Shown here piece after piece: positions 1 through 64,000 of a stretch of 64,000 nt of DNA; the first letter of the stretch is position 1; each line of letters begins with the position of its first letter. This DNA comes from Xanthobacter autotrophicus. Lineage in GTDB: Bacteria > Pseudomonadota > Alphaproteobacteria > Rhizobiales > Xanthobacteraceae. The notes under the pieces are model-generated. The model had not been told where the DNA came from, searched no databases, and saw nothing but the letters and a program-made list of their open reading frames with translations. The position numbers were made by a program, and so were the translations under genes. The DNA is taken from NCBI RefSeq assembly GCF_030015065.1, contig NZ_JAIVFN010000002.1, positions 1 to 64,000 on the forward strand, in the 5' to 3' direction.

Positions 1-632
1 CTGCGGCTCCGGCGGCGCAGGCGCCCGCCGGCGGCGCCCCGCAGGGCCAGACCCAGGGCGAGGCCGACGTGAAGTTCTCCGCTTCCCCGTGGCAGAAGAT
101 CTGCCAGGAGATCCCCGAGCGGAAGAAGCAGGTGTGCGTGCTCACCCAGGTGCTCGGCGTCGAGAATCAGGCCATCGCCAAGGTGGATATCGTCGAGATG
201 CAGGACGAGCCCAAGAAGCGCATCAACGTGTCCGTGCCCCTCGGCATGCGCCTCCAGCCCGGCCTGCGCATCACCCTCGACAAGGACCCGGTGAATATCC
301 CCTTCGTGCTGTGCCAGCCCATCCAGGGCGGCGGCGCCACCTGCATCGGCGACCTCGAGGTTGACGGCAGCTTCATCGCCAAGTTCCGCAAGGCCAATGC
401 CGTGTATCTGCAGATGGTGAACGGCACCGGCCGCACCCTCAGCCTTCCCATCTCCACCGCCGATTTCGGCAAGGCCTATGACGGCCCCGGCATGGACGCC
501 AAGGTGGCCATGGAGCAGGAGCGCAAGCGCATGGAAGAAGCCCGCGCGGCGGCCCAGCAGCAGGAAGAGCAGAGCAAGGCGGCCCTCCTGAAGAAGGGCC
601 AGGAGCTCGAGCGCGCCAAGCAGGGCCAGTGA
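1..632 (+). CDS. Invasion-associated locus B (IalB) family protein, 5'-truncated by window edge
   Basis: The reading frame is open from base 3, so the true start and any signal peptide lie off-window; the GTG at 69 is only an internal codon. About 209 residues are visible. An Ala/Pro/Gly/Gln-rich linker of about 22 residues leads into the IalB-type domain, with WQKIC, QVCVLT, the VPLGMRL strand and a CQPIQGGGATC segment giving paired cysteines, as in this family of exported or periplasmic beta-rich proteins. The C-terminal 45 residues are Glu/Ala/Gln/Lys-rich and probably helical or coiled coil. IalB was named for erythrocyte invasion in Bartonella, but the family is widespread in free-living Hyphomicrobiales and its biochemical role is not settled. 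A strong terminator follows. Family call good; function unknown. Confidence 0.8.
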   Translation, partial: AAPAAQAPAGGAPQGQTQGEADVKFSASPWQKICQEIPERKKQVCVLTQVLGVENQAIAKVDIVEMQDEPKKRINVSVPLGMRLQPGLRITLDKDPVNIPFVLCQPIQGGGATCIGDLEVDGSFIAKFRKANAVYLQMVNGTGRTLSLPISTADFGKAYDGPGMDAKVAMEQERKRMEEARAAAQQQEEQSKAALLKKGQELERAKQGQ

Positions 633-684
633 TTCCGGCCCGGTGACTGGAGGGCGGTGTGCCGCCTCGGTTCGTGCCGCATCA

Positions 685-720
685 AAAAGGGGCCGGCGTC
701 ATGCCGGCCCCTTTTCTTTT
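685..720 (+). terminator. Rho-independent terminator after the IalB-family gene
   Basis: A perfect 13-bp stem, AAAAGGGGCCGGC at 685-697 with GCCGGCCCCTTTT at 703-715, has a 5-nt loop and runs into CTTTT. It lies between convergent genes, and the A-rich 5' arm means it could also end transcription arriving from hspQ on the other strand. Confidence 0.85.
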
Positions 721-781
721 GGCGGAGCTTCTTTTCCGAGGCCGCGCGGACCCGAAGGGGTCCGCGCGTGGCGGCGAGGGC

Positions 782-1309
782 TCAGTTGATGAGGTCGCGC
801 CGCACCCGCCAGCCGCCGGCGCCGTCGTCCGCAAGGGCTTCGTTCACCTTGGGGTGGCGCACCGGCTCGTCGGAGAAGTCGCGCTCCAGGTTCTGCTCGG
901 AGACGTAGGCGACATATTCGCTGTCCGCATTCTCGGCGAGCAGATGGTAGAAGGGCTGGTCCTTGTGCGGACGGATCTCCTCGGGGATGGAGAGCCACCA
1001 TTCCTCCGTGTTGTCGAACACCGGATCCACGTCGAAGACGACGCCGCGGAACGGGAAGTGCTTGTGGCGCACCACCTCCCCGATCCGGAACTTCGCCTCG
1101 CGCATGGTGGAGTGAAACTCCGCCGCCGCGGACGGAAGCAGCGAGGCTCCCGTCCCCTCGGGGGCCACGGCGATTCCCTTGCCTTCCGGCGCGCTGACGC
1201 CAGCCGTGGTTTCCGGTACCGGCGCCATGCCGTTGCCATCAGGCGCAGGCGCGCCGGTGGCGGGTTTCGCGCGCGCTTTGTCGTGACTGCCCATGTCCCG
1301 CCTCTTCAC
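782..1309 (-). CDS. hspQ: Heat shock protein HspQ (YccV-like, hemimethylated-DNA-binding family)
   Basis: HspQ is a small cytoplasmic protein that in enterobacteria is heat-induced, binds hemimethylated oriC DNA and acts as a Lon specificity factor. The conserved core starts near residue 69 (REAKFRIGEVVRHKHFPFRG) and carries the family signatures FDVDP, PFYHLL and a late SEQNLE. The core is about 107 residues, the usual family size. The 68 residues before it are low-complexity (Pro/Ala/Gly with repeated PEGKG- and PEGTG-like units) and are not part of the known fold. An internal ATG at 1105 would give a normal-length protein, so the start is uncertain. It lies downstream of the malyl-CoA lyase gene on the same strand. 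Confidence 0.82.
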   Translation of the reverse strand: MKRRDMGSHDKARAKPATGAPAPDGNGMAPVPETTAGVSAPEGKGIAVAPEGTGASLLPSAAAEFHSTMREAKFRIGEVVRHKHFPFRGVVFDVDPVFDNTEEWWLSIPEEIRPHKDQPFYHLLAENADSEYVAYVSEQNLERDFSDEPVRHPKVNEALADDGAGGWRVRRDLIN

Positions 1310-1372
1310 TGTGCCGTCGCGATCGACATTCCGTTACGGCAATATGCGGCAACGGTTCGTTAATCAATTCTG

Positions 1373-2413
1373 TCACAGTCCGTAGGTTTTGCCCATTTCC
1401 GGATCCTTGGCTGCGACAATGCGGGCAAGGTCGACGATCACCTTGGCCTGCTTCCAGGTGGCATCGTCCTGCATCTTGCCGTCGATCATCACCGCGCCGG
1501 CGCCGTCGGGCATGGCTTCTAGGATCTTGAGGGCAAAGGCCACCTCGCCCGGATCGGGGGAGAAGACGCGCTTGGCGATGTCGATCTGGGTGGGGTGCAG
1601 CGACCAGGCGCCGACGCAGCCCTGCAGGAAGGCGTTGCGGAACTGGCTCTCGCAGGCGGCGAGGTCGGAGAAGTCGCCGAACGGGCCGTAGAAGGGCTTG
1701 ATGCCGTTGGCGGCGCAGGCGTCCACCATCTTGCCGACGGTGTAGTGCCACAGGTCCTGCTGGTAGCCTGCGCGCGGCTTGTCACCGTCCGCGTCCGCCA
1801 GAACCTTGTAGTCGGGATGGCCGCCGCCGACGCGGGTGGTCTTCATGGCGCGGGAGGCGGCAAGGTCCGCCGGGCCGAGGCTCATGCCGTGCATGCGCGG
1901 GGAGGCGCTCGCGATCTCCTCCACGTTCTTCACGCCCTCGGCGGTCTCCAGGATAGCATGGATGAGGATCGGTTTGCCGATGGCGTGCTTCGCCTCCAGC
2001 TGGGCGAGCAGCTGGTCGAGATAGTGCACGTCCCAGGCGCCTTCCACCTTGGGTAGCATGATCACGTCCAGCTTGGCGCCGATCTCGCCGACGATCTCCA
2101 CGATGTCGTCGAGCACCCAGGGGCTGTTGAGGCAGTTGATGCGGGTCCAAAGGCCGGTGGCGCCGAAATCGGTGGCCTTGGCCATCTCGATGAAGCCCCG
2201 GCGCGCGGCTTCCTTGGCATCCGAGGGGATGGCGTCCTCGAGGTTGCCGAGCACCACGTCCACCTGCTTCGCGATGTCCGGCACCTTGGCGCGCATCTTT
2301 TCGAGATGCGGCGGCACGAAATGGATCATGCGCTCAAGCTGCACCGGCAGCTCGCGATAAGGTGCGGGCGCACCGATGGCGAGCGGCTTGAAGAATTGGC
2401 GCGGCAGCTTCAT
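1373..2413 (-). CDS. mcl: Malyl-CoA / beta-methylmalyl-CoA lyase, HpcH/HpaI-CitE family (Chloroflexus-like form)
   Basis: Predicted to cleave or form L-malyl-CoA (glyoxylate plus acetyl-CoA) and related beta-methylmalyl- or citramalyl-CoA thioesters, a step of the ethylmalonyl-CoA, serine or 3-hydroxypropionate pathways. The 346-residue protein has the CitE-type TIM barrel: [20 protein letters not shown] near residues 51-70, an IMLPKVEG strand, the [18 protein letters not shown] segment and a C-terminal [16 protein letters not shown] lid. Length and these motifs recall the Chloroflexus aurantiacus enzyme rather than the about 318-residue Rhodobacter Mcl1; this comparison is from memory. The start is the ATG at 2413 with a GGGGGAGAG ribosome-binding site. 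A longer in-frame ORF runs upstream to 3352 but overlaps the divergent neighbour and has no family homology. Substrate range cannot be read from sequence. Confidence 0.85.
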
Positions 2414-2470
2414 CTCTCCCCCCATGGATCCGGCGGCGGGGCCCTTTGCCCGAGGCCGCCAACCTGTTGA

Positions 2471-3385
2471 ATGCAATGCAGCATAGGTGGCCGGCCGGTG
2501 CAACACGACTTGGGAACAGGGGTATCCGGCAGCCGGCATGAAGAGGCGGGCCGTTCTCGAAGCGTTGCGCTCTCCCGGCGGCATGTGCTCTTCGGCCTCG
2601 CCGGCCTTGCGGCCGCATCGGGTACGGCGGCAGCGCGCGACTTCTGGGGCGAGAGCCTGCCAGAGCAGCCATCGGACTTCCTGTTCGGCTACGGCACCCT
2701 GATCAGCGAGCCGTCGCGCACCGCCACCTCGCGGCGGCGGGTGGCGGCGGTGCCGGCGCGGATATCCGCGCGGTTCGGACTCGTGCGCGCCTTCGTGGCA
2801 CAGGGGGGCGCGCGGTCCGGGGCGGGCTTCACGGCGCTGGGGTTGCGCCGTCCGCGCGCGGGCGAGGAGCCGTCCTCGATCAACGGCGTGGTCTTTCCCG
2901 TGCGCGACGCCGAGGAAATGGCGGCCTTCGACCGGCGCGAAGGCGGCTACCGGCGGCTTGAGGTGGATCCGGCCCATCTGGAGGCCGTGGGTTGGCAGGG
3001 GCTGCCGCGGTCGGGCCGCGTCTGGATCTATGTGCCCAGGGGGCGCGCAAGCCCGCCGGAGGAGGGGGTGGCGGAAGACCTTGCCGGGCCCGATGCGGCC
3101 TATCCGCTGGTCCAGTCCTATATCGACGTGGTGTTGCAGGGCGCGCTGGCGGAAGGCGCCGCCTTCGCCCGGGAACTGATCGAGACCACCTTCGACTGGA
3201 GCGCCTTCTGGCTCGACGATAGGCCCACGCCCCGCCGCCCCTGGGCGGCGACCGAGCAGGCGGGCCAGATCGACCGGCTGCTCTCCACCACCGAGCCGGC
3301 GTCCAGCCAGTTCCGCAACCGGCTCTATCCGGAACTCTATGCGGCGCGTCATCTCATGGCCGGCGCGGCGCCGCCGCCCGAATAG
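2471..3385 (+). CDS. Gamma-glutamylcyclotransferase-like (GGCT/AIG2 fold) protein with Tat-like leader
   Basis: [10 protein letters not shown] motif near residue 70 matches the GGCT/AIG2 fold substrate loop (YGTL/YGSL), followed by an AFVAQG strand and an NGVVFPV strand typical of this beta-barrel fold. Family members cleave gamma-glutamyl amines or glutathione to 5-oxoproline. The N-terminus contains [21 protein letters not shown] split across a twin-arginine and a hydrophobic stretch, so the protein may be exported by Tat, which is unusual for a GGCT. The start is unsure: ATG 2471 has no obvious ribosome-binding site and gives about 35 extra residues before the leader. It is transcribed divergently from the malyl-CoA lyase gene with only 57 bp between starts. 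The fold call is reasonable; the reaction is unproven. Confidence 0.6.
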
Positions 3386-3570
3386 CCGCGGCGGGCCGAC
3401 TTTTCATCGCCGCGGCCGGTGATTAAGGAGGATGCGACCCGCTTCCGGGCGCGTTTCATCCCTCAGGCCGCCCATCCGCATCCCTCCCGAGCCCGCTTCC
3501 ATGAGACGGCCCCAGGGGCCGTCCATCTGAGGCCGCCCCACACCGAGCCTGCCCCAATGAGCGCGCTGCC

Positions 3571-4527
3571 ATGAGCGACCTGTTCGGCCTCGCCTTTCCC
3601 TTCTTCGGGCTGATCTTCCTCGGCTATTTCTGCGGCTGGCGGGTCCGGCTGCCCGAGAGCGGGCTCGCCTGGCTGACCTTCTTCGTCATCTATGTGGCGC
3701 TGCCGGCGCTGTTCTATCGCATCGTCGCGCAGACGCCGATCCATGAGCTGGCCAATCCCGCCTTCATCCTCGCGGTGGTCGCATCCACGGCGACAACGGC
3801 GCTCATCGCCCTGGCCATCGGCCTGTATTTCCGGCGCGGGCATATGGGCGAGGCAGCCATCGCCGTGACCATCGGCGCCTATGCCAATGTGGGTTACATG
3901 GGTCCGGGCCTGACCCTCGCCGCCCTCGGCCAGGCGGCGGCGACCCCCGCGGCCCTCATCTTCGCCTGCGACAGCCTCCTGTTCTTCACCATCGTCCCGC
4001 TGCTGATGAGCATGCGCGGCCGGGGGGAAAGCCTTCTCCATACCCTCGGCTTGATTGCGAAACGGGTGCTCACGCACCCCTTCAACATCGCGACCATGCT
4101 GGGGGTCGCGGCGGCGGCGCTGGAGTTCCGCGAGCCGGAGCCGCTGTCGCGGATGCTGGATTTCCTGCGCAATGCCGCCGCGCCGTGCGCGCTGTTCGCG
4201 CTGGGGGTCACCGTGGCGCTCCGGCCGCTGAAGCGCGTCCCGGTGGAACTGGGGCCGCTTCTGGTGCTGAAGCTGGTGCTACACCCGGCGATCGCGCTGG
4301 TGTCGCTCAGCCTGTTCGGGCCGTTCTCGCAGGTCTGGGGCGAGACGCTGCTGCTGATGGCGGCACTGCCGCCGGCGCTGAACGTCTTCGTACTGGCGCG
4401 GCAGTATCACGTCTTCATGGAGGAGGCGTCCGCCGCAGTTCTCCTCGGCACCCTGTTCTCGGTGGTGACGGTGACGGGCATGCTCTTTCTGCTGCGCGGG
4501 CACCTCATCCCGCTCAGCCTGTTCTGA
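3571..4527 (+). CDS. AEC-family transporter (auxin efflux carrier-like permease)
   Basis: An integral membrane protein of 318 residues with two sets of hydrophobic helices, as in the AEC family. The first helix (LFGLAFPFFGLIFLGYF) is followed by ALPALFYRIV, and YANVGYMGPGL resembles the conserved unwound segment of the first repeat. A second repeat near the C-terminus has AALPPALNVFVLARQY, matching the PxxxNxFxLA motif of bacterial members. Bacterial AEC proteins move small organic acids such as malate, or amino acids; the substrate here is unknown. ATG 3571 follows a region with few alternatives. It is convergent with the UbiH-like gene, separated by 11 bp. A second AEC gene lies at 53056-53991. 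Confidence 0.85.
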   Translation: MSDLFGLAFPFFGLIFLGYFCGWRVRLPESGLAWLTFFVIYVALPALFYRIVAQTPIHELANPAFILAVVASTATTALIALAIGLYFRRGHMGEAAIAVTIGAYANVGYMGPGLTLAALGQAAATPAALIFACDSLLFFTIVPLLMSMRGRGESLLHTLGLIAKRVLTHPFNIATMLGVAAAALEFREPEPLSRMLDFLRNAAAPCALFALGVTVALRPLKRVPVELGPLLVLKLVLHPAIALVSLSLFGPFSQVWGETLLLMAALPPALNVFVLARQYHVFMEEASAAVLLGTLFSVVTVTGMLFLLRGHLIPLSLF

Positions 4528-4538
4528 GCTTCGGTGCC

Positions 4539-5777
4539 TCAGGCCGCCTTGTCGCCGATGCCGAGCCGCATGAGGGTGCGGCGCAGCGGGCCGACCCGGT
4601 CGAGCAGATACAGGCCGAAGCCGCGCACGCTCTGGATCGGCAACAGATCGGACAGCAGCGAGCGGTTGAGCAGGTCCACCGCCCGCATCCGGCCGAACAC
4701 GTCGCGCTGGCGCGCCGCCGCATAGCGCGACAGAAGGGCCTCGCTGCCCGTGTCCTCGCCCCCCGCGAAGGCGTCCGCCACGAAGGCCACCAGCGCTCCC
4801 GCGTCGCGCAGGCCGAGATTGAGCCCCTGCGCGCCGATGGGGGGCATGATGTGGGCCGCCTCGCTGATGAGGGCGATGCGGTCCGCCACCAGGCGCTCGG
4901 CCGTCTCCGCCGCCAGCGGGAAGGCGCCGCGCCCGCCCTCCATCTCGAACCGGCCGAGCACGGAGAAGGCCCGCGCCTCCAGATCCCGCGCCAGCGCCAT
5001 GTCGTCGAGTCCGAGGAGGCGGATCGCCTCCCGCTCGGTCACCACGCAGACGATGGAGGAGCGGTCCCCCGGCAGGGGCACGAGGGTGAAGGGGCCGGTC
5101 TCGGTGTGGAACTCGGTGGAGGTGTCCTCGTGCGAGCGGGTGTGGCGCACGGTGGCGGTGAAGGCCACCTGCGGATAGGCGCGGGTGCGCATGGAGATGC
5201 CCGCCGCCGCGCGCACCCGCGACTGTCGCCCGTCCGCCCCCACCACGAGGCGCGCGCGAAGCGTGGTGCCATCGGCAAGGTGGAGAGCGAGGGCGTCGGG
5301 CGCGACTTCGATGCGCTCCAGCGCGGTGCGGAAAATGGTGAGGTTGGGCTGCTGCATGGCCACGGCGAGGAGGCCGTTGCGCAGGGCGTCGTTCTCGATG
5401 TTGTAGCCGAAGGCGGGAAGCCCGATTTCCGATGAGCGGAACGTCACTTCCGGCGCCCGGACGAGGCGTCGGGTGGCATCGGCGATGCGCATGTCGCGCA
5501 GGGGCGCGGAGCGGGGTTCGAGGTCGGCCCACAGGCCGAAATCCTCGAGGATGCGCACCGAGCCCTCCAGCAGCGCCGTGGTGCGATGGTCGGCTCCGCG
5601 ATCCGGTCCGGTCACGAGGGCGGTAGGCACCCCACGCCCCGCGAGACCGAGGGCGGTGGCGAGCCCGGCCGGACCTGCGCCCACCACGATCACCTCGTGC
5701 AGGTCACCCTCGTGCAGGTCACCCTGATTAAGGTCGCCCTGATGCGTTCCGTCGTGGTGCATGCCGTCTTGCGCCAT
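4539..5777 (-). CDS. UbiH/UbiF/COQ6-family FAD-dependent monooxygenase
   Basis: A class A flavoprotein hydroxylase of the ubiquinone-ring hydroxylating family, expected at the inner membrane in ubiquinone synthesis. Visible motifs are the dinucleotide-binding VVGAGPAGLATALG near residue 25, the mid-protein VVGADGRQSRVR (DG motif) and the FAD ribityl segment PPIGAQGLNLGLRD. Length 412 residues is normal. ATG 5777 is preferred because a GGGGAGACGGTG ribosome-binding site precedes it; an upstream in-frame ATG at 5891 adds 38 residues without homology. The first 28 residues are odd: HQGDLNQGDLHEGDLHE is built from 15-nt DNA repeats (5695-5739) inserted just ahead of the Rossmann fold. Which ring position is hydroxylated (UbiH, UbiF, UbiI, UbiL) cannot be decided here. 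Confidence 0.85.
   Translation of the reverse strand: MAQDGMHHDGTHQGDLNQGDLHEGDLHEVIVVGAGPAGLATALGLAGRGVPTALVTGPDRGADHRTTALLEGSVRILEDFGLWADLEPRSAPLRDMRIADATRRLVRAPEVTFRSSEIGLPAFGYNIENDALRNGLLAVAMQQPNLTIFRTALERIEVAPDALALHLADGTTLRARLVVGADGRQSRVRAAAGISMRTRAYPQVAFTATVRHTRSHEDTSTEFHTETGPFTLVPLPGDRSSIVCVVTEREAIRLLGLDDMALARDLEARAFSVLGRFEMEGGRGAFPLAAETAERLVADRIALISEAAHIMPPIGAQGLNLGLRDAGALVAFVADAFAGGEDTGSEALLSRYAAARQRDVFGRMRAVDLLNRSLLSDLLPIQSVRGFGLYLLDRVGPLRRTLMRLGIGDKAA
5695..5739 (-). repeat. Three 15-nt in-frame tandem repeats at the 5' end of the UbiH-like gene
   Basis: On the plus strand TCGTGCAGGTCACCC occurs at 5695-5709 and 5710-5724, followed by the diverged TGATTAAGGTCGCCC at 5725-5739. Translated on the minus strand they give QGDLN/QGDLHE/GDLHE-type units. 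Confidence 0.85.
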
Positions 5778-6047
5778 CACCGTCTCCCCGCGTCGCCGTA
5801 TGGTCGGCGCCGCCCGCACACTAGAACCTGCATCGGTTCGAGAAAAGGCCGCCGCTGCCCTGAAGCGCGCCTCGAAATGCCGCGCCCGCAAGGATTTGCC
5901 GCTTCATGTGGCTGGATCGCGACACAGCGGCGCGGCGTGTTGCCCCATCGGCACGCGCGCCGCCTTTCGCGCCGCAACCGGCAGCGGACGTCTTGCGATG
6001 CGCACGGGTTCAACCATTCTGGCGCAAAATCGGCGCGGGGGAATCGG

Positions 6048-6809
6048 ATGATGGACTGGATTACGTCACCGGAGGCCTGGGCGGCCCTCGTGACGCTGAC
6101 GGCCATGGAGATCATCCTCGGCATCGACAATGTGGTGTTCATTTCCCTTGTGGTCCAGCGCCTGCCGCCGGCCCAGGCCTTGCGGGCGCGGCAGGTGGGC
6201 CTTTCCGCCGCCCTCGGACTGCGCATCGCGCTGCTGTTCGCCCTGTCCTGGCTGATCGGCCTCCAGCAGGACCTGTTCACGGCCTTCGGCCACGCCTTTT
6301 CCTGGCGCGACATCATCCTCATCGCCGGCGGCGGCTTTCTCATCGCCAAGGCCACCCACGAGATGCATGGCGCGCTGGAAGGCGAAGACGAGTCGGAGGA
6401 GGCGGGCAGCCCTGCCACCTATGTCCAGCGCGCCTTCATGGCCGTGGTGGTGCAGGTGATCCTGCTCGACCTCGTTTTCTCGGTGGACTCGATCCTCACC
6501 GCCATCGGCATGGCGGAGCATCTCGCCATCATGGTGATGGCCGTCATCATCGCGGTCTCGATCATGTTCGTGGCCTCCGGCCCGCTCTCGACCTTCATCG
6601 CCGCCCATCCCACCACCAAGATGCTGGCGCTGGCCTTCCTCGTGCTCATCGGCGTCACGCTGGTGGCGGACGGCTTCGGGGCGCACATCTCCAAGGGCTA
6701 TATCTATGCCGCCATGGCGTTCTCGGTGATGGTGGAGATGCTGAACGTCAGCGCCTCCGGCCGGCGGCGGCGGCGGATCGCGGCGCGGCAGGCGGGAGAG
6801 GGCCGATGA
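6048..6809 (+). CDS. TerC family integral membrane protein
   Basis: A 253-residue polytopic membrane protein of the TerC/YkoY/YgdQ family. Signature segments are MEIILGIDNVVFISL near the N-terminus and VFSVDSILTAIGM in the middle; the paired acidic residues in helices (GIDN and SVDS) are the family hallmark and are thought to bind a metal ion. Members have been linked to tellurite resistance or to manganese export and metalation of exported proteins; the role here is not shown. Two adjacent ATGs (6048 and 6051) follow a GGGGGA ribosome-binding site, and the second has the better spacing. The C-terminus is Arg-rich. The stop overlaps the next start as ATGA, so it is probably co-transcribed with the SDR gene. 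Confidence 0.88.
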   Translation: MMDWITSPEAWAALVTLTAMEIILGIDNVVFISLVVQRLPPAQALRARQVGLSAALGLRIALLFALSWLIGLQQDLFTAFGHAFSWRDIILIAGGGFLIAKATHEMHGALEGEDESEEAGSPATYVQRAFMAVVVQVILLDLVFSVDSILTAIGMAEHLAIMVMAVIIAVSIMFVASGPLSTFIAAHPTTKMLALAFLVLIGVTLVADGFGAHISKGYIYAAMAFSVMVEMLNVSASGRRRRRIAARQAGEGR

Positions 6810-7558
6810 CGGGCAAGGTCCTGATGGTGACGGGCGGCAGCCGGGGCATCGGCGCCGCCTGCGTGCTCAAGGCCGCCCAGGCGGGCTATGGCAGGATTGC
6901 GCTCAACTACACCCGCGATGCCGCCGCCGCCGAGGCCACCGCCACCGCCGCGCGCGCCCACGGCGCCGAGGTGGTGGTGATCAAGGGCGACATGGCCGTC
7001 GCCGCCGACATCGACCACCTGTTTGCCGAGACCGATGCGCGACTCGGTCCGGTGACCCATCTCGTGAACAATGCGGGCATCACCGGCCGCTCGGGAGCCT
7101 TCGCGGAAGCCGATGCCGGGGAGATGGCGCGGGTCATCGACCTCAACGTCACCGGCGCGCTGCTGGTGGCGCAGGCCGCGGTCCGGCGCATGTCCGTGGC
7201 GCGCGGGGGCAAGGGCGGCGCCATCGTCAACACCTCCTCCATGGCGGCGACGCTGGGCTCGCCCGGCGAATATGTGTGGTATGCGGCCAGCAAGGGGGCC
7301 ATCGACAGCTTCACCATCGGGCTCGGCCGCGAGCTGGCGCGGGACGGCATCCGGGTGAATGCGGTGGCGCCGGGCCTCATCGCCACCGACATCCACGATT
7401 CGAGCGGCGCGGTGGGGCGCCTCGAACGGCTGGTGCCCACCACGCCTATGGGCCGGGCCGGCACCGCCGGGGAGGTCGCCGACGCTGTGCTCTATCTCCT
7501 GTCCGATGCGGCGAGCTACACCACCGGTGCCATCCTGAAGGTCTCCGGCGGGCGCTGA
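6806..7558 (+). CDS. SDR-family NAD(P)-dependent oxidoreductase
   Basis: A classical short-chain dehydrogenase/reductase of 250 residues. It has the cofactor loop TGGSRGIG at residues 9-16, the NNAG strand motif, a catalytic Ser in NTSSMAA and the YAASKGA active-site Tyr and Lys, then AVAPGLIATDIH and a C-terminal TGAILKVSGGR typical of FabG-like enzymes. Substrate is unknown; most likely a sugar, keto or acyl substrate. It overlaps the TerC gene by 4 nt and is followed 68 bp later by a quinone oxidoreductase, so the three may form an oxidoreductase-containing operon. Confidence 0.88.
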   Translation: MTGKVLMVTGGSRGIGAACVLKAAQAGYGRIALNYTRDAAAAEATATAARAHGAEVVVIKGDMAVAADIDHLFAETDARLGPVTHLVNNAGITGRSGAFAEADAGEMARVIDLNVTGALLVAQAAVRRMSVARGGKGGAIVNTSSMAATLGSPGEYVWYAASKGAIDSFTIGLGRELARDGIRVNAVAPGLIATDIHDSSGAVGRLERLVPTTPMGRAGTAGEVADAVLYLLSDAASYTTGAILKVSGGR

Positions 7559-7626
7559 GGGCGCTTGCGGGCGGCGGACGCGGGCCTATGATCCTCGCCT
7601 CGCTGAGGGAAAAGGGAACTGGCGTC

Positions 7627-8601
7627 ATGGTCCGTGCGGTTCGGGTGCATCAGACCGGGGGTCCCGAGGTGCTGGTCTACGAGGCGGTCGAGGTGCCGCC
7701 CCCCGGACGCGGGGAAGTGCAGATCCGCCATACCGCCATCGGCCTCAACTTCATCGACGTCTATTTCCGCACCGGCCTCTACAAGGCCGCGGGCCTGCCG
7801 TTCGTTCCCGGCAACGAGGGCGCGGGCGTGGTGGAGGCCGTGGGGCCGGACGTGAACGACTTCCATCCCGGCGACCGGGTGGCCTATGCCATGGCCATCG
7901 GCGCCTATTCGGAAGTGCGCAACGTGCCGGCGGCCGTGCTGCTGCACCTGCCTGCCGCCATCGACGACCAGACCGCCGCCGCCATGATGCTGAAGGGCAT
8001 GACGGCGCAATATCTCGTGCGCCGCACCCATCACATCAAGCCGGGCGACGTGATTCTGGTGCAGGCGGCGGCCGGCGGCGTGGGCCTCATCCTGTGCCAG
8101 TGGGCCAAGCATCTGGGCGCCACCGTCATCGGCACCGTGGGCTCCAAGGACAAGGCGGAGCTGGCGCTCTCCCACGGCTGCGACGAGGTGATTCTCTACC
8201 GCGACGAGGATTTCGTGCACCGGGTGAAGGAGATCACCGCCGGCAAGCTGTGCGACGTGGTCTATGACGGCGTGGGGCAGGCGACCTATCCCGCCTCCCT
8301 CGACTGCCTGAAGCCGCTGGGCCTGTGGGTGAGCTTCGGCAATGCTTCCGGCGCCATCAAGAATTTCGACCTGCTGCAGCTCTCGCAGAAGGGGTCGCTC
8401 TTCGCCACCCGGCCGACGCTCGGCACCTTCGTGGCCAAGCGCCATGACCTGATCGCCACCGCCAACGACCTGTTCGAGGCGGTGCTGACCGGTGCGGTGA
8501 AGATCCCCGTCCACCAGACCTATGCGCTGAAGGACGTGCAGAAGGCCCATAGGGACCTGGAATCGCGCAAGACCACGGGCTCGACCCTGCTGTTGCCGTG
8601 A
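7627..8601 (+). CDS. NAD(P)H:quinone oxidoreductase, zeta-crystallin type (MDR superfamily)
   Basis: 324 residues, the usual length for one-electron quinone reductases of the QOR/zeta-crystallin group. The N-terminus VRAVRVHQTGGPEVL is characteristic; NFIDVYFRTGLY and PFVPGNEGAGVVEAVG follow, and the Rossmann segment VQAAAGGVGLILCQWAK binds NADPH. No catalytic zinc ligands are seen, as expected for QOR. ATG 7627 is chosen over ATG 7588 because the family N-terminus begins there. Likely a cytoplasmic enzyme protecting against quinone stress. Confidence 0.88.
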   Translation: MVRAVRVHQTGGPEVLVYEAVEVPPPGRGEVQIRHTAIGLNFIDVYFRTGLYKAAGLPFVPGNEGAGVVEAVGPDVNDFHPGDRVAYAMAIGAYSEVRNVPAAVLLHLPAAIDDQTAAAMMLKGMTAQYLVRRTHHIKPGDVILVQAAAGGVGLILCQWAKHLGATVIGTVGSKDKAELALSHGCDEVILYRDEDFVHRVKEITAGKLCDVVYDGVGQATYPASLDCLKPLGLWVSFGNASGAIKNFDLLQLSQKGSLFATRPTLGTFVAKRHDLIATANDLFEAVLTGAVKIPVHQTYALKDVQKAHRDLESRKTTGSTLLLP

Positions 8602-8773
8602 GGCGTGTTGGCGCGGCCGGGCAGGAGGTCAAGGCTTCGGCCGGGTGCCGCGTTCAAAAGCGCCACGACCGGCTTGCGCGCGTCCCCCCTGCGCATGATA
8701 TCTAGATTTCAAACAAGGATGGGGCGGGCGCGCTGAACCTGCCCCGCCGTGCTGCGACGGATCGTTCCCGGCC

Positions 8774-11002
8774 ATGATGCGCCAATACGAACTCGTCGAG
8801 CGCGTTCGACGGTATAATCCCAACACCGACGAGGCGCTGCTCGACCGCGCCTATGTCTACGCCATGCGGGCGCACGGCAGCCAGCTGCGCGCGTCGGGCG
8901 ATCCCTATTTCTCCCATCCCCTCGAAGTCGCGGCCATCCTTACCGATCTCAAGCTCGACGATGCCACCATCGTCGCGGCCCTGCTGCACGACACCATCGA
9001 GGACACGAGCGCCACCAAGGCCGAGATCGAGCGTCTGTTCGGCAAGCAGATCGCGACGCTGGTGGAGGGGCTCACCAAGATCAAGAAGCTGGACCTCGTC
9101 TCCAAGCAGGCCAAGCAGGCGGAGAACCTGCGCAAGCTGCTGCTCGCCATCGCCGACGACGTGCGGGTGCTGCTGGTGAAGCTCGCCGACCGCCTGCACA
9201 ACATGCGCACCCTGAAATGGGTGCCGCCGGAGAAACGCGACCGGGTGGCCCAGGAGACGCTGGACATCTACGCGCCGCTCGCCGCCCGCATGGGCATGCA
9301 GGACATGCGCGAGGAGTTGGAGGACCTCTCCTTCCGCCAGCTGTCGCCAGAGGCCTACGAGTCCATCGCGGTGCGCGTCTCGGAACTACGGCAGGGCAAT
9401 GGCCCGCTGGTGCAGGAGATCGAGCGCGAGCTGAAGGACGAGCTTGCGCGGCGCGGCATCACCGCCGAGGTCAAGGGACGCGAGAAGCGACCTTATTCCA
9501 TCTGGGGCAAGATGGAGCGCAAGGCCATCGGCTTCGAGCAATTGTCGGACCTGTACGGGTTCCGCATCATCGTGTCCTCGGTGGAGGACTGCTACCGGGC
9601 GCTGGGCGTGATCCACACCAAGTGGGCCATCGTGCCGGGCCGCTTCAAGGACTACATCTCCACCCCCAAGCCCAACGACTACCGTTCCGTCCACACCACG
9701 GTCGTGGGCCCGCGCCGCCAGCGGGTCGAGATGCAGATCCGCACCCGCGACATGGAGGAGATCGCCGAGTACGGCATCGCCGCCCACGCCCTCTACAAGG
9801 ACGCCTCCGGTGCGCCGGGCGAGATGCTCTCCCACGAGAGCCGCGCCTATGCCTGGCTGCGCAAGACCATCGAGAACCTGTCGCAGGGCCTGTCGCCGGA
9901 AGAGTTCCTGGAGCACACCAAGCTCGAGCTGTTCCACGACCAGGTGTTCTGCTTCACTCCCAAGGGCCGGCTGATCGCCTTGCCGCGCAAGGCGACGCCC
10001 ATCGATTTCGCCTATGCGGTGCACACCGACGTGGGCAACACCGCGGTGGGCTGCAAGATCAATGGGTCCATCGCCCCGCTGGTCTCGGAGCTGAAGAACG
10101 GCGACGAGGTGGAGATCATCACCTCCAAGGCGCAGACGCCGCCGGGCGCATGGGAGACCATCGCGGTCACCGGCAAGGCCCGCGCCGCCGTGCGCCGGGC
10201 GACGCGGACGGCGGTGCGCGCCCAGTATGCCGGCCTCGGACGCAAGATCGCCGAGCGTGCCTTCGCCAGGGCGGGCAAGGTCTTCTCCGAGGACGCGGTG
10301 GCCAAGGCCACGCCGCGCCTCGCCCGCGCTTCGGCCGATGACGTGTTCGCAGCCGTGGGCCGGGGCGAGATCAAGACCGAGGACCTCATCCGCGCCGTCG
10401 ATCCGGACTGGGTGCCGCCCCGCCCGGACGAGCGGCCCGATCGCCCGACCAACGGCGAAGGCTGGTTCGAGCTGAAGCGCGGCCACAACCTCAAGTTCAA
10501 GATCCCGGACGGCGCCAAGAATCGGGAGGGGGCGGATGCGGAGCGGCTGGACGCCATTCCCATCCGCGGCATCAATGGCGAGCTTCCCGTACGCTTCGCG
10601 CCGGAGGGCGGGGCGGTGCCGGGCGACCGCATCGTCGGCATTCTCACGCCGGGCGAGGGGATCACCATCTATCCCATCCAGTCGCCGTCCCTGCAGAATT
10701 TCGAGGACGCGCCCGAGCGCTGGCTCGACGTGCGCTGGGACGTGGACGAATTGTCGGAGGGCCGGTTTCCCGCCCGCATCACCGTGACGGCCCGCAACGC
10801 GCCGGGCTCGCTGGCCCAGGTCGCGAGCGCCATCGGCGATCGCGGCGGCAACATCGACGGCTTGCAGATGCGCGCGCGGTCGGCGGACTTCCACGAAATG
10901 GTGATCGACATCGAGGTGTTCGATCTGAGGCATCTAAATACCATCATGGCGGACCTGAAAGCCCGTGACGTGGTTGCGCAGGTGGAGCGGGTGAACGGCT
11001 GA
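8774..11002 (+). CDS. rsh: Bifunctional (p)ppGpp synthetase/hydrolase, RelA/SpoT homologue
   Basis: The long RSH enzyme that makes and degrades the alarmone (p)ppGpp. At 742 residues it has the full domain set: an N-terminal HD hydrolase domain with HD at residues 72-73 ([12 protein letters not shown]), a synthetase domain around 230-370 with [16 protein letters not shown], a TGS domain around 395-455 ([20 protein letters not shown]) and a C-terminal ACT domain around 665-740 ([19 protein letters not shown]). Both catalytic halves look intact, so it should be bifunctional, as expected where a single long RSH is the rule (alphaproteobacteria). It heads the conserved rsh-pdxJ-acpS-lepB-rnc-era order. 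The start [16 protein letters not shown] is typical of rhizobial Rsh. Confidence 0.95.
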
Positions 11003-11084
11003 TCGGCACGTGGGCGGGACGCGATGGCGCTGCCCGTCCCGGCGCGAACCGCCACAAGCCGGAACACGGCAAGGAGCAGGACAG

Positions 11085-11858
11085 ATGGCGGTGCTGAAGC
11101 CGGTGCGGCTCGGAGTGAACGTGGATCACGTGGCGACGGTGCGCAATGCGCGCGGCGGTACCCACCCCGACCCCGTGCGCGCCGCCGTCCTCGCCAGCGC
11201 TGCGGGCGCCGACGGCATCACCGCTCACCTGCGGGAGGATCGCCGCCACATCCGCGACGCCGACATGGAGCGCCTGAAGGCCGGGATCGACCTGCCGCTC
11301 AATTTCGAGATGGCGGCCACCCAGGAGATGGTGGACATCGCCTGCCGTGTCCGCCCCAACGCCTGCTGCCTCGTGCCCGAGCGGCGGGAGGAGCGCACCA
11401 CCGAAGGCGGGCTCGACGCCGCCGGCCAGCGCCTGGAACTCGCCCCCCGTATCGCGCGGCTCAAGGCGGCGGGCATCCGCGTCTCCCTCTTCATCGCGGC
11501 GGATGCGGCGCAGATCGCGGCGGCGGCGGAACTCGGCGCGGACATCGTGGAACTGCACACCGGCGCCTGGTGCGACGCCTCGACCGAGGGCCGCCACGAG
11601 GAGGCCGAGGCCGAGTTCGCGCGGCTGAAGGCCGGGGCCCGGCAGGCCGCCACGCTGGGGCTGGAGGTCCATGCGGGCCACGGCCTCGACTATGCCACCG
11701 CCGAGCGCATCGCCGCCTTTCCGGAGATCGTGGAGCTGAATATCGGCCATTTCCTCATCGGCGAGGCCATCTTCGTGGGGCTCGACCAGGCCATCGACCG
11801 CATGCGGGCGGCCATCGCGGCGGGGCGGGCCGCGATCGGGGATGGCGCCGCGGCATGA
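11085..11858 (+). CDS. pdxJ: Pyridoxine 5'-phosphate synthase PdxJ
   Basis: Condenses 1-deoxyxylulose 5-phosphate with 3-amino-2-oxopropyl phosphate to form pyridoxine 5'-phosphate, the last ring-forming step of the DXP-dependent vitamin B6 route. The 257-residue TIM barrel shows [17 protein letters not shown] at the N-terminus (catalytic His and Arg loop), [14 protein letters not shown], an NFEMAAT strand with the catalytic Glu, and the phosphate-binding HAGHGLDY and [12 protein letters not shown] segments. ATG 11085 follows AAGGAGCAGGACAG. Its stop overlaps the acpS start (ATGA). Confidence 0.95.
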
Positions 11859-12262
11859 TCATCGGCATCGGCTCGGATTTCTCGGACGCCCGGCGCATCG
11901 CCCGCTCCATCGAGCGGTTCGGCGACCGCTTCCTCGACCGCGTGTTCACCCCCGAGGAGCGCGCCAAGGCGGACCGGCGCAAGCTGCGGGCGGAGACCTA
12001 CGCCAAGCGCTTCGCCGCCAAGGAGGCCTGCGCCAAGGCGCTCGGCACCGGCTTCAGCCACGGCGTGTTCTGGCGCGACATGGGGGTGGTGAACCTGCCG
12101 TCCGGACAGCCGACCCTGGTGCTGACGGGCGGAGCGGCCCGGCGGCTCGCCGAGATGGTGCCGCAGGGCTATGAGCCGCAGATCCACCTCTCCCTGACCG
12201 ACGAGGGCCCGCTGACGGCGGCCTACGTGGTCATATCGGCGGTGCCCAAATCCGGCGTCTGA
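11855..12262 (+). CDS. acpS: Holo-[acyl-carrier-protein] synthase AcpS
   Basis: Transfers 4'-phosphopantetheine from CoA to acyl carrier protein, switching on fatty acid synthesis. 135 residues, usual for the trimeric AcpS type. The magnesium-binding Asp is in [11 protein letters not shown] (Asp8) and the second acidic ligand in [16 protein letters not shown]. Position 9 is Phe-Ser-Asp rather than the more common Leu-Val/Ile-Glu, a mild variation. It overlaps pdxJ by 4 nt and precedes lepB in the standard alphaproteobacterial order. Confidence 0.93.
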
Positions 12263-12428
12263 CGCTGGGAGACGCGCCAGCACGCGCGTTGCCGCGAGCC
12301 TGCGAAGCCTCTATAGGGGCCAGCACAGGACCTTGGCCCTGTGGATGCGGACGCTGATGCGGCGCCTCTCCTCAGTTTCGGCGCAGTTTCAACTACCCTG
12401 CGCCCCACCCGGGATTTTTGGACAGCAG

Positions 12429-13181
12429 ATGACCGCGACCAGCGACTCCAAGAAGGACGGCGGTTTCCTCGAAACCGTCCGCGTGATCGTCCATGCGCTC
12501 CTGATCGCGCTGGTGATCCGGACCTTCCTGTTCCAGCCCTTCAACATCCCGTCGGGGTCCATGAAGGACACGCTTCTGATCGGCGACTATCTGTTCGTCT
12601 CCAAATACACCTACGGCTATTCGCGCTTCTCGATCCCGTTCTCGCCCAACCTGTTCTCCGGCCGCATCCTCGGCTCGGAGCCCACCCGCGGCGACGTGGT
12701 GGTGTTCAAGCTGCCGCGCGACAACGAGACCGACTACATCAAGCGCGTCATCGGCATGCCGGGCGACAAGATCCAGATGATCGGCGGCCTGCTCCACATC
12801 AACGGCGCGCCGGTCAAGCGCGAGCGCCTGCCCGACGTGGCGGAGGACGACGGAACCGGCCGCAAGGTGCCGGTGAAGCGCTGGCGCGAGACCCTGCCGA
12901 ACGGTGTCACCTACGAGACCCTCGATCTCGTGGACAACGGCTTCTACGACAATACCCCCGTCTACGAGGTGCCTGTGGGCCACTTCTTCATGATGGGAGA
13001 CAATCGCGACAATTCGGCAGACAGTCGCGTCCTGAGCCAGGTGGGTTACGTTCCCTTCGAGAATCTCATCGGCAAGGCGCAGGTGATCTTCTTCTCTATC
13101 GACGAGGGCGCTTCCGCGTGGCAGGTTTGGACGTGGCCTTGGACGGTGCGATGGGATCGGCTGTTCACTCGGGTACATTGA
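12429..13181 (+). CDS. lepB: Signal peptidase I LepB
   Basis: Inner-membrane protease that cleaves Sec and Tat signal peptides. One N-terminal membrane segment (VIVHALLIALVIRTFLF, about residues 18-35) is followed by the catalytic Ser in PSGSMKDTLL (Ser44) and the general-base Lys in DYIKRVIGMPGD (Lys105), then the GDNRDNSADSR box. Length 250 residues. ATG 12429 is chosen; the open frame upstream to 12333 lacks homology. The 3' end overlaps rnc by 31 nt, so the two are translationally linked. Confidence 0.94.
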   Translation: MTATSDSKKDGGFLETVRVIVHALLIALVIRTFLFQPFNIPSGSMKDTLLIGDYLFVSKYTYGYSRFSIPFSPNLFSGRILGSEPTRGDVVVFKLPRDNETDYIKRVIGMPGDKIQMIGGLLHINGAPVKRERLPDVAEDDGTGRKVPVKRWRETLPNGVTYETLDLVDNGFYDNTPVYEVPVGHFFMMGDNRDNSADSRVLSQVGYVPFENLIGKAQVIFFSIDEGASAWQVWTWPWTVRWDRLFTRVH

Positions 13182-13888
13182 ACGGGACGGGCACCGACCT
13201 TGCGTCCGTGGAGGAGCGGCTCGGCTACCGCTTCCGCGACCGGTCCGTGCTTGAGCTCGCTCTTTCCCACATCAGCGCCGTGAAGGGCGAGGCCCCGCGC
13301 CTGCGGTCCTATCAGCGCATGGAGTTCCTGGGCGACCACGTGCTCGGCTCCGTGGTGTCGCACATGCTCTATGTCGCCTTCCCGGAAGGCGAGGAGGGCG
13401 AGCTTTCGCGCCGGCTCGCCGAACTGGTGCGTGAGGAGGCCTGCGCCGAGGTGGCGCAGGACATGAATCTCGGCCCCTTCATCCGTCTCGGCCCGGGCGA
13501 GAGCCAGTCGGGCGCCCACAAGCGGCGGGCGATCCTGGCCGACGTGGCGGAAGGCGTGGTCGCGGCGGTGTTCCTCGATGGCGGCTACGAGGCGGCCCAC
13601 CAGGTGGTGGAGCGCTTCTGGCGCCCCCGCCTGGAAGCGCCGCGCCGGCCCCTGCGGGACGCCAAGACGGTGTTGCAGGAATGGGCACAGGCCCGCGGGC
13701 TGCCGCCGCCCTCCTATCGCGAGGTGACCCGTTCCGGCCCGGACCACGCCCCCCGCTTCACGGTGGCTGTGGATCTTCCGGGCCTGCCGTCGGAGCAGGC
13801 GGACGGGGCCTCCAAGCAGAATGCGCAGAAGGCGGCAGCCGCCGCTTTCCTCGTCCGTGAGGGCGTGTGGAAAAAGGACGAGACGTGA
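13151..13888 (+). CDS. rnc: Ribonuclease III
   Basis: Double-strand-specific endoribonuclease for rRNA and mRNA processing. The 245-residue protein has the signature MEFLGDHVLGS (Glu58, Asp62), where the usual Arg after Asp is His, and the second acidic cluster ADVAEGVVAAVFLDGG. A C-terminal double-stranded-RNA-binding domain starts near residue 170 (AKTVLQEWAQARGLPPPSY) and ends in KQNAQKAAAAAFL. The start is taken as ATG 13151 inside lepB; GTG 13133 is an alternative. The stop overlaps the era start in a TGATG arrangement. Confidence 0.93.
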   Translation: MGSAVHSGTLNGTGTDLASVEERLGYRFRDRSVLELALSHISAVKGEAPRLRSYQRMEFLGDHVLGSVVSHMLYVAFPEGEEGELSRRLAELVREEACAEVAQDMNLGPFIRLGPGESQSGAHKRRAILADVAEGVVAAVFLDGGYEAAHQVVERFWRPRLEAPRRPLRDAKTVLQEWAQARGLPPPSYREVTRSGPDHAPRFTVAVDLPGLPSEQADGASKQNAQKAAAAAFLVREGVWKKDET

Positions 13889-15078
13889 TGGCACCGGCAC
13901 GGAAGGGTTCCAAGGGCGGCCCGGGCGAGCGCAGCGCGAAGCCGGTACCGGCCGCGCCCGAGCTGCCGCAGGACGTGTTGCCCGAGGATGCGCTGCCGGA
14001 GGCTGGCCTTGCCGAGGACCTGCTCGCGGACGACGCGTTGTCCGACGAGGATTTGGGCGACCAGGATTTGGGCGACCAGGATTTGAGCGACCAGGATTTG
14101 AGCGACGAGGATTTGGACGACGAGGACGATTTCGACGCGGAGCACGATGCCGCGCCGCGCACCCTCCCGCCCCTTGAAGGGCCGACCCGCTGCGGCTTCG
14201 TCGCGCTGCTCGGCGCGCCCAATGCGGGCAAATCCACGCTGACCAATCAGCTGGTGGGCACCAAGGTGTCCATCGTCTCCCACAAGGTGCAGACCACGCG
14301 CGCCATCGTGCGCGGCATCGCCCTCGACGGCACCTCCCAGGTGGTGCTGGTGGACACGCCCGGCATTTTCTCGCCCAAGCGCCGGCTGGAGCGCGCCATG
14401 GTGACGAGCGCCTGGACCCATGCCGCAGATGCCGACGTGATCGCGCTGCTGGTGGACGCCAAGCGCGGCATGGACGAGGAGATCGAGGCCCTGCTCGCGC
14501 CCCTCGCCGAGATCCGGCGGCCCCGCGCGCTGATTCTCAACAAGATCGACATCATCCGCCGCGACACGCTGCTGGCGCTGGCCGCGCAGATCAACGAGAA
14601 GCTCCCGTTCGACCGGGTGTTCATGGTCTCCGCCCTGACCGGGGACGGGGTCGCCGACGTGCGCCGCTGGTTCGCCGAGCAGGTGCCGCTCAGCCCCTGG
14701 CTCTATCCGGAGGATCAGGTGTCGGATGCGCCCATGCGCATGCTGGCGGCGGAAATCACCCGGGAAAAGATGTTCCTGCGCCTCCACGACGAATTGCCCT
14801 ACCGCTCCACGGTGGAAACCGAGAGCTGGAAGGAATTGCGCAACGGCTCCGTGCGCATCGAGCAGACCATCTACGTGGAGCGCGAAAGCCAGCGCAAGAT
14901 CGTGCTCGGCAAGGCGGGGCAGACCATCAAGACCATCTCGTCGGAGGCGCGCGCCGAGATTTCCGAGATCATCGAGCAGCCGGTGCACCTGTTCCTGTTC
15001 GTGAAGGTGCGCGAGAGCTGGGCGGATGATCCGGAGCGCTACCGCGAGATGGGCCTCGAATTCCCCAAGGGCGGCTGA
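13888..15078 (+). CDS. era: GTPase Era with an unusual acidic N-terminal extension
   Basis: Era binds 16S rRNA and pre-30S particles and couples GTP hydrolysis to ribosome assembly. The core is intact: G1 GAPNAGKS at residues 109-116, G3 DTPG, G4 NKID, and a C-terminal KH domain with GKAGQTIKTISSEAR. Era is normally about 300 residues; this one is 396 because of about 100 extra N-terminal residues. The extension begins basic, then becomes very acidic with a pentapeptide-like repeat (LGDQD/LSDQD/LSDED) encoded by five 15-nt units that use TTG for Leu, a codon rare in neighbouring genes. The start at 13888 overlaps the rnc stop. A later start would remove the extension, but no good ribosome-binding site is obvious there. 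Confidence 0.92.
   Translation: MAPARKGSKGGPGERSAKPVPAAPELPQDVLPEDALPEAGLAEDLLADDALSDEDLGDQDLGDQDLSDQDLSDEDLDDEDDFDAEHDAAPRTLPPLEGPTRCGFVALLGAPNAGKSTLTNQLVGTKVSIVSHKVQTTRAIVRGIALDGTSQVVLVDTPGIFSPKRRLERAMVTSAWTHAADADVIALLVDAKRGMDEEIEALLAPLAEIRRPRALILNKIDIIRRDTLLALAAQINEKLPFDRVFMVSALTGDGVADVRRWFAEQVPLSPWLYPEDQVSDAPMRMLAAEITREKMFLRLHDELPYRSTVETESWKELRNGSVRIEQTIYVERESQRKIVLGKAGQTIKTISSEARAEISEIIEQPVHLFLFVKVRESWADDPERYREMGLEFPKGG
14044..14118 (+). repeat. Five 15-nt in-frame tandem repeats in era
   Basis: Units GACGAGGATTTGGGC, GACCAGGATTTGGGC, two copies of GACCAGGATTTGAGC and GACGAGGATTTGGAC follow each other without gaps, encoding the acidic D-E/Q-D-L repeats of the Era N-terminal extension. 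Confidence 0.92.
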
Positions 15079-15144
15079 GGCGAGCCAAGGGCGGCCGAAC
15101 CCAACAGCGGCTTCGGCGTGGCGGGGTCGAAAGTGTGGACGGGA

Positions 15145-16956
15145 TCACACCTCCGCGCCGAGGCCCTGCCGCGCCTTGTCCAGCTCCTCGGTATAGCGTC
15201 TCAGCACGTGGGCCTCGCCGAGCAGGCCGACGAGGCGGCGGGTGTTGCGGTCGTCCACCACGGCGAGGTCTTCCGCCTGCGCCGCATCGAAGGCGAGTGC
15301 CGCCTCCTTCACGTTCATGGCAGGCAGCAGCAGGTCGTCGCGATGGGTGGCGAGCGTCGCGGCCGGTTCGGCGGGGTTATGTTCCGCCGCGTGGGCCTCG
15401 GCCACCCGCACCAGCCCGGCATAGGCGCCCGCTCCGTCCACCAGCACCACCATCCGCCGCGCCCCGAGGGGGAAGGCGGCACGCAGGGCGCCGAGGGTGC
15501 CGTGCTCGGGGAAGGTGGCCATGTCGGTGCGCATCAGGCGGGCGACGGTCAATTCGCGCATCCAGCCCACGTCCTGCGCGCTGCGGATGCTCTCGCCGCG
15601 CAGGTGGAAGCGCCAAGTGGAGAAGGAATAGCCGAACGTCTCCCGCACCGCGAGGGAGGTCACCACCGCCGCCGCCAGCACGTAGCCGGACAGGGCGAGG
15701 TCTCGCGTCATCTCCAAAGCGAGGAAGGTCATGGTGAGCGGCCCGCCGATGATGCCCACCGCCAGCGCCCCCATGCCGGCCACCGCGCACACCGCCGGAT
15801 CGAGCTGTAGCGCCGGCCACAGCACGGCGAAGGCGCCTCCATAGAGCTTGCCCATCAGCGCCCCGAGGAACAGCGAGGCGAAGAACAGGCCGCCCCGGAA
15901 TCCGGAGCCGATGGACAGGGCGGAGGCCAGGATCTTCAGGCCGAAGACGATCGCCACCGAGAGCACCACCGGGCTTGCCACCTGGAGATGCAGCGCGCCA
16001 TGGCCGTCGGACAGCACCTGCGGGCTGTAGAGCGCCAGCGCGCCGACGCCGAGACCCGCCACCGCCGGCCGCAGCGGCGCCGGGATGCCGCTTTTCCCGA
16101 ACAGCATCTCCACGCCGGTGACGAGGCGCATGATCAGGATGGCGACCCCCGCCGCCAGCAGCCCGAGCAGCGCGATGGGCAGGATGTCGAGGGGCTGGAG
16201 CACCACGTCGAGCGGGATGTTCAGCGGCTCCACATGCACCCCGAGCAGCCGCGCCACCATCACCGCCGTCACCGTCGCCGCCAGCACCGGGGCGGCGGCG
16301 GGGATGGAATAGCTGCCGATGATGATCTCGAAGCCGTAGAAGGCACCGGTGAGCGGCGCGTCGAAGGCGGCGCCGATGCCGGCCGCCGCGCCCGCGCCCA
16401 CCAGGATGCGCAGGTCGTTGCGCCGCAGGTGGAAGGCCCGGCCGAGGCGGGCTCCGATGCCGGCGCCGATTTGCGAATAGCCCGCCTCCAGCCCCAGCGA
16501 GGCGCCGAAGCCGTTGGAGACCACGGTCTGCGCCGAGACGATGATGCTGTCAGTCAGCGACATGCGGCCGCCATGCAGCGCATTCGCCTCGATGGGGTCC
16601 ACGAAATTGCGCCGGCGCCAGCGCCTGAGGGCCATGGCGATGAGCCCCATGGCCAGCCCCCCCGCCGCCGGCACCAGGACCAGCCAGGGTGACATCAAGG
16701 CCGGCGAGGCGCTGAGCCGGTCGCCGGGAGCGAGCTGGAACAGCGCCTCGTGCATCCACTGGGTGGTCAGGCTCATGGCGCTGGCCGCGAGCCCGGCCAG
16801 AACCCCCATGGCCGCCGCGATCAGCACCAGCACCACTTCCCGCTCCCGCGCCGACGAGCGGGCGGCGGCCACGAGCCGGCCGAGGGCCGATCCCGGCGCC
16901 GTGCCGCCGGCCGGTACTGGACCGGCGGGCGGGGGATCTGCGGGCGGAGCGGGCAT
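15145..16956 (-). CDS. CLC-family chloride channel/transporter with C-terminal CBS-like region
   Basis: 603 residues: an N-terminal hydrophilic Pro/Ala-rich tail, a CLC membrane domain of about 430 residues and a cytoplasmic tail with CBS-like repeats. In the filter regions GREGP is replaced by GLEAG (SNGFGASLGLEAGYSQIG; the gating Glu is kept), the first GSGIP-like motif is replaced around LHGGRMSLTDS, and the later GxFxP region reads GSGFRGGLFFAS without the Pro. APLTGAFYGFEIIIG and MTFLALEMTRDLALSG match CLC helices. It may move chloride, another anion or act as an exchanger. The gene starts 4 bp after the parC stop on the same strand, so it is probably co-transcribed with parC. Confidence 0.87.
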   Translation of the reverse strand: MPAPPADPPPAGPVPAGGTAPGSALGRLVAAARSSAREREVVLVLIAAAMGVLAGLAASAMSLTTQWMHEALFQLAPGDRLSASPALMSPWLVLVPAAGGLAMGLIAMALRRWRRRNFVDPIEANALHGGRMSLTDSIIVSAQTVVSNGFGASLGLEAGYSQIGAGIGARLGRAFHLRRNDLRILVGAGAAAGIGAAFDAPLTGAFYGFEIIIGSYSIPAAAPVLAATVTAVMVARLLGVHVEPLNIPLDVVLQPLDILPIALLGLLAAGVAILIMRLVTGVEMLFGKSGIPAPLRPAVAGLGVGALALYSPQVLSDGHGALHLQVASPVVLSVAIVFGLKILASALSIGSGFRGGLFFASLFLGALMGKLYGGAFAVLWPALQLDPAVCAVAGMGALAVGIIGGPLTMTFLALEMTRDLALSGYVLAAAVVTSLAVRETFGYSFSTWRFHLRGESIRSAQDVGWMRELTVARLMRTDMATFPEHGTLGALRAAFPLGARRMVVLVDGAGAYAGLVRVAEAHAAEHNPAEPAATLATHRDDLLLPAMNVKEAALAFDAAQAEDLAVVDDRNTRRLVGLLGEAHVLRRYTEELDKARQGLGAEV

Positions 16957-16960
16957 CGGC

Positions 16961-19198
16961 TCAGGAGAAGGTGTTGGAGCGAGGGAAGCCCTTGGGCGGC
17001 AGGCGGCCGGCCGAGGCGCGCTCGCCCTGCCATTCCAGAAGCTCGGTCACGGTCCAGGTGCGGCCGGACGTGTCCTCCCAGGTGAGGCCCGAAGCCATGG
17101 CGAACACCTTGAGGTCGGACAGCCCGCCCTCCCGGTAGCGCTGGAGGCGCACGCCGCGCCCGCGGGTCATTTCCGGCACCTGGTTGAGCGGGAACAGCAG
17201 CAGCTTGCGGTTGTCGCCGACCACCGCCACCCAGTCGCCGTCCACGAAGCGCACCGCCAGCGCCGCGTCCGGCGGATCGGTGACGAGCACCTGCTTGCCC
17301 TTGCGGGTGTTGGCGAGGCAGTCGTCCTCCCCCACCACGAAGCCGCGGCCCTGTTTCGAGGCCACCAGCAGCTTGCGCCCGGCCTGGTAGGCGAAGACGG
17401 AGACGATCTCCGCCTCCTGCTCCAGGTCGATCATGAGGCGCACCGGCTCACCGTGGCCGCGCCCGCCGGGCAGCTTGGCGGCCTCAAGCGTGTAGAAGCG
17501 CCCGTTGGAGGCGAACACCATGAGCTTGGAGGTGGTCTCGGCGAAGAAGGCGTGGCGCAGGCTGTCGTCGCCCTTGAACTGGAGGTTGGAGAGGTCCTGC
17601 ACGTGGCCCTTCAGGGCGCGGATCCAGCCCTTGTCGGAGACCACGATGGTGACCGGCTCGCGCTCCACCAGCGCCTCGGTGAAGGCGTCCTCGTGCACCA
17701 CGGGGGCGGCCGCGAAGGTGGTGCGGCGGCGGCCGAGGGCGGTCTCGGGGCCGTAGGTCTTGCGGGTCTCGCGGATCTCCTTGGCGATGTTCTTCCACTG
17801 CGCCGCCTCGGAGGCGACCAGCTTGTTCAGGCCGTCCTGCTCCTTGCTCAGGGCGTCGTGCTCCTTGCGGATCTCCATCTCCTCCAGCCGGCGCAGGGAG
17901 CGCAGGCGCATGTTGAGGATGGCTTCCGTCTGCACGTCGGTGAGCTCGAACGTGCGCATCAATTCCTGCTTGGGCTCGTCCTCCTCGCGGATGATGCGGA
18001 TCACCTCGTCGAGGTTGAGATAGGCGACGAGGTAGCCGCCCAGCACCTCCAGCCGGTGCGCGATCTGCTCCAGGCGATAGCGCGAGCGGCGCAGCAGCAC
18101 GTCGCGGCGGTGGTCGAGCCATTCCCGCAGCGCTTCCGAAAGGGAGAGCACCTTGGGCACCTGACCGCGCACCAGCACGTTCATGTTCAGCGGCACGCGG
18201 GCCTCAAGCTCGGTGAGCTTGAACAGGCTCTCCATGAGCACCTCGGCATCCACGGTGCGGGCGCGGGGCTCCAGCACCAGGCGGATGTCCTCGGCGCTCT
18301 CGTCGCGCACGTCGGCGAGGAGCGGCAGCTTCTTGTCGGTGAGCAGCTCCGCGATCTTCTCCACCAGCCGGGACTTGGCGACGCCGTAGGGGATCTCGGT
18401 GACCACCACCACATAGGTGCCGCGCCCGGTCTCCTCCTTCTCCCAGCGCGCCCGCACGCGGAACGAGCCGCGGCCGGTGGCATAGGCCTCGGCCACGCCC
18501 ACCGGGTCCTCCACCAGCACGCCGCCGGTGGGGAAGTCGGGGCCGGGGACGAACTGGAGCAGATCGAAGGCCGGCGCCTCGGGGTGGTCGATGAGGTGGA
18601 GGGCCGCGTCCAGCAGTTCCGCGGCATTGTGGGGCGGGATGGAGGTGGCCATGCCCACCGCGATGCCCTGCGAGCCGTTGGCGAGCAGGTTGGGGAAGGC
18701 CGCCGGCAGCACCACCGGCTCTTCTTCCGAGCCGTCATAGGTGGGGCGGAAGTCCACCGCGTCCTCGTCGATGCCGTCCAGCAGCAGGCGGGCGGTCTCG
18801 GTGAGGCGGGCTTCCGTGTATCGCATGGCGGCGGCGTTATCGCCGTCCACGTTGCCGAAATTGCCCTGTCCGTCCACCAGCGGATAGCGCTGGGCGAAAT
18901 CCTGGGCGAGGCGCACGAGGGCGTCATAGACCGACTGGTCGCCGTGGGGGTGGAACTTGCCGATCACGTCGCCCACCACGCGGGCGGACTTCTTGAAGCC
19001 CTGGCCCGGATCCAGCCTGAGCTGGCGCATGGCATGCAGGATGCGCCGGTGGACCGGCTTCAGGCCGTCCCGCGCATCGGGCAGGGCGCGGTGCATGATG
19101 GTCGAGAGGGCGTAAGCCAGGTAGCGCTCTTCCAGCGCCTCCTTGAGCGTGACTTTCTCAATGTGCCCGTCGCCGGGCGGAAGTGTGCGCGTGGCCAT
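16961..19198 (-). CDS. parC: DNA topoisomerase IV subunit A
   Basis: Type IIA topoisomerase subunit that decatenates daughter chromosomes with ParE. The 745-residue protein has the breakage-reunion domain with catalytic Tyr127 in AAAMRYTEA, the quinolone-determining stretch [14 protein letters not shown] at 81-94, and a C-terminal beta-pinwheel. The residue corresponding to E. coli Ser80 is Gln88 here. The length matches ParC rather than GyrA (about 900 residues, with a GyrA box, which I do not see). ATG 19198 is preferred over a TTG at 19225. It is followed almost directly by the CLC gene. Confidence 0.94.
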
Positions 19199-19495
19199 GC
19201 CTGCCAGTACCGCGCGCGCGGGCAAGCGACAAGCCGCCTGTGGCGAAGGTGGCCATCACAGGCGCGTCCCACAACCGCCCCACGAAAAACGTGCCACCGC
19301 CGGATGCCTGAATGGAAGCTGAATTTACCGGCATCGCCCATGGTAAATCATGGCGGAAATCCGATGATGAGCCTGTCCTTAACAGTTCACGCTGGGCGTG
19401 AAAATTCAAGGAGGGAACAAAATCACGCCCCAGCGACGTTACAGCATCAATCAGCCGGGCGACGAGTACGCTCGAGCCATAAGGAGGTGCGAGAC
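19199..19495. promoter_or_regulatory. Divergent control region between parC and a small secreted-protein gene, with two inverted repeats
   Basis: This 297-bp gap holds a 7-12-7 inverted repeat (ATTTACC 19323-19329, GGTAAAT 19342-19348) and a perfect hairpin TTCACGC-TGG-GCGTGAA at 19386-19402. The arm CGCTGGGCGTG (19390-19400) is also nearly complementary to CACGCCCCAGCG at 19424-19435, so alternative foldings are possible in the 5' leader of the small gene. An AAGGAGGT ribosome-binding site lies at 19481-19488. No regulator can be named. Confidence 0.4.
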
Positions 19496-19744
19496 ATGAG
19501 AACGGCAACTCTTGCTGCGGGAGGCATTATCGCGGCGGCCCTTCTTGGCGCCGTGCCCTCCGCTTCGGCCGGATCGCTGGCGGGCAGCGGATCGACCTTC
19601 GCGGGTCAGGCGCAGGCGCAGGCCCAGGTGGAAGACGTGCGCTGGGTGCGGCGGTGCTGGCAGGAGCGCCGCTGGTGGAACGGACGCCGGCATTGGGTCA
19701 CGAGGTGCCGCAACGTCTGGGTGGGGCCGCGGCGCTACTGGTGA
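19496..19744 (+). CDS. Small secreted Trp/Arg-rich protein, unknown function
   Basis: An 82-residue protein with a clear Sec signal peptide (residues 1 to about 25, MRTATLAAGGIIAAALLGAV then PSASAGS) and a mature part of about 57 residues. After a short Gln/Ala stretch the C-terminal 34 residues are extremely rich in Trp and Arg, with two Cys (RWVRRCWQERRWWNGRRHW and CRNVW). Short exported proteins of this look (RRCW...RRHWVTRC) are common in Hyphomicrobiales, but I know of no assigned role. A near-perfect AAGGAGGT ribosome-binding site suggests strong translation. The gene sits between parC and recO on the opposite strand to both. Confidence 0.8.
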   Translation: MRTATLAAGGIIAAALLGAVPSASAGSLAGSGSTFAGQAQAQAQVEDVRWVRRCWQERRWWNGRRHWVTRCRNVWVGPRRYW

Positions 19745-19749
19745 CGGCC

Positions 19750-20481
19750 TCAGGCCGGTGCCGTGCCCCGGCGCCAGGCCGAGACAAAAGCCGCGCGCGC
19801 ATCGGACAGTCCGAGCCCGCGCGGCTCGAGCACCCGCGTCAGCAGGAAATGCCCGGTCAGGCGCAGTGCATCCTCGACATCGCCGGGGCCGGTCGCGGCG
19901 GCACCGTCCAGCAGGAAGCCGGGGAGGGGGAACAGGCGATCCGCATAGGGCGCGCCGGCCTCCCCGCAGACGGCCCTCCCGCTTTTCGGCGACACATAGA
20001 CAAGATCGTCCCGGCGGCCGGTGGCGGCGCAGGTTTCCAGCTCCAGTCCGAAGCCCAGCTCCGCGAGCAGGGCCAGCTCGAACCGAGCCAGCAGCCGGCC
20101 GGCCGACTCGCGATCCTCGAAGGCGTCGAGGATCGCGCCGAGGGTCAGGAACAGGCCCTCGTGGGGATCACGCTCCGGCAGCAGATGCAGCACCTGCGCC
20201 ATGTGGGTGAAGCCGAAGGCGGCATGGGGCGCGCGCATGAGCACATCGGTGCGCACCACGGCCGGTTCCAGCGCATAATTGCCCATGTGCTCGTCGAGAC
20301 GCGCCCGCCAGGTGGCGCTCACGGTATTGCCGGGCTGGAGCAGCGGCGCCTGCCGCCGCGAGGCCCCGCCCCGCACCATGCCGAGGTGCCGGCCGCGCCG
20401 GCGCGTAAGCAGTTCCACGATGGCGTTGCCCTCGCCGTGCCGCCGCACCCCCAGTACGATGCCTTCGTCGGTCCATTCCAC
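19750..20481 (-). CDS. recO: DNA repair protein RecO
   Basis: Recombination mediator that helps load RecA on SSB-coated gaps with RecR (RecFOR pathway). 243 residues, usual for alphaproteobacteria. The N-terminal OB fold begins [16 protein letters not shown] and includes [16 protein letters not shown]; the helical C-terminal part carries [21 protein letters not shown], where the zinc-site cysteines of some RecO proteins are only partly present. The start is a GTG at 20481; the upstream open frame to 20595 has no family homology and overlaps nothing conserved. Confidence 0.92.
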
Positions 20482-20648
20482 GGTTGCGCTTGTCCGGCTT
20501 CGGAATTGGGGATGGAGCGCGCCGCCGGCGCGGCCGCCGATGGATGCACTCCGGCGCTCGGGCGACACTGAACGCCGTCCGCGCGCAAGACGCAACTGTG
20601 TGGGACCGCCTTAAGACAGCGGAAACCCGAAGCGGCGAGGATGCGGCC

Positions 20649-20963
20649 ATGCAGAGCCGCTCGCGCCTTCAGTCCATCCTCGCCACGCTCGCCCTCCACC
20701 TCGGAGCGGCGGCGCTCATCGGCTATTTCGCCTACCATGCCTACAATGGCGATCACGGGCTCGTCGCCAAGCGCAACTACGAGCAGGAGATGAAGGTGCT
20801 GGAGGCCGAGCTCGCGACCCTCAAGGCGCAGCGCCGTGCCATGGAGAACAAGGTGTCCCTGCTCGCGCCCAACCAGCTGGATCCGGACATGCTGGACGAG
20901 GAGGCGCGTCGCCAGCTCAACTTCATAAACGGCAAGGATCTGGTGCTGCTTCGCAGCAAATGA
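20649..20963 (+). CDS. ftsB: Septum formation initiator, FtsB/DivIC family
   Basis: A bitopic cell-division protein of 104 residues: a short cytoplasmic tail, one membrane segment (LATLALHLGAAALIGYFAYH, about residues 11-30) and a periplasmic coiled coil (KRNYEQEMKVLEAELATLKA and following). It forms the FtsQLB subcomplex that activates septal peptidoglycan synthesis. In Hyphomicrobiales ftsB is often directly upstream of pdhA, as here. Its stop codon is the first three bases of a palindrome in the pdh control region. Confidence 0.88.
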   Translation: MQSRSRLQSILATLALHLGAAALIGYFAYHAYNGDHGLVAKRNYEQEMKVLEAELATLKAQRRAMENKVSLLAPNQLDPDMLDEEARRQLNFINGKDLVLLRSK

Positions 20964-21007
20964 ACCATAAAATGGTTCACAGCACTAATGAACCATTTTA
21001 TGGTTCA
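20961..21007. promoter_or_regulatory. Twin 19-bp palindromic operators between ftsB and pdhA
   Basis: TGAACCATAAAATGGTTCA at 20961-20979 and TGAACCATTTTATGGTTCA at 20989-21007 are each palindromes (arms TGAACCAT/ATGGTTCA around a 3-base centre), and the second is the exact reverse complement of the first. Centres are 28 bp apart. The arrangement is that of a dimeric repressor binding two sites cooperatively over the pdhA promoter. The arms contain a TGGT/ACCA core seen in GntR-family sites, but I cannot assign a regulator. Confidence 0.75.
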
Positions 21008-21026
21008 TTTTAGTGAAATCAAGCAT

Positions 21027-21042
21027 TTGCAACGTGTTGCAA
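21027..21042. promoter_or_regulatory. TTGCAA-N4-TTGCAA motif in the pdhA upstream region
   Basis: TTGCAACGTGTTGCAA contains two copies of the self-complementary TTGCAA hexamer separated by CGTG, 20 bp beyond the twin palindromes and about 80 bp before pdhA. TTGCAA-type sites are known for acetate or acyl-CoA responsive regulators of the RamB/ScfR kind; assignment here is inference. Confidence 0.4.
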
Positions 21043-21124
21043 TGCAGCACGAAGAATTTCGCGCTTTGAGGCCGTCGGGAGCTGGGATAGGAAGGCGCAG
21101 TTCCAGCGCTTCCTGAGGATGCCG

Positions 21125-22135
21125 ATGGCCGCCAAGAAAACTTCCGCCCGAGCCGCCGATGCCGCGGCCCCGGCACCCTTCACCAAAGACCAGGATCTTC
21201 TCGCCTACCGCGAGATGCTGCTCATCCGCCGCTTCGAGGAGAAGGCCGGGCAGATGTACGGCATGGGCCTCATCGGCGGCTTCTGCCATCTCTACATCGG
21301 CCAGGAGGCCGTGGTGGTGGGCATGCAGATGGCCATGAAGCCGGGTGACCAGGTCATCACCGGTTATCGCGACCACGGCCACATGCTGTCCACGGGCATG
21401 GCCGCCAGCGGCGTCATGGCCGAGCTCACCGGCCGCCGCGGCGGCCTGTCCAAGGGCAAGGGCGGCTCGATGCACATGTTCAGCATCGAGAAGCAGTTCT
21501 TCGGCGGCCACGGCATCGTCGGCGCCCAGGTCTCGCTCGGCACCGGCCTCGCCTTCGCCGATCGCTACCGGAACAACGGCAACGTCTCGGTCACCTATTT
21601 CGGCGACGGCGCGGCCAACCAGGGCCAGGTCTACGAGAGCTTCAACATGGCCGAGCTGTGGAAGCTGCCGGTCGTGTACGTGATCGAGAACAACAAGTAC
21701 GCCATGGGCACCTCGGTGTCCCGCGCCTCGGCCCAGCAGGACTTCTCCAAGCGCGGCACCTCCTTCAACATCCCTGGCGAGCAGGTGGATGGCATGGACG
21801 TGCAGGCGGTGAAGGCCGCCGGCGAGCGGGCGCTCGCCTTCGCCCGCGAGGGCAATGGCCCCTACATCCTGGAAATGCAGACCTACCGCTATCGCGGCCA
21901 CTCCATGTCGGACCCGGCGAAATACCGGTCCAAGGAGGAGGTCCAGAAGATGCGGACCGAGCACGATCCCATCGAGCAGGTCCGTACCCGTCTCCTGGAA
22001 GCCCACGGGGCCACCGAGGACGAGCTGAAGAAGATCGACGCCGAGGTCCGCGAGGTCGTGAACGAGGCGGCGGATTTCGCCACCAACGATCCCGAGCCCG
22101 ACGTGTCGGAGCTGTACACGGATATCCTGCGCTGA
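21125..22135 (+). CDS. pdhA: Pyruvate dehydrogenase E1 component, alpha subunit
   Basis: Thiamine-diphosphate enzyme subunit that decarboxylates pyruvate within the PDH complex, acting as an alpha2-beta2 E1 with PdhB. The protein of about 336 residues shows the E1-alpha fold: EKAGQMYGMGLIGGFCHLY, the YRDHGH loop, and the ThDP motif opening GDGAANQGQVYESFN and closing VIENN. RYRGHSMSDPAKYRS is the region of the mitochondrial phosphorylation loop. ATG 21125 is chosen because GAGG at 21115-21118 is 6 nt away; ATG 21119 is an in-frame alternative. First gene of the PDH cluster, behind the twin-operator region. Confidence 0.95.
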   Translation: MAAKKTSARAADAAAPAPFTKDQDLLAYREMLLIRRFEEKAGQMYGMGLIGGFCHLYIGQEAVVVGMQMAMKPGDQVITGYRDHGHMLSTGMAASGVMAELTGRRGGLSKGKGGSMHMFSIEKQFFGGHGIVGAQVSLGTGLAFADRYRNNGNVSVTYFGDGAANQGQVYESFNMAELWKLPVVYVIENNKYAMGTSVSRASAQQDFSKRGTSFNIPGEQVDGMDVQAVKAAGERALAFAREGNGPYILEMQTYRYRGHSMSDPAKYRSKEEVQKMRTEHDPIEQVRTRLLEAHGATEDELKKIDAEVREVVNEAADFATNDPEPDVSELYTDILR

Positions 22136-22145
22136 GCCGCGGGCC

Positions 22146-22499
22146 GTGGCCGCGCTGTTCTATGTCCTCGCCGGCCTGGCGCTCCTGGCGGCGATCCTCG
22201 CCTGGGGCGTCGCCGTGCGCGGCGGCCTGAAGGCCATCGCCGCCAACCGCGCGGCGGGGCAGGGGGGCGGCGCGGGCAGCTACGCCCTGCTCGCGCTCTG
22301 GCCCTTCGCCGTCAGGCGGCGGGGCCGCGAGGCGGACGCCGACGCGGTGCGGACCGGCAAGGCGGCCATCGCCTTCTTCGTGTCCGTGACCGTCGCGGTC
22401 GCCGCCATCTCCGCCTACACCAATCTCACCTACAAGCCCCCCGTGGCCCCGGCCGGCTCCTCGCCGGCCGGGGCCACGGGCGCGCCGAGCAAGAGCTGA
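22146..22499 (+). CDS. Small membrane protein embedded between pdhA and pdhB, unknown function
   Basis: A GTG-initiated 117-residue ORF only 10 bp after pdhA and 5 bp before pdhB, so it is in the same transcript. It has two predicted membrane segments: [20 protein letters not shown] at the N-terminus and [19 protein letters not shown] near residues 72-90, separated by a Gly/Arg-rich loop. A short Pro/Ala/Gly tail follows. No family was recognised. Codon use is like that of its neighbours and no other frame here competes, so I treat it as real, but its function and conservation are unknown. Confidence 0.6.
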
Positions 22500-22504
22500 C
22501 AGCC

Positions 22505-23875
22505 ATGGCCATCGAAGTCCTCATGCCGGCCCTGTCTCCCACCATGGAGAAGGGCAATCTCACCAAGTGGCTCAAGAAGGAAGGCGACACCGTCAAGTCC
22601 GGTGACGTGCTTGCCGAGATCGAGACCGACAAGGCCACCATGGAGGTGGAGTCGATCGACGAAGGCATCCTCGGCCGCATCCTCGTACCCGAGGGCGCCC
22701 AGGACGTGGCGGTGAACACCCCCATCGCCACCATCCTTGCCGACGGCGAGGATGCCAGCGCTGCCCCGGCGCCCGCCCCCAAGGCCGCCGAGAGCGCCCC
22801 CGCCCCCGCCGCTGCGCCGGCCCCAGCGGCGCCGGCCGTGATCGCCCCGCAGGCGGCGGCCCAGCCCGATCCGGAGGTGCCGGCCGGCACCGAATTCGTC
22901 ACCCAGACCGTGCGCGAGGCCCTGCGCGACGCCATGGCCGAGGAGATGCGCCGCGACGGCGACGTCTTCGTCATGGGCGAGGAAGTGGCCGAATACCAGG
23001 GCGCCTACAAGATCACTCAAGGCCTGCTCCAGGAGTTCGGCGACCGCCGCGTCATCGACACCCCCATCACCGAGCACGGCTTCGCCGGCGTCGGCGTGGG
23101 TGCGGCCATGGCGGGGCTGAAGCCCATCGTGGAGTTCATGACCTTCAACTTCGCCATGCAGGCCATCGACCACATCATCAACTCGGCGGCGAAGACGCTC
23201 TACATGTCCGGCGGACAGGTGCAGTGCTCCATCGTGTTCCGCGGCCCCAACGGCGCCGCCGCCCGCGTCGCCGCCCAGCACAGCCAGGACTACACCTCCT
23301 GGTATTCCAACGTGCCCGGCCTCAAGGTGATCGCGCCCTATTCGGCGGCCGATGCCAAGGGCCTGCTGAAGGCCGCCATCCGCGATCCGAACCCGGTCAT
23401 CTTCCTTGAGAACGAGATTCTCTACGGCCACTCCTTCGAGGTGCCGAAGCTCGATGACTACGTGCTGCCCATCGGCAAGGCGCGCATCGCCCGTCCCGGC
23501 AAGGACGTGACCCTCGTGTCCTTCTCCATCGGCATGACCTATGCGCTGAAGGCGGCGGACGAACTGGCCAAGCAGGGCATTGAGGCGGAGGTCATCGACC
23601 TGCGCACCATCCGCCCCATGGACGTGGACACCATCATCGCCTCGGTGAAGAAGACCGGCCGCTGCGTGAGCGTGGAGGAGGGCTGGCCGCAGTCCGGCGT
23701 CGGCGCCGAGATCGTCGCCCAGCTCATGGACAAGGCCTTCGACTGGCTCGACGCCCCGGTGCTGCGCGTCACCGGCAAGGACGTGCCCATGCCGTATGCC
23801 GCCAACCTCGAGAAGCTCGCTTTGCCTTCGGTGGCGGACGTGATCGAGGCCGTGCACGCCGTGACCTATCGCTGA
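22505..23875 (+). CDS. pdhB: Pyruvate dehydrogenase E1 component, beta subunit, with N-terminal lipoyl domain
   Basis: 456 residues. Residues 1-78 form a lipoyl domain with the modified Lys43 in [12 protein letters not shown]; a flexible Ala/Pro linker (about 82-125) leads into the E1-beta transketolase-like domain (about 133-456) with [37 protein letters not shown], the [17 protein letters not shown] stretch and [14 protein letters not shown]1-beta subunits fused to a lipoyl domain are known in alphaproteobacteria. Together with PdhA it makes acetyl groups that are passed to lipoyl domains of E2. The lipoyl DNA is nearly identical to that of pdhC. Confidence 0.95.
22523..22666 (+). repeat. 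Lipoyl-domain direct repeat, copy 1 (in pdhB)
   Basis: These 144 bp match 23906-24049 in pdhC with 7 mismatches by eye, nearly all silent. The copies are in direct orientation about 1.38 kb apart. Confidence 0.9.
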
Positions 23876-23887
23876 GGAGAGAGACGA

Positions 23888-25207
23888 ATGCCCATCGAGA
23901 TCCTGATGCCGGCCCTCTCTCCCACCATGGAGAAGGGCAACCTCGCCAAGTGGCTCAAGAAGGAAGGTGACACCGTCAAGTCCGGTGACGTGCTTGCCGA
24001 GATCGAGACCGACAAGGCCACCATGGAAGTCGAGTCCATCGACGAAGGCGTCCTCGCCAAGATCCTGGTGCCGGAAGGCTCCCAGGACGTGCCGGTGAAC
24101 CAGCTCATCGCCGTGCTGGCCGGCGAGGGCGAGGATGTCGCGGCCGCTGCCGCCGGTGCCGGAGGGGGCAAGCCGGCTGCCGCTCCTGCTGCCGCTGCCG
24201 CCCCCGCCGCCGCGGCTCCGGTGCCTGCCGCCGCTCCCGCCGCCAACGGGCAGGGCGGTCGCGTGTTCGCCTCGCCGCTCGCCCGCCGGATCGCCAAGGA
24301 CAAGGGCATCGACCTTGCCGCGCTCGCCGGCTCCGGCCCGCACGGCCGCATCGTCGCCCGCGACCTGGAAGGCGCCAAGCCCGGTGCCAGGCCGGCCGCC
24401 GCTCCCGCGCCGGCCGCTCCCGCGTCCGCCGCTGCGCCTGCCCCCAAGGCGGCGGTCGCCAGCGCGCCCGGCGCCGAGCAGGTCAAGGCCATGTTCGAGG
24501 CCGGCAGCTACGAGGAAGTGCAGCTCGACGGCATGCGCAAGACCATCGCGCGCCGCCTGGTCGAGAGCGAGCAGGTGACCCCCACCTTCTTCCTCACCGT
24601 GGACTGCGACCTCGACGACCTCATGGCCCTGCGCGAGCAGGTCAACGCCAATGCGGGCAAGGACAAGGACGGCAAGCCGACCTACCGCGTCTCGGTAAAC
24701 GACTTCATCATCAAGGCCATGGCGCTGGCGCTCCAGAAGGTGCCCGCCGCCAACGCGGTGTGGGCGGAAGACCGCATCCTGCGCATGAAGCACTCCGACG
24801 TGGGCGTCGCGGTGGCCATCGACGGCGGCCTCTATGCGCCCATCGTGAAGAAGGCCGAGCAGAAGACCCTCTCCACCATCTCCAACGAGATGCGCGACCT
24901 CGCCGGCCGCGCCCGCACCAAGAAGCTGAAGCCGGAGGAATATTCCGGTGGCTCCACCTCGGTGTCGAACCTCGGCATGATGGGGATGCGCAACTTCACC
25001 GCCATCATCAACGCGCCGCAATCCTCCATCCTCGCGGTGGGCACCTCGGAGCAGCGGGCCGTGGTGCGCAATGGCGAGATCAAGGCGGTGATGCAGATGA
25101 CCGTGACCCTCACCTGCGACCACAGGGTGATGGACGGCGCGCTCGGTGCCGAGCTGCTCAGCGCGTTCAAGGGCTTCATCGAGAAGCCCATGTCCATGCT
25201 GGTGTGA
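23888..25207 (+). CDS. pdhC: Dihydrolipoamide acetyltransferase (E2 of pyruvate dehydrogenase)
   Basis: 439 residues with one N-terminal lipoyl domain (1-78, Lys43 in [12 protein letters not shown]), an Ala/Pro linker, a peripheral-subunit-binding domain (about 127-165, [20 protein letters not shown]), a second Ala/Pro linker and the trimeric catalytic domain (about 215-439). The acetyltransferase active site is [16 protein letters not shown]. It transfers the acetyl group from lipoamide to CoA and forms the structural core of PDH. It follows pdhB by 12 bp with a GAGGAGAGAGACGA ribosome-binding site. Its lipoyl segment is almost identical in DNA to that of pdhB. Confidence 0.95.
23906..24049 (+). 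repeat. Lipoyl-domain direct repeat, copy 2 (in pdhC)
   Basis: Partner of 22523-22666; the two differ at 7 of 144 positions by eye count, suggesting recent duplication or continuing gene conversion. Confidence 0.9.
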
Positions 25208-25337
25208 TCTGCGCATCCGGTCCCTGCCGGCGTGAGGCTCGCCCCGAGGCTGCGGCAGATCAAATCCTGCCGCCGTCGCCCGGTGTAGCTGCGGGGCAGC
25301 GGCGTTTCCCGCCGTAGCACCAAGGAAGGTTGAAACC

Positions 25338-25574
25338 ATGAGCCACACGCCCCACGAGCTTGCCGCGGACTTCCCGGACCATGCCGAGAAGATCCAGGCG
25401 CTGAAGCTCTCGGATGCTCATTTCGCCAAGCTCTATGACGCCTACCACGAGGTGAACCGTCAGGTGCACCGCGCCGAGACCGACGTGGAGCCCACCGGCG
25501 ATATCGAGATGGAAGCCATGCGCCGCGAGCGCATGCGCCTCAAGGACGAGCTTTTCGCGCTGCTGTCCCGCTGA
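25338..25574 (+). CDS. YdcH family protein (DUF465)
   Basis: A 78-residue, highly charged helical protein of the DUF465/YdcH family. LAADFPDHAEKIQALKLSD and HFAKLYDAYHEVNRQVHRAE are the family signature, ending in MRRERMRLKDELFALL, which is probably a helical hairpin or coiled coil. The biological role of the family is not established. It sits 130 bp after pdhC on the same strand with a GGAAGGTTGAAACC leader. Confidence 0.85.
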   Translation: MSHTPHELAADFPDHAEKIQALKLSDAHFAKLYDAYHEVNRQVHRAETDVEPTGDIEMEAMRRERMRLKDELFALLSR

Positions 25575-25632
25575 CGGCGCAGGCCCGGTGGAAAGCGCGG
25601 TCCGCTCCATCGGACCGGGCATGACAAGAACC

Positions 25633-25657
25633 GGAGCGCCTTCTCGCGAGGCGCTCC
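25633..25657 (+). terminator. Hairpin, possible terminator after the DUF465 gene
   Basis: A perfect 9-bp stem GGAGCGCCT/AGGCGCTCC with a 7-nt loop lies 59 bp beyond the DUF465 stop. No T-run follows, so it may be only a pause or processing structure. Confidence 0.3.
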
Positions 25658-25752
25658 GCAAGACCGGCCGGGGGCCGGGCGCACTGGAAAAGGACCCGCC
25701 CGGCGCCGGCCGAAGACCGGAGCCGATGCCATCATGGAGACGGGCAAGCCTG

Positions 25753-26394
25753 ATGAAGCTGTATCTCGCCGGCCCCGAAGTGTTCCTTGACGATGCGCGC
25801 GAGATCGGCCGGCGCAAGGTGGCGCTGTGCGCCCGCTTCGGCTTCACCGGCCTCTACCCGCTCGACGGCGATCCGCTGCTGGATGCGGCGGCCGGCGCCG
25901 CGAGCCGCGCCATCTTCGCCGCCAATCTTGCGCTGATGCGCTCGGCCGACGCCCTCGTCGCCAATCTCACGCCGTTCCGCGGTATTAGCGCCGATCCCGG
26001 CACCGCGTTCGAGGTGGGCTTTGCCTTCGCGCTGGGCAAGCCGGTGGCGGCCTATTCCAACCTTCCGGGCGAGCTGAAGCACCGCGCCCGTTCCGTGATC
26101 GGCCCCGCCGGCGGCGAGGGGCAGCCCGCTTCCCTGCTGGCGGATGGCCTGCACGTGGAGGACTTCGGCCATTTCGACAACCTCATGCTGGCCGAGGCGC
26201 TTGCCGCGTCCCGCCTGCCGGTGATCCAGGCGCCGGCACCGGCCGCCGATCCCTTTCGCGACCTGATGCTGTTCGAGCAGGTGCTCGCCCTGCTCGCCGA
26301 GGCGCGGTCCGCAGGCCGCCTCGGCACCCCCGATTTTCCCTCCCATCCAGAACCCGCCGCAGACGCGCGCGGCGAGGAGACGTTCCATGGCTGA
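25753..26394 (+). CDS. Nucleoside 2-deoxyribosyltransferase-like protein
   Basis: 213 residues beginning MKLYLAGPEVFL, the classic N-terminus of the nucleoside 2-deoxyribosyltransferase fold. A later DALVANLTPFRG strand and ADPGTAFEVGFAFALGKPV carry the nucleophilic Glu in the TAFEVGFA motif. The fold cleaves or exchanges N-glycosidic bonds of deoxynucleosides, and relatives hydrolyse dNMPs (DNPH1/Rcl) or modified nucleotides. ATG 25753 fits the fold, but ATG 25726 with a nearby GGAG is an alternative adding 9 residues. The 3' end overlaps lpdA by 8 nt, so translation of the two is probably coupled. Why it sits inside the PDH cluster is unknown. Confidence 0.78.
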   Translation: MKLYLAGPEVFLDDAREIGRRKVALCARFGFTGLYPLDGDPLLDAAAGAASRAIFAANLALMRSADALVANLTPFRGISADPGTAFEVGFAFALGKPVAAYSNLPGELKHRARSVIGPAGGEGQPASLLADGLHVEDFGHFDNLMLAEALAASRLPVIQAPAPAADPFRDLMLFEQVLALLAEARSAGRLGTPDFPSHPEPAADARGEETFHG

Positions 26395-27802
26395 CAGTTA
26401 CGACATCATCGTCATCGGTGGCGGGCCGGGCGGCTACGTGGCCGCCATCCGGGCGGCGCAGCTCGGCTTCAAGACCGCGGTGGTGGAGAAGAGCCATCTC
26501 GGCGGCATCTGCCTGAACTGGGGCTGCATCCCCACCAAGGCCCTGCTGCGCTCGGCCGAGATCTACCACTATATGGAGCACGCCAAGGACTACGGCCTCT
26601 CCGCCGAGAAGATCGGCTTCGACGCGGCGGCCGTGGTGAAGCGCTCGCGCGGTGTGTCGGCCCAGCTCGCCACCGGCGTCGGCTTCCTGCTGAACAAGAA
26701 CAAGGTGGACGTGATCTGGGGCAAGGCGACCTTCATCGCCCCCGGCAAGCTGAAGGTGGAAGCCGCCCAGAACCCGCCCAAGGGCGCCAAGGGCGGCGGC
26801 GACTACACCGCCAAGCACATCATCGTCGCCACCGGCGCCCGCCCGCGCGCGCTGCCCGGCCTTGAGCCCGACAAGAAGCTGATCTGGACCTATTTCGACG
26901 CCATGGTGCCGGAAAAGATGCCCAAGAGCCTGCTGGTGATGGGCTCGGGCGCCATCGGCATCGAGTTCGCCTCCTTCTACCGCACCATGGGCGCCGAGGT
27001 GACCGTGGTGGAGGTGCTGCCGCAGATCCTGCCCGTCGAGGACGAGGAGATCGCCGCCGTCGCCCGCAAGCGCTTCGAGAAGCAGGGCATGAAGATCATG
27101 TCCGGGGCGAAGGTGACCGGCGTCACCAAGCATGCCGACAGCATCACCGCCCATGTGGAGGATGCCAAGGGCGTCAAGCACGACATTACCGTGGACCGCA
27201 TGATCTCGGCCGTGGGCGTGGTGGGCAACGTGGAGGGCCTCGGCCTCGAGGGGCTGGGCGTGAAGATCGAGCGCGGCATCGTCGTGACCGATGGCTATGG
27301 CCGCACCAACGTGCCCGGCGTCTATGCCATCGGCGACATTGCCGGCCCGCCCATGCTGGCTCACAAGGCGGAGCATGAGGGCGTGATCTGCGTGGAGACC
27401 ATCAAGGGCCTCCACACCCACCCCATGGACAAGAACAAGATCCCCGGCTGCACCTATTGCACGCCGCAGATCGCCTCCGTCGGCCTCACCGAGAAGAAGG
27501 CCAAGGAAGCCGGCCGCGAGATCAAGGTGGGCCGCTTCCCCTTCATTGGCAACGGCAAGGCCATCGCGCTCGGCGAGCCGGACGGGCTGGTGAAGACCAT
27601 CTTCGACGCCAAGACCGGCGAACTGCTGGGCGCCCACATGGTGGGCGCGGAGGTGACCGAACTGATCCAGGGCTTCGTCGTGGCCATGAATCTGGAGACC
27701 ACCGAGGAGGACCTGATTCACGCGGTATTCCCGCACCCGACCCTGTCGGAGATGATGCACGAGAGCGTCATGGCCGCCTACGGTCGCGCCATCCACGTTT
27801 GA
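26387..27802 (+). CDS. lpdA: Dihydrolipoamide dehydrogenase (E3)
   Basis: Flavoprotein that reoxidises dihydrolipoamide and reduces NAD. 471 residues with the FAD motif VIGGGPGGYVAAIRAAQLG, the redox disulfide in GGICLNWGCIPTKALL, an NAD-binding GSGAIGIEFASFYRTMGAEV, the second FAD motif YAIGDIAGPPMLAHKAEHEG, and the dimer-interface active-site His in HAVFPHPTLSEMMHE. Given its position it probably serves PDH; a separate E3 for 2-oxoglutarate dehydrogenase is likely elsewhere. A GC-rich hairpin follows the gene. Confidence 0.95.
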   Translation: MADSYDIIVIGGGPGGYVAAIRAAQLGFKTAVVEKSHLGGICLNWGCIPTKALLRSAEIYHYMEHAKDYGLSAEKIGFDAAAVVKRSRGVSAQLATGVGFLLNKNKVDVIWGKATFIAPGKLKVEAAQNPPKGAKGGGDYTAKHIIVATGARPRALPGLEPDKKLIWTYFDAMVPEKMPKSLLVMGSGAIGIEFASFYRTMGAEVTVVEVLPQILPVEDEEIAAVARKRFEKQGMKIMSGAKVTGVTKHADSITAHVEDAKGVKHDITVDRMISAVGVVGNVEGLGLEGLGVKIERGIVVTDGYGRTNVPGVYAIGDIAGPPMLAHKAEHEGVICVETIKGLHTHPMDKNKIPGCTYCTPQIASVGLTEKKAKEAGREIKVGRFPFIGNGKAIALGEPDGLVKTIFDAKTGELLGAHMVGAEVTELIQGFVVAMNLETTEEDLIHAVFPHPTLSEMMHESVMAAYGRAIHV

Positions 27803-27813
27803 TCTTGCGGAGC

Positions 27814-27837
27814 GGCGCGGGAGATGTTTCCCGCGCC
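27814..27837 (+). terminator. GC-rich hairpin after lpdA, possible terminator
   Basis: The stem GGCGCGGGA/TCCCGCGCC (9 bp, 6-nt loop) starts 12 bp after the lpdA stop. There is no clear T-run. Confidence 0.4.
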
Positions 27838-27921
27838 TCTCGCCAAAGGGCCGTGGCGGCGGCATGATCCGCCACCACCCGCCGGTTGTCCGCCGGATCG
27901 AGGGGTGCACTGGGGGCCGCG

Positions 27922-28200
27922 ATGAACAATGAGACCTACGCATTCCTGAGCCAGCCAGGGGTCGGCTTCTTCTCGCTGATCCTCATCGGCGTGATCGCCG
28001 GCTGGATCGCCGAGCGAGTGACGGCAAGCAATCACGGCCTGCTGACCAACCTTCTCGTCGGCGTCGCCGGCGCCTTCATCGGTGACAAGCTGGCCTCGGT
28101 GCTGAACGTGCCGGTGTTCGGCTTCTTCCGCACGCTGATCGCGGCCATCGTCGGCGCCATCCTGCTGCTGTGGATCTGGCGCGCGATCCGCTCGCGCTGA
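27922..28200 (+). CDS. GlsB/YeaQ/YmgE family small membrane protein, copy 1
   Basis: A 92-residue membrane protein with three hydrophobic segments (VGFFSLILIGVIAGWIAE, GLLTNLLVGVAGAFIGDKLA, LIAAIVGAILLLWIWRAI). The pattern of Gly-rich helices with GxxxG spacing is that of the transglycosylase-associated (Tag)/GlsB/YeaQ family, often stress-induced; the molecular role is not known. ATG 27922 starts the family N-terminus. It is followed 11 bp later by a second family member. Confidence 0.82.
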   Translation: MNNETYAFLSQPGVGFFSLILIGVIAGWIAERVTASNHGLLTNLLVGVAGAFIGDKLASVLNVPVFGFFRTLIAAIVGAILLLWIWRAIRSR

Positions 28201-28211
28201 GGGAGGCTGGC

Positions 28212-28460
28212 ATGATCATTTCCATCCTCGTCGGCATCATCGCGGGCTTCCTTGCCGAGAAGCTCATGAAATCCTCGGGCGGCCTCCTCACCAACCTCGT
28301 CGTGGGACTGGTAGGCGGCATGCTCGGAGGCTGGGTGGCAGGGGCGCTCGGGCTCAACTATATCGGCGACGGCATGCTCGACCGCATCGTCATCTCCACC
28401 TGCGGGGCGGTGCTGCTGCTCGCCATCTGGCGGGCGGTGACCGGCAAGCGGCCGGCCTGA
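28212..28460 (+). CDS. GlsB/YeaQ/YmgE family small membrane protein, copy 2
   Basis: An 82-residue paralogue of the preceding gene, with IISILVGIIAGFLAEKLM, GGLLTNLVVGLVGGMLGGWV and ISTCGAVLLLAIWRAVTG. It starts with a GGGAGGCTGGC leader 11 bp after the first copy, so the two are probably co-transcribed and may form a heteromeric membrane complex; that is inference. Confidence 0.82.
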   Translation: MIISILVGIIAGFLAEKLMKSSGGLLTNLVVGLVGGMLGGWVAGALGLNYIGDGMLDRIVISTCGAVLLLAIWRAVTGKRPA

Positions 28461-28636
28461 GAAAACGCATGGTCGCAGCGCGCGCCGTGTGGCTTCCGGC
28501 CCGGGATGGCGCGCGTTATGGTGAAATGAGTTCCATGCCCGGCCCGGACCCTCGTCCGGGCGGGGCTCTGCCCGAGACGGGCGCTTTCCCCTGCCGGGAG
28601 CGGCATTCTCCTGCCGGGGGTTGAGAGACGAAACGC

Positions 28637-29590
28637 ATGGTCACGGTCATCGACACGCTCGCCCGCCCACGCCACCCGGAAAAGGCCAACCGCCCGGAAA
28701 CCGAGGTGCTGCGCAAGCCCGACTGGATCCGCGTGAAGGCGCCGGGCTCGGCCGGCTGGTCGCAGACCGCCGACATCGTGCGGGCCAACGGCCTGCACAC
28801 CGTGTGCGAGGAGGCCGGCTGCCCCAATATCGGCGAGTGCTGGGAGAAGAAGCACGCCACCTTCATGATCATGGGCGACACCTGCACCCGAGCCTGCGCC
28901 TTCTGCAACGTGCGCACCGGCCTGCCGGAGGCGCTCGACCAAAGCGAGCCGCAGAAGGTGGGCGACGCGGTGGCCAAGCTCGGCCTGTCCCACGTGGTCA
29001 TCACCTCCGTGGACCGGGACGACCTCGCCGACGGCGGCGCCGAGCATTTCGCCCGCACCATTGCGGCCATCCGCAAGTCGAGCCCCGGCACCACCATCGA
29101 GATCCTCACCCCCGATTTCCTGCGCAAGGACGGGGCGCTTGAGGTGGTGGTGGCGGCGCGGCCCGACGTGTTCAACCACAATCTGGAGACCGTGCCCGCC
29201 AAATATCTCTCGGTGCGGCCCGGCGCGCGCTATTTCCACTCCCTGCGCCTGCTGCAGAAGGTGAAGGAGCTGGATGGCTCCATCTTCACCAAGTCCGGCA
29301 TCATGGTGGGCCTCGGCGAGGAGCGGCCGGAAGTGCTCCAGCTGATGGACGACCTGCGCTCGGCGGACGTGGATTTCATCACCATCGGCCAGTATCTCCA
29401 GCCCACGCGCAAGCACCACAAGGTGGAGCGCTTCGTGACGCCGGACGAGTTCAAGGCCTATGAGACGGTGGCCTATGCCAAGGGCTTCCTGATGGTTTCG
29501 GCGAGCCCGCTCACGCGCTCGTCCCACCATGCGGGCGACGATTTCGAGAAGCTGCGCGCGGCCCGGGCGGCGCGTCTCGGCCGGGCCTGA
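28637..29590 (+). CDS. lipA: Lipoyl synthase LipA (radical SAM)
   Basis: Inserts two sulfur atoms into protein-bound octanoyl groups to make lipoyl cofactors for PdhB and PdhC (and other E2 or GcvH). 317 residues. The auxiliary cluster motif [12 protein letters not shown], the radical-SAM motif CTRACAFC, and the conserved C-terminal RSSHHA containing the Ser ligand of the auxiliary cluster are all present. GIMVGLGE and [15 protein letters not shown] are family signatures. The 177-bp upstream region contains a CCCGGAC/GTCCGGG hairpin at 28543-28560. Confidence 0.96.
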
Positions 29591-29592
29591 TC

Positions 29593-30051
29593 GTGCCATC
29601 CTTCTCCAACGCCCGGCGTGTGAAGCACGGGGCACGGGACATGTTCGACCTGGTGGCCGACGTGGAGCGCTATCCCGAGTTCGTGCCCCTGTGCCAGTCG
29701 TTGCGCATCAAGCGGCGCATGAAGTCCGACGAGGGCGTGGAGATCCTGGTGGCGGACATGACGGTCGCCTACAAGCTCATCCGCGAGACCTTCACGTCGC
29801 GGGTGACGCTGGACCGGCCGCGCCTCACCATCCATGTGGAATATCTCGACGGGCCCTTCAGCCGGCTCGACAACCGCTGGGAGTTCGTCGGGCAGGGCGA
29901 GGGCGCGTGCGAGGTGAAGTTCTTCATCTCCTACGAGTTCCGCTCGCGGGCGCTGGCCATGCTCATGGGCGCCATGTTCGACGCCGCCTTCCGCCGCTTC
30001 GCCGATGCCTTCGAGGCGCGGGCGGATCAGGTCTACGGCACGGTGGGGTAG
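29593..30051 (+). CDS. COQ10/RatA-like START-domain protein
   Basis: 152 residues of the polyketide cyclase/START fold (FSNARRVKHGARDMFDLVAD, YPEFVPLCQS, PFSRLDNRWEF). In alphaproteobacteria this family is the coenzyme Q-binding COQ10 homologue that helps deliver ubiquinone to the respiratory chain; it is often automatically labelled as the RatA toxin on the basis of an E. coli homologue. Next to lipA in this lineage the COQ10 role is the better inference. The start is a GTG 2 bp after the lipA stop, so the two are coupled. Confidence 0.85.
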   Translation: MPSFSNARRVKHGARDMFDLVADVERYPEFVPLCQSLRIKRRMKSDEGVEILVADMTVAYKLIRETFTSRVTLDRPRLTIHVEYLDGPFSRLDNRWEFVGQGEGACEVKFFISYEFRSRALAMLMGAMFDAAFRRFADAFEARADQVYGTVG

Positions 30052-30057
30052 GGCGCC

Positions 30058-30447
30058 TCAGCCCGCCACCGGCCCGCCCGCCTCCTTCCACGCCTTGAAG
30101 CCGCCGCCCACATGGGCCACCGGCTTAAGCCCCATGTCCTGCGCCGTGGCCGCCGACAAGGCGGAGCGCCAGCCCCCGGCGCACAGGAAGACGAAGGGCC
30201 GGTCCTCGCCGAAGGGCGGCTTGAAATAGGGGCTCTCGGGGTCGATCCAGAATTCCAGCATGCCCCGTGGGCAGTGGAATGCGCCGGGAATGCGCCCCTC
30301 CCGCTCCAGCTCGCGCGGGTCGCGCACATCCACCAGCAGCGCGCCATCGTCGATGCGGCGCCGGGCCTCGTCCGGCGTCAGGGTCTCCACGCGGGCGTTG
30401 GCCTCCTCGACGAGCTGCTTGAAGCCGCGGGTGATGGTCTGGGGCAT
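30058..30447 (-). CDS. Rhodanese-domain protein
   Basis: A single-domain rhodanese of 129 residues with the N-terminal LLVDVRDPRE motif, the RIPGAFHCPRG strand and the active-site Cys89 in FLCAGGWRSA. It could transfer sulfane sulfur to thiophilic acceptors. The active-site loop CAGGWR has the six-residue length of sulfurtransferases rather than Cdc25-like phosphatases. It is convergent with the COQ10-like gene, with stops 6 bp apart, and divergent from the liv cluster. Confidence 0.85.
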   Translation of the reverse strand: MPQTITRGFKQLVEEANARVETLTPDEARRRIDDGALLVDVRDPRELEREGRIPGAFHCPRGMLEFWIDPESPYFKPPFGEDRPFVFLCAGGWRSALSAATAQDMGLKPVAHVGGGFKAWKEAGGPVAG

Positions 30448-30682
30448 GGCATGTCGCTCCGGCGAGGCGGCAGGTGGGTGCGGGAAGGAGGCGGCCGAGG
30501 CGAAGCCCTGTCAAGTCGCGGCCCCCACGCGGGACGCCCCTACCCCAACGTGAATGCCCCGCAGCGCGGCGCAATTGTCTCGACGGACAGGGCGGGTTAT
30601 GAGTCGGAAAAGAGGCAGCGCACAATCGTCGGGCACGATGACAAAATAAGCGCGCCGACCAGACAGAGGGGTTCAGCGGCGG

Positions 30683-33134
<2,452 letters not shown>

Positions 33135-33135
<1 letters not shown>

Positions 33136-34061
33136 TGGCGAGCCTTGATCCCGTGGCCGGCGCGCGGGCGCCGATCCTCGCGGTGGACCATCTGTCCATG
33201 CGCTTCGGCGGCCTCATCGCGGTGAACGACGTATCCTTCGTCGCCGGCCGCGGCGAGGTGACCGCCGTGATCGGGCCCAACGGCGCCGGCAAGACCACCG
33301 TGTTCAACTGCATCACCGGCTTCTACAAGCCCACTACGGGCCGCCTCGCCTTGTTCCATGGCGGCGCGGCGACGCCGGAGGAACTCGACGCCGTCACCGC
33401 CTCGGGCCTTGCCTGGGGGCGTACCGCCGCGGGCGCGCTCTATCTGCTGGAGCGGCTGCCCGATCACAAGGTGGCGTCCTGGGCGCGGGTCGCCCGCACC
33501 TTCCAGAACATCCGCCTGTTCTCGGGTATGACCGTGCTCGAAAACCTGTTGGTGGCGCAGCACATGTCGCTCACCAGCGCCGGGCTGCTCAACCCCGCCG
33601 CGCTCCTCAACCTGCCGTCCTGGAAGCGCCAGCAGAAGGGCGCCATGGACAAGGCGCTCTACTGGCTCAACCAGATCGGCCTCGTCGAGCGTGCCGACGA
33701 TCCCGCCGGCGACCTGCCCTATGGCGACCAGCGGCGCCTCGAGATCGCCCGCGCCATGTGCACCAACCCGGTTCTGCTCTGCCTCGACGAGCCGGCCGCC
33801 GGCCTGAACCCGCGGGAATCGGCGGCCCTCAACGAGCTGCTGCTGTCCATCCGGCGCGATCATGACACCTCCATCCTGCTCATCGAGCACGACATGTCGG
33901 TGGTGATGGAGATATCGGACCACGTGGTCGTGCTGGAATATGGCTGCAAGATCGCCGACGGAACGCCGGACGAGGTGCGCAACGATCCCAAGGTGATCGC
34001 CTCCTATCTCGGCGTGGAGGAAGACGAGGCGGCCGTGGTGGAAGCGGAGGTGGGCGCATGA
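33135..34061 (+). CDS. livG: Branched-chain amino acid ABC transporter ATP-binding protein LivG
   Basis: 308 residues, an ABC ATPase with Walker A GPNGAGKTT, Walker B VLLCLDEPAAGLNP and H-loop LIEHDMSVVMEI. The signature motif is LPYGDQRRLEIA rather than LSGGQ, a normal feature of LivG proteins. A stretch of about 45 residues between Walker A and the Q-loop (RLALFHGGAATPEELDAVTA and following) makes it longer than E. coli LivG (255 residues). ATG 33135 overlaps livM; it overlaps livF by ATGA. Confidence 0.94.
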
Positions 34062-34831
34062 GCACCCAGACCCTCGCCCCCGGCGCCGTCGCCGCCAGTC
34101 CCGCGCCGAAAGGCGCGCCGCTGCTGTCGGTCAGCGGCGTCACCGCCTATTACGGCAAGATCATCGCGCTGAAGGGCGTGGACATCGAGGTGAACGAGGG
34201 CGAGATCGTCACCCTCATCGGCGCCAACGGGGCCGGCAAGTCGACGCTGATGATGACCATCTGCGGCAGTCCCCAGGCCCGCGACGGCCGCATCGTCTTC
34301 GCCGGGCGCGACATCACCGGCCTGCCCACCCACGAGATCATGCGCCTCAACATCGCCCAGTCTCCCGAGGGCCGGCGCATCTTCCCGCGCATGAGCGTCT
34401 ACGAGAACCTGCAGATGGGCGCCGCAATCACCGGCAACACCCATTTCGCGCAGGATCTGGAGCGCATGTTCGAGATGTTCCCGCGCCTCAGGGAGCGCAT
34501 CGACCAGCGCGGAGGCACCCTGTCCGGCGGCGAGCAGCAGATGCTCTCCATCGCACGCGCGCTCATGAGCCGCCCGCGCCTGCTGCTGCTGGACGAGCCC
34601 TCGCTGGGCCTCGCGCCGCTGGTGGTGAAGCAGATCTTCGACGCCATCAAGCTCTTGAACGAGACCGAGGGCCTCACCGTGTTCCTGGTGGAGCAGAACG
34701 CCTACCACGCCCTCAAGCTCGCCCACCGCGGCTATGTGATGGTCAACGGACGCGTCACCATGTCGGGCACCGGCGCCGAGCTGCTGGCCCGGCCGGAGGT
34801 GCGCGCCGCCTATCTGGAGGGAGGGCGCTGA
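34058..34831 (+). CDS. livF: Branched-chain amino acid ABC transporter ATP-binding protein LivF
   Basis: 257 residues with Walker A GANGAGKST, signature LSGGEQQMLSIARAL and Walker B LLLLDEPSLGLAP. The N-terminal 25 residues before SVSGVTAYYGKI are an Ala/Pro-rich tail. Partner ATPase of LivG. The start overlaps livG by 4 nt and the stop overlaps the next small gene by 1 nt, so the whole set is one polycistron. Confidence 0.94.
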   Translation: MSTQTLAPGAVAASPAPKGAPLLSVSGVTAYYGKIIALKGVDIEVNEGEIVTLIGANGAGKSTLMMTICGSPQARDGRIVFAGRDITGLPTHEIMRLNIAQSPEGRRIFPRMSVYENLQMGAAITGNTHFAQDLERMFEMFPRLRERIDQRGGTLSGGEQQMLSIARALMSRPRLLLLDEPSLGLAPLVVKQIFDAIKLLNETEGLTVFLVEQNAYHALKLAHRGYVMVNGRVTMSGTGAELLARPEVRAAYLEGGR

Positions 34832-35274
34832 TGGCATCGAAGGCGGATCCGGGGCGCGCCTCGTCGCCCCTGCTCATCGGCCCGCTGGCGGTGATCGCCG
34901 TGCTGGTGGTGGTGCTTGCCGTCTGGCCGCGGGAGCTGATCGGCGCCTCGCTGGCCGATTTCCTGCTGGTCACCCTGTTCCTCGGCGGCGCCGCCGCATG
35001 GCGGACCGGCAAGGCGGTGGCGCATGGCTGGGCGCCCTTTATGCAGCTCGTGTTCTATTGCCTGCTGCTGGCCGGCGCGGTGCGCTTCTGCCACTTCGCC
35101 CTGTTCGAGGACGAGTTGTTCTCGCTGGAGCCGTTCGCGGTGGAGTTCGTGCTGCTCACAGCCATCGCGACCCTGGGCTTCCGCGCCCATCGCAAGCGGC
35201 AGATGACGGTACAGTACGGCTGGATGTACGAGCCGGCGGGGCGGCTTGCCTGGCGGCCCAAAACCTCCGGTTGA
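34831..35274 (+). CDS. Small membrane protein in the liv operon (DUF6867-like), unknown function
   Basis: 147 residues with three or four hydrophobic segments (LLIGPLAVIAVLVVVLAVW, ADFLLVTLFLGGAAAW, FMQLVFYCLLLAGAV, AVEFVLLTAIATLGFRAH) and a C-terminal WMYEPAGRLAWRPK. Similar small proteins occur inside liv clusters of Hyphomicrobiales, but no function has been shown to my knowledge. ATG 34831 overlaps the livF stop (TGATG), so it is translationally coupled. It may be an accessory subunit of the permease; this is inference. The DUF number is from memory. Confidence 0.7.
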   Translation: MASKADPGRASSPLLIGPLAVIAVLVVVLAVWPRELIGASLADFLLVTLFLGGAAAWRTGKAVAHGWAPFMQLVFYCLLLAGAVRFCHFALFEDELFSLEPFAVEFVLLTAIATLGFRAHRKRQMTVQYGWMYEPAGRLAWRPKTSG

Positions 35275-35394
35275 AACCGGCCCGAGGCGCCTTGCGCGTC
35301 ATCGACAGGCCGGCGAATTGCGGCACAATGCGCCAGCATGGTTTCACTGGAAGGCGGGCCGGTGTCCCGCTTCCGGACGAAAGGGAGAGACTTG

Positions 35395-36495
35395 ATGAAG
35401 AAGCTCTTGATGGCGTCGCTCGCGCTCGGCGCTGGCCTCGTGCTCGCGGCCCAGGCCCAGGCGCAGGTGAAGATGGGCGTCGGTGGCCCCATGACCGGCG
35501 GCGCGGCAGCCTTCGGTGCCCAGCTGAAGACTGGCGCCGAGCAGGCCGTGGCCGACATCAATGCTGCCGGTGGCATCCTCGGCCAGAAGATCGAGCTCTC
35601 GGTCGGCGACGACGGCGGCAAGCCCGAGCAGGGCAAGTCCGCGGCCAACAAGTTCATCTCCGACGGCGTGAAATACGTGGTCGGTCACTTCAATTCCGGC
35701 GTTTCGATCCCGACCTCGCAGGACTATGAGGAAGCCGGCGTCCTTCAGGTCAGCCCGGCCTCCACCAACCCGACCTTCACCGAGCGCAAGATGTGGAACA
35801 CCTTCCGCGTCTGCGGTCGCGACGACCAGCAGGGCACCGTCGCCGGCAACTACATCGTCAAGAACTTCAAGGGCAAGAAGGTCGCCGTCGTCCACGACAA
35901 GACGCCCTACGGCAAGGGCCTTGCCGACGAGACGCAGAAGGCCATGAACAAGGGCGGGGTGAAGGAAGTCCTCTATGAGGGCATCAATCCCGGCGAGAAG
36001 GATTATTCCGCCCTCGTCTCCAAGCTCAAGGCGGCGGGCGTCGATCTCGTCTATTATGGCGGCCTGCATCCCGAGGCCGGCCTGATCGTGCGCCAGATGC
36101 GCGACCAGGGCATGAAGACCGTGTTGTTCGGTGGGGACGGCATCACCGACAAGGAATTCTGGACCATTGCGGGCCCCGGCGCCGCGGGCACGCTGATGAC
36201 CTTCGGCCCGGATCCGCGCAACAACCCGGCCGCGAAGGACATCGTGGCCGCGTTCAAGGCCAAGGGCGTCGATCCGGAAGGCTACGTGCTCTATTCCTAC
36301 GCGGCCGTGCAGGCGATCAAGCAGGCGGCCGAGGCGGCCAAGACCCTCGACCCCAAGAAGGTGGCGGCCGAGCTGCACTCCGGCAAGACCTTCAACACCG
36401 TGCTCGGCCCGCTCTCCTTCGACAAGAAGGGCGACATCACCAAGCTCGACTACGTGGTCTACGTCTGGAAGGACGGCGCCTACACCCAGCTCTGA
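35395..36495 (+). CDS. Branched-chain amino acid ABC transporter substrate-binding protein
   Basis: A 366-residue periplasmic binding protein of the Leu/Ile/Val type. Signal peptide 1 to about 23 (MKKLLMASLALGAGLVLAA, then QAQAQ); the mature protein begins QVKMGVGGPMTGGAAAFG and has LSVGDDGGKPEQGKSAANKF, the HFNSGVSIPTSQDYEEAGV ligand loop and YDKTPYGKGLA-like hinge (HDKTPYGKGLADETQ). ATG 35395 follows AAGGGAGAGACTTG. It is 120 bp beyond the small membrane protein and ends in a strong terminator, so it may have its own promoter for higher expression than the permease genes. Confidence 0.93.
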   Translation: MKKLLMASLALGAGLVLAAQAQAQVKMGVGGPMTGGAAAFGAQLKTGAEQAVADINAAGGILGQKIELSVGDDGGKPEQGKSAANKFISDGVKYVVGHFNSGVSIPTSQDYEEAGVLQVSPASTNPTFTERKMWNTFRVCGRDDQQGTVAGNYIVKNFKGKKVAVVHDKTPYGKGLADETQKAMNKGGVKEVLYEGINPGEKDYSALVSKLKAAGVDLVYYGGLHPEAGLIVRQMRDQGMKTVLFGGDGITDKEFWTIAGPGAAGTLMTFGPDPRNNPAAKDIVAAFKAKGVDPEGYVLYSYAAVQAIKQAAEAAKTLDPKKVAAELHSGKTFNTVLGPLSFDKKGDITKLDYVVYVWKDGAYTQL

Positions 36496-36517
36496 CCGGC
36501 TCGCCCCGGCGACAGGA

Positions 36518-36545
36518 AGGCCCGCGCTGCGCGCGGGCCTTTTTC
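36518..36545 (+). terminator. Rho-independent terminator of the liv cluster
   Basis: A 10-bp stem AGGCCCGCGC/GCGCGGGCCT with a 3-nt loop is followed by TTTTCG, 22 bp after the binding-protein stop. Confidence 0.9.
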
Positions 36546-36907
36546 GTTGCCGGATCTCTCACGCTGGCGGATACGGGCTGGACCCGGACTTGAGCAGGCC
36601 GTCATCCTGCCGGCAGTCCAAGGACAGACCGGGTGGCGCCGGCCCGCTCTGCTCCGATGGCGCCTTGCCTGACACGACGTGTCGCGCCCAGGATGCCATG
36701 TTTACCGTCGCGGCCGGTTGACCCGGCGGGCCACAGGACGCAGTTTAGGTATATTGTCGACAGGAAGATCGGCGAAAGCTGGCGCCGGCCGCTTCAGGCG
36801 GCCGAGGTCAGCGACAAGCGTGCGCACGGAGCCTCAGGCGTCCGGACGGGCGATGGGGCAGGGAACGGTCTTGGGAGCGCAGGTCTCACGCCCTCGCATC
36901 CCGGCCC
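36546..36907. other. Intergenic region without a convincing gene
   Basis: About 360 bp between the liv terminator and the SBF transporter. A 96-codon open frame (36633-36923) has no recognisable family, many Arg/Pro/His codons and overlaps the next gene, so I do not call it. An AT-richer stretch around 36742-36760 includes TTGTCGACAG, a possible operator half-palindrome and the likeliest promoter area for the downstream gene. Confidence 0.4.
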
Positions 36908-37972
36908 ATGTTGTCACGACTGAAGCTCGACCCGTTCGTCGTCGCCCTCGCCCTCACCGTCTCCCTGGCCCTGCTGTGGCCGCAGCCCGGCGTCACGGGC
37001 GGCGTGCTCCACGCCGACAAGGCCGCGAGCTGGGGCGTCGCGGTGATCTTCTTCCTCTATGGCATCTCGCTGGCGCCGAAGCGGCTGCTCGAAAGCGCCA
37101 CCCGCTGGGAACTGCACCTCGTGGTGCAGCTCGGCACCTTTCTCCTGTTTCCCGCTGTCGTGGTGGCGGTGCTGGCCCTGATGGGCGAGCGCCTGCCCGA
37201 GGCGGTGGCGACGGGGTTCTTCTTCCTCGCCGCATTGCCGTCCACGGTCTCGTCCTCGGTGGCGATGACTTCGCTGGCGCGCGGCAACGTGCCGGTGGCC
37301 ATCTTCAACGCCTCCGTCTCCAGCCTCATCGGCGTGTTCGCGACGCCGGTCCTGATGGCCTGGTACCTGCACACGGTGGGCGGGGGCATGGATCTGGGCC
37401 CGGTGATCCTCAAGCTGGTCGTGCTGGTGATCCTGCCGCTGGCGGCGGGGCAGGCGGCCCGGCCGTTGCTGCTGAAGCTGGTGGAGCGCCATCGCCAGGC
37501 GGTGCGCATCGCCGACCGGGCGGTGATTCTCGCCATCGTCTACAATTCGTTCTGTGACAGCGTGGCCGCCGGCGTGTGGAAGGGGCAGAGCCCGGTATTG
37601 CTATTGGAGATCGTGGCCGGCGTGCTGCTGCTGTTCGCCGTGGTCTATCTGCTGACCGGGTTCGCCTGCCGGGTCTTCGGCTTCTCCCGGCCAGACACGA
37701 TCGCGGTGGTGTTCTGCGCGTCGAAGAAGTCGCTCGCCACCGGGCTGCCCATGGCGCAGGTGATGTTCAACGGGTCGCCGGACCTGTCGCTGATCATCAC
37801 GCCCATCATGCTCTACCACTTTCTCCAGCTGGTCATCGTCGGCATCATCGCCGGCCGCAGCGGGGCGCTGGAGGCGGAGGAGACCGAGCCCGCGCTCCTC
37901 GCCGAGAGCGAGGAGGATCTCGTGGCGGACGCCGTGCCGCAGCGGCGCCAGGCCTCCTCGCCGGCCTCCTGA
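36908..37972 (+). CDS. Bile acid:sodium symporter (SBF-like, PF13593-type) family transporter
   Basis: A 354-residue polytopic membrane protein of the BASS superfamily, YfeH/DUF4137-like branch. Visible motifs are AVIFFLYGISLAPKRL, FFFLAALPSTVSSSVAMTSLARGN (the unwound crossover helix with its SxxxSxxxT pattern) and the second crossover VFCASKKSLATGLPMAQVMF. Ten hydrophobic segments are plausible. Substrate unknown; relatives carry organic anions with sodium. The hydrophilic tail of about 35 residues is acidic then Ser/Arg-rich. It is convergent with the PPC-domain gene. Confidence 0.86.
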   Translation: MLSRLKLDPFVVALALTVSLALLWPQPGVTGGVLHADKAASWGVAVIFFLYGISLAPKRLLESATRWELHLVVQLGTFLLFPAVVVAVLALMGERLPEAVATGFFFLAALPSTVSSSVAMTSLARGNVPVAIFNASVSSLIGVFATPVLMAWYLHTVGGGMDLGPVILKLVVLVILPLAAGQAARPLLLKLVERHRQAVRIADRAVILAIVYNSFCDSVAAGVWKGQSPVLLLEIVAGVLLLFAVVYLLTGFACRVFGFSRPDTIAVVFCASKKSLATGLPMAQVMFNGSPDLSLIITPIMLYHFLQLVIVGIIAGRSGALEAEETEPALLAESEEDLVADAVPQRRQASSPAS

Positions 37973-37979
37973 GCGGGGT

Positions 37980-38852
37980 TCAGCCGGCGGAGGTCTCCTC
38001 CACCGCCAGCTCGAAGGTGATAAGCACCGGATTGGCGCCTCGCGCCAGCCGGCCCTCGGCCAGCACGCCGGTGAGACCCACGAGGGCGATGTCGATCTGC
38101 GCCTCCGGCGCGCCGGAGGCGTCCGGCGCCACCAGGCCCGAGGTCACGAACACCTCGGTGGCATAGTCGTCCACCGGCGCGGCGTCGGTAAAACGGGCGC
38201 CGATGAGGCTGCCCACCCCGCCGCGCAGCCGCCCGCCGGCAAAGCCATGGCGACGGCACAGCGCCTCCACCGCGGTGCCGATCTCCACGTTCGGGCGGAT
38301 GCGGGCGAAGGCGATGCGCGGGCGGCCTTCGGCCGGCGCCATGCGGGCATGGGGGGTGAACAGCGGGAAGTTCGTTTCCGGATCGAAATCGGCGGTGGTC
38401 TCCACCTCGGCGGCGCCATAGGCGCGGGCGCGGATGGGGGCCGTCACGACCGCGTCGTGGGGCATCACATGGCCGCCGTGGCGGGAGCCGTCCGGCTCGG
38501 TCCAGAAGGCGTGGCAATGGATGAAGGGCGCGCCCTCCTTGCGCCCGAAGGTGACGTTGCCGCGCTCAAGGCGCGTCTCGCCCGCGGGGGTAAAAGGCGC
38601 GCTGTACCAGGCGGCGTGGTCGGTGTCCGGGGAGGCGGCCGGCATCACATAGGTGAAGGGGCCGAAGGCGCCGCCGGAGATCTCCACCTGCGCCGCGCCC
38701 ATGCCCGCCGCGATCAGCGGCCCGGTGATGGCGGCATTGAGGGTGAGGCCCGGTTCCAGCGTGAAATCGAGCACCTGCAGCCGGCCCACGGCGCTCTCGA
38801 TGCGCTCCTGCGGCGCCGGCCCCGGCTGCGCAATCCGGCGCTTGTCCCCCAT
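37980..38852 (-). CDS. Tandem PPC/DUF296-domain protein
   Basis: 290 residues that appear to hold two PPC-like domains. The first (about 20-165) has the family's metal-site-like HCHAFWTEPDGSRHGGHVMP; the second (about 185-285) has EALCRRHGFAGGRLRGGVGS and ALVGLTGVLAEGRL. In plants PPC domains occur with AT hooks in nuclear proteins, while prokaryotic ones are small trimeric proteins of unknown function. The start is ATG 38852; the longer open frame to 38975 has no homology. It lies 49 bp after the radical SAM gene on the same strand. The two-domain reading is by eye. Confidence 0.7.
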   Translation of the reverse strand: MGDKRRIAQPGPAPQERIESAVGRLQVLDFTLEPGLTLNAAITGPLIAAGMGAAQVEISGGAFGPFTYVMPAASPDTDHAAWYSAPFTPAGETRLERGNVTFGRKEGAPFIHCHAFWTEPDGSRHGGHVMPHDAVVTAPIRARAYGAAEVETTADFDPETNFPLFTPHARMAPAEGRPRIAFARIRPNVEIGTAVEALCRRHGFAGGRLRGGVGSLIGARFTDAAPVDDYATEVFVTSGLVAPDASGAPEAQIDIALVGLTGVLAEGRLARGANPVLITFELAVEETSAG

Positions 38853-38901
38853 GGCGTCCCCCCTTGTTTGCCCTGTGCGATAGCACGGGCGGACGCCGCC
38901 A

Positions 38902-39990
38902 TCATCCCTCCGGGGGATAGAGATGGACGCCGCCGCAATTGTCGGAGACGGCGAGGCGTGCGCCGGCGGGGGCAAGGTGGTCCGGGGTCAGGGGCACCTT
39001 GCCGGCGCCGCCGGGAATGTCGAGTACATAGGTGGGCAGCGCGATGCCCGAGAGCCGCCCGCGCAGGGCGCGCATCAGTTCCTGCCCCCGCGCGATGTCG
39101 AGGCGGAAATGGGCGGTGCCGGGGGCAAGGTCCGGATGGTGCAGGTAATAGGGCTTCACCCGGCATTCCACGAGGCTGCGGAACAGGGTGGCGAGGGTTT
39201 CCGCATCATCGTTCACCCCGCGCAGCAGCACCGACTGGGACAGGAGCGGAATGCCGGCGTCCGCCATGCGGGTGAGGGCTGAGCGGGCGGCCGGCGTCAA
39301 CTCGCGGGCGTGGTTCACATGCACCGCCACGTAGGAGGTGAGGCCCGGCGCCTTGAGCGCGGCAATGAACGCGTCGCTCACCCGCTCCGGCGCGGCGATG
39401 GGCACGCGGGTGTGGAAGCGGACGATCTTCACATGGGGCAGGGCGGCAAGGCGCGCCATCACCTCGCCCATGCGGCGCGGTGAAAGCATGAAGGGGTCGC
39501 CGCCGGTGAGGATCACCTCCCAGATCTCGGGATGGGCGGCCAGATAGGCGAATGCCTCGTCCAGCGCCTCCGGCGACAGGGTGGCGGCCGCGCCCGGCCC
39601 CACCATCTCGCGGCGGAAGCAGAAGCGGCAATAGACGGCGCACACCCCCACGATCTTCAGCAGCGCCCGGTCCGGATAGCGGTGGACGATGCCCGGCACG
39701 GGGCTGTGGGCCTCGTCGCCGATGGGGTCGGCAAGCTCCTCCGGCCGCACCTCCAGCTCGGCGGGATGGGGCACGAACTGGCGGGCGATGGGGTCGGCGG
39801 CATCGGTCCGGTCGATGGCGGCGGCGAGCGTCGGCGGCACGGCCACCGCATAACGTGCCGCCACGCGGGTGAGCGCCTCGAGGTCGCGCGCGTCGGCAAG
39901 GCCGGCGGCGACGAGGTCGTCGCCCGAGCGCAGGGTGCCTTGATCGCGGGCGGGCAGAGGCAGAAGGTTTGGCAGCAGAAGGTTTGGCAT
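38902..39990 (-). CDS. Lysine 2,3-aminomutase / EpmB-family radical SAM protein
   Basis: 362 residues. The radical SAM cluster motif is CAVYCRFCFR, preceded by LLKIVGVCAVYC; EVILTGGDPFML, FHTRVPIAAPERV, HVNHARELTP and PYYLHHPDLAPGTAHFR match KamA/EpmB enzymes, and GGAGKVPLTPD contains the likely PLP Lys. It could isomerise L-lysine to beta-lysine for EF-P modification (EpmB) or for catabolism; no efp or epmA gene lies nearby to decide. The first 12 residues (MPNLLLPNLLPL) come from a perfect-but-two 15-nt duplication that includes the start codon. The upstream open frame to 40482 is an artefact overlapping the divergent XdhC gene. Confidence 0.85.
   Translation of the reverse strand: MPNLLLPNLLPLPARDQGTLRSGDDLVAAGLADARDLEALTRVAARYAVAVPPTLAAAIDRTDAADPIARQFVPHPAELEVRPEELADPIGDEAHSPVPGIVHRYPDRALLKIVGVCAVYCRFCFRREMVGPGAAATLSPEALDEAFAYLAAHPEIWEVILTGGDPFMLSPRRMGEVMARLAALPHVKIVRFHTRVPIAAPERVSDAFIAALKAPGLTSYVAVHVNHARELTPAARSALTRMADAGIPLLSQSVLLRGVNDDAETLATLFRSLVECRVKPYYLHHPDLAPGTAHFRLDIARGQELMRALRGRLSGIALPTYVLDIPGGAGKVPLTPDHLAPAGARLAVSDNCGGVHLYPPEG
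39961..39990 (-). repeat. Two 15-nt tandem repeats at the start of the aminomutase gene
   Basis: Plus-strand CAGAAGGTTTGGCAG (39961-39975) and CAGAAGGTTTGGCAT (39976-39990); the second contains the start codon. Confidence 0.85.
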
Positions 39991-40062
39991 GGGCGTTCGG
40001 GCACCTATATGGGATGCGTCCGGCCTTGCCAATTCAAGAGCCTTGCCGGAAGGAGCGATGCC

Positions 40063-40386
40063 ATGGACGTGACCGAAAGCGATGTTCTGGCCGCCGCCGA
40101 GCGCTGGCGCCGCGAGGGGCGGGGCGTCGCGCTGGCCACCGTGCTGGAAACCTGGGGCTCGGCCCCCCGCCCGGTGGGCAGCCGGCTCGTCATCGACGCC
40201 GACGGCAATTTTCTGGGCTCGGTTTCCGGCGGTTGCGTGGAGGGCGCGGTGGTGGGCGAGGCGGCGGACGTGATCGCTTCCGGCACGCCGCGGACCCTCG
40301 AATTCGGCGTCGCGGATGAGACCGCCTGGAAGGTGGGTCTCTCCTGCGGCGGCAAGATCGCCGTTTTTGTCGAGCGCGTGGATTGA
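40063..40386 (+). CDS. XdhC/CoxI N-terminal-domain protein
   Basis: A stand-alone 107-residue XdhC_CoxI domain: GRGVALATVLETWGSAPRPV, GNFLGSVSGGCVEGAVV and GLSCGGKIAVFVE, with the conserved GGC and CGG cysteines thought to bind molybdenum cofactor. XdhC-type proteins insert sulfurated Moco into xanthine dehydrogenase and CO dehydrogenase-like enzymes. ATG 40063 lies a few bases after an AGGAGCGATGCC leader. The C-terminal Rossmann half of a full XdhC is encoded by the next gene, 98 bp downstream. Confidence 0.88.
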   Translation: MDVTESDVLAAAERWRREGRGVALATVLETWGSAPRPVGSRLVIDADGNFLGSVSGGCVEGAVVGEAADVIASGTPRTLEFGVADETAWKVGLSCGGKIAVFVERVD

Positions 40387-40484
40387 AAAGGTGGCCGATG
40401 ACGTGGCGCGTCCGGCGTTATATTCATTGGGGAAGATGATGCAGCCGGCGCCGCCGGCCGCTCCCTCAGGGAGGATGCCCACCC

Positions 40485-41189
40485 ATGCGCCTCGACCTTC
40501 TGGCGGCCCTCAACGCGGAACGCGCTGCGCGGCGGGCCTGCGTGGTGGTGACGGAGCTGGAGAGCGGAGCCCAGCGCCTGGTCGGGCTCGATCGGGTGGA
40601 TGCCGACCCGCTCGCCGGCCCGATCCGCGAGGCGCTCGCTGCCCGGCGCAGCCGCCTGGTGGGGGAGGGGGCGAAGCGGGCCTTCCTCGCGGTGGAGCTG
40701 CCGCCGCCGCGCATGCTGGTGATCGGCGCGGTGCATATCTCCCAGGCTTTGGCGCCCATGGCGCGGCTCACCGGCTTCGACCTGACCATCATCGACCCGC
40801 GCACCGCCTTCGCCACGCCCGAGCGCTTCGGTGACGTACGGGTGATCGCGGAATGGCCGGAGGTGGCCTTGCCGGCCTATGGCCTCGATCCCTTCACCGC
40901 CCTCGTCGCTTTGACCCATGACCCGAAGGTGGACGAGCCGGCCCTCGTCGCCGCGCTGAAGGCGGGCTGCTTCTATGTGGGCGCGCTGGGCTCGCGCCGC
41001 ACCCATGCGAAGCGGGGGGAGCGGCTTCAGGCGGCGGGACTTTCGCCGGATGTCATTGGCCGCATCCATGCGCCCATCGGCATCGACATCGGCGCGGCGA
41101 GCCCGGCCGAGATCGCGGTGGCGGTGCTGGCCGAGGTGATCCGAGCCCTGCGCTCGGGCGCGGCCCATGCGGAAGGAGTCGCGGCGTGA
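40485..41189 (+). CDS. XdhC family protein (C-terminal NAD-binding half)
   Basis: 234 residues. The Rossmann part PRMLVIGAVHISQALAPMAR binds a nucleotide; GFDLTIIDPRTAFATPERF and the C-terminal YVGALGSRRTHAKR with IHAPIGIDIGAASPAEIAV are classic XdhC C-terminal signatures. Here the usual GAGH before the helix is GAVH. Together with the preceding gene it makes a split XdhC that matures a molybdenum hydroxylase. It overlaps the following MoeA-MobA fusion gene by ATGA. Confidence 0.9.
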   Translation: MRLDLLAALNAERAARRACVVVTELESGAQRLVGLDRVDADPLAGPIREALAARRSRLVGEGAKRAFLAVELPPPRMLVIGAVHISQALAPMARLTGFDLTIIDPRTAFATPERFGDVRVIAEWPEVALPAYGLDPFTALVALTHDPKVDEPALVAALKAGCFYVGALGSRRTHAKRGERLQAAGLSPDVIGRIHAPIGIDIGAASPAEIAVAVLAEVIRALRSGAAHAEGVAA

Positions 41190-42820
41190 AGTTCGGCTCC
41201 CTGCCTTTGTCGGAGGCCGTGGGCGCCATCGCCGCCCATTCGGTGCGGCTCGACGGCGGTGTCATCAAGAAGGGCACGCGGCTCGGCCCGGCCGAGATCG
41301 CGCGGCTCGCGGCCGCCGGCTTCCGCGAGGTGGTGGCGGCGCGCATGGAGCCGGGCGACATGGCGGAAGACGCCGCCGCCCGGCTCTTGGCCGAGGCGGT
41401 GGCCGGTCCCCATGTGCGGGCGGATGCCGCCTTCACCGGCCGCGCCAACCTGTTCGCCCGGTCGGCCGGGGTGCTGCGCGTGTCGGACGCGGCGCTCGAT
41501 GCCTTCAACGACGTGAACGAGGCCATCACCCTCGCCACCTTGCGCGATTTCACGCCGGTGGCGGCCGGCGACATGGTGGGGACGGTGAAGATCATCCCCT
41601 ATGCGGTGCCGGCCCGGCTGGTGGAGGCGGCCGAGCGGGCCTCGGAAGGCCTCCTGTCGGTGGCGCCGTTCCGGCTGAAGCGCGTGGCGGTCATCTCCAC
41701 CCTGCTGCCGGGCCTCGCCGACAAGGTGGTGGCCAAGACCCTCGCGGTCACCCGCGCGCGCCTCGCCCCCGCCGGCGCCGGGATGGTGTCCACCGACACC
41801 GTGGCCCATGACACGGCAGCCCTGGCGCAGGCCATCGGGCGCGCGGCGGCCGCGAGGGCGGAACTCGTCATCGTGTTCGGCGCCTCGGCCATCGCCGACC
41901 GCAACGACGTGATCCCCGCCGCGCTCGTCGCCGCCGGGGGCGAGGTGGTGCGGCTCGGCATGCCGGTGGATCCCGGCAACCTGCTGATGCTCGGCCGGCT
42001 CGGCGTCATGCCCGTGCTCGGAGCGCCCGGCTGTGCCCGCAGCCCGAAGGAGAACGGCTTCGATTTCGTGCTCATGCGCCTCCTCGCCGGCCTCGAGGTG
42101 ACCGGCCGCGACATCGCCCGGCTCGGGGCGGGCGGCCTGTTGTCGGACATCGCGATCCGGCCCCATCCCAGGGCCGAGGCCGATGCGGGGCAGGGCTTCG
42201 CCGCCGTCATCCTCGCCGCCGGGCGCAGCGCGCGCATGGGGCAGGGCATCAACAAGCTGATGGAGGAGGTGGGCGGCGTGCCGGTGATCCGCCGGGTGGC
42301 GGAGGCCGCGCTCGCCTCGATGGCGCGGCCGGTCATCGTCGTCACCGGCCATGAGCGCGGGCGGATCGCCGATGCGCTCGAAGGGCTCGACGTGACCTTC
42401 GCGCACAATGCGGAGCACGCCACCGGCATGGCCTCCTCCCTGCGCGCGGGCATTTCGGCGGTGCCCGAAACCGCCGCTGGTGCGCTGGTGGTGCTCGGCG
42501 ACATGCCGCTCCTCGCGCCGCAGGTCATCGACCGGCTCATCGCCGCCCACGACCCCGACGCCGGCCGGCTCATCTGCGTGCCGGTGGAAGGCGGCCAGCG
42601 GGGCCATCCCGTGCTGTGGTCGCGGCGCTATTTCGCCGATCTCGGCGCGCTGGAGGGCGATGTGGGCGCCCGGCACATCCTCGCCGCCAACCAGGATGTG
42701 GTGGCGGAAATCGCCGTTGAGGGCGCCGGCGCGTTCCTCGACGTGGATACGCCGCAGCTCCTCGCCCAGGCGCGGGCGGCGGCGGATGAGGAACGGGAGG
42801 TCAGAACGGAGCCGGCATGA
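41186..42820 (+). CDS. Molybdopterin-binding (MoeA-like) / MobA-like nucleotidyltransferase fusion
   Basis: 544 residues in two parts. Residues 1 to about 335 form a molybdopterin-binding domain (GASAIADRNDVIPAAL and GMPVDPGNLLMLGRLG). Residues about 345-540 form a GT-A-type nucleotidyltransferase with VILAAGRSARMGQGINKLME, VVTGHERGRI, HATGMASSLRAGI and VLGDMPLLAPQVIDRLI, as in MocA, the CTP:molybdopterin cytidylyltransferase serving the xanthine oxidase family. A MoeA-MocA fusion with split XdhC genes makes a post-assembly set for molybdenum cytosine dinucleotide enzymes. No molybdenum hydroxylase gene lies in the window. Its 3' end overlaps the convergent DUF488 gene by 20 nt. Confidence 0.88.
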   Translation: MKFGSLPLSEAVGAIAAHSVRLDGGVIKKGTRLGPAEIARLAAAGFREVVAARMEPGDMAEDAAARLLAEAVAGPHVRADAAFTGRANLFARSAGVLRVSDAALDAFNDVNEAITLATLRDFTPVAAGDMVGTVKIIPYAVPARLVEAAERASEGLLSVAPFRLKRVAVISTLLPGLADKVVAKTLAVTRARLAPAGAGMVSTDTVAHDTAALAQAIGRAAAARAELVIVFGASAIADRNDVIPAALVAAGGEVVRLGMPVDPGNLLMLGRLGVMPVLGAPGCARSPKENGFDFVLMRLLAGLEVTGRDIARLGAGGLLSDIAIRPHPRAEADAGQGFAAVILAAGRSARMGQGINKLMEEVGGVPVIRRVAEAALASMARPVIVVTGHERGRIADALEGLDVTFAHNAEHATGMASSLRAGISAVPETAAGALVVLGDMPLLAPQVIDRLIAAHDPDAGRLICVPVEGGQRGHPVLWSRRYFADLGALEGDVGARHILAANQDVVAEIAVEGAGAFLDVDTPQLLAQARAAADEEREVRTEPA

Positions 42821-43256
42821 GGTGGGTGACGCCGATGTCGAGCCGTTCGCACATCCACTGGGCGAGCCGCAGGCGGTGGCAGCCTTCCACATGCCGCTCG
42901 TAGCACAGCAGGCAGATGCGCCGGCCCTTGGCGAGGGAGGCCAGCTCCTCCAGCGCCGCCTGCGCCGGGGCGGTGGCAAGGTGGGCCTCGTAGATGCGCA
43001 TGAGGGCCTCGTGGTCGCCGCCGCGCGCCGCGAGCCGGCCTTCCTTGGGCGTGCCCAGCGCCCGCAGATGGACATAGGCGATGCCGTGCTCGGCGATGCC
43101 CGCCGCCAGCGCCGTCTTGGAAAAGCCGGGACGGCGGGAGGCCGCGACCGCGCGCACGTCCACCAGAAGATCAACCTTGGCGTCATCCAGCGCCGCCTGG
43201 AAGGCGGACGGAGTGCTCTGCTCGTAGCCGATGGTGAAGAGGTCGGTCGTGCTCAT
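42801..43256 (-). CDS. DUF488 family protein
   Basis: 151 residues beginning MSTTDLFTIGYEQSTP, with LLVDVRAVAASRRPGFSK, HLRALGTPKEGR and the Cys-containing LLCYERHVEGCHR, all typical of DUF488. The role is not established; the CxxxxxxxxCHR motif suggests metal or nucleic acid binding. ATG 43256 matches the family start. The 3' end overlaps the MoeA-MobA gene on the other strand. Confidence 0.85.
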   Translation of the reverse strand: MSTTDLFTIGYEQSTPSAFQAALDDAKVDLLVDVRAVAASRRPGFSKTALAAGIAEHGIAYVHLRALGTPKEGRLAARGGDHEALMRIYEAHLATAPAQAALEELASLAKGRRICLLCYERHVEGCHRLRLAQWMCERLDIGVTHLMPAPF

Positions 43257-43581
43257 GGCGCGATCTTGCCTTGCCCGGCGGCGGCCGTCACGCGGCATGC
43301 GCCGCCGTCGGGGTGGAAGACGTAACGGTGGGGGCGTTTCCCACGCTTGCCCGGACGATCACGGACCATGCCAGCGGCCCCGCTCTTTGACCGGCGCCGA
43401 GCAGGCTTTTTCCCGACGGGCGACGAGAAATCTGATCGCCCGTTGGTATTAAGGGCCAGACGTGAGAAATTGACGCAGTTCCGGCGCAGAATCGGAACCT
43501 GCGGTCACGTCTGGGGTTCTCTCGGCGCCGGTCCCATAAAGCGTGTGCCTGAAGCACCGTGACCGCCCTTGGGAGATGAAG
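43257..43581. other. Intergenic region between the divergent DUF488 and metallopeptidase genes
   Basis: About 325 bp that must hold both promoters. TTGACG at 43470-43475 is a possible -35 box for the rightward gene, but no good -10 follows at 17 bp. No RNA gene or convincing small ORF is seen. Confidence 0.35.
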
Positions 43582-44739
43582 ATGCGTTTGTTCCGCTGCG
43601 CCGTCTGCGACCAGCTTCTCTATTTTGAGAACCGCCGCTGCGAGAAGTGCGGCCATGAACTCGGCTACATCCCCGAATCCAATGAAATCACGCCCCTCGA
43701 AGTGGATGGCGACGCCTACCGATCGGTTGGTCATATCGAAGCGCGCTACAAGTTCTGCGCCAATGCCGCCCACGATGCCTGCAATTGGCTGATGCCGGCC
43801 GATCAGAAGGAGGAATACTGCCTCGCCTGCCGTCACAACCGCACGGTTCCCGACCTGGCGGTGCCTGAAAATCTGCGCAAGTGGCGCAAGGTGGAAGTGG
43901 CGAAGCATCGTCTCATCTATTCTTTGCTGCGCCTCAACCTGCCTCTGGAAAGCAACAAGGACCGCGAAGGCGGACTGTGCTTCGATTTTCTCGCCGACAT
44001 GCCGGACGCCGAGACGCCGAATGTCATGACCGGGCACGACGAAGGCCTGATCACCATCGCCCTCGCCGAAGCCGACGATGCCGAGCGGGAGCAGCGCAAG
44101 AACGAGCTGGGCGAGCTGTACCGCACCGTGCTCGGGCATTTCCGACACGAGGTGGGGCACTATTACTGGAATCGCCTCGTGCGCGATGCCGGCCGGCTCG
44201 ATGCTTTCCGCGCCGTGTTCGGGGATGAGAGCGTCGATTACGGCGAGGCGTTGAAGACCTACTATGCAACGGGCCCCGCGCCCGACTGGCAGATCAACCA
44301 CGTTTCCGCCTATGCCACCGCGCATCCGTGGGAAGACTTCGCCGAGACCTTCAAGCATTACGTCCACATCGTGGATACGCTGGAGATGGCGGCGGCGTTC
44401 GGGGTCGAGGTGCATCCCACCCTGGACAGCACCGGCGAGCTGGACGCGCAGGTGGATTTCAATCCCTACCAGGCCTGCCCGGTGCAGCAGATGGTGGATT
44501 CCTGGCTGCCCATCGCCTTCGCGCTCAACAATCTCAACCGCTGCCTCGGCATGACGGACGCTTATCCGTTCATCCTCGGGCCGGGCGTCATCGCAAAGAT
44601 CGGCTTCATCCACGATCTCGTGCACCGCCAGGTGGCGGCGGATGCGGCTCCGGCGCGGGTCGAGGTGGAAATTCCCAAGGGGCGCGGCGAGAACGAGGCG
44701 GATGCGCCCGAGGGCAAGCCCGAACCGGCGGCGGCCTGA
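43582..44739 (+). CDS. Putative zinc-binding metallopeptidase with N-terminal zinc ribbon
   Basis: 385 residues. An N-terminal zinc ribbon CAVCDQLLYFENRRCEKCG and further Cys pairs (YCLAC) lead into a gluzincin-like domain with the active-site HEVGHYYW (HExxH) near residue 190, then a downstream PWEDFAETFKHYVHI that could supply the third ligand Glu. This matches the family of cytoplasmic putative zinc-binding peptidases (PF15887 type) found in proteobacteria and actinobacteria; substrate unknown. ATG 43582 has GGGAG 6 nt upstream; ATG 43576 is also possible. The C-terminus is an acidic Pro/Glu tail. A 17-bp terminator hairpin follows. Confidence 0.8.
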   Translation: MRLFRCAVCDQLLYFENRRCEKCGHELGYIPESNEITPLEVDGDAYRSVGHIEARYKFCANAAHDACNWLMPADQKEEYCLACRHNRTVPDLAVPENLRKWRKVEVAKHRLIYSLLRLNLPLESNKDREGGLCFDFLADMPDAETPNVMTGHDEGLITIALAEADDAEREQRKNELGELYRTVLGHFRHEVGHYYWNRLVRDAGRLDAFRAVFGDESVDYGEALKTYYATGPAPDWQINHVSAYATAHPWEDFAETFKHYVHIVDTLEMAAAFGVEVHPTLDSTGELDAQVDFNPYQACPVQQMVDSWLPIAFALNNLNRCLGMTDAYPFILGPGVIAKIGFIHDLVHRQVAADAAPARVEVEIPKGRGENEADAPEGKPEPAAA

Positions 44740-44802
44740 GCCGCCCGATCCGGACGCGGTAGCCAGGCGGAAGGCCCATCGGCGGCTCCGCCTGATGAGA
44801 CG

Positions 44803-44842
44803 AAAGGGCGAGCGCGCCGGAGCCTCGGCGCGCTCGCCCTTT
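44803..44842. terminator. Bidirectional terminator between the metallopeptidase gene and topA
   Basis: A perfect 17-bp stem (44803-44819 with 44826-44842) closed by a 6-nt loop, with AAA at the left and TTT at the right end, serves the two convergent genes. Confidence 0.88.
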
Positions 44843-44869
44843 CCCTTTCAAGCCTTGGCGGGGCGCGGC

Positions 44870-47551
44870 CTATTCGGCCGCCTTCGGCCCCTTGCTGGCA
44901 CTCTTTGCCGCCGTCTTGGCCGCTGTCTTCTTGGCTGCTGTCTTCTTGGCCGCCGGCTTCTTCGCGGGCTTGGCCGGCGCATCGTCGCCGGATGCGGCGG
45001 TCTTGGCGGCGGTCTTGCGGGGCGCCTTCGTCTTGGACGGCGACAGGGCCGCCTTGGCGTCGATGAGGGCGACGGCCTCCGCGAGGGTGAACGCCTCCGG
45101 GTCTGCGGACTTGGGCAGGGTGGCGTTGACCTTGCCGTGGTTCACGTAAGGCCCGAACCGGCCCGGCCGCACGGTGACCGGCCCGCCGAGGGTGGGATGG
45201 TCGCCCAGCGTGCGCCCCGGCGTGGCCGCCCCGCGCCCGCCGCGGCCCTTGGACTGCTTCTCGGCGATCAGGGCCACCGCCCGGTTGAGGCCCACGGCGA
45301 GGATGTCGTCGCCGTCCTCGAGGTTGGCATAGGTACGCCCGTGCTGCACATAGGCGCCGTAGCGGCCGATGCCGGCGAGGATCACCTCGCCGTCGTCCGG
45401 GTGCTTGCCCACCTCGCGCGGCAAGGCGAGGAGCTTCAGGGCCGTTTCCAGGTCCACGTCCGCGGGGGCAAGGCCCTTGGGCAGGGAGGAGCGCTTGGGC
45501 TTCTCCCCGTCCTTGCCCTCTCCGAGCTGAAGATAGGTGCCGAAGCGCCCCGAGCGGAGGGTGACTTCCTCCCCGCTCTCCGGGTCCATGCCCAGCACGC
45601 GCTTGCCGTCGCCTTCGGGGGCATTCTCGCCGCCCGTGAGCGGGCGGGTGTGGCGGCATTCGGGATAGTTGGAGCAGCCGATGAAGGCGCCGAACTTGCC
45701 CATCTTCAGCGACAGCCGCCCATTGCCGCAGGTGGGGCACAGGCGCGGGTCGGTGCCGTCTTCCCGGGGCGGGAAGATGTGGGCGGTGAGCATGTCGTCG
45801 AGGGCGTCGAGCACCTGGGAGACGCGCAGGTCCTTGGTGGCCTCGATGGCGGCGTGGAAGTCCTGCCAGAAGGCGCGCAGCACCTCTTTCCAGTCGATTT
45901 CCGCCGCCGAGACCTCGTCAAGCTTCTCCTCGAGGTCGGCGGTGAAGTCGTATTCCACATAGCGCTTGAAGAAGCTTTCGAGGAAGGCGGTGACGAGCCG
46001 GCCCTTGTCTTCGGGCACGAGGCGCTTCTTGTCGAGCTTCACATATTCGCGGTCGCGCAGCACGGCGAGCACTGCGGCATAGGTGGATGGGCGGCCGATA
46101 CCCAGCTCCTCCATGCGCTTGACCAGGGACGCCTCCGAATAGCGCGGCGGCGGTTCGGTGAAGTGCTGGTCGGTGAGGATGTCGCGCCGGTCGAGCTTCT
46201 CGTCGGCGCTCATGGCCGGCAGGCGGCGGCTCTCCTCGTCGTCGTCCTCGTCGTCCTTGCCCTCGCGATAGAGGGTGAGGAAGCCGTCGAACTTCACCAC
46301 GGTGCCGGTGGCGGTGAGGTCCAGCGTGCGGCCGCCGGCCTTTGCCTCGATGTCGGCGGTGGTGCGCTCCAGCTCCGCCGATTCCATCTGGCTCGCCACG
46401 GTGCGGATCCAGATCAGCTCATAGAGCTTGGCCTGTTCGCCATCGAGATGGCGCGCCACGTCGCGGGGGTGACGGGAGGGGTCGGTGGGGCGGATGGCCT
46501 CGTGGGCCTCCTGTGCGTTCTTGGCCTTGGTGGTGTATTTGCGCGGCACGCCGGGCAGGTATTTCGGGCCGAACTGCTTGCCGATGGCGCTGCGGGTGGC
46601 GGCCACCGCCTCCGGTGCCATGTCCACGCCGTCGGTTCGCATATAGGTGATGAGGCCCACCGTCTCGCCGCCCACGTCCACGCCTTCATACAGGCGCTGG
46701 GCGATCTGCATGGTGCGGGCGGGGGCAAGGCCCAGCTTGCGGCTCGCCTCCTGCTGGAGGGTGGAGGTGGTGAAGGGCGGCTGCGGATGGCGCCGCACCG
46801 GCTTGGCCTCCACCGAGCGCACGCGGAAGTCGGCGCTCTCCAGCGCTGCGCGGAAGGCTTTCGCCTCCTCCGCCGTGCCCACGGAAAGGCGGGTGATCTT
46901 CTTGCCGTCGGCGCCGGACAGGCGGGCCTCGAACTCCTCGGCGCGGGGCGTCGCGAGCCGGGCCACGATGGACCAGTACTCGCGCGCGACGAAGGTCTCG
47001 ATCTCGCGCTCGCGATCGCAGACGAGACGCAGCGCCACCGACTGCACGCGCCCGGCGGAACGGGCGCCGGGCAGCTTGCGCCACAGCACGGGGGACAGGG
47101 TGAAGCCCACCAGATAGTCGAGGGCGCGGCGGGCGAGATAGGCGTCCACCAGCGCCACGTCGATGGCGCGGGGCGCCTTCATGGCGTCCAGCACGGCCTG
47201 CTTGGTGATGGCATTGAAGACGACGCGCTCGACCTTCTGGTGCTTGAGCGCCTTCTTCTGACGCAGAACCTCCAGCACGTGCCACGAGATGGCCTCGCCC
47301 TCGCGATCCGGGTCGGTGGCGAGGATGAGGCCGTCCGCGCCCTTCACCGCGGCGGCGATCTCGTTGAGCCGCTTCTGCGCCTTGGGGTCCACCTCCCACA
47401 GCATGCGGAAATCCGCATCCGGATCGACGGAGCCGTCCTTGGAGGGCAGGTCGCGCACGTGGCCGTAGGAGGCGATCACCTCGTAGCCGGGACCGAGATA
47501 TTTGTTGATCGTCTTCGCCTTGGCCGGCGATTCGACGATGACGACCTGCAT
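44870..47551 (-). CDS. topA: DNA topoisomerase I
   Basis: Type IA topoisomerase relaxing negative supercoils, 893 residues. The Toprim domain opens MQVVIVESPAKAKTI and includes the acidic DPDREGEAISWH; the catalytic Tyr lies in GLITYMRTDGVDM. One complete four-Cys zinc finger (CPTCGNGRLSLKMGK... GCSNYPEC) is followed by three TopA C-terminal repeats marked RFGTYLQLGE, RYGAYVQHG and RFGPYVNHG, and a tail of about 60 residues rich in Lys and Ala that probably contacts DNA or RNA polymerase. ATG 47551 is the family start; the 12-residue upstream extension is not conserved. Confidence 0.95.
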   Translation of the reverse strand: MQVVIVESPAKAKTINKYLGPGYEVIASYGHVRDLPSKDGSVDPDADFRMLWEVDPKAQKRLNEIAAAVKGADGLILATDPDREGEAISWHVLEVLRQKKALKHQKVERVVFNAITKQAVLDAMKAPRAIDVALVDAYLARRALDYLVGFTLSPVLWRKLPGARSAGRVQSVALRLVCDREREIETFVAREYWSIVARLATPRAEEFEARLSGADGKKITRLSVGTAEEAKAFRAALESADFRVRSVEAKPVRRHPQPPFTTSTLQQEASRKLGLAPARTMQIAQRLYEGVDVGGETVGLITYMRTDGVDMAPEAVAATRSAIGKQFGPKYLPGVPRKYTTKAKNAQEAHEAIRPTDPSRHPRDVARHLDGEQAKLYELIWIRTVASQMESAELERTTADIEAKAGGRTLDLTATGTVVKFDGFLTLYREGKDDEDDDEESRRLPAMSADEKLDRRDILTDQHFTEPPPRYSEASLVKRMEELGIGRPSTYAAVLAVLRDREYVKLDKKRLVPEDKGRLVTAFLESFFKRYVEYDFTADLEEKLDEVSAAEIDWKEVLRAFWQDFHAAIEATKDLRVSQVLDALDDMLTAHIFPPREDGTDPRLCPTCGNGRLSLKMGKFGAFIGCSNYPECRHTRPLTGGENAPEGDGKRVLGMDPESGEEVTLRSGRFGTYLQLGEGKDGEKPKRSSLPKGLAPADVDLETALKLLALPREVGKHPDDGEVILAGIGRYGAYVQHGRTYANLEDGDDILAVGLNRAVALIAEKQSKGRGGRGAATPGRTLGDHPTLGGPVTVRPGRFGPYVNHGKVNATLPKSADPEAFTLAEAVALIDAKAALSPSKTKAPRKTAAKTAASGDDAPAKPAKKPAAKKTAAKKTAAKTAAKSASKGPKAAE

Positions 47552-47871
47552 GACGGACCGTATCTCTTCAAAGGGCCGCTGCCCCATTGCGCGGCCTCAC
47601 TCAAATGGCTCCGCAGGCGAAACGATGCGTGCTCGCGCATCGTGATCCGCCCTGGGAGTGCCGGCTTCCGCGGCGCGGTCCTGATCCCCGCCGGCCGGAT
47701 CGCGACACCGGGAAGCGGCCGCAACATGGGGAGCGGAACGGCGCCTGTCAAATTCCCCCGATCCCCGGATGGGCCGGAAGCATCCGATAAAGTTACAACC
47801 TGAGGTATGTTTTAATGTGAACATCAATCTATAAGAGGTGAGCGGCTTTCTGTTTCGCCGACGGACGGGCC
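47552..47871. other. Intergenic region between topA and a small ORF, with an AT-rich promoter-like segment
   Basis: About 320 bp. Most is GC-rich and featureless, but 47788-47835 is clearly AT-rich for this genome and contains TGTTTTAATGTGAACA (partial inverted repeat TGTT/AACA) and TATAAG at 47830-47835, a possible -10 element for the rightward small gene. Confidence 0.35.
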
Positions 47872-48090
47872 ATGACCGAAGTGTCCTCTTCTCGCCCGCG
47901 GAGCGACCCCGCCTCTGCGGCCGCCTATATCGCCACCATAGCGGCCGAATTGTCCCGGCTTGCCGAGAATCATGGCCTCACGACGCTGGCCTACATTCTG
48001 GAAATGGCCCGCCTCGAAGCGAAGGGCCTCGAGGACGATCCACGGGCCGGCTCCGAAGGCGGATCGTCGCGCCGGGGTGGCGGCACCTGA
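47872..48090 (+). CDS. Small conserved-looking protein of unknown function
   Basis: A 72-residue protein with a helical centre YIATIAAELSRLAENHGLTT and LAYILEMARLEAKG, and a disordered Gly/Ser/Arg tail. Short proteins with the same ELxRLAxxHGLxTLxYILxMARLEA pattern occur in Hyphomicrobiales as I recall, but no role is known. It stands alone between topA and dprA on the opposite strand to both. An AGAGGTGAGCGG ribosome-binding-like sequence is too far upstream to be certain. Confidence 0.6.
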   Translation: MTEVSSSRPRSDPASAAAYIATIAAELSRLAENHGLTTLAYILEMARLEAKGLEDDPRAGSEGGSSRRGGGT

Positions 48091-48111
48091 GGCGGCCTGC
48101 CGGGGCGGGGC

Positions 48112-49248
48112 CTATTTGAGCGCGACCCGCCCCGTGCCCGGCCGGTCCAGCCGGCCGGCGAGATCGAGTTCGAGCAGCACGATCTGCACCTCCGCTGCCG
48201 TGCAGCCCGACAGGCGGACCAGATCGTCGATCAGGGTGGGGACCGGCCCGAGCAGTCCGACAATACGCGCGCGGGCGTCGTCCCCCGGCATGGGGGGTGT
48301 CATGGGCGGGCCTTCCGCCTCGATGGCGTCCGGTCGCTGCCGCCCTGTCATGGGGGACAAGACGGAAATCACGTCTTCGACCTCGGTGACGAGGGTGGCA
48401 CCCTGCTTCAGCAGGCGGTTGGTGCCGCCGGCGCGGGGGTCGAGGGGGGAGCCCGGCACGGCGAACACCTCGCGCCCCTGCTCGCCGGCAAGGCGTGCGG
48501 TGATCAGCGAGCCCGAGCGCTCGGCGGCCTCCACCACCACCACGCCCAGCGCCATGCCCGACACCAGCCGGTTGCGGCGCGGGAAATCGCGGGCCCGGGG
48601 CTCCCAGTTGACCGGCATTTCGGAAACGAGGGCGCCGGTCTCGGCCACCTTCGCGATCAGCCCGAGATTCTCCGGTGGATAGGGGCGGGAGAGGCCGCCG
48701 GCGAACACGCCCACCGTGCCGCCGTCGAGGCTCGCCTCGTGGGCGGCAGCATCAATGCCGCGCGCAAGGCCGGAGACCACCACCCAGCCGGCGCCGGCCA
48801 GATCGCGCGCCAGCCGCGCGGCGAAGGACCGGCCGGCCGCCGATGCGTTGCGGGCGCCGACAATGGCCACCATGGGCCGCCGCAGCACCTCGCCCCGCCC
48901 CTGGATGCAGATCAGCGGCGGGGCGTCATCCAGCTGGCGCAGGGCGACGGGATAATCGGCCTCTCCGGTGGCCACGAGCCGGGCACCCAGGCGGGCGAGG
49001 GCGGCGACCTCGGCCTCGGCTTCATCGAGGGTGGGGGTGCGGGGCGGCAGCAGCCGCCCGCCCCGGCGGGCGAGGGTGGGCAGGGCCTCCAGCGCGGCTG
49101 CGGCGCCGCCGAACTGGTTGATGAGGGCGCGGAAGGTGCGCGGCCCCACATTCTCGGTGCGGATGAGGCGCAGCCAGTCGAGCCGCTGGGCCGGCGAGAG
49201 CAGTTCGCCCGGGCCGGGGCCTGCGCCCGACGCCTTGCCTCGTGCCAT
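48112..49248 (-). CDS. dprA: DNA-processing protein DprA
   Basis: Single-stranded-DNA-binding protein that protects incoming DNA and loads RecA during natural transformation; widely conserved even in species not known to be competent. 378 residues: an N-terminal helix-hairpin-helix/SAM-like region ([20 protein letters not shown]), the Rossmann core with [27 protein letters not shown] and [18 protein letters not shown], and a C-terminal winged-helix domain near [17 protein letters not shown]. It follows plsY by 8 bp. ATG 49248 is chosen; the longer frame to 49557 overlaps plsY. Confidence 0.93.
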
Positions 49249-49256
49249 GCGGCGTC

Positions 49257-49865
49257 CTACCCCTTCGCGCCGATCTTGCCCTCGCTCCCGTCGAGGAGGC
49301 GGCGGATGTTGGCGTGGTGCTTGATCCACAGCAGGATGGCGAGGAGCGCCAGCAGCAGCGCCAGCCGGTCGTTGACGAGGGCCGCGGCCGCCGCGACGGT
49401 CGCCACCGAGGCGGTGAGCGCCGACAGGGACGAGTAGCGGGTGAGATAGGCCGTTGCCAGCCACACCAGCGCGAACACCAGCGCCACCGGCCAGGCGAGG
49501 CCCAGCGTGACTCCCAGGAAGGTGGCGACGCCCTTGCCACCCTGGAAGCGCAGCCACACCGGCGCGATGTGGCCGATAAAGGCGCCGAAGGCCGCGGCCA
49601 TCGCGGCTGGCGCGCCAAGGAAATGGCCGGCGATCAGCACGGCCACGGTGCCCTTGAGGGCATCGAGCAGCAGCGTCGCGGCGGCGAGGTCCTTGCGGCC
49701 GGTGCGCAGCACGTTGGTGGCGCCGATATTGCCGGAGCCGATGGAGCGGATGTCGCGGGTGCCGGCAATGCGGGTGAGCAGGAGCCCGAACGGGATCGAG
49801 CCCAGCAGGTAGCCCAGCGCCAGCGCCATGAGCAGCACCGGGGCGGACGACGGGGCATCAGGCAT
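49257..49865 (-). CDS. plsY: Glycerol-3-phosphate acyltransferase PlsY
   Basis: Inner-membrane enzyme that transfers acyl from acyl-phosphate to glycerol 3-phosphate, the first step of phospholipid synthesis. 202 residues with the three conserved motifs: [11 protein letters not shown] with [13 protein letters not shown] (motif 1), [24 protein letters not shown] (motif 2, here in pieces HIAPVWLRF and GGKGVAT) and the C-terminal [13 protein letters not shown] (motif 3). Five or more membrane segments. Its stop is 8 bp ahead of the dprA start. Confidence 0.94.
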
Positions 49866-49970
49866 GGGGACCTCGGAAGCGGACGGGAACGCGGGTACCG
49901 GTTCGCGTGGCGAAGACGCGTCGCAATCGGATCGTCGCCCATGGGGAGGCGATGGGCGGGCGTGGGTGCA

Positions 49971-51279
49971 TCAAACGTATTCGTACACGGTCGCACCGGC
50001 AACGATGGTGCGCTGCACCCGCCCGTCGAGCCGGGCTTCGTCGAACGGCGTGTTGCGGCAGCGCGACTTGAGCATGGAGGGATCCAGCACGTAGGGCATG
50101 CCGGGGTCGAACACGATCACGTCCGCCGGAGCGCCGGGGCGCAGCGTGCCGGCATCGAGGCCGAGGATCTCCGCCGGGCGGGTGGAGAGGGCGGCCAGCA
50201 GGTTCACGAGGTCCACCTGGTCCGTATGCACCATGCGCAGCGCCGCCGAGAGCAGGGTTTCCAAGCCGATGGCGCCGGGCTCCGCCTCGGAGAAGGGCAG
50301 GCGCTTGCCTTCCACGTCCTGCGGCAGATGGTCGGAGACCACCACGTCGATGAGGCCCGAGGAGATGGCGCGGATCAGCGCCTGCCGGTCCTCCTCCGCG
50401 CGCAGCGGCGGGGCGAGCCGGAAATAGGTGCGGTAGGCGCCGATGTCGAGCTCGTTGAAGGAGAGATGGTTGATGGTGGCGGAGGCCGTCACCGGCAATC
50501 CGGCCTCCTTCGCGCGCTCCAGCACGGCCAGCGACTCGGCGCAGGTGAGCGCCGCCGCGTGGTAGCGCCCGCGCGCACCGGCGACGAGGCGCACGTCGCG
50601 CTCCAGCACGATGGTCTCGGCCGCCTTGGGGTTGCCGGAGAGGCCGAGGCGGGCGGCGAACGCGCCCTCGTTCATGGCCCCCTGCGACATGCTCGCATCC
50701 TCGGTGTGATGCACCAGGAGCGCGTCGAAGTCGCGGGCATAGGTGAGGGCGCGGCGCAGCACCTGCGCGCTTGCCACCGAGCGGTAGCCGTCGGTGAAGG
50801 CGACGGCGCCGGCGGCCTGCAGCAGGCCGATCTCGGTCATCTCCTCGCCCCTGAGGCCCTTGGTGATGGCCGCCATGGGGTGCACCCGCACCACAGCCGT
50901 GTCCCGCGCGCGGCGCAGGATGAAGTCCACGATGGCGGGATCGTCCACCGCCGGGTCGGTGGTGGGCTGGCAGATGATGGTGGTGACGCCGCCGGCCGCC
51001 GCCGCGTGGCTGGCGGAGGCCAGCGTCTCGCGATGCTCGGCGCCGGGCTCGCCCACGAAGGCGCGCATGTCCACGAGGCCGGGCGCCACCACGGCGCCCT
51101 TGCAGTCCACCACCTCGGCGCCCTCTGGCACGCCCGCGGCGGCGATGCCGAAGCCGGCATCCTTGATGACGCCGTCGGCGAGATAGACATCGCCGTGGAA
51201 GTCCGAGCCGTGCGAGGGGTCGATGACCCGCGCATTGACGAGCAGCAGCGGGCGCGGATCGCGGAAGGCGGGACGGCCG

Positions 51280-51287
<8 letters not shown>
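49971..51287 (-). CDS. pyrX: Dihydroorotase-like protein lacking metal ligands (PyrX/PyrC')
   Basis: 438 residues with the cyclic amidohydrolase fold: [39 protein letters not shown] and [20 protein letters not shown]. In active dihydroorotases the motif after PGLVD is M-H-x-H; here it reads M-R-A-F, so both zinc His are missing, and the carboxylated-Lys and later His motifs are also altered. This is the pattern of the inactive PyrC' subunits that assemble with aspartate transcarbamoylase in Pseudomonas. It overlaps pyrB by 8 nt and is translated after it, supporting a structural partnership. A true dihydroorotase must be elsewhere. Confidence 0.85.
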
Positions 51288-52227
<940 letters not shown>

Positions 52228-52515
52228 GGCAGGCGGCAGGCATAGACGCACGCGGCCCGCCGGGCAAGGGAAGCGGTGCGGGAGCGGCAAGCTTTTGGTC
52301 GGAGAAGGCGCCGGCCTGTGCCTGCCGGAGGGCGGCGGCGCGGCGCGGGAGCTTCAGGAATCGTTCATCATTCGTGCACAAGTCTCCCCGGAAACACCCG
52401 CGCTGCGCCACACTTTGGCACGAAGTTTCTTCGAGCCTGAAAGGGGACCGGAACTGCCGGTTTCAGAGTTTGTGCATCCCGGGCCCATGGCCCGCGACGT
52501 TTGGGAGTGGGTCTC

Positions 52516-52968
52516 ATGTCATCTCTCCTCCGGGCGAAGCTCGTGGCGCTGGCCGTGGCGGCCGCCGCTGCCACAGGCGGGGTATCGACGGGTCATGCCG
52601 CTGCCATCGGCACCGGCGCGCTCGCGCTCGCGCCGGACCAGGCCGCCTCCGTCACCGATGTCGGATACTGGCATCGCGGCCGGTATTATGGCGGGCCCTA
52701 TCGCGGCCCTTACCGGGGCGGCTGCTGGAATTGCGGCGGCGGCAACGGTGCGGCGGTGGGCGCGGGCGTCGCCCTTGGCATTCTCGGCGCGGCGGCCATC
52801 GCCGGCGCCGCCTCCGCCGCGCCGCCCCCGCCGGTGGTCTATTATGAAGAACCGCCGCCGGTCTATTACGAGCCCGCGCCCCGCGTGTACCTGGAGCCGG
52901 CCCCGCAGCCGCGCAGCTGCTGGGTCACCACCGGCCCGGGCGGCGCCGGCTACTGGTCGCCCTGCTGA
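52516..52968 (+). CDS. Secreted Gly/Tyr/Pro-rich protein of unknown function
   Basis: 150 residues. A signal peptide (about 1-30, LRAKLVALAVAAAAATGGVS) is followed by a GRYYGGPYRGPYRGGCWNCG repeat-like stretch, a hydrophobic Gly/Ala segment (AAVGAGVALGILGAAAIAGA) that could be a membrane or glycine-zipper helix, and a Pro/Tyr/Glu-rich tail with PPPVVYYEEPPPVYYEPAP. Proteins of this composition are common in Hyphomicrobiales envelopes; no activity is known. ATG 52516 is preferred to the upstream TTG. It is divergent from pyrB. Confidence 0.75.
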   Translation: MSSLLRAKLVALAVAAAAATGGVSTGHAAAIGTGALALAPDQAASVTDVGYWHRGRYYGGPYRGPYRGGCWNCGGGNGAAVGAGVALGILGAAAIAGAASAAPPPPVVYYEEPPPVYYEPAPRVYLEPAPQPRSCWVTTGPGGAGYWSPC

Positions 52969-53010
52969 TCGGGTAGGGCCGGATAGGTCAGGATTCGGAA
53001 GGGCGGCTTC

Positions 53011-53036
53011 GGAAGGGCGGTTTGGGCCGCCCTTCC
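53011..53036. terminator. Hairpin between convergent secreted-protein and AEC genes
   Basis: A perfect 10-bp stem GGAAGGGCGG/CCGCCCTTCC with a 6-nt loop lies between the two stop codons. No T-run. The left arm repeats a sequence at 52997-53006. Confidence 0.45.
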
Positions 53037-53055
53037 TGCGTTCGGGACCCGAGGT

Positions 53056-53991
53056 TCAGGCGAGGAGCTTGGCCACCGCCACCACCACAGGCAGCGTGAA
53101 CGCCGCGGCGACGATCTGGAGGGTGAGGATTTCCGCCAGCAGCGGCGCGTCGCCGCCCATCTGGCGGGCGAGCACATAGCCGTTGGGCGCCGACGGGACG
53201 GCGGCGGTGATGGCCACGACGATCAGCTCGGTGCCCGAAAGGCCGAAGGCCAGCGCCAGCAGGAGCGCGATGGCCGGCTTCACCAGCAGCTTCAGGCCGA
53301 GGCTGGCGAGGACGATGGGGCGCGGCCGTGCCAGCCGGTCCAGCACCAGCCCGCCGCCCACCACCAGCAGTCCGAGGGCGAGGGAGGCGCGGCCGAGGAT
53401 GTCGCCGAACTCCAGCAGCACACCGGGTACCGGGAAATGGGTCGCGTTCAGCGCCGCCCCGGCCGCGCAGGCCCAGATGTAGGGATTGCGCGCCAGTTGC
53501 TCGGCCACATAGGCGAAGGTGGGCGGATGGCGGCCCGAGAAGCTGGCCAGCACCAGCACCGAGATCACGTTCACCACCGGGATCATGGCCACCAGAGCGA
53601 GCGCCGCGATGGTGATGCCGGCCGCGCCGTAGAGCCCGCCGGCCACGGCCAGCACGATATAGGTGTTCCAGCGCACGGCGCCCTGGAACAGGGAGGTGAA
53701 GGCCGGACCGTCCGCCGCCAGCGCCGCGATCAGGGGCCGGTGGACGAGGAGGATCAGGCCCGAGAGCGCCACCACCGAGCCGATGAGCGCCCCGCCGACC
53801 GCCAGAACGTTCACCTTGCTGAGATCGGCCTTCACCGCCGAGACCATCAGCAGGGCCGGGAACAGCACGAAATAGGTGAGTTTTTCCAGCGCCGCCCAAT
53901 GGGCGGCATCCTTCAGCAGGATCCGGCGCAGCACGGCGCCCAGCGCGATGATGAGGAAGACGGGTGCGAGCGCGCTGAAGATGAGATCCAT
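53056..53991 (-). CDS. AEC-family transporter, second copy
   Basis: A 311-residue permease related to the one at 3571-4527. MDLIFSALAPVFLIIALG is the first helix, with FPALLMVSAVK and a second-repeat motif VPSAPNGYVLARQMGG matching the bacterial AEC crossover. ATG 53991 gives a standard N-terminus; ATG 54003 adds four residues. Substrate unknown. It sits between pyrB and ruvX, which are usually closer together in this group. Confidence 0.83.
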   Translation of the reverse strand: MDLIFSALAPVFLIIALGAVLRRILLKDAAHWAALEKLTYFVLFPALLMVSAVKADLSKVNVLAVGGALIGSVVALSGLILLVHRPLIAALAADGPAFTSLFQGAVRWNTYIVLAVAGGLYGAAGITIAALALVAMIPVVNVISVLVLASFSGRHPPTFAYVAEQLARNPYIWACAAGAALNATHFPVPGVLLEFGDILGRASLALGLLVVGGGLVLDRLARPRPIVLASLGLKLLVKPAIALLLALAFGLSGTELIVVAITAAVPSAPNGYVLARQMGGDAPLLAEILTLQIVAAAFTLPVVVAVAKLLA

Positions 53992-54325
53992 GGGCCGACG
54001 CATAGCGCGCCTGCCGTCCGGCGGCAGGCAATTGGTTCCTCCCAAGGGGCGCGTGGCCCGCCGGGGTCCCCACCTTTAGAGCGTTTTCGAGCGGAGTGGA
54101 AACCGGTTCGCGTGAAGAAAACCCGTCTGCACAATGAGATGGAAGCGTTTCCCCGATTCCGTGAAGGTGGAAACGCTCAGGAGCATCTTGCGGCCCCGTG
54201 GATGCCCGTCCGGCGGAAAATGCGTCGGAACAGACCCCTGTTCTGATGGCCGGTCAGTGGCCGTCCCAAAGCGGGACAGGCCGGCGCCCCTTGCCGGAAC
54301 GGCCGGGAAACAGGTGGGGATCGAA
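53992..54325. other. Intergenic region between the AEC gene and ruvX, containing a repeat element
   Basis: About 330 bp with no convincing gene. About 100 bp of it is the palindromic element at 54077-54178. The remainder is GC-rich without clear signals. Confidence 0.5.
54077..54178. repeat. Intergenic palindromic repeat element (Hyphomicrobiales-type)
   Basis: The ends GAGCGTTT (54079-54086) and AAACGCTC (54171-54178) are complementary, and the interior contains ACCGGTTCGCGTGAAGAAAA, a sequence I recognise as part of a dispersed intergenic repeat common in Bradyrhizobium- and Xanthobacter-like genomes. A related but diverged 5' end (TAGAGCATTTTCGGGCG) occurs at 54868-54884. Confidence 0.6.
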
Positions 54326-54856
54326 TCAGTCGTCCGGTCCGGTTTCGCCTTCGTTCCCGGCCGGGCGCGGCGCATGGCGGGACAGGAAGCCCAGCGCCCC
54401 TTCCAGGATGAAGGCGGCGGCATGCTGGTCCACCACGGCGGCGCGGCGGGCGCGGCTGACATCGGCGGAGATCAGGGCGCGCTCCACCGCCGCGGTGGAC
54501 AGGCGCTCGTCCCAGAGCGCGATGGGCAGCGGCGTGAGGCGGGCGAGGTTGCGGGCGAAGGCCCGGCTCGCCTGTGCGCGGGGGCCTTCGGAGGCGTCCA
54601 TGTTCAGCGGCAGGCCGAGCACGAAGCCCACCGCCCGCCGCTCGGCCACCAGCTGGAGCAGGCGCTGGGCATCGGCGGTGAACTTGGTGCGCTTCACCGT
54701 TTCCACCACAGTCGCCACCCGGCGATCCGGATCACAGGAGGCGACGCCGATGGTCTTGGTGCCGAGATCGAGCCCGAGCAGCGCGCCGCGTGGCGGTAGC
54801 AGCGGCGCGATGTCGGCCAGCGGACCGATGGGGGCGGGGGAGGAGGGGTGCGTCAT
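54326..54856 (-). CDS. ruvX: Putative pre-16S rRNA nuclease / Holliday junction resolvase RuvX (YqgF)
   Basis: 176 residues with the RNase H-like fold: LLGLDLGTKTIGVASCD (first catalytic Asp), VGFVLGLPLNMD and LWDERLSTAAVERAL (second acidic site), then a late DQHAAAFILEGAL with the third Asp. E. coli YqgF matures the 5' end of 16S rRNA; a recombination role has also been proposed. The first 25 residues are a Pro-rich extension. The C-terminal tail is Gly/Glu-rich. It is usually followed by gatC in this lineage; here parDE lies between. Confidence 0.9.
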   Translation of the reverse strand: MTHPSSPAPIGPLADIAPLLPPRGALLGLDLGTKTIGVASCDPDRRVATVVETVKRTKFTADAQRLLQLVAERRAVGFVLGLPLNMDASEGPRAQASRAFARNLARLTPLPIALWDERLSTAAVERALISADVSRARRAAVVDQHAAAFILEGALGFLSRHAPRPAGNEGETGPDD

Positions 54857-55092
54857 TGCGTATGGCTAGAGCATTTTCGGGCGGGGGTGAAATCGCGGCG
54901 TGCACAGTTGGTACGAGAGGAGGACGGCCCGTTGTCCGACTGCTCGAAAAGAGAACGCGTCGTCCGATCGGCGCGTGATCTCGCATCGTCGGGTGCCGCT
55001 TGCCTTGATCTGGCTGCGACCCTCGGGTTGGCAGTGGCTTGCAGTGGACGATGAAGGTTTGGTATTTTCGTTTTGTTCTCAGGGTAAATGCA

Positions 55093-55335
55093 ATGTCGCA
55101 CACGAAATCCATCTCCCTCGGCGATCATCAGGCTGCTTTCGTGGATCGCCAGGTTGCGGCCGGGCGCTTCAGTTCGGCGAGTGATGTGGTGCGCGTGGCC
55201 TCAGAGCTTCTGGAAGAACAGGAGGGCAAGCTCGACCGCCTGAGGACGGCTCTCTCGGAGGGCGAGGCCAGTGGGGCGGGTGAGCCATTCGATATCGCCT
55301 CCTTTCTGGCGGAAAAACGCTCCTCCCAGCCCTGA
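55093..55335 (+). CDS. parD: ParD-family antitoxin (ribbon-helix-helix)
   Basis: An 80-residue type II antitoxin: an N-terminal RHH DNA-binding domain (KSISLGDHQAAFVDRQV and GRFSSASDVVRVASELLEEQ) and a C-terminal toxin-binding tail (LRTALSEGEASGAGEPFD). It should repress its own operon and neutralise ParE. The gene ends one base before the GTG of the damaged parE. ATG 55093 matches the family N-terminus. Confidence 0.88.
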   Translation: MSHTKSISLGDHQAAFVDRQVAAGRFSSASDVVRVASELLEEQEGKLDRLRTALSEGEASGAGEPFDIASFLAEKRSSQP

Positions 55336-55739
55336 GTGATCGAGGTGACGGACGTTCGACTCACGCTGACGCCGAAGGCACGTGAGGATCTGGATGGCAT
55401 TTGGCGGTATTCGACCGACCGATGGGCGTCACCAAGGCCGAAGCTTATGTGCGGCTGATCGCTGAAGCGCTTGACATGCTCGCGCGTGACCTCCGCGGCG
55501 GCATGCGCGCCGACCATGTCCGACCGGGCTATTTCCGCCACCTGATCGGCTCACACGTCGTTTTCTACAGATTCCCGCACGACGGGGTTCTGGAGGTCGT
55601 GCGTATTCTGCACCAGCGCATGGATGTGGCGCGTCATCTTCAGCGGGTGATTCAAGCCCCCGACGTTTGGCCGCCGCCGGCATTGTCCGGCAAGCGAACC
55701 ATGTTCCAGGCCTTCCGACAGGGACGGTGCGATCTGTAG
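55336..55739 (+). pseudogene. parE: ParE-like toxin gene with a frameshift
   Basis: From GTG 55336 one frame encodes VIEVTDVRLTLTPKAREDL then DGIWRYSTDRW, the start of a ParE toxin (RelE superfamily), but it runs into a stop at about 55458. The rest of the toxin lies in the +1-shifted frame beginning near 55424: GVTKAEAYVRLIAEALDMLA, RPGYFRHLIGSHVVFYRF and VVRILHQRMDVARHL are unmistakable ParE segments. The frames join if the GGG at 55424-55426 had one more G (TGGGGCGTCACC gives W-G-V-T). So the toxin is probably inactive, unless the deletion is a sequencing error or ribosomes shift. The shifted frame continues about 25 residues beyond the usual ParE end. Confidence 0.85.
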
Positions 55740-55827
55740 GGGGCTTTCCCCGCCCACCTTCCGCCGCAAACCCTTCCACCGCGGCATACCCCTTGCTATA
55801 GCGGCGGGCAGCTTTTGGGAGCGTATC

Positions 55828-56111
55828 ATGTCCGTCGATCAGGCGACCGTCCGCCGGGTGGCCCATCTTGCGCGCATCTCGGTGCGCGAGGACGAACTCG
55901 GCCATCTTCAGAACGAGCTCAACGCCATCCTCGAATTCGTCGAGCAACTGGCCGACCTCGACGTCTCCGGCGTCGAGCCCTTGACCAGCGTGGTGCCCGT
56001 GGAACTGCCCATGCGCGAGGATGTGGTCACCGACGGCCACTGCCCCGAAAAAGTGCTCGCCAATGCCCCCGATGCCGAGGGTGGCTTCTTTACCGTGCCG
56101 AAGGTGGTGGA

Positions 56112-56115
<4 letters not shown>
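55828..56115 (+). CDS. gatC: Asp-tRNA(Asn)/Glu-tRNA(Gln) amidotransferase subunit C
   Basis: 95 residues. GatC stabilises GatA and bridges it to GatB. Family signatures: [37 protein letters not shown] and the C-terminal [19 protein letters not shown]. It overlaps gatA by ATGA. Confidence 0.94.
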
Positions 56116-57596
<1,481 letters not shown>

Positions 57597-57615
57597 GGTC
57601 AGCCGGTTTCGACAG

Positions 57616-57643
57616 AGGCGCCCGCGCTTCGGTGCGGGTGCCT
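57616..57643. terminator. UUCG-capped hairpin between gatA and the glycosyltransferase gene
   Basis: A 12-bp stem AGGCGCCCGCGC/GTGCGGGTGCCT (with two G-T pairs) closed by a TTCG tetraloop lies between convergent genes. No T-run on either side; probably a structural terminator. Confidence 0.5.
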
Positions 57644-58779
57644 ATCCGAGGCGCTTCCGGATGGAGCGGCTCAGGCGGCGGACGGTGCCGTCCCATTCCG
57701 CCTTGAGGGTGGTGTGGCCGCCGCGCAGCGCCCGCCAGCGCCCCACCAGGGACTTGGACAGGAACTTCGCAAGGCCGCTCTCCGCCGCCTGCCGGGAGGT
57801 CGCGCCACCCGCCTCAAGACGGCTCAGGGAGGCGATGACCGTATCTACGGCCGAGGCCGCCTTGTCATAGGGGCGGATGGCGGCGAGGGCATCATAACGC
57901 CGTGGCCCGCCGAGCCGCTCGAACGGCCGCTGCTGCGTGTCGTCCGGGCCGGTCGCGCCCAAGTAGCAGGCGGTGATAGCATCCAGGCTTTCGAGCCTCA
58001 GGCCGGGGCTCGACCGCAGCAGCGCCATGGCGCTCATGGGACCCAGCGCCGTGGTGGCGGGATCGTAATCTGGCCGGGTGCGCCAGCGGCAATAGGCCAC
58101 CAGCGTCTTCGAGACGATCTGGTCGTGGCTGCGCACCGGGAAATGGGCGAGGGCGACCGACTGCAACTGGTGCACCACCACCTTGCGCCGGAAGCAGAAG
58201 GCGGCGTGGTTGCCATCCTCGATCTTGAGTTCCGCATTCGCCGCGACGCTCGCCGGCAGCATCACCTTGGCGCTGAAGCCGGTGAGCTTCTGGGTGCGGT
58301 CCGAGACGAAGCTGAAGGGATCGGGGATCTGGTCGAGCGGGCGGGGCAGGTAGTTCCACATGCGCAGCCCGCCGGCCTGGGCTTCGGGCAGGCTGGAGAG
58401 TTCCGCTTCGAGGGTGGAGCGGTCCGGCGTGGTGAGAAACTCGTCGCCGTCCAGCAGGAAGGCGAAATCCCACCGCTCCACCCCATAGGCACGCGCAAGC
58501 AGGCCCTTGGTGCGCGCGGCCTGGAAATAGGCGGCCTCCTGCGGGCCGTCGAACACGCTCACCGCCAGCCCCTCCGCCGCGAGGGCGTCGAGGATGGCGC
58601 GGGTGCCGTCCCGGCTCTGGTCGTCCTCGATGAAGAGGTGGTCAACCACCGCCAGCGTGTGCCGCACGAACGCCTCGATCACGTCCGCCTCGTCGCGGAC
58701 GATGGCGACGGCGGCAAGCCGCAGGCTCTTCGGCGCGGGGGGGAGGAGGCGAGGGGACGCCGGATGTTGACACGGTCAT
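57642..58779 (-). CDS. Glycosyltransferase family 2-like protein with an apparent 5' frameshift at a seven-C run
   Basis: The main frame (58682 down to 57642, 346 residues) encodes a GT2-like protein: HLFIEDDQSRDGTRAILDAL, FAFLLDGDEFL (DxD), LRMWNYLPRP and HQLQSVALAHFPVRSH. In frame ahead of its GTG 58682, SLRLAAVAIVRDEADVIEAF is clearly the conserved GT-A start, but that frame has no good start codon. ATG 58779 lies one frame off. Removing one C from the seven-C run (plus-strand G 58737-58743) joins ATG 58779 to this segment as MTVSTSGVPSPPPPAPKSLR. The gene is thus either a recent pseudogene, an assembly error, or phase variable. It sits between gatA and gatB on the opposite strand. Target glycan unknown. 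Confidence 0.75.
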
Positions 58780-58920
58780 GAATGGGAGTGAGATGGGGTC
58801 TCGTTTGCGCCTGCTATAGCACCGGCCGCGCGGCGAGGCGAGGCGGCAAAGCACGGCCAAGAGCGCGATCCGAACAAATTGCGATGCAAGCAGATCGGCG
58901 CGTGCTCTGGCGTTGCGCGC

Positions 58921-58937
58921 ACTCCCCGTTGGGGAGT
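58921..58937 (+). promoter_or_regulatory. Short perfect hairpin in the gatB leader
   Basis: ACTCCCC-GTT-GGGGAGT, a 7-bp stem with a 3-nt loop 76 bp upstream of gatB. It may be a leader structure; no ligand-binding motif is recognised. Confidence 0.3.
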
Positions 58938-59012
58938 AGTGAGTTAAGAGAAACGCTCGTCGAAACGCTGATCGCCTGCGCGCCGACGCGGCGGCTAGTC
59001 CCGGGACCTTTC

Positions 59013-60503
59013 ATGACCGTACATGTTCGCCCTACCGAACCTAAGAAGCTCATTTCCGGCGCCACCGGCGACTGGGAGGTGGTGATCGGCATGGAGGTGC
59101 ATGCCCAGGTCGCCTCCAATGCGAAGCTGTTCTCCGGCGCCTCCACCGCCTTCGGCGGCCCGCCCAACGACCATGTCTCGCTGGTGGATGCGGCCATGCC
59201 CGGCATGCTGCCCGTCATCAACCAGGAGTGCGTCGCCCAGGCGGTGCGCACCGGCCTTGGCCTGAAGGCGCAGATCAACCTCATCTCGGTGTTCGACCGG
59301 AAGAACTATTTCTATCCGGACCTGCCGCAGGGCTACCAGATCAGCCAGTACAAGCAGCCGGTGGTGGGCGAGGGCGAGGTGATCGTCGACCTGCCCGACG
59401 GCGAGAGCTTCACCGTAGGCATCGAGCGCCTGCATCTGGAGCAGGACGCCGGCAAGTCCATCCACGACCTGTCGCCCACCCAGTCCTTTGTGGACCTCAA
59501 CCGCTCCGGCGTGGCGCTGATGGAGATCGTCTCCCACCCCGATTTACGCTCGGCGGAGGAGGCGAAGGCCTATGTGACCAAGCTGCGCACCATCCTGCGC
59601 TATCTCGGCACCTGCGACGGCGACATGGAGAAGGGCAATTTGCGCGCCGACGTGAACGTCTCCGTGCGCCGCCCCGGCGCGCCCTTCGGCACCCGCTGCG
59701 AGATCAAGAACGTCAACTCCATCCGCTTCATCGGCCAGGCGGTGGAGGCGGAGGCCCGCCGCCAGATCGAGATCCTGGAGGATGGCGGCACCATCTCCCA
59801 GGAGACGCGCCTGTTCGACCCCACCAAGGGCGAGACGCGCTCCATGCGCTCGAAGGAAGAGGCGCACGACTACCGCTACTTCCCCGATCCGGACCTGCTG
59901 CCGCTGGTGCTGAAGCCCGAATGGGTGGAGGACCTCAAGGGACACCTGCCCGAACTGCCAGACGAGAAGAAGGCCCGCTTCATCGCCGACTATGGTCTCT
60001 CGCCCTATGACGCCGGCGTGCTGGTGGCCGAGCGCGAGACCGCCGCCTATTTCGAGGAAGTGGCGGAAGGCGGCGGCGTCAAGCGCGACGGCAAGGCGGC
60101 GGCGAACTTCGTCATCAACGAGCTGTTCGGCCGCCTCAACAAGGAAGGGCGCGACATCACCTCGTCGCCGGTCACCCCGCACCAGATCGGGGCCATCCTC
60201 GATCTGATCGCGGAGGGCACCATCTCCTCCAAGATCGCCAAGGACCTGTTCGAGATCGTCTTCACCGAGGGCGGCGACCCGCGCGTGGTGGTGGAAGCCC
60301 GGGGCATGAAGCAGGTGACCGACCTCGGCGCCATCGAGAAGGTGGTGGACGAGATCATTGCCAAGAACCCGGACAAGGTGGCCCAGGTGCAGGCCAAGCC
60401 CACCATGCTGGGCTGGTTCGTGGGCCAGGCCATGAAGGCCTCCGGCGGCAAGGCCAACCCGCAGGCGCTCAACGACATCCTGAAGGCGAAGCTCGGGATC
60501 TGA
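59013..60503 (+). CDS. gatB: Asp-tRNA(Asn)/Glu-tRNA(Gln) amidotransferase subunit B
   Basis: Subunit that binds misacylated tRNA and catalyses ATP-dependent transamidation. 496 residues: [20 protein letters not shown], the ATP-site region [31 protein letters not shown] and a C-terminal YqeY-like helical domain ending [15 protein letters not shown]-like ([19 protein letters not shown]). ATG 59013 matches the family start; the open frame upstream overlaps the divergent glycosyltransferase promoter. A strong terminator follows. Confidence 0.95.
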
Positions 60504-60536
60504 GCCCCCTCCTTCCTGGTTTTCCGCATTCTCCGC

Positions 60537-60570
60537 AATGCCCGGCCCTGCGCCGGGCATTGTCGTTTTT
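60537..60570 (+). terminator. Rho-independent terminator of gatB
   Basis: A 10-bp stem AATGCCCGGC/GCCGGGCATT with a 5-nt loop is followed by GTCGTTTTT. Confidence 0.88.
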
Positions 60571-60607
60571 AGTCTCTTGCCGCGACCGGGCACGCCGTCG
60601 CCCCGCC

Positions 60608-61780
60608 TCACTCCGCTGCGGCGGCGCGGGCCAGCGGCCGCTCGATCTCCCGCACCAGGCTGTCGCGGGAGATGTCGGAGATGGCGCGGGCGCCGGTGAG
60701 GGTCATGGCCACCCGCATCTCCTTGGCGATGATGTCGAGCAGGTTCTCCACCCCCGCGCCGCCCGCCGCCGCCAGCGCATAGACGAAGGCGCGGCCGAGC
60801 AGCACGCCGTCGGCGCCCTGCGCCAGCATCCGCACCACGTCGAGCCCCGAGCGGATGCCGGAATCGGCGAGAAGCGTCATCTCGCCCTTCACCGCATCGG
60901 CGATGGGCGGCAGGGCGCGGGCGGAGGACAGCACGCCGTCGAGCTGGCGCCCGCCATGGTTCGACACGATGATGCCGTCGGCGCCGAAGCGCACCGCGTC
61001 GCGGGCATCCTCCGGGTCAAGGATGCCCTTGATGACCATGGGACCTTTCCAGAACTCGCGGATCCATTCCAGGTCCTTCCAGCCGATGGACGGATCGAAA
61101 TTGGCGCCGAGCCAGCCGACATAGTCCTCGAGCGTGGTCTTCTCCTTGCGATAGGCGGAGACGTTGCCGAGATCGTGCGGGGTGCCCATCAGACCCACGT
61201 CATAGGCCCAGAACGGGTGCAATACGGCCTGCACCATGCGCCGGAACGCGGCATTGGGGCCGGACATTCCGGAATGGGCATCGCGATAGCGCGCGCCGGG
61301 CACCGGCATGTCCACGGTGAAGACCAGGGTGCGGATGCCCGCTGCCCAGGCGCGCTCCAGCGCGTTCTGCATGAAGCCGCGGTCCTTCAGCACGTAGAGC
61401 TGGAACCAGATGGGCTTGGCGACCTGGCTCTGCACTTCCTCGATGGGGCAGACCGAGACGGTGGAAAGGGTGAAGGGGATGCCCTTCCTGGTCGCGGCCT
61501 GCGCGGCCTGCACCTCGCCGCGCCGGGCAAACATGCCGGTGAGGCCCACCGGGGCGAGGCCCACGGGCATGGAGAGGGGCTGGTCGAACAGGCTGGCCGA
61601 AAGATCCACCTCGCCCACGCTCTTCAGAACGCGCTGGCGCAGGGCGAGGTCGGACAGGTCCTCCACGTTCCGGCGCAGGGTGGCTTCGGCATAGGCGCCG
61701 CCGTCGATATAGTGGAACAGGAAGGGCGGCAGGCGGCGGCGGGCCGCCTCGCGATAGTCCGAGGACGACGAGATGATCAT
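60608..61780 (-). CDS. lldD: FMN-dependent L-lactate dehydrogenase / alpha-hydroxy-acid oxidising protein
   Basis: 390 residues of the FMN alpha-hydroxyacid dehydrogenase family (LldD, glycolate and mandelate relatives). [13 protein letters not shown] contains the substrate-binding Tyr, FQLYVLKDR the FMN strand, and the catalytic His and Arg are in [15 protein letters not shown], with [17 protein letters not shown] and [11 protein letters not shown] for FMN phosphate. It would oxidise L-lactate to pyruvate and pass electrons to the quinone pool. The start overlaps the lldR stop (ATGA), so the two form an operon transcribed from lldR. Association with an LldR-like regulator supports lactate as substrate. 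Confidence 0.9.
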
Positions 61781-62619
61781 GATCTTGCTTCCTTCTCTGT
61801 CGCCGCCCGGGAAAGGGCGCGCACCGAGCGTCGCTCGCGCGCCGCGGCATCTTCGATGAGCCGCAGGCTGTCCTCCACGAAATCGAGATGCCGGCGGGTG
61901 GCGTCGCGCGCATCGTCGGCGCGGCCTTCCATGATCGCCTCGAAGATGAGGCGATGCTGCTCCTCCAGCGCGTGCGCGGTGCGCGGCAGGCGGTAGAGCT
62001 TGTCGAGGCTGGTGGAAATGGAGTGCTGCAGCAGGTCGAACAGGCCCGCCATCACCTGGCGCAGGACCGCATTGTGGGAGGCTTGCGCCACCGCCATGTG
62101 GAAGGCGGCATCGGCGCGGGCCTGCGTCGCCGCGTCGGCGCCCTCGGCGGCGCGGATACCCGCATGAGCCGCCGCCAGCCGCGTCCTGTCCTCCTCGCCG
62201 GCCCGCAGCGCCGCATGCCAGGCCGCATCGCCGTCTAGCGACCTGCGGATCTCCATGACGTCCTGCCAGTAGCCCGGTTCCAGGCGGGCGAGGGGCGAAA
62301 GGGGGGAGAATGCCTTGTCCAGCGAGACGGCGGCGAGGGGTTCGGCCACGAAGGTGCCGCCACCCCGGCGCACGGTGAGGATGCCGCGGCTCACCAGACG
62401 CTGGATGGCTTCGCGCAGCCGGGAGCGCGATACCCCTAGGTCGGCGGCGAGCTTGCGCTCCGGCGGCAGCCGCGCGCCGGCCTGAAGTCCGCCTTCGACG
62501 ATCAAGGCCTCGATCTCGTCCGACAGCTTTCTCACCCGGCCCTCCACGTCGGGAAAGCAGGCGGCACCGTCGCCGCCGCCCGGCCTGCGCAAATTGGTCA
62601 GACCAAAATCGCACAGCAT
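61777..62619 (-). CDS. lldR: GntR/FadR-family regulator, LldR-like
   Basis: 280 residues from ATG 62619: an N-terminal winged helix ([47 protein letters not shown]) and a C-terminal FCD ligand-binding domain ([52 protein letters not shown]). It is expected to repress lldD and release DNA with lactate or pyruvate bound. The start is doubtful: an operator-like palindrome (62594-62606) would fall inside codons 5-9, and GTG 62535 with GGAGGG just upstream, or GTG 62547, would give a more usual 252-256 residue protein and leave the site in the leader. Confidence 0.87.
62594..62606. promoter_or_regulatory. LldR-type operator 1
   Basis: TTGGT-CAG-ACCAA is a perfect palindrome of the TTGGTnnnACCAA form known for LldR and PdhR-type GntR regulators. 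It shares a 17-nt identity (GCAAATTGGTCAGACCA) with the second site. Confidence 0.75.
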
Positions 62620-62680
62620 TGTTCAGTCATGTCATTTGATCGCTCAGATAACTGAAGACACGAATTAGTCAAATGGCAAA

Positions 62681-62693
62681 TTGGTCAGACCAC
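62681..62693. promoter_or_regulatory. LldR-type operator 2
   Basis: TTGGT-CAG-ACCAC, nearly palindromic, 87 bp (centre to centre) upstream of the first site; two sites are compatible with DNA looping as in E. coli lldPRD. Confidence 0.7.
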
Positions 62694-62993
62694 ATTTGCC
62701 GGCCGGCTTCATCGCTGGTGTTGCGGTTGCCGGCTGCGGATCGCATCTGGAAGAGTGGCGCTGCTTCGGCCGGTACGCGCGAGGGAAGGCGTGGAGGGAA
62801 CTGACGATCAGCGCGCGGCTCCGCTGACCGCGCAGGAAGCGCCAGCGGGAAGAGCCTGCCGGCAAGCTGGGGGAAGGGGAGATTGTGCCGCTCAGGGAGC
62901 CACGACCGCTGAGGCCCGCCGCCAGACGCTGTTATGGCGGATATGATGTCCTGCGCATTTCGTTGCGCGGGTGCGGACAGGATCCCAAAAGCA

Positions 62994-63020
62994 AAAAGGC
63001 CGCGCTACGGGCGGCCTTTT
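62994..63020 (+). terminator. A/T-flanked GC hairpin, terminator-like remnant
   Basis: Stem AAAAGGCCGC (62994-63003) with GCGGCCTTTT (63011-63020), 7-nt loop. It has the form of an intrinsic terminator, but no gene ends just before it on either strand, so it may mark a lost gene or be part of a repeat. Confidence 0.4.
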
Positions 63021-63184
63021 GCAGATCTGGATATTCAAGACTGATTTTGGTTGCGGGGGCACGCAACCATCTCAAATTGCTATTTCGAGCCGCAGCATAG
63101 ATATCCGCTCCGAGGTCGAGGGTGAGGGTTCAATTCCCCCTGATTTCGAGAAGCCCTGCGTTCCCAGTGACAAGCTAATTATAA

Positions 63185-63210
63185 AATGCGCTTGAACGCA
63201 TATGCGCATT
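63185..63210. promoter_or_regulatory. ArsR-type inverted repeat (operator)
   Basis: AATGCGC (63185-63191) and GCGCATT (63204-63210) form a 7-12-7 inverted repeat of ArsR/SmtB type, 16 bp before the arsR start. TTGAAC (63192-63197) and TAAAAG (63215-63220), 17 bp apart, could be the -35 and -10 boxes, so the repressor would cover the promoter. Confidence 0.6.
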
Positions 63211-63226
63211 AAAGTAAAAGAAGCGT

Positions 63227-63526
63227 ATGCAGTCCGCCCTCACCCTTCTGTCGGCCCTGGCCGAACCCACCCGCCTCGCGGCGGTCCACCTCCTGTGGGA
63301 TGGGCACGAGCATTGCGTCTGCGAACTCGTGCGCGTCCTCGGCGTCACCCAATCCCGCATGTCGCGTCATATGGCGGTGCTCAAGCAGGCTGGCGTCGTG
63401 GTGGATCGGCGGGACGCCCAATGGGTGCGCTACCGTCGCAATCCCGAACTGCCGGCCGAGCAGGCAACCATCATCAATGCTGTCCTCACCACCCTGGACG
63501 CTTCATCGAACAGGAGAGCCGCATGA
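63227..63526 (+). CDS. ArsR/SmtB-family metalloregulator
   Basis: A 99-residue winged-helix repressor: LLSALAEPTRLAAVHLL, then HEHCVCELVRVLG with the CxC pair at the start of the recognition region as in arsenite-sensing ArsR (CVCDL type), SRMSRHMAVLKQAGVVVDRR as the recognition helix and wing. It should release DNA on binding As(III) or a similar soft metal. The inverted repeat at 63185-63210 is its likely operator. The stop overlaps the downstream permease start (ATGA), so it controls that gene. Confidence 0.88.
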   Translation: MQSALTLLSALAEPTRLAAVHLLWDGHEHCVCELVRVLGVTQSRMSRHMAVLKQAGVVVDRRDAQWVRYRRNPELPAEQATIINAVLTTLDASSNRRAA

Positions 63527-64000
63527 GCGCCGACCTGTCATTGACCGGGCGCAAGCCACCGAGGGATGCATCGTCACTGACCTGGGCGGCGGTGACGGCC
63601 GCGGCGATCGCCCTCTGGTTCGTGGTCTATGCCCAGCTCGCGCCGTTCTCCCAATGGCTAGTGGCCCGCCTGCCGGTGGAGCAAGGCAGCCATCTCGCTG
63701 AAGCGGTCGCGTTCTTCATCTACGACACGCCCAAGGTGCTGATGCTGCTGACGCTGGTGGTCTTCGCCATGGGCGTGGTGCGCAGCTTCTTCTCCGCCGA
63801 GCGCACCCGCGCCCTGCTCGCTGGAAAACGCGAGGGGCTCGGCAACATTGCGGCCGCCGGCCTCGGCATCGTCACGCCCTTCTGCTCCTGCTCGGCGGTG
63901 CCGCTGTTCGTCGGCTTCGTCTCCGCCGGGGTGCCCCTGGGCGTCACCTTCTCCTTCCTCATCGCCGCGCCCATGGTCAACGAGGTGGCGCTGGGCCTCC
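63523..64000 (+). CDS. Permease (ArsP/DUF318, PF03773-type), 3'-truncated by window edge
   Basis: The first 159 residues of a polytopic membrane protein are visible. After a 20-residue hydrophilic leader come helices AAIALWFVVYAQLAPF and VLMLLTLVVFAMGVVRSFF, then the family signature VTPFCSCSAVPLFVGFVSAG and APMVNEVA. Family members are two-repeat permeases; some (ArsP) expel trivalent organoarsenicals, and others are of unknown substrate. The Cys pair in TPFCSCS is the key motif. Co-transcription with an ArsR protein supports a role in metalloid or metal export. The C-terminal repeat is outside the window. Confidence 0.85.
   Translation, partial: MSADLSLTGRKPPRDASSLTWAAVTAAAIALWFVVYAQLAPFSQWLVARLPVEQGSHLAEAVAFFIYDTPKVLMLLTLVVFAMGVVRSFFSAERTRALLAGKREGLGNIAAAGLGIVTPFCSCSAVPLFVGFVSAGVPLGVTFSFLIAAPMVNEVALGL

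Follow-up and report, generated by a model that had tools for sequence, protein, structure and literature searches.

Pyruvate dehydrogenase (Pdh) is the gate through which sugars and C4 acids reach acetyl-CoA. The literature found names PhaR (AniA) as an input to the pdh genes. In Bradyrhizobium diazoefficiens, PhaR shifts the pdhA promoter in vitro at 110 nM, the expression of pdhAB is down in a phaR mutant, and the consensus TGCRNYGCASMA is given for its sites (PMC6201568); in Sinorhizobium meliloti, PhaR strongly increases the levels of the Pdh proteins (PMC12542648). Pdh of S. meliloti has also been reported to be pyruvate-induced (PMC4960864, citing Cabanes 2000). At the level of DNA sites, boxes of the GntR/FadR family read TKGT...ACMA, the usual distance between GT and AC being 3 nt (PMC4494728), and IclR sites read TGRAACA-N1-2-TGTTYCA or GKTYCRYW3-4RYGRAMC, with the centres of tandem sites mostly 18-22 bp apart (PMC8222616). 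Within a literature search of mostly open-access papers, we recognised none that describes the motif presented below or a dedicated alphaproteobacterial regulator of pdh, and an earlier description is possible. Here, a pair of palindromes located upstream of pdhA of Xanthobacter autotrophicus was analysed; they very probably constitute a doubled operator through which a dedicated protein, most likely binding as a symmetric dimer, would control the pdh operon.

Organization of the ftsB-pdhA region

The window, i.e. the whole stretch of DNA that was analysed (64 kb), contains a pdh gene cluster preceded by ftsB (Table 1). A preliminary description of this region had reported two 19-bp palindromes between ftsB and pdhA that are exact reverse complements of each other, with centres 28 bp apart, and this was confirmed (centres at 20970 and 20998). 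Each palindrome has perfect 8-bp arms around 3 nt, the pair forms a perfect 22-nt inverted repeat (20958-20979 and 20989-21010), and palindrome 1 opens with the TGA stop codon of ftsB (20961-20963). The palindromes are mutually reverse-complementary because each is a good copy of the same symmetric site. With up to three mismatches, the palindrome pattern occurs at 2 places in the window (0.08 expected from dinucleotide shuffles) and at 7 places in the whole genome, of which these two carry 0 mismatches and the five others 3. The span originally assigned to the element (20961-21042) does hold both palindromes, but its end also takes in a separate small palindrome, TTGCAACGTGTTGCAA, lying beside a PhaR-type box; this palindrome may also resemble TTTGCAA-type sites of ScfR/RamB regulators.

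Table 1. Features of the ftsB-pdh region (window coordinates).
Feature	Position	Strand	Basis
ftsB (DivIC family)	20649..20963	+	ORF list; Pfam DivIC over 20649-20960
Palindrome 1, TGAACCATAAAATGGTTCA	20961..20979	.	Sequence; half-sites kept in 14/14 genus genomes
Palindrome 2, TGAACCATTTTATGGTTCA	20989..21007	.	Sequence; half-sites kept across the genus
Array of four half-sites in alternating direction, every 14 bp, TGAAC-N9-GTTCA-N9-TGAAC-N9-GTTCA	20961..21007	.	
Small palindrome TTGCAACGTGTTGCAA	21027..21042	.	Largely kept in the genus; overlaps the PhaR box
PhaR-type box TGCAATGCAGCA	21038..21049	+	Perfect match to the consensus TGCRNYGCASMA
Predicted pdhA promoter, CTTTGA-N17-ATAGGA	21064..21092	+	Layout conserved in the clade
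pdhA, pyruvate dehydrogenase E1 alpha (target gene)	21119..22135	+	ORF and Pfam
pdhB, E1 beta with lipoyl domain	22505..23875	+	ORF and Pfam
pdhC, dihydrolipoamide acetyltransferase E2	23888..25207	+	ORF and Pfam
lpd, dihydrolipoyl dehydrogenase E3; at most a candidate member of the same transcript	26387..27802	+	ORF and Pfam

Conservation within the genus and the family

The consensus proposed earlier for searching related genomes, TGAACCATnnnATGGTTCA, did not hold: it was found in its own genome only among the 150 searched and in none of the 149 others and, read literally, this is the lack of conservation that had been named in advance as speaking against the operator. The literal consensus is missing in relatives because, in their ftsB-pdhA gaps, the inner bases change while the half-sites stay; the perfect inner arms are peculiar to this genome and what relatives share are the half-sites. 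Thus, the complete four-half-site array is present in 14/14 Xanthobacter genomes and also in sister genera. Within the 14 genus genomes each palindrome departs from the pattern at no more than one of the 12 scored positions, and the majority base is held in 98.6% of cases in the half-site columns versus 57.9% in the remainder of the 47-bp array. A search of 198 family genomes for the array (with up to three mismatches) returned 31 places in 30 genomes, and 28 of these lie at pdhA (ten of the placements being judged by coordinates) and span six genera, including Azorhizobium and Ancylobacter. The three arrays located away from pdhA each carry 3 mismatches.

The true conserved unit is TKAACY-N7-RGTTMA. 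Its 12 scored positions were used for scoring, the best score within the 350 bp before pdhA was taken, and a score of at least 11 was counted as positive. Lineages elsewhere have one such palindrome instead of the array. At a distance of 28-29 bp, some of those outside the Xanthobacter clade have a second, weaker site, and in 27% of 48 loci outside that clade an additional weak one (score of at least 9) was found at offset +15. The counts of weak second sites, as well as those of PhaR boxes given below, include distinct upstream regions only; some named loci duplicate other genomes (L083/L010, L084/L023 and L086/L016).

Distribution across the order and the class

The wider comparison covered 87 genomes of the family and the order (91 minus G024, G090, G115 and G121, with no complete orthologous PdhA match). 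Their best scores upstream of pdhA fall mostly at 11-12 or at 7-9, with two genomes at 10, and 32 are positive, against 0.22 expected from dinucleotide shuffles. The conservation at pdhA that had been anticipated across Xanthobacteraceae was found in part of the family (19/54 genomes, representing 6 of the 41 genera sampled) and also in other orders, but the motif was not found at pdhA in 35 of the 41 genera. For the other families of the order, 13/33 were positive (0.15 expected from dinucleotide shuffles) and in 20/33 the motif was not found at pdhA. Among the genomes sampled from the remaining alphaproteobacterial orders, 39/88 scored at least 11 (0.7 and 0.8 expected from base and dinucleotide shuffles, respectively); by family the figure is 29/61. 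This sample consisted of 89 upstream regions (88 from outside the order) of 157 PdhA-bearing genomes, namely the best 30 and most of the next-ranked ones (G516 was skipped); it includes one genome below the cut that was already known to be positive (G371), without which the values are 38/87 genomes and 28/60 families. As controls, 20 column-shuffled palindromes reached the threshold in 0-3 of the 87 and 0-2 of the 88 genomes, and the reversed pattern in 4/87 and 0/88. A blind strict search of 210 genomes of the class gave 27 places (23 new loci), ten of which belong to other orders and lie in the ftsB-pdhA gap.

The motif precedes pdhA in 9/9 Mesorhizobium loci, in Ochrobactrum, in loci of Bosea, Chelatococcus and Kaistia, and in S. 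meliloti Ak57, Shinella and Azospirillum argentinense. It was not found in the pdhA loci examined of Bradyrhizobium, Rhodopseudomonas, Nitrobacter, Afipia and Pseudolabrys, at the pdhA locus of Paracoccus ferrooxidans, or at the plasmid-borne pdhA copies examined (Devosia, Paracoccus, Sphingobium, Phenylobacterium, Microvirga and S. meliloti ABS7). On the Devosia plasmid, a MarR-family gene (L398, 5350-5784) replaces ftsB directly 5' of the motif-less pdhA copy. The S. meliloti record CP090106.1 (3.72 Mb) is labelled pSymB and carries eno-ftsB-pdhABC-lpd-lipA; its content and length look chromosomal.

On a quick, unrooted PdhA tree (138 rows), the presence or absence of the motif needs 11 changes versus 45.5 after shuffling of the labels, a difference to which near-copies contribute. 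We infer that the motif of the ftsB-pdhA gap is ancient in Alphaproteobacteria, a deep origin with repeated loss being the simple reading.

DNA site, RNA structure or mobile repeat

The site is symmetric, holds a fixed place before a gene, is kept while its flanks diverge and occurs far beyond chance, as is generally the case for operators. A palindrome may also act at the RNA level, in this case as a hairpin that terminates or protects the ftsB mRNA or as a structure in the pdhA leader. On the window strand, the predicted fold is much stronger than in shuffled sequences (z -6.4), palindrome 1 starts within the ftsB stop codon (which the S. meliloti site overlaps as well), and among 137 distinct sites pairing exceeds that expected under independence, slightly at positions 6/14 (79 vs 66.8) and 7/13 (56 vs 39.9) and markedly at 2/18 (115 vs 65.9). 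The last of these co-variations mainly contrasts TGAAC and TTAAC lineages and is consistent with lineage-specific half-sites, although a stem would give the same. Against an RNA element, 38 of the 137 distinct sites are unable to pair at positions 6/14 even by G-U, mixed sites exist (e.g. TTAAC...GTTCA), and the unit is also found before the malic enzyme gene of Azospirillum, away from ftsB. Moreover, a G+C-rich stem followed by a T run, as in intrinsic terminators, was not seen at the palindromes, and an Rfam scan yielded no family near its gathering score. The non-pairing arms and mixed sites favour two half-sites read by a symmetric protein, and an RNA-level role is considered improbable.

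The palindromes are AT-rich within a GC-rich genome, which might suggest a mobile or dispersed repeat. This origin is regarded as practically negligible: scattered copies, which the preliminary description had named as a refuting outcome, were not found, the genome having no exact copy beyond the pair in the ftsB-pdhA gap, relatives hold the unit at the same position with diverged inner bases, and the 301-bp region gave no plasmid match. A dispersed palindromic element of the REP or MITE kind was dismissed, since both the copy number and the orthologous position contradict it. The earlier suggestion of a duplicated operator dedicated to pdhA is well borne out by the half-sites being kept while their surroundings diverge, and such an operator, rather than a scattered repeat, appears to be the better description of the pair.

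Target specificity

The exact form TTAACY-N7-RGTTAA was searched for in 35 motif-bearing genomes, a set chosen for a pdhA score of at least 11, the figures from which bear on specificity only. It occurs at 33 places in 29 genomes, and 29 of these are at pdhA, one per genome (3 of the 29 placed by coordinates), leaving 4 sites outside pdhA versus 23 places for the reversed control (10 in one genome). The 3.72-Mb record of S. meliloti Ak57 and the 4.61 Mb of Shinella contain a single exact site each, at pdhA. The strict form TKAACYG-N5-CRGTTMA gave 32 places in 160 genomes of the order, of which 14 are at pdhA and 18 elsewhere, against approximately 44 for the reversed control. Thirteen strict places away from pdhA were inspected; 10 lie within called ORFs and 3 between them (L171, L172 and L185). 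A search for dispersed copies found 39 places in 13/14 genomes, 24 of them at pdhA by coordinates.

These numbers bear on another explanation, according to which the site belongs to a known broad regulator and pdhA is merely its best-conserved target. Half-sites of a similar general type are known in several families, weak sites would slip past exact searches, and PhaR, itself a broad regulator, acts at pdh. Nevertheless, exact sites outside pdhA are no commoner than those of the reversed control in either genome set, and the palindrome differs from the PhaR consensus and follows neither the GntR/FadR nor the IclR consensus. A broad regulator is therefore considered unlikely, and a dedicated one is preferred.

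A few sites lie elsewhere. In two genera of one family (f2) the strict motif is located between surE (named by eye) and the next gene (L171 and L172), where it possibly serves another gene; one of these genomes (G090) has no PdhA match. In the genome studied here, the exact form TGAACY-N7-RGTTCA is also present inside a ptsP-like ORF (named by eye; G000:C17, L191), with a similar case in L282, and this is probably a coding coincidence.

A second target was found in Azospirillum. The 1.9-Mb replicon of A. argentinense carries two sites, one at pdhA and the other just 5' of a gene for NADP-dependent malic enzyme (named from an annotated homologue). Malic enzyme produces pyruvate, and pyruvate dehydrogenase consumes it. 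Of 7 Azospirillum records, 6 retain the malic enzyme site (two at 12/12 and four at 11), A. thermophilum being the exception; the site was also missing in the Sinorhizobium, Shinella and Skermanella records examined (one, one and two, respectively). In Azospirillum, it is preceded by a TATAA-like box and followed, after 15-17 nt, by the start codon, a likely position for a repressor.

PhaR box and predicted promoter

Matches to the PhaR consensus number 3 in the window (0.87 expected), and one match per window is unremarkable. Among palindrome-bearing upstream regions, a perfect PhaR box is present in 28/73 (0.3 expected from base shuffles), and among those without the palindrome in 7/86 (0.2 expected from base shuffles). 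The phaR gene (TIGR01848 above cut-off) was detected in this genome, in 14/14 genomes of the genus and in 54 of 61 genomes searched. PhaR is thus likely a second input at pdhA. The view of a dedicated dimeric regulator taken in the preliminary description agrees with the operator-like array but overlooked this box; that interpretation is partly supported, being right in kind and too narrow in form.

The layout CTTTGA-N17-ATAGGA is preserved in 18/20 clade loci, versus 0.035 expected from base shuffles. If it is a promoter, the predicted start lies near 21099, the two palindromes of the array have their centres near -101 and -129, and the PhaR box is placed just upstream of the predicted -35 element. 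A sigma-70 scan gave two hits that overlap the array, TTCACA-N17-TATGGT on the plus strand and TTGATT-N16-TAAAAT on the minus strand (0.1 expected). Their hexamers vary in congeners and they were set aside in favour of CTTTGA-N17-ATAGGA; if real, they would alter the geometry of operator and promoter.

Candidate regulators and a proposed mechanism

The regulator was sought among the ORFs of 20 motif-bearing neighbourhoods (13-20 kb), which formed 53 groups occurring in at least 3 loci; these were judged by eye and by codon bias, and 10 representatives were run through Pfam. The only linked regulator was a LysR-type group, in 3/20 neighbourhoods and at differing places. No MarR cluster was recognised among the 20 neighbourhoods, and no regulator gene bearing the motif itself was seen. 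A reader of the MarR type, suggested earlier, is neither favoured nor disfavoured. The sites of NtrC, LexA, CtrA, FNR/CRP, TyrR, AdcR and SmtB were also considered and set aside.

If the palindromes are an operator, in Xanthobacter two dimers could sit side by side on the four alternating half-sites, and in most other lineages a single site would be occupied. The signal sensed may be pyruvate or a neighbouring metabolite, which is the most economical choice because Pdh of S. meliloti is reported to be induced by pyruvate. At pdhA the protein might activate, or repress by looping, given that the array centres lie approximately 100 and 130 bp upstream of the predicted start, and at the Azospirillum malic enzyme gene it would block, since the site there falls between the TATAA-like box and the start codon. 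A second signal, related to the storage polymer, could enter through PhaR, whose box lies immediately 5' of the predicted -35 element. Taken together, we tentatively entertain, as a possibility short of an even chance, a factor of early alphaproteobacterial origin with about one site per genome that would open pdh when pyruvate is plentiful and, in Azospirillum, shut malic enzyme, acting as a thermostat of the pyruvate node. Such a regulator, if real, would be very narrowly targeted and yet kept across the whole class.

Comparison with known systems

The window carries a perfect PhaR box before pdhA, a gene whose promoter PhaR shifts in B. diazoefficiens. The box is a separate site, with another sequence than the TGAAC array, which the Bradyrhizobium loci examined do not have. 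The gammaproteobacterial pdh operator is bound by PdhR, a member of the FadR subfamily of GntR regulators. Here, the AAC...GTT halves lie 9 nt apart, the published family consensus is not followed by TKAACY-N7-RGTTMA, and no linked GntR gene was seen, so that an operator of the GntR/FadR type (PdhR, LldR or FadR), including the GntR-type regulator suggested earlier, is less likely. With the multi-box operators of IclR proteins the array has in common the alternating boxes, the tandem palindromes and the TGRAAC-like half-sites (PMC8222616), and its arrangement is somewhat like that of IclR three-box sites. The spacing, however, differs (N7 and 28 bp here), which makes an IclR-type operator less likely as well.

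The pyruvate-inducible pdh promoter of S. meliloti offers another comparison. In strain Ak57 there is a single palindrome, TTAACTGAAAATAGGTTAA, which shares bases with the ftsB stop codon and has its end 121 bp from pdhA; S. meliloti thus has one palindrome where Xanthobacter has two. A tie between this palindrome and the induction by pyruvate is a conjecture by analogy. A 19-bp site present once in a 3.7-Mb S. meliloti record provides a direct bait for the regulator in a laboratory model. The kind of element, an operator of a putative dedicated regulator, is known; what sets this one apart is its spread over a bacterial class with a nearly single target, together with its clean absence from lineages such as the Bradyrhizobium loci examined.
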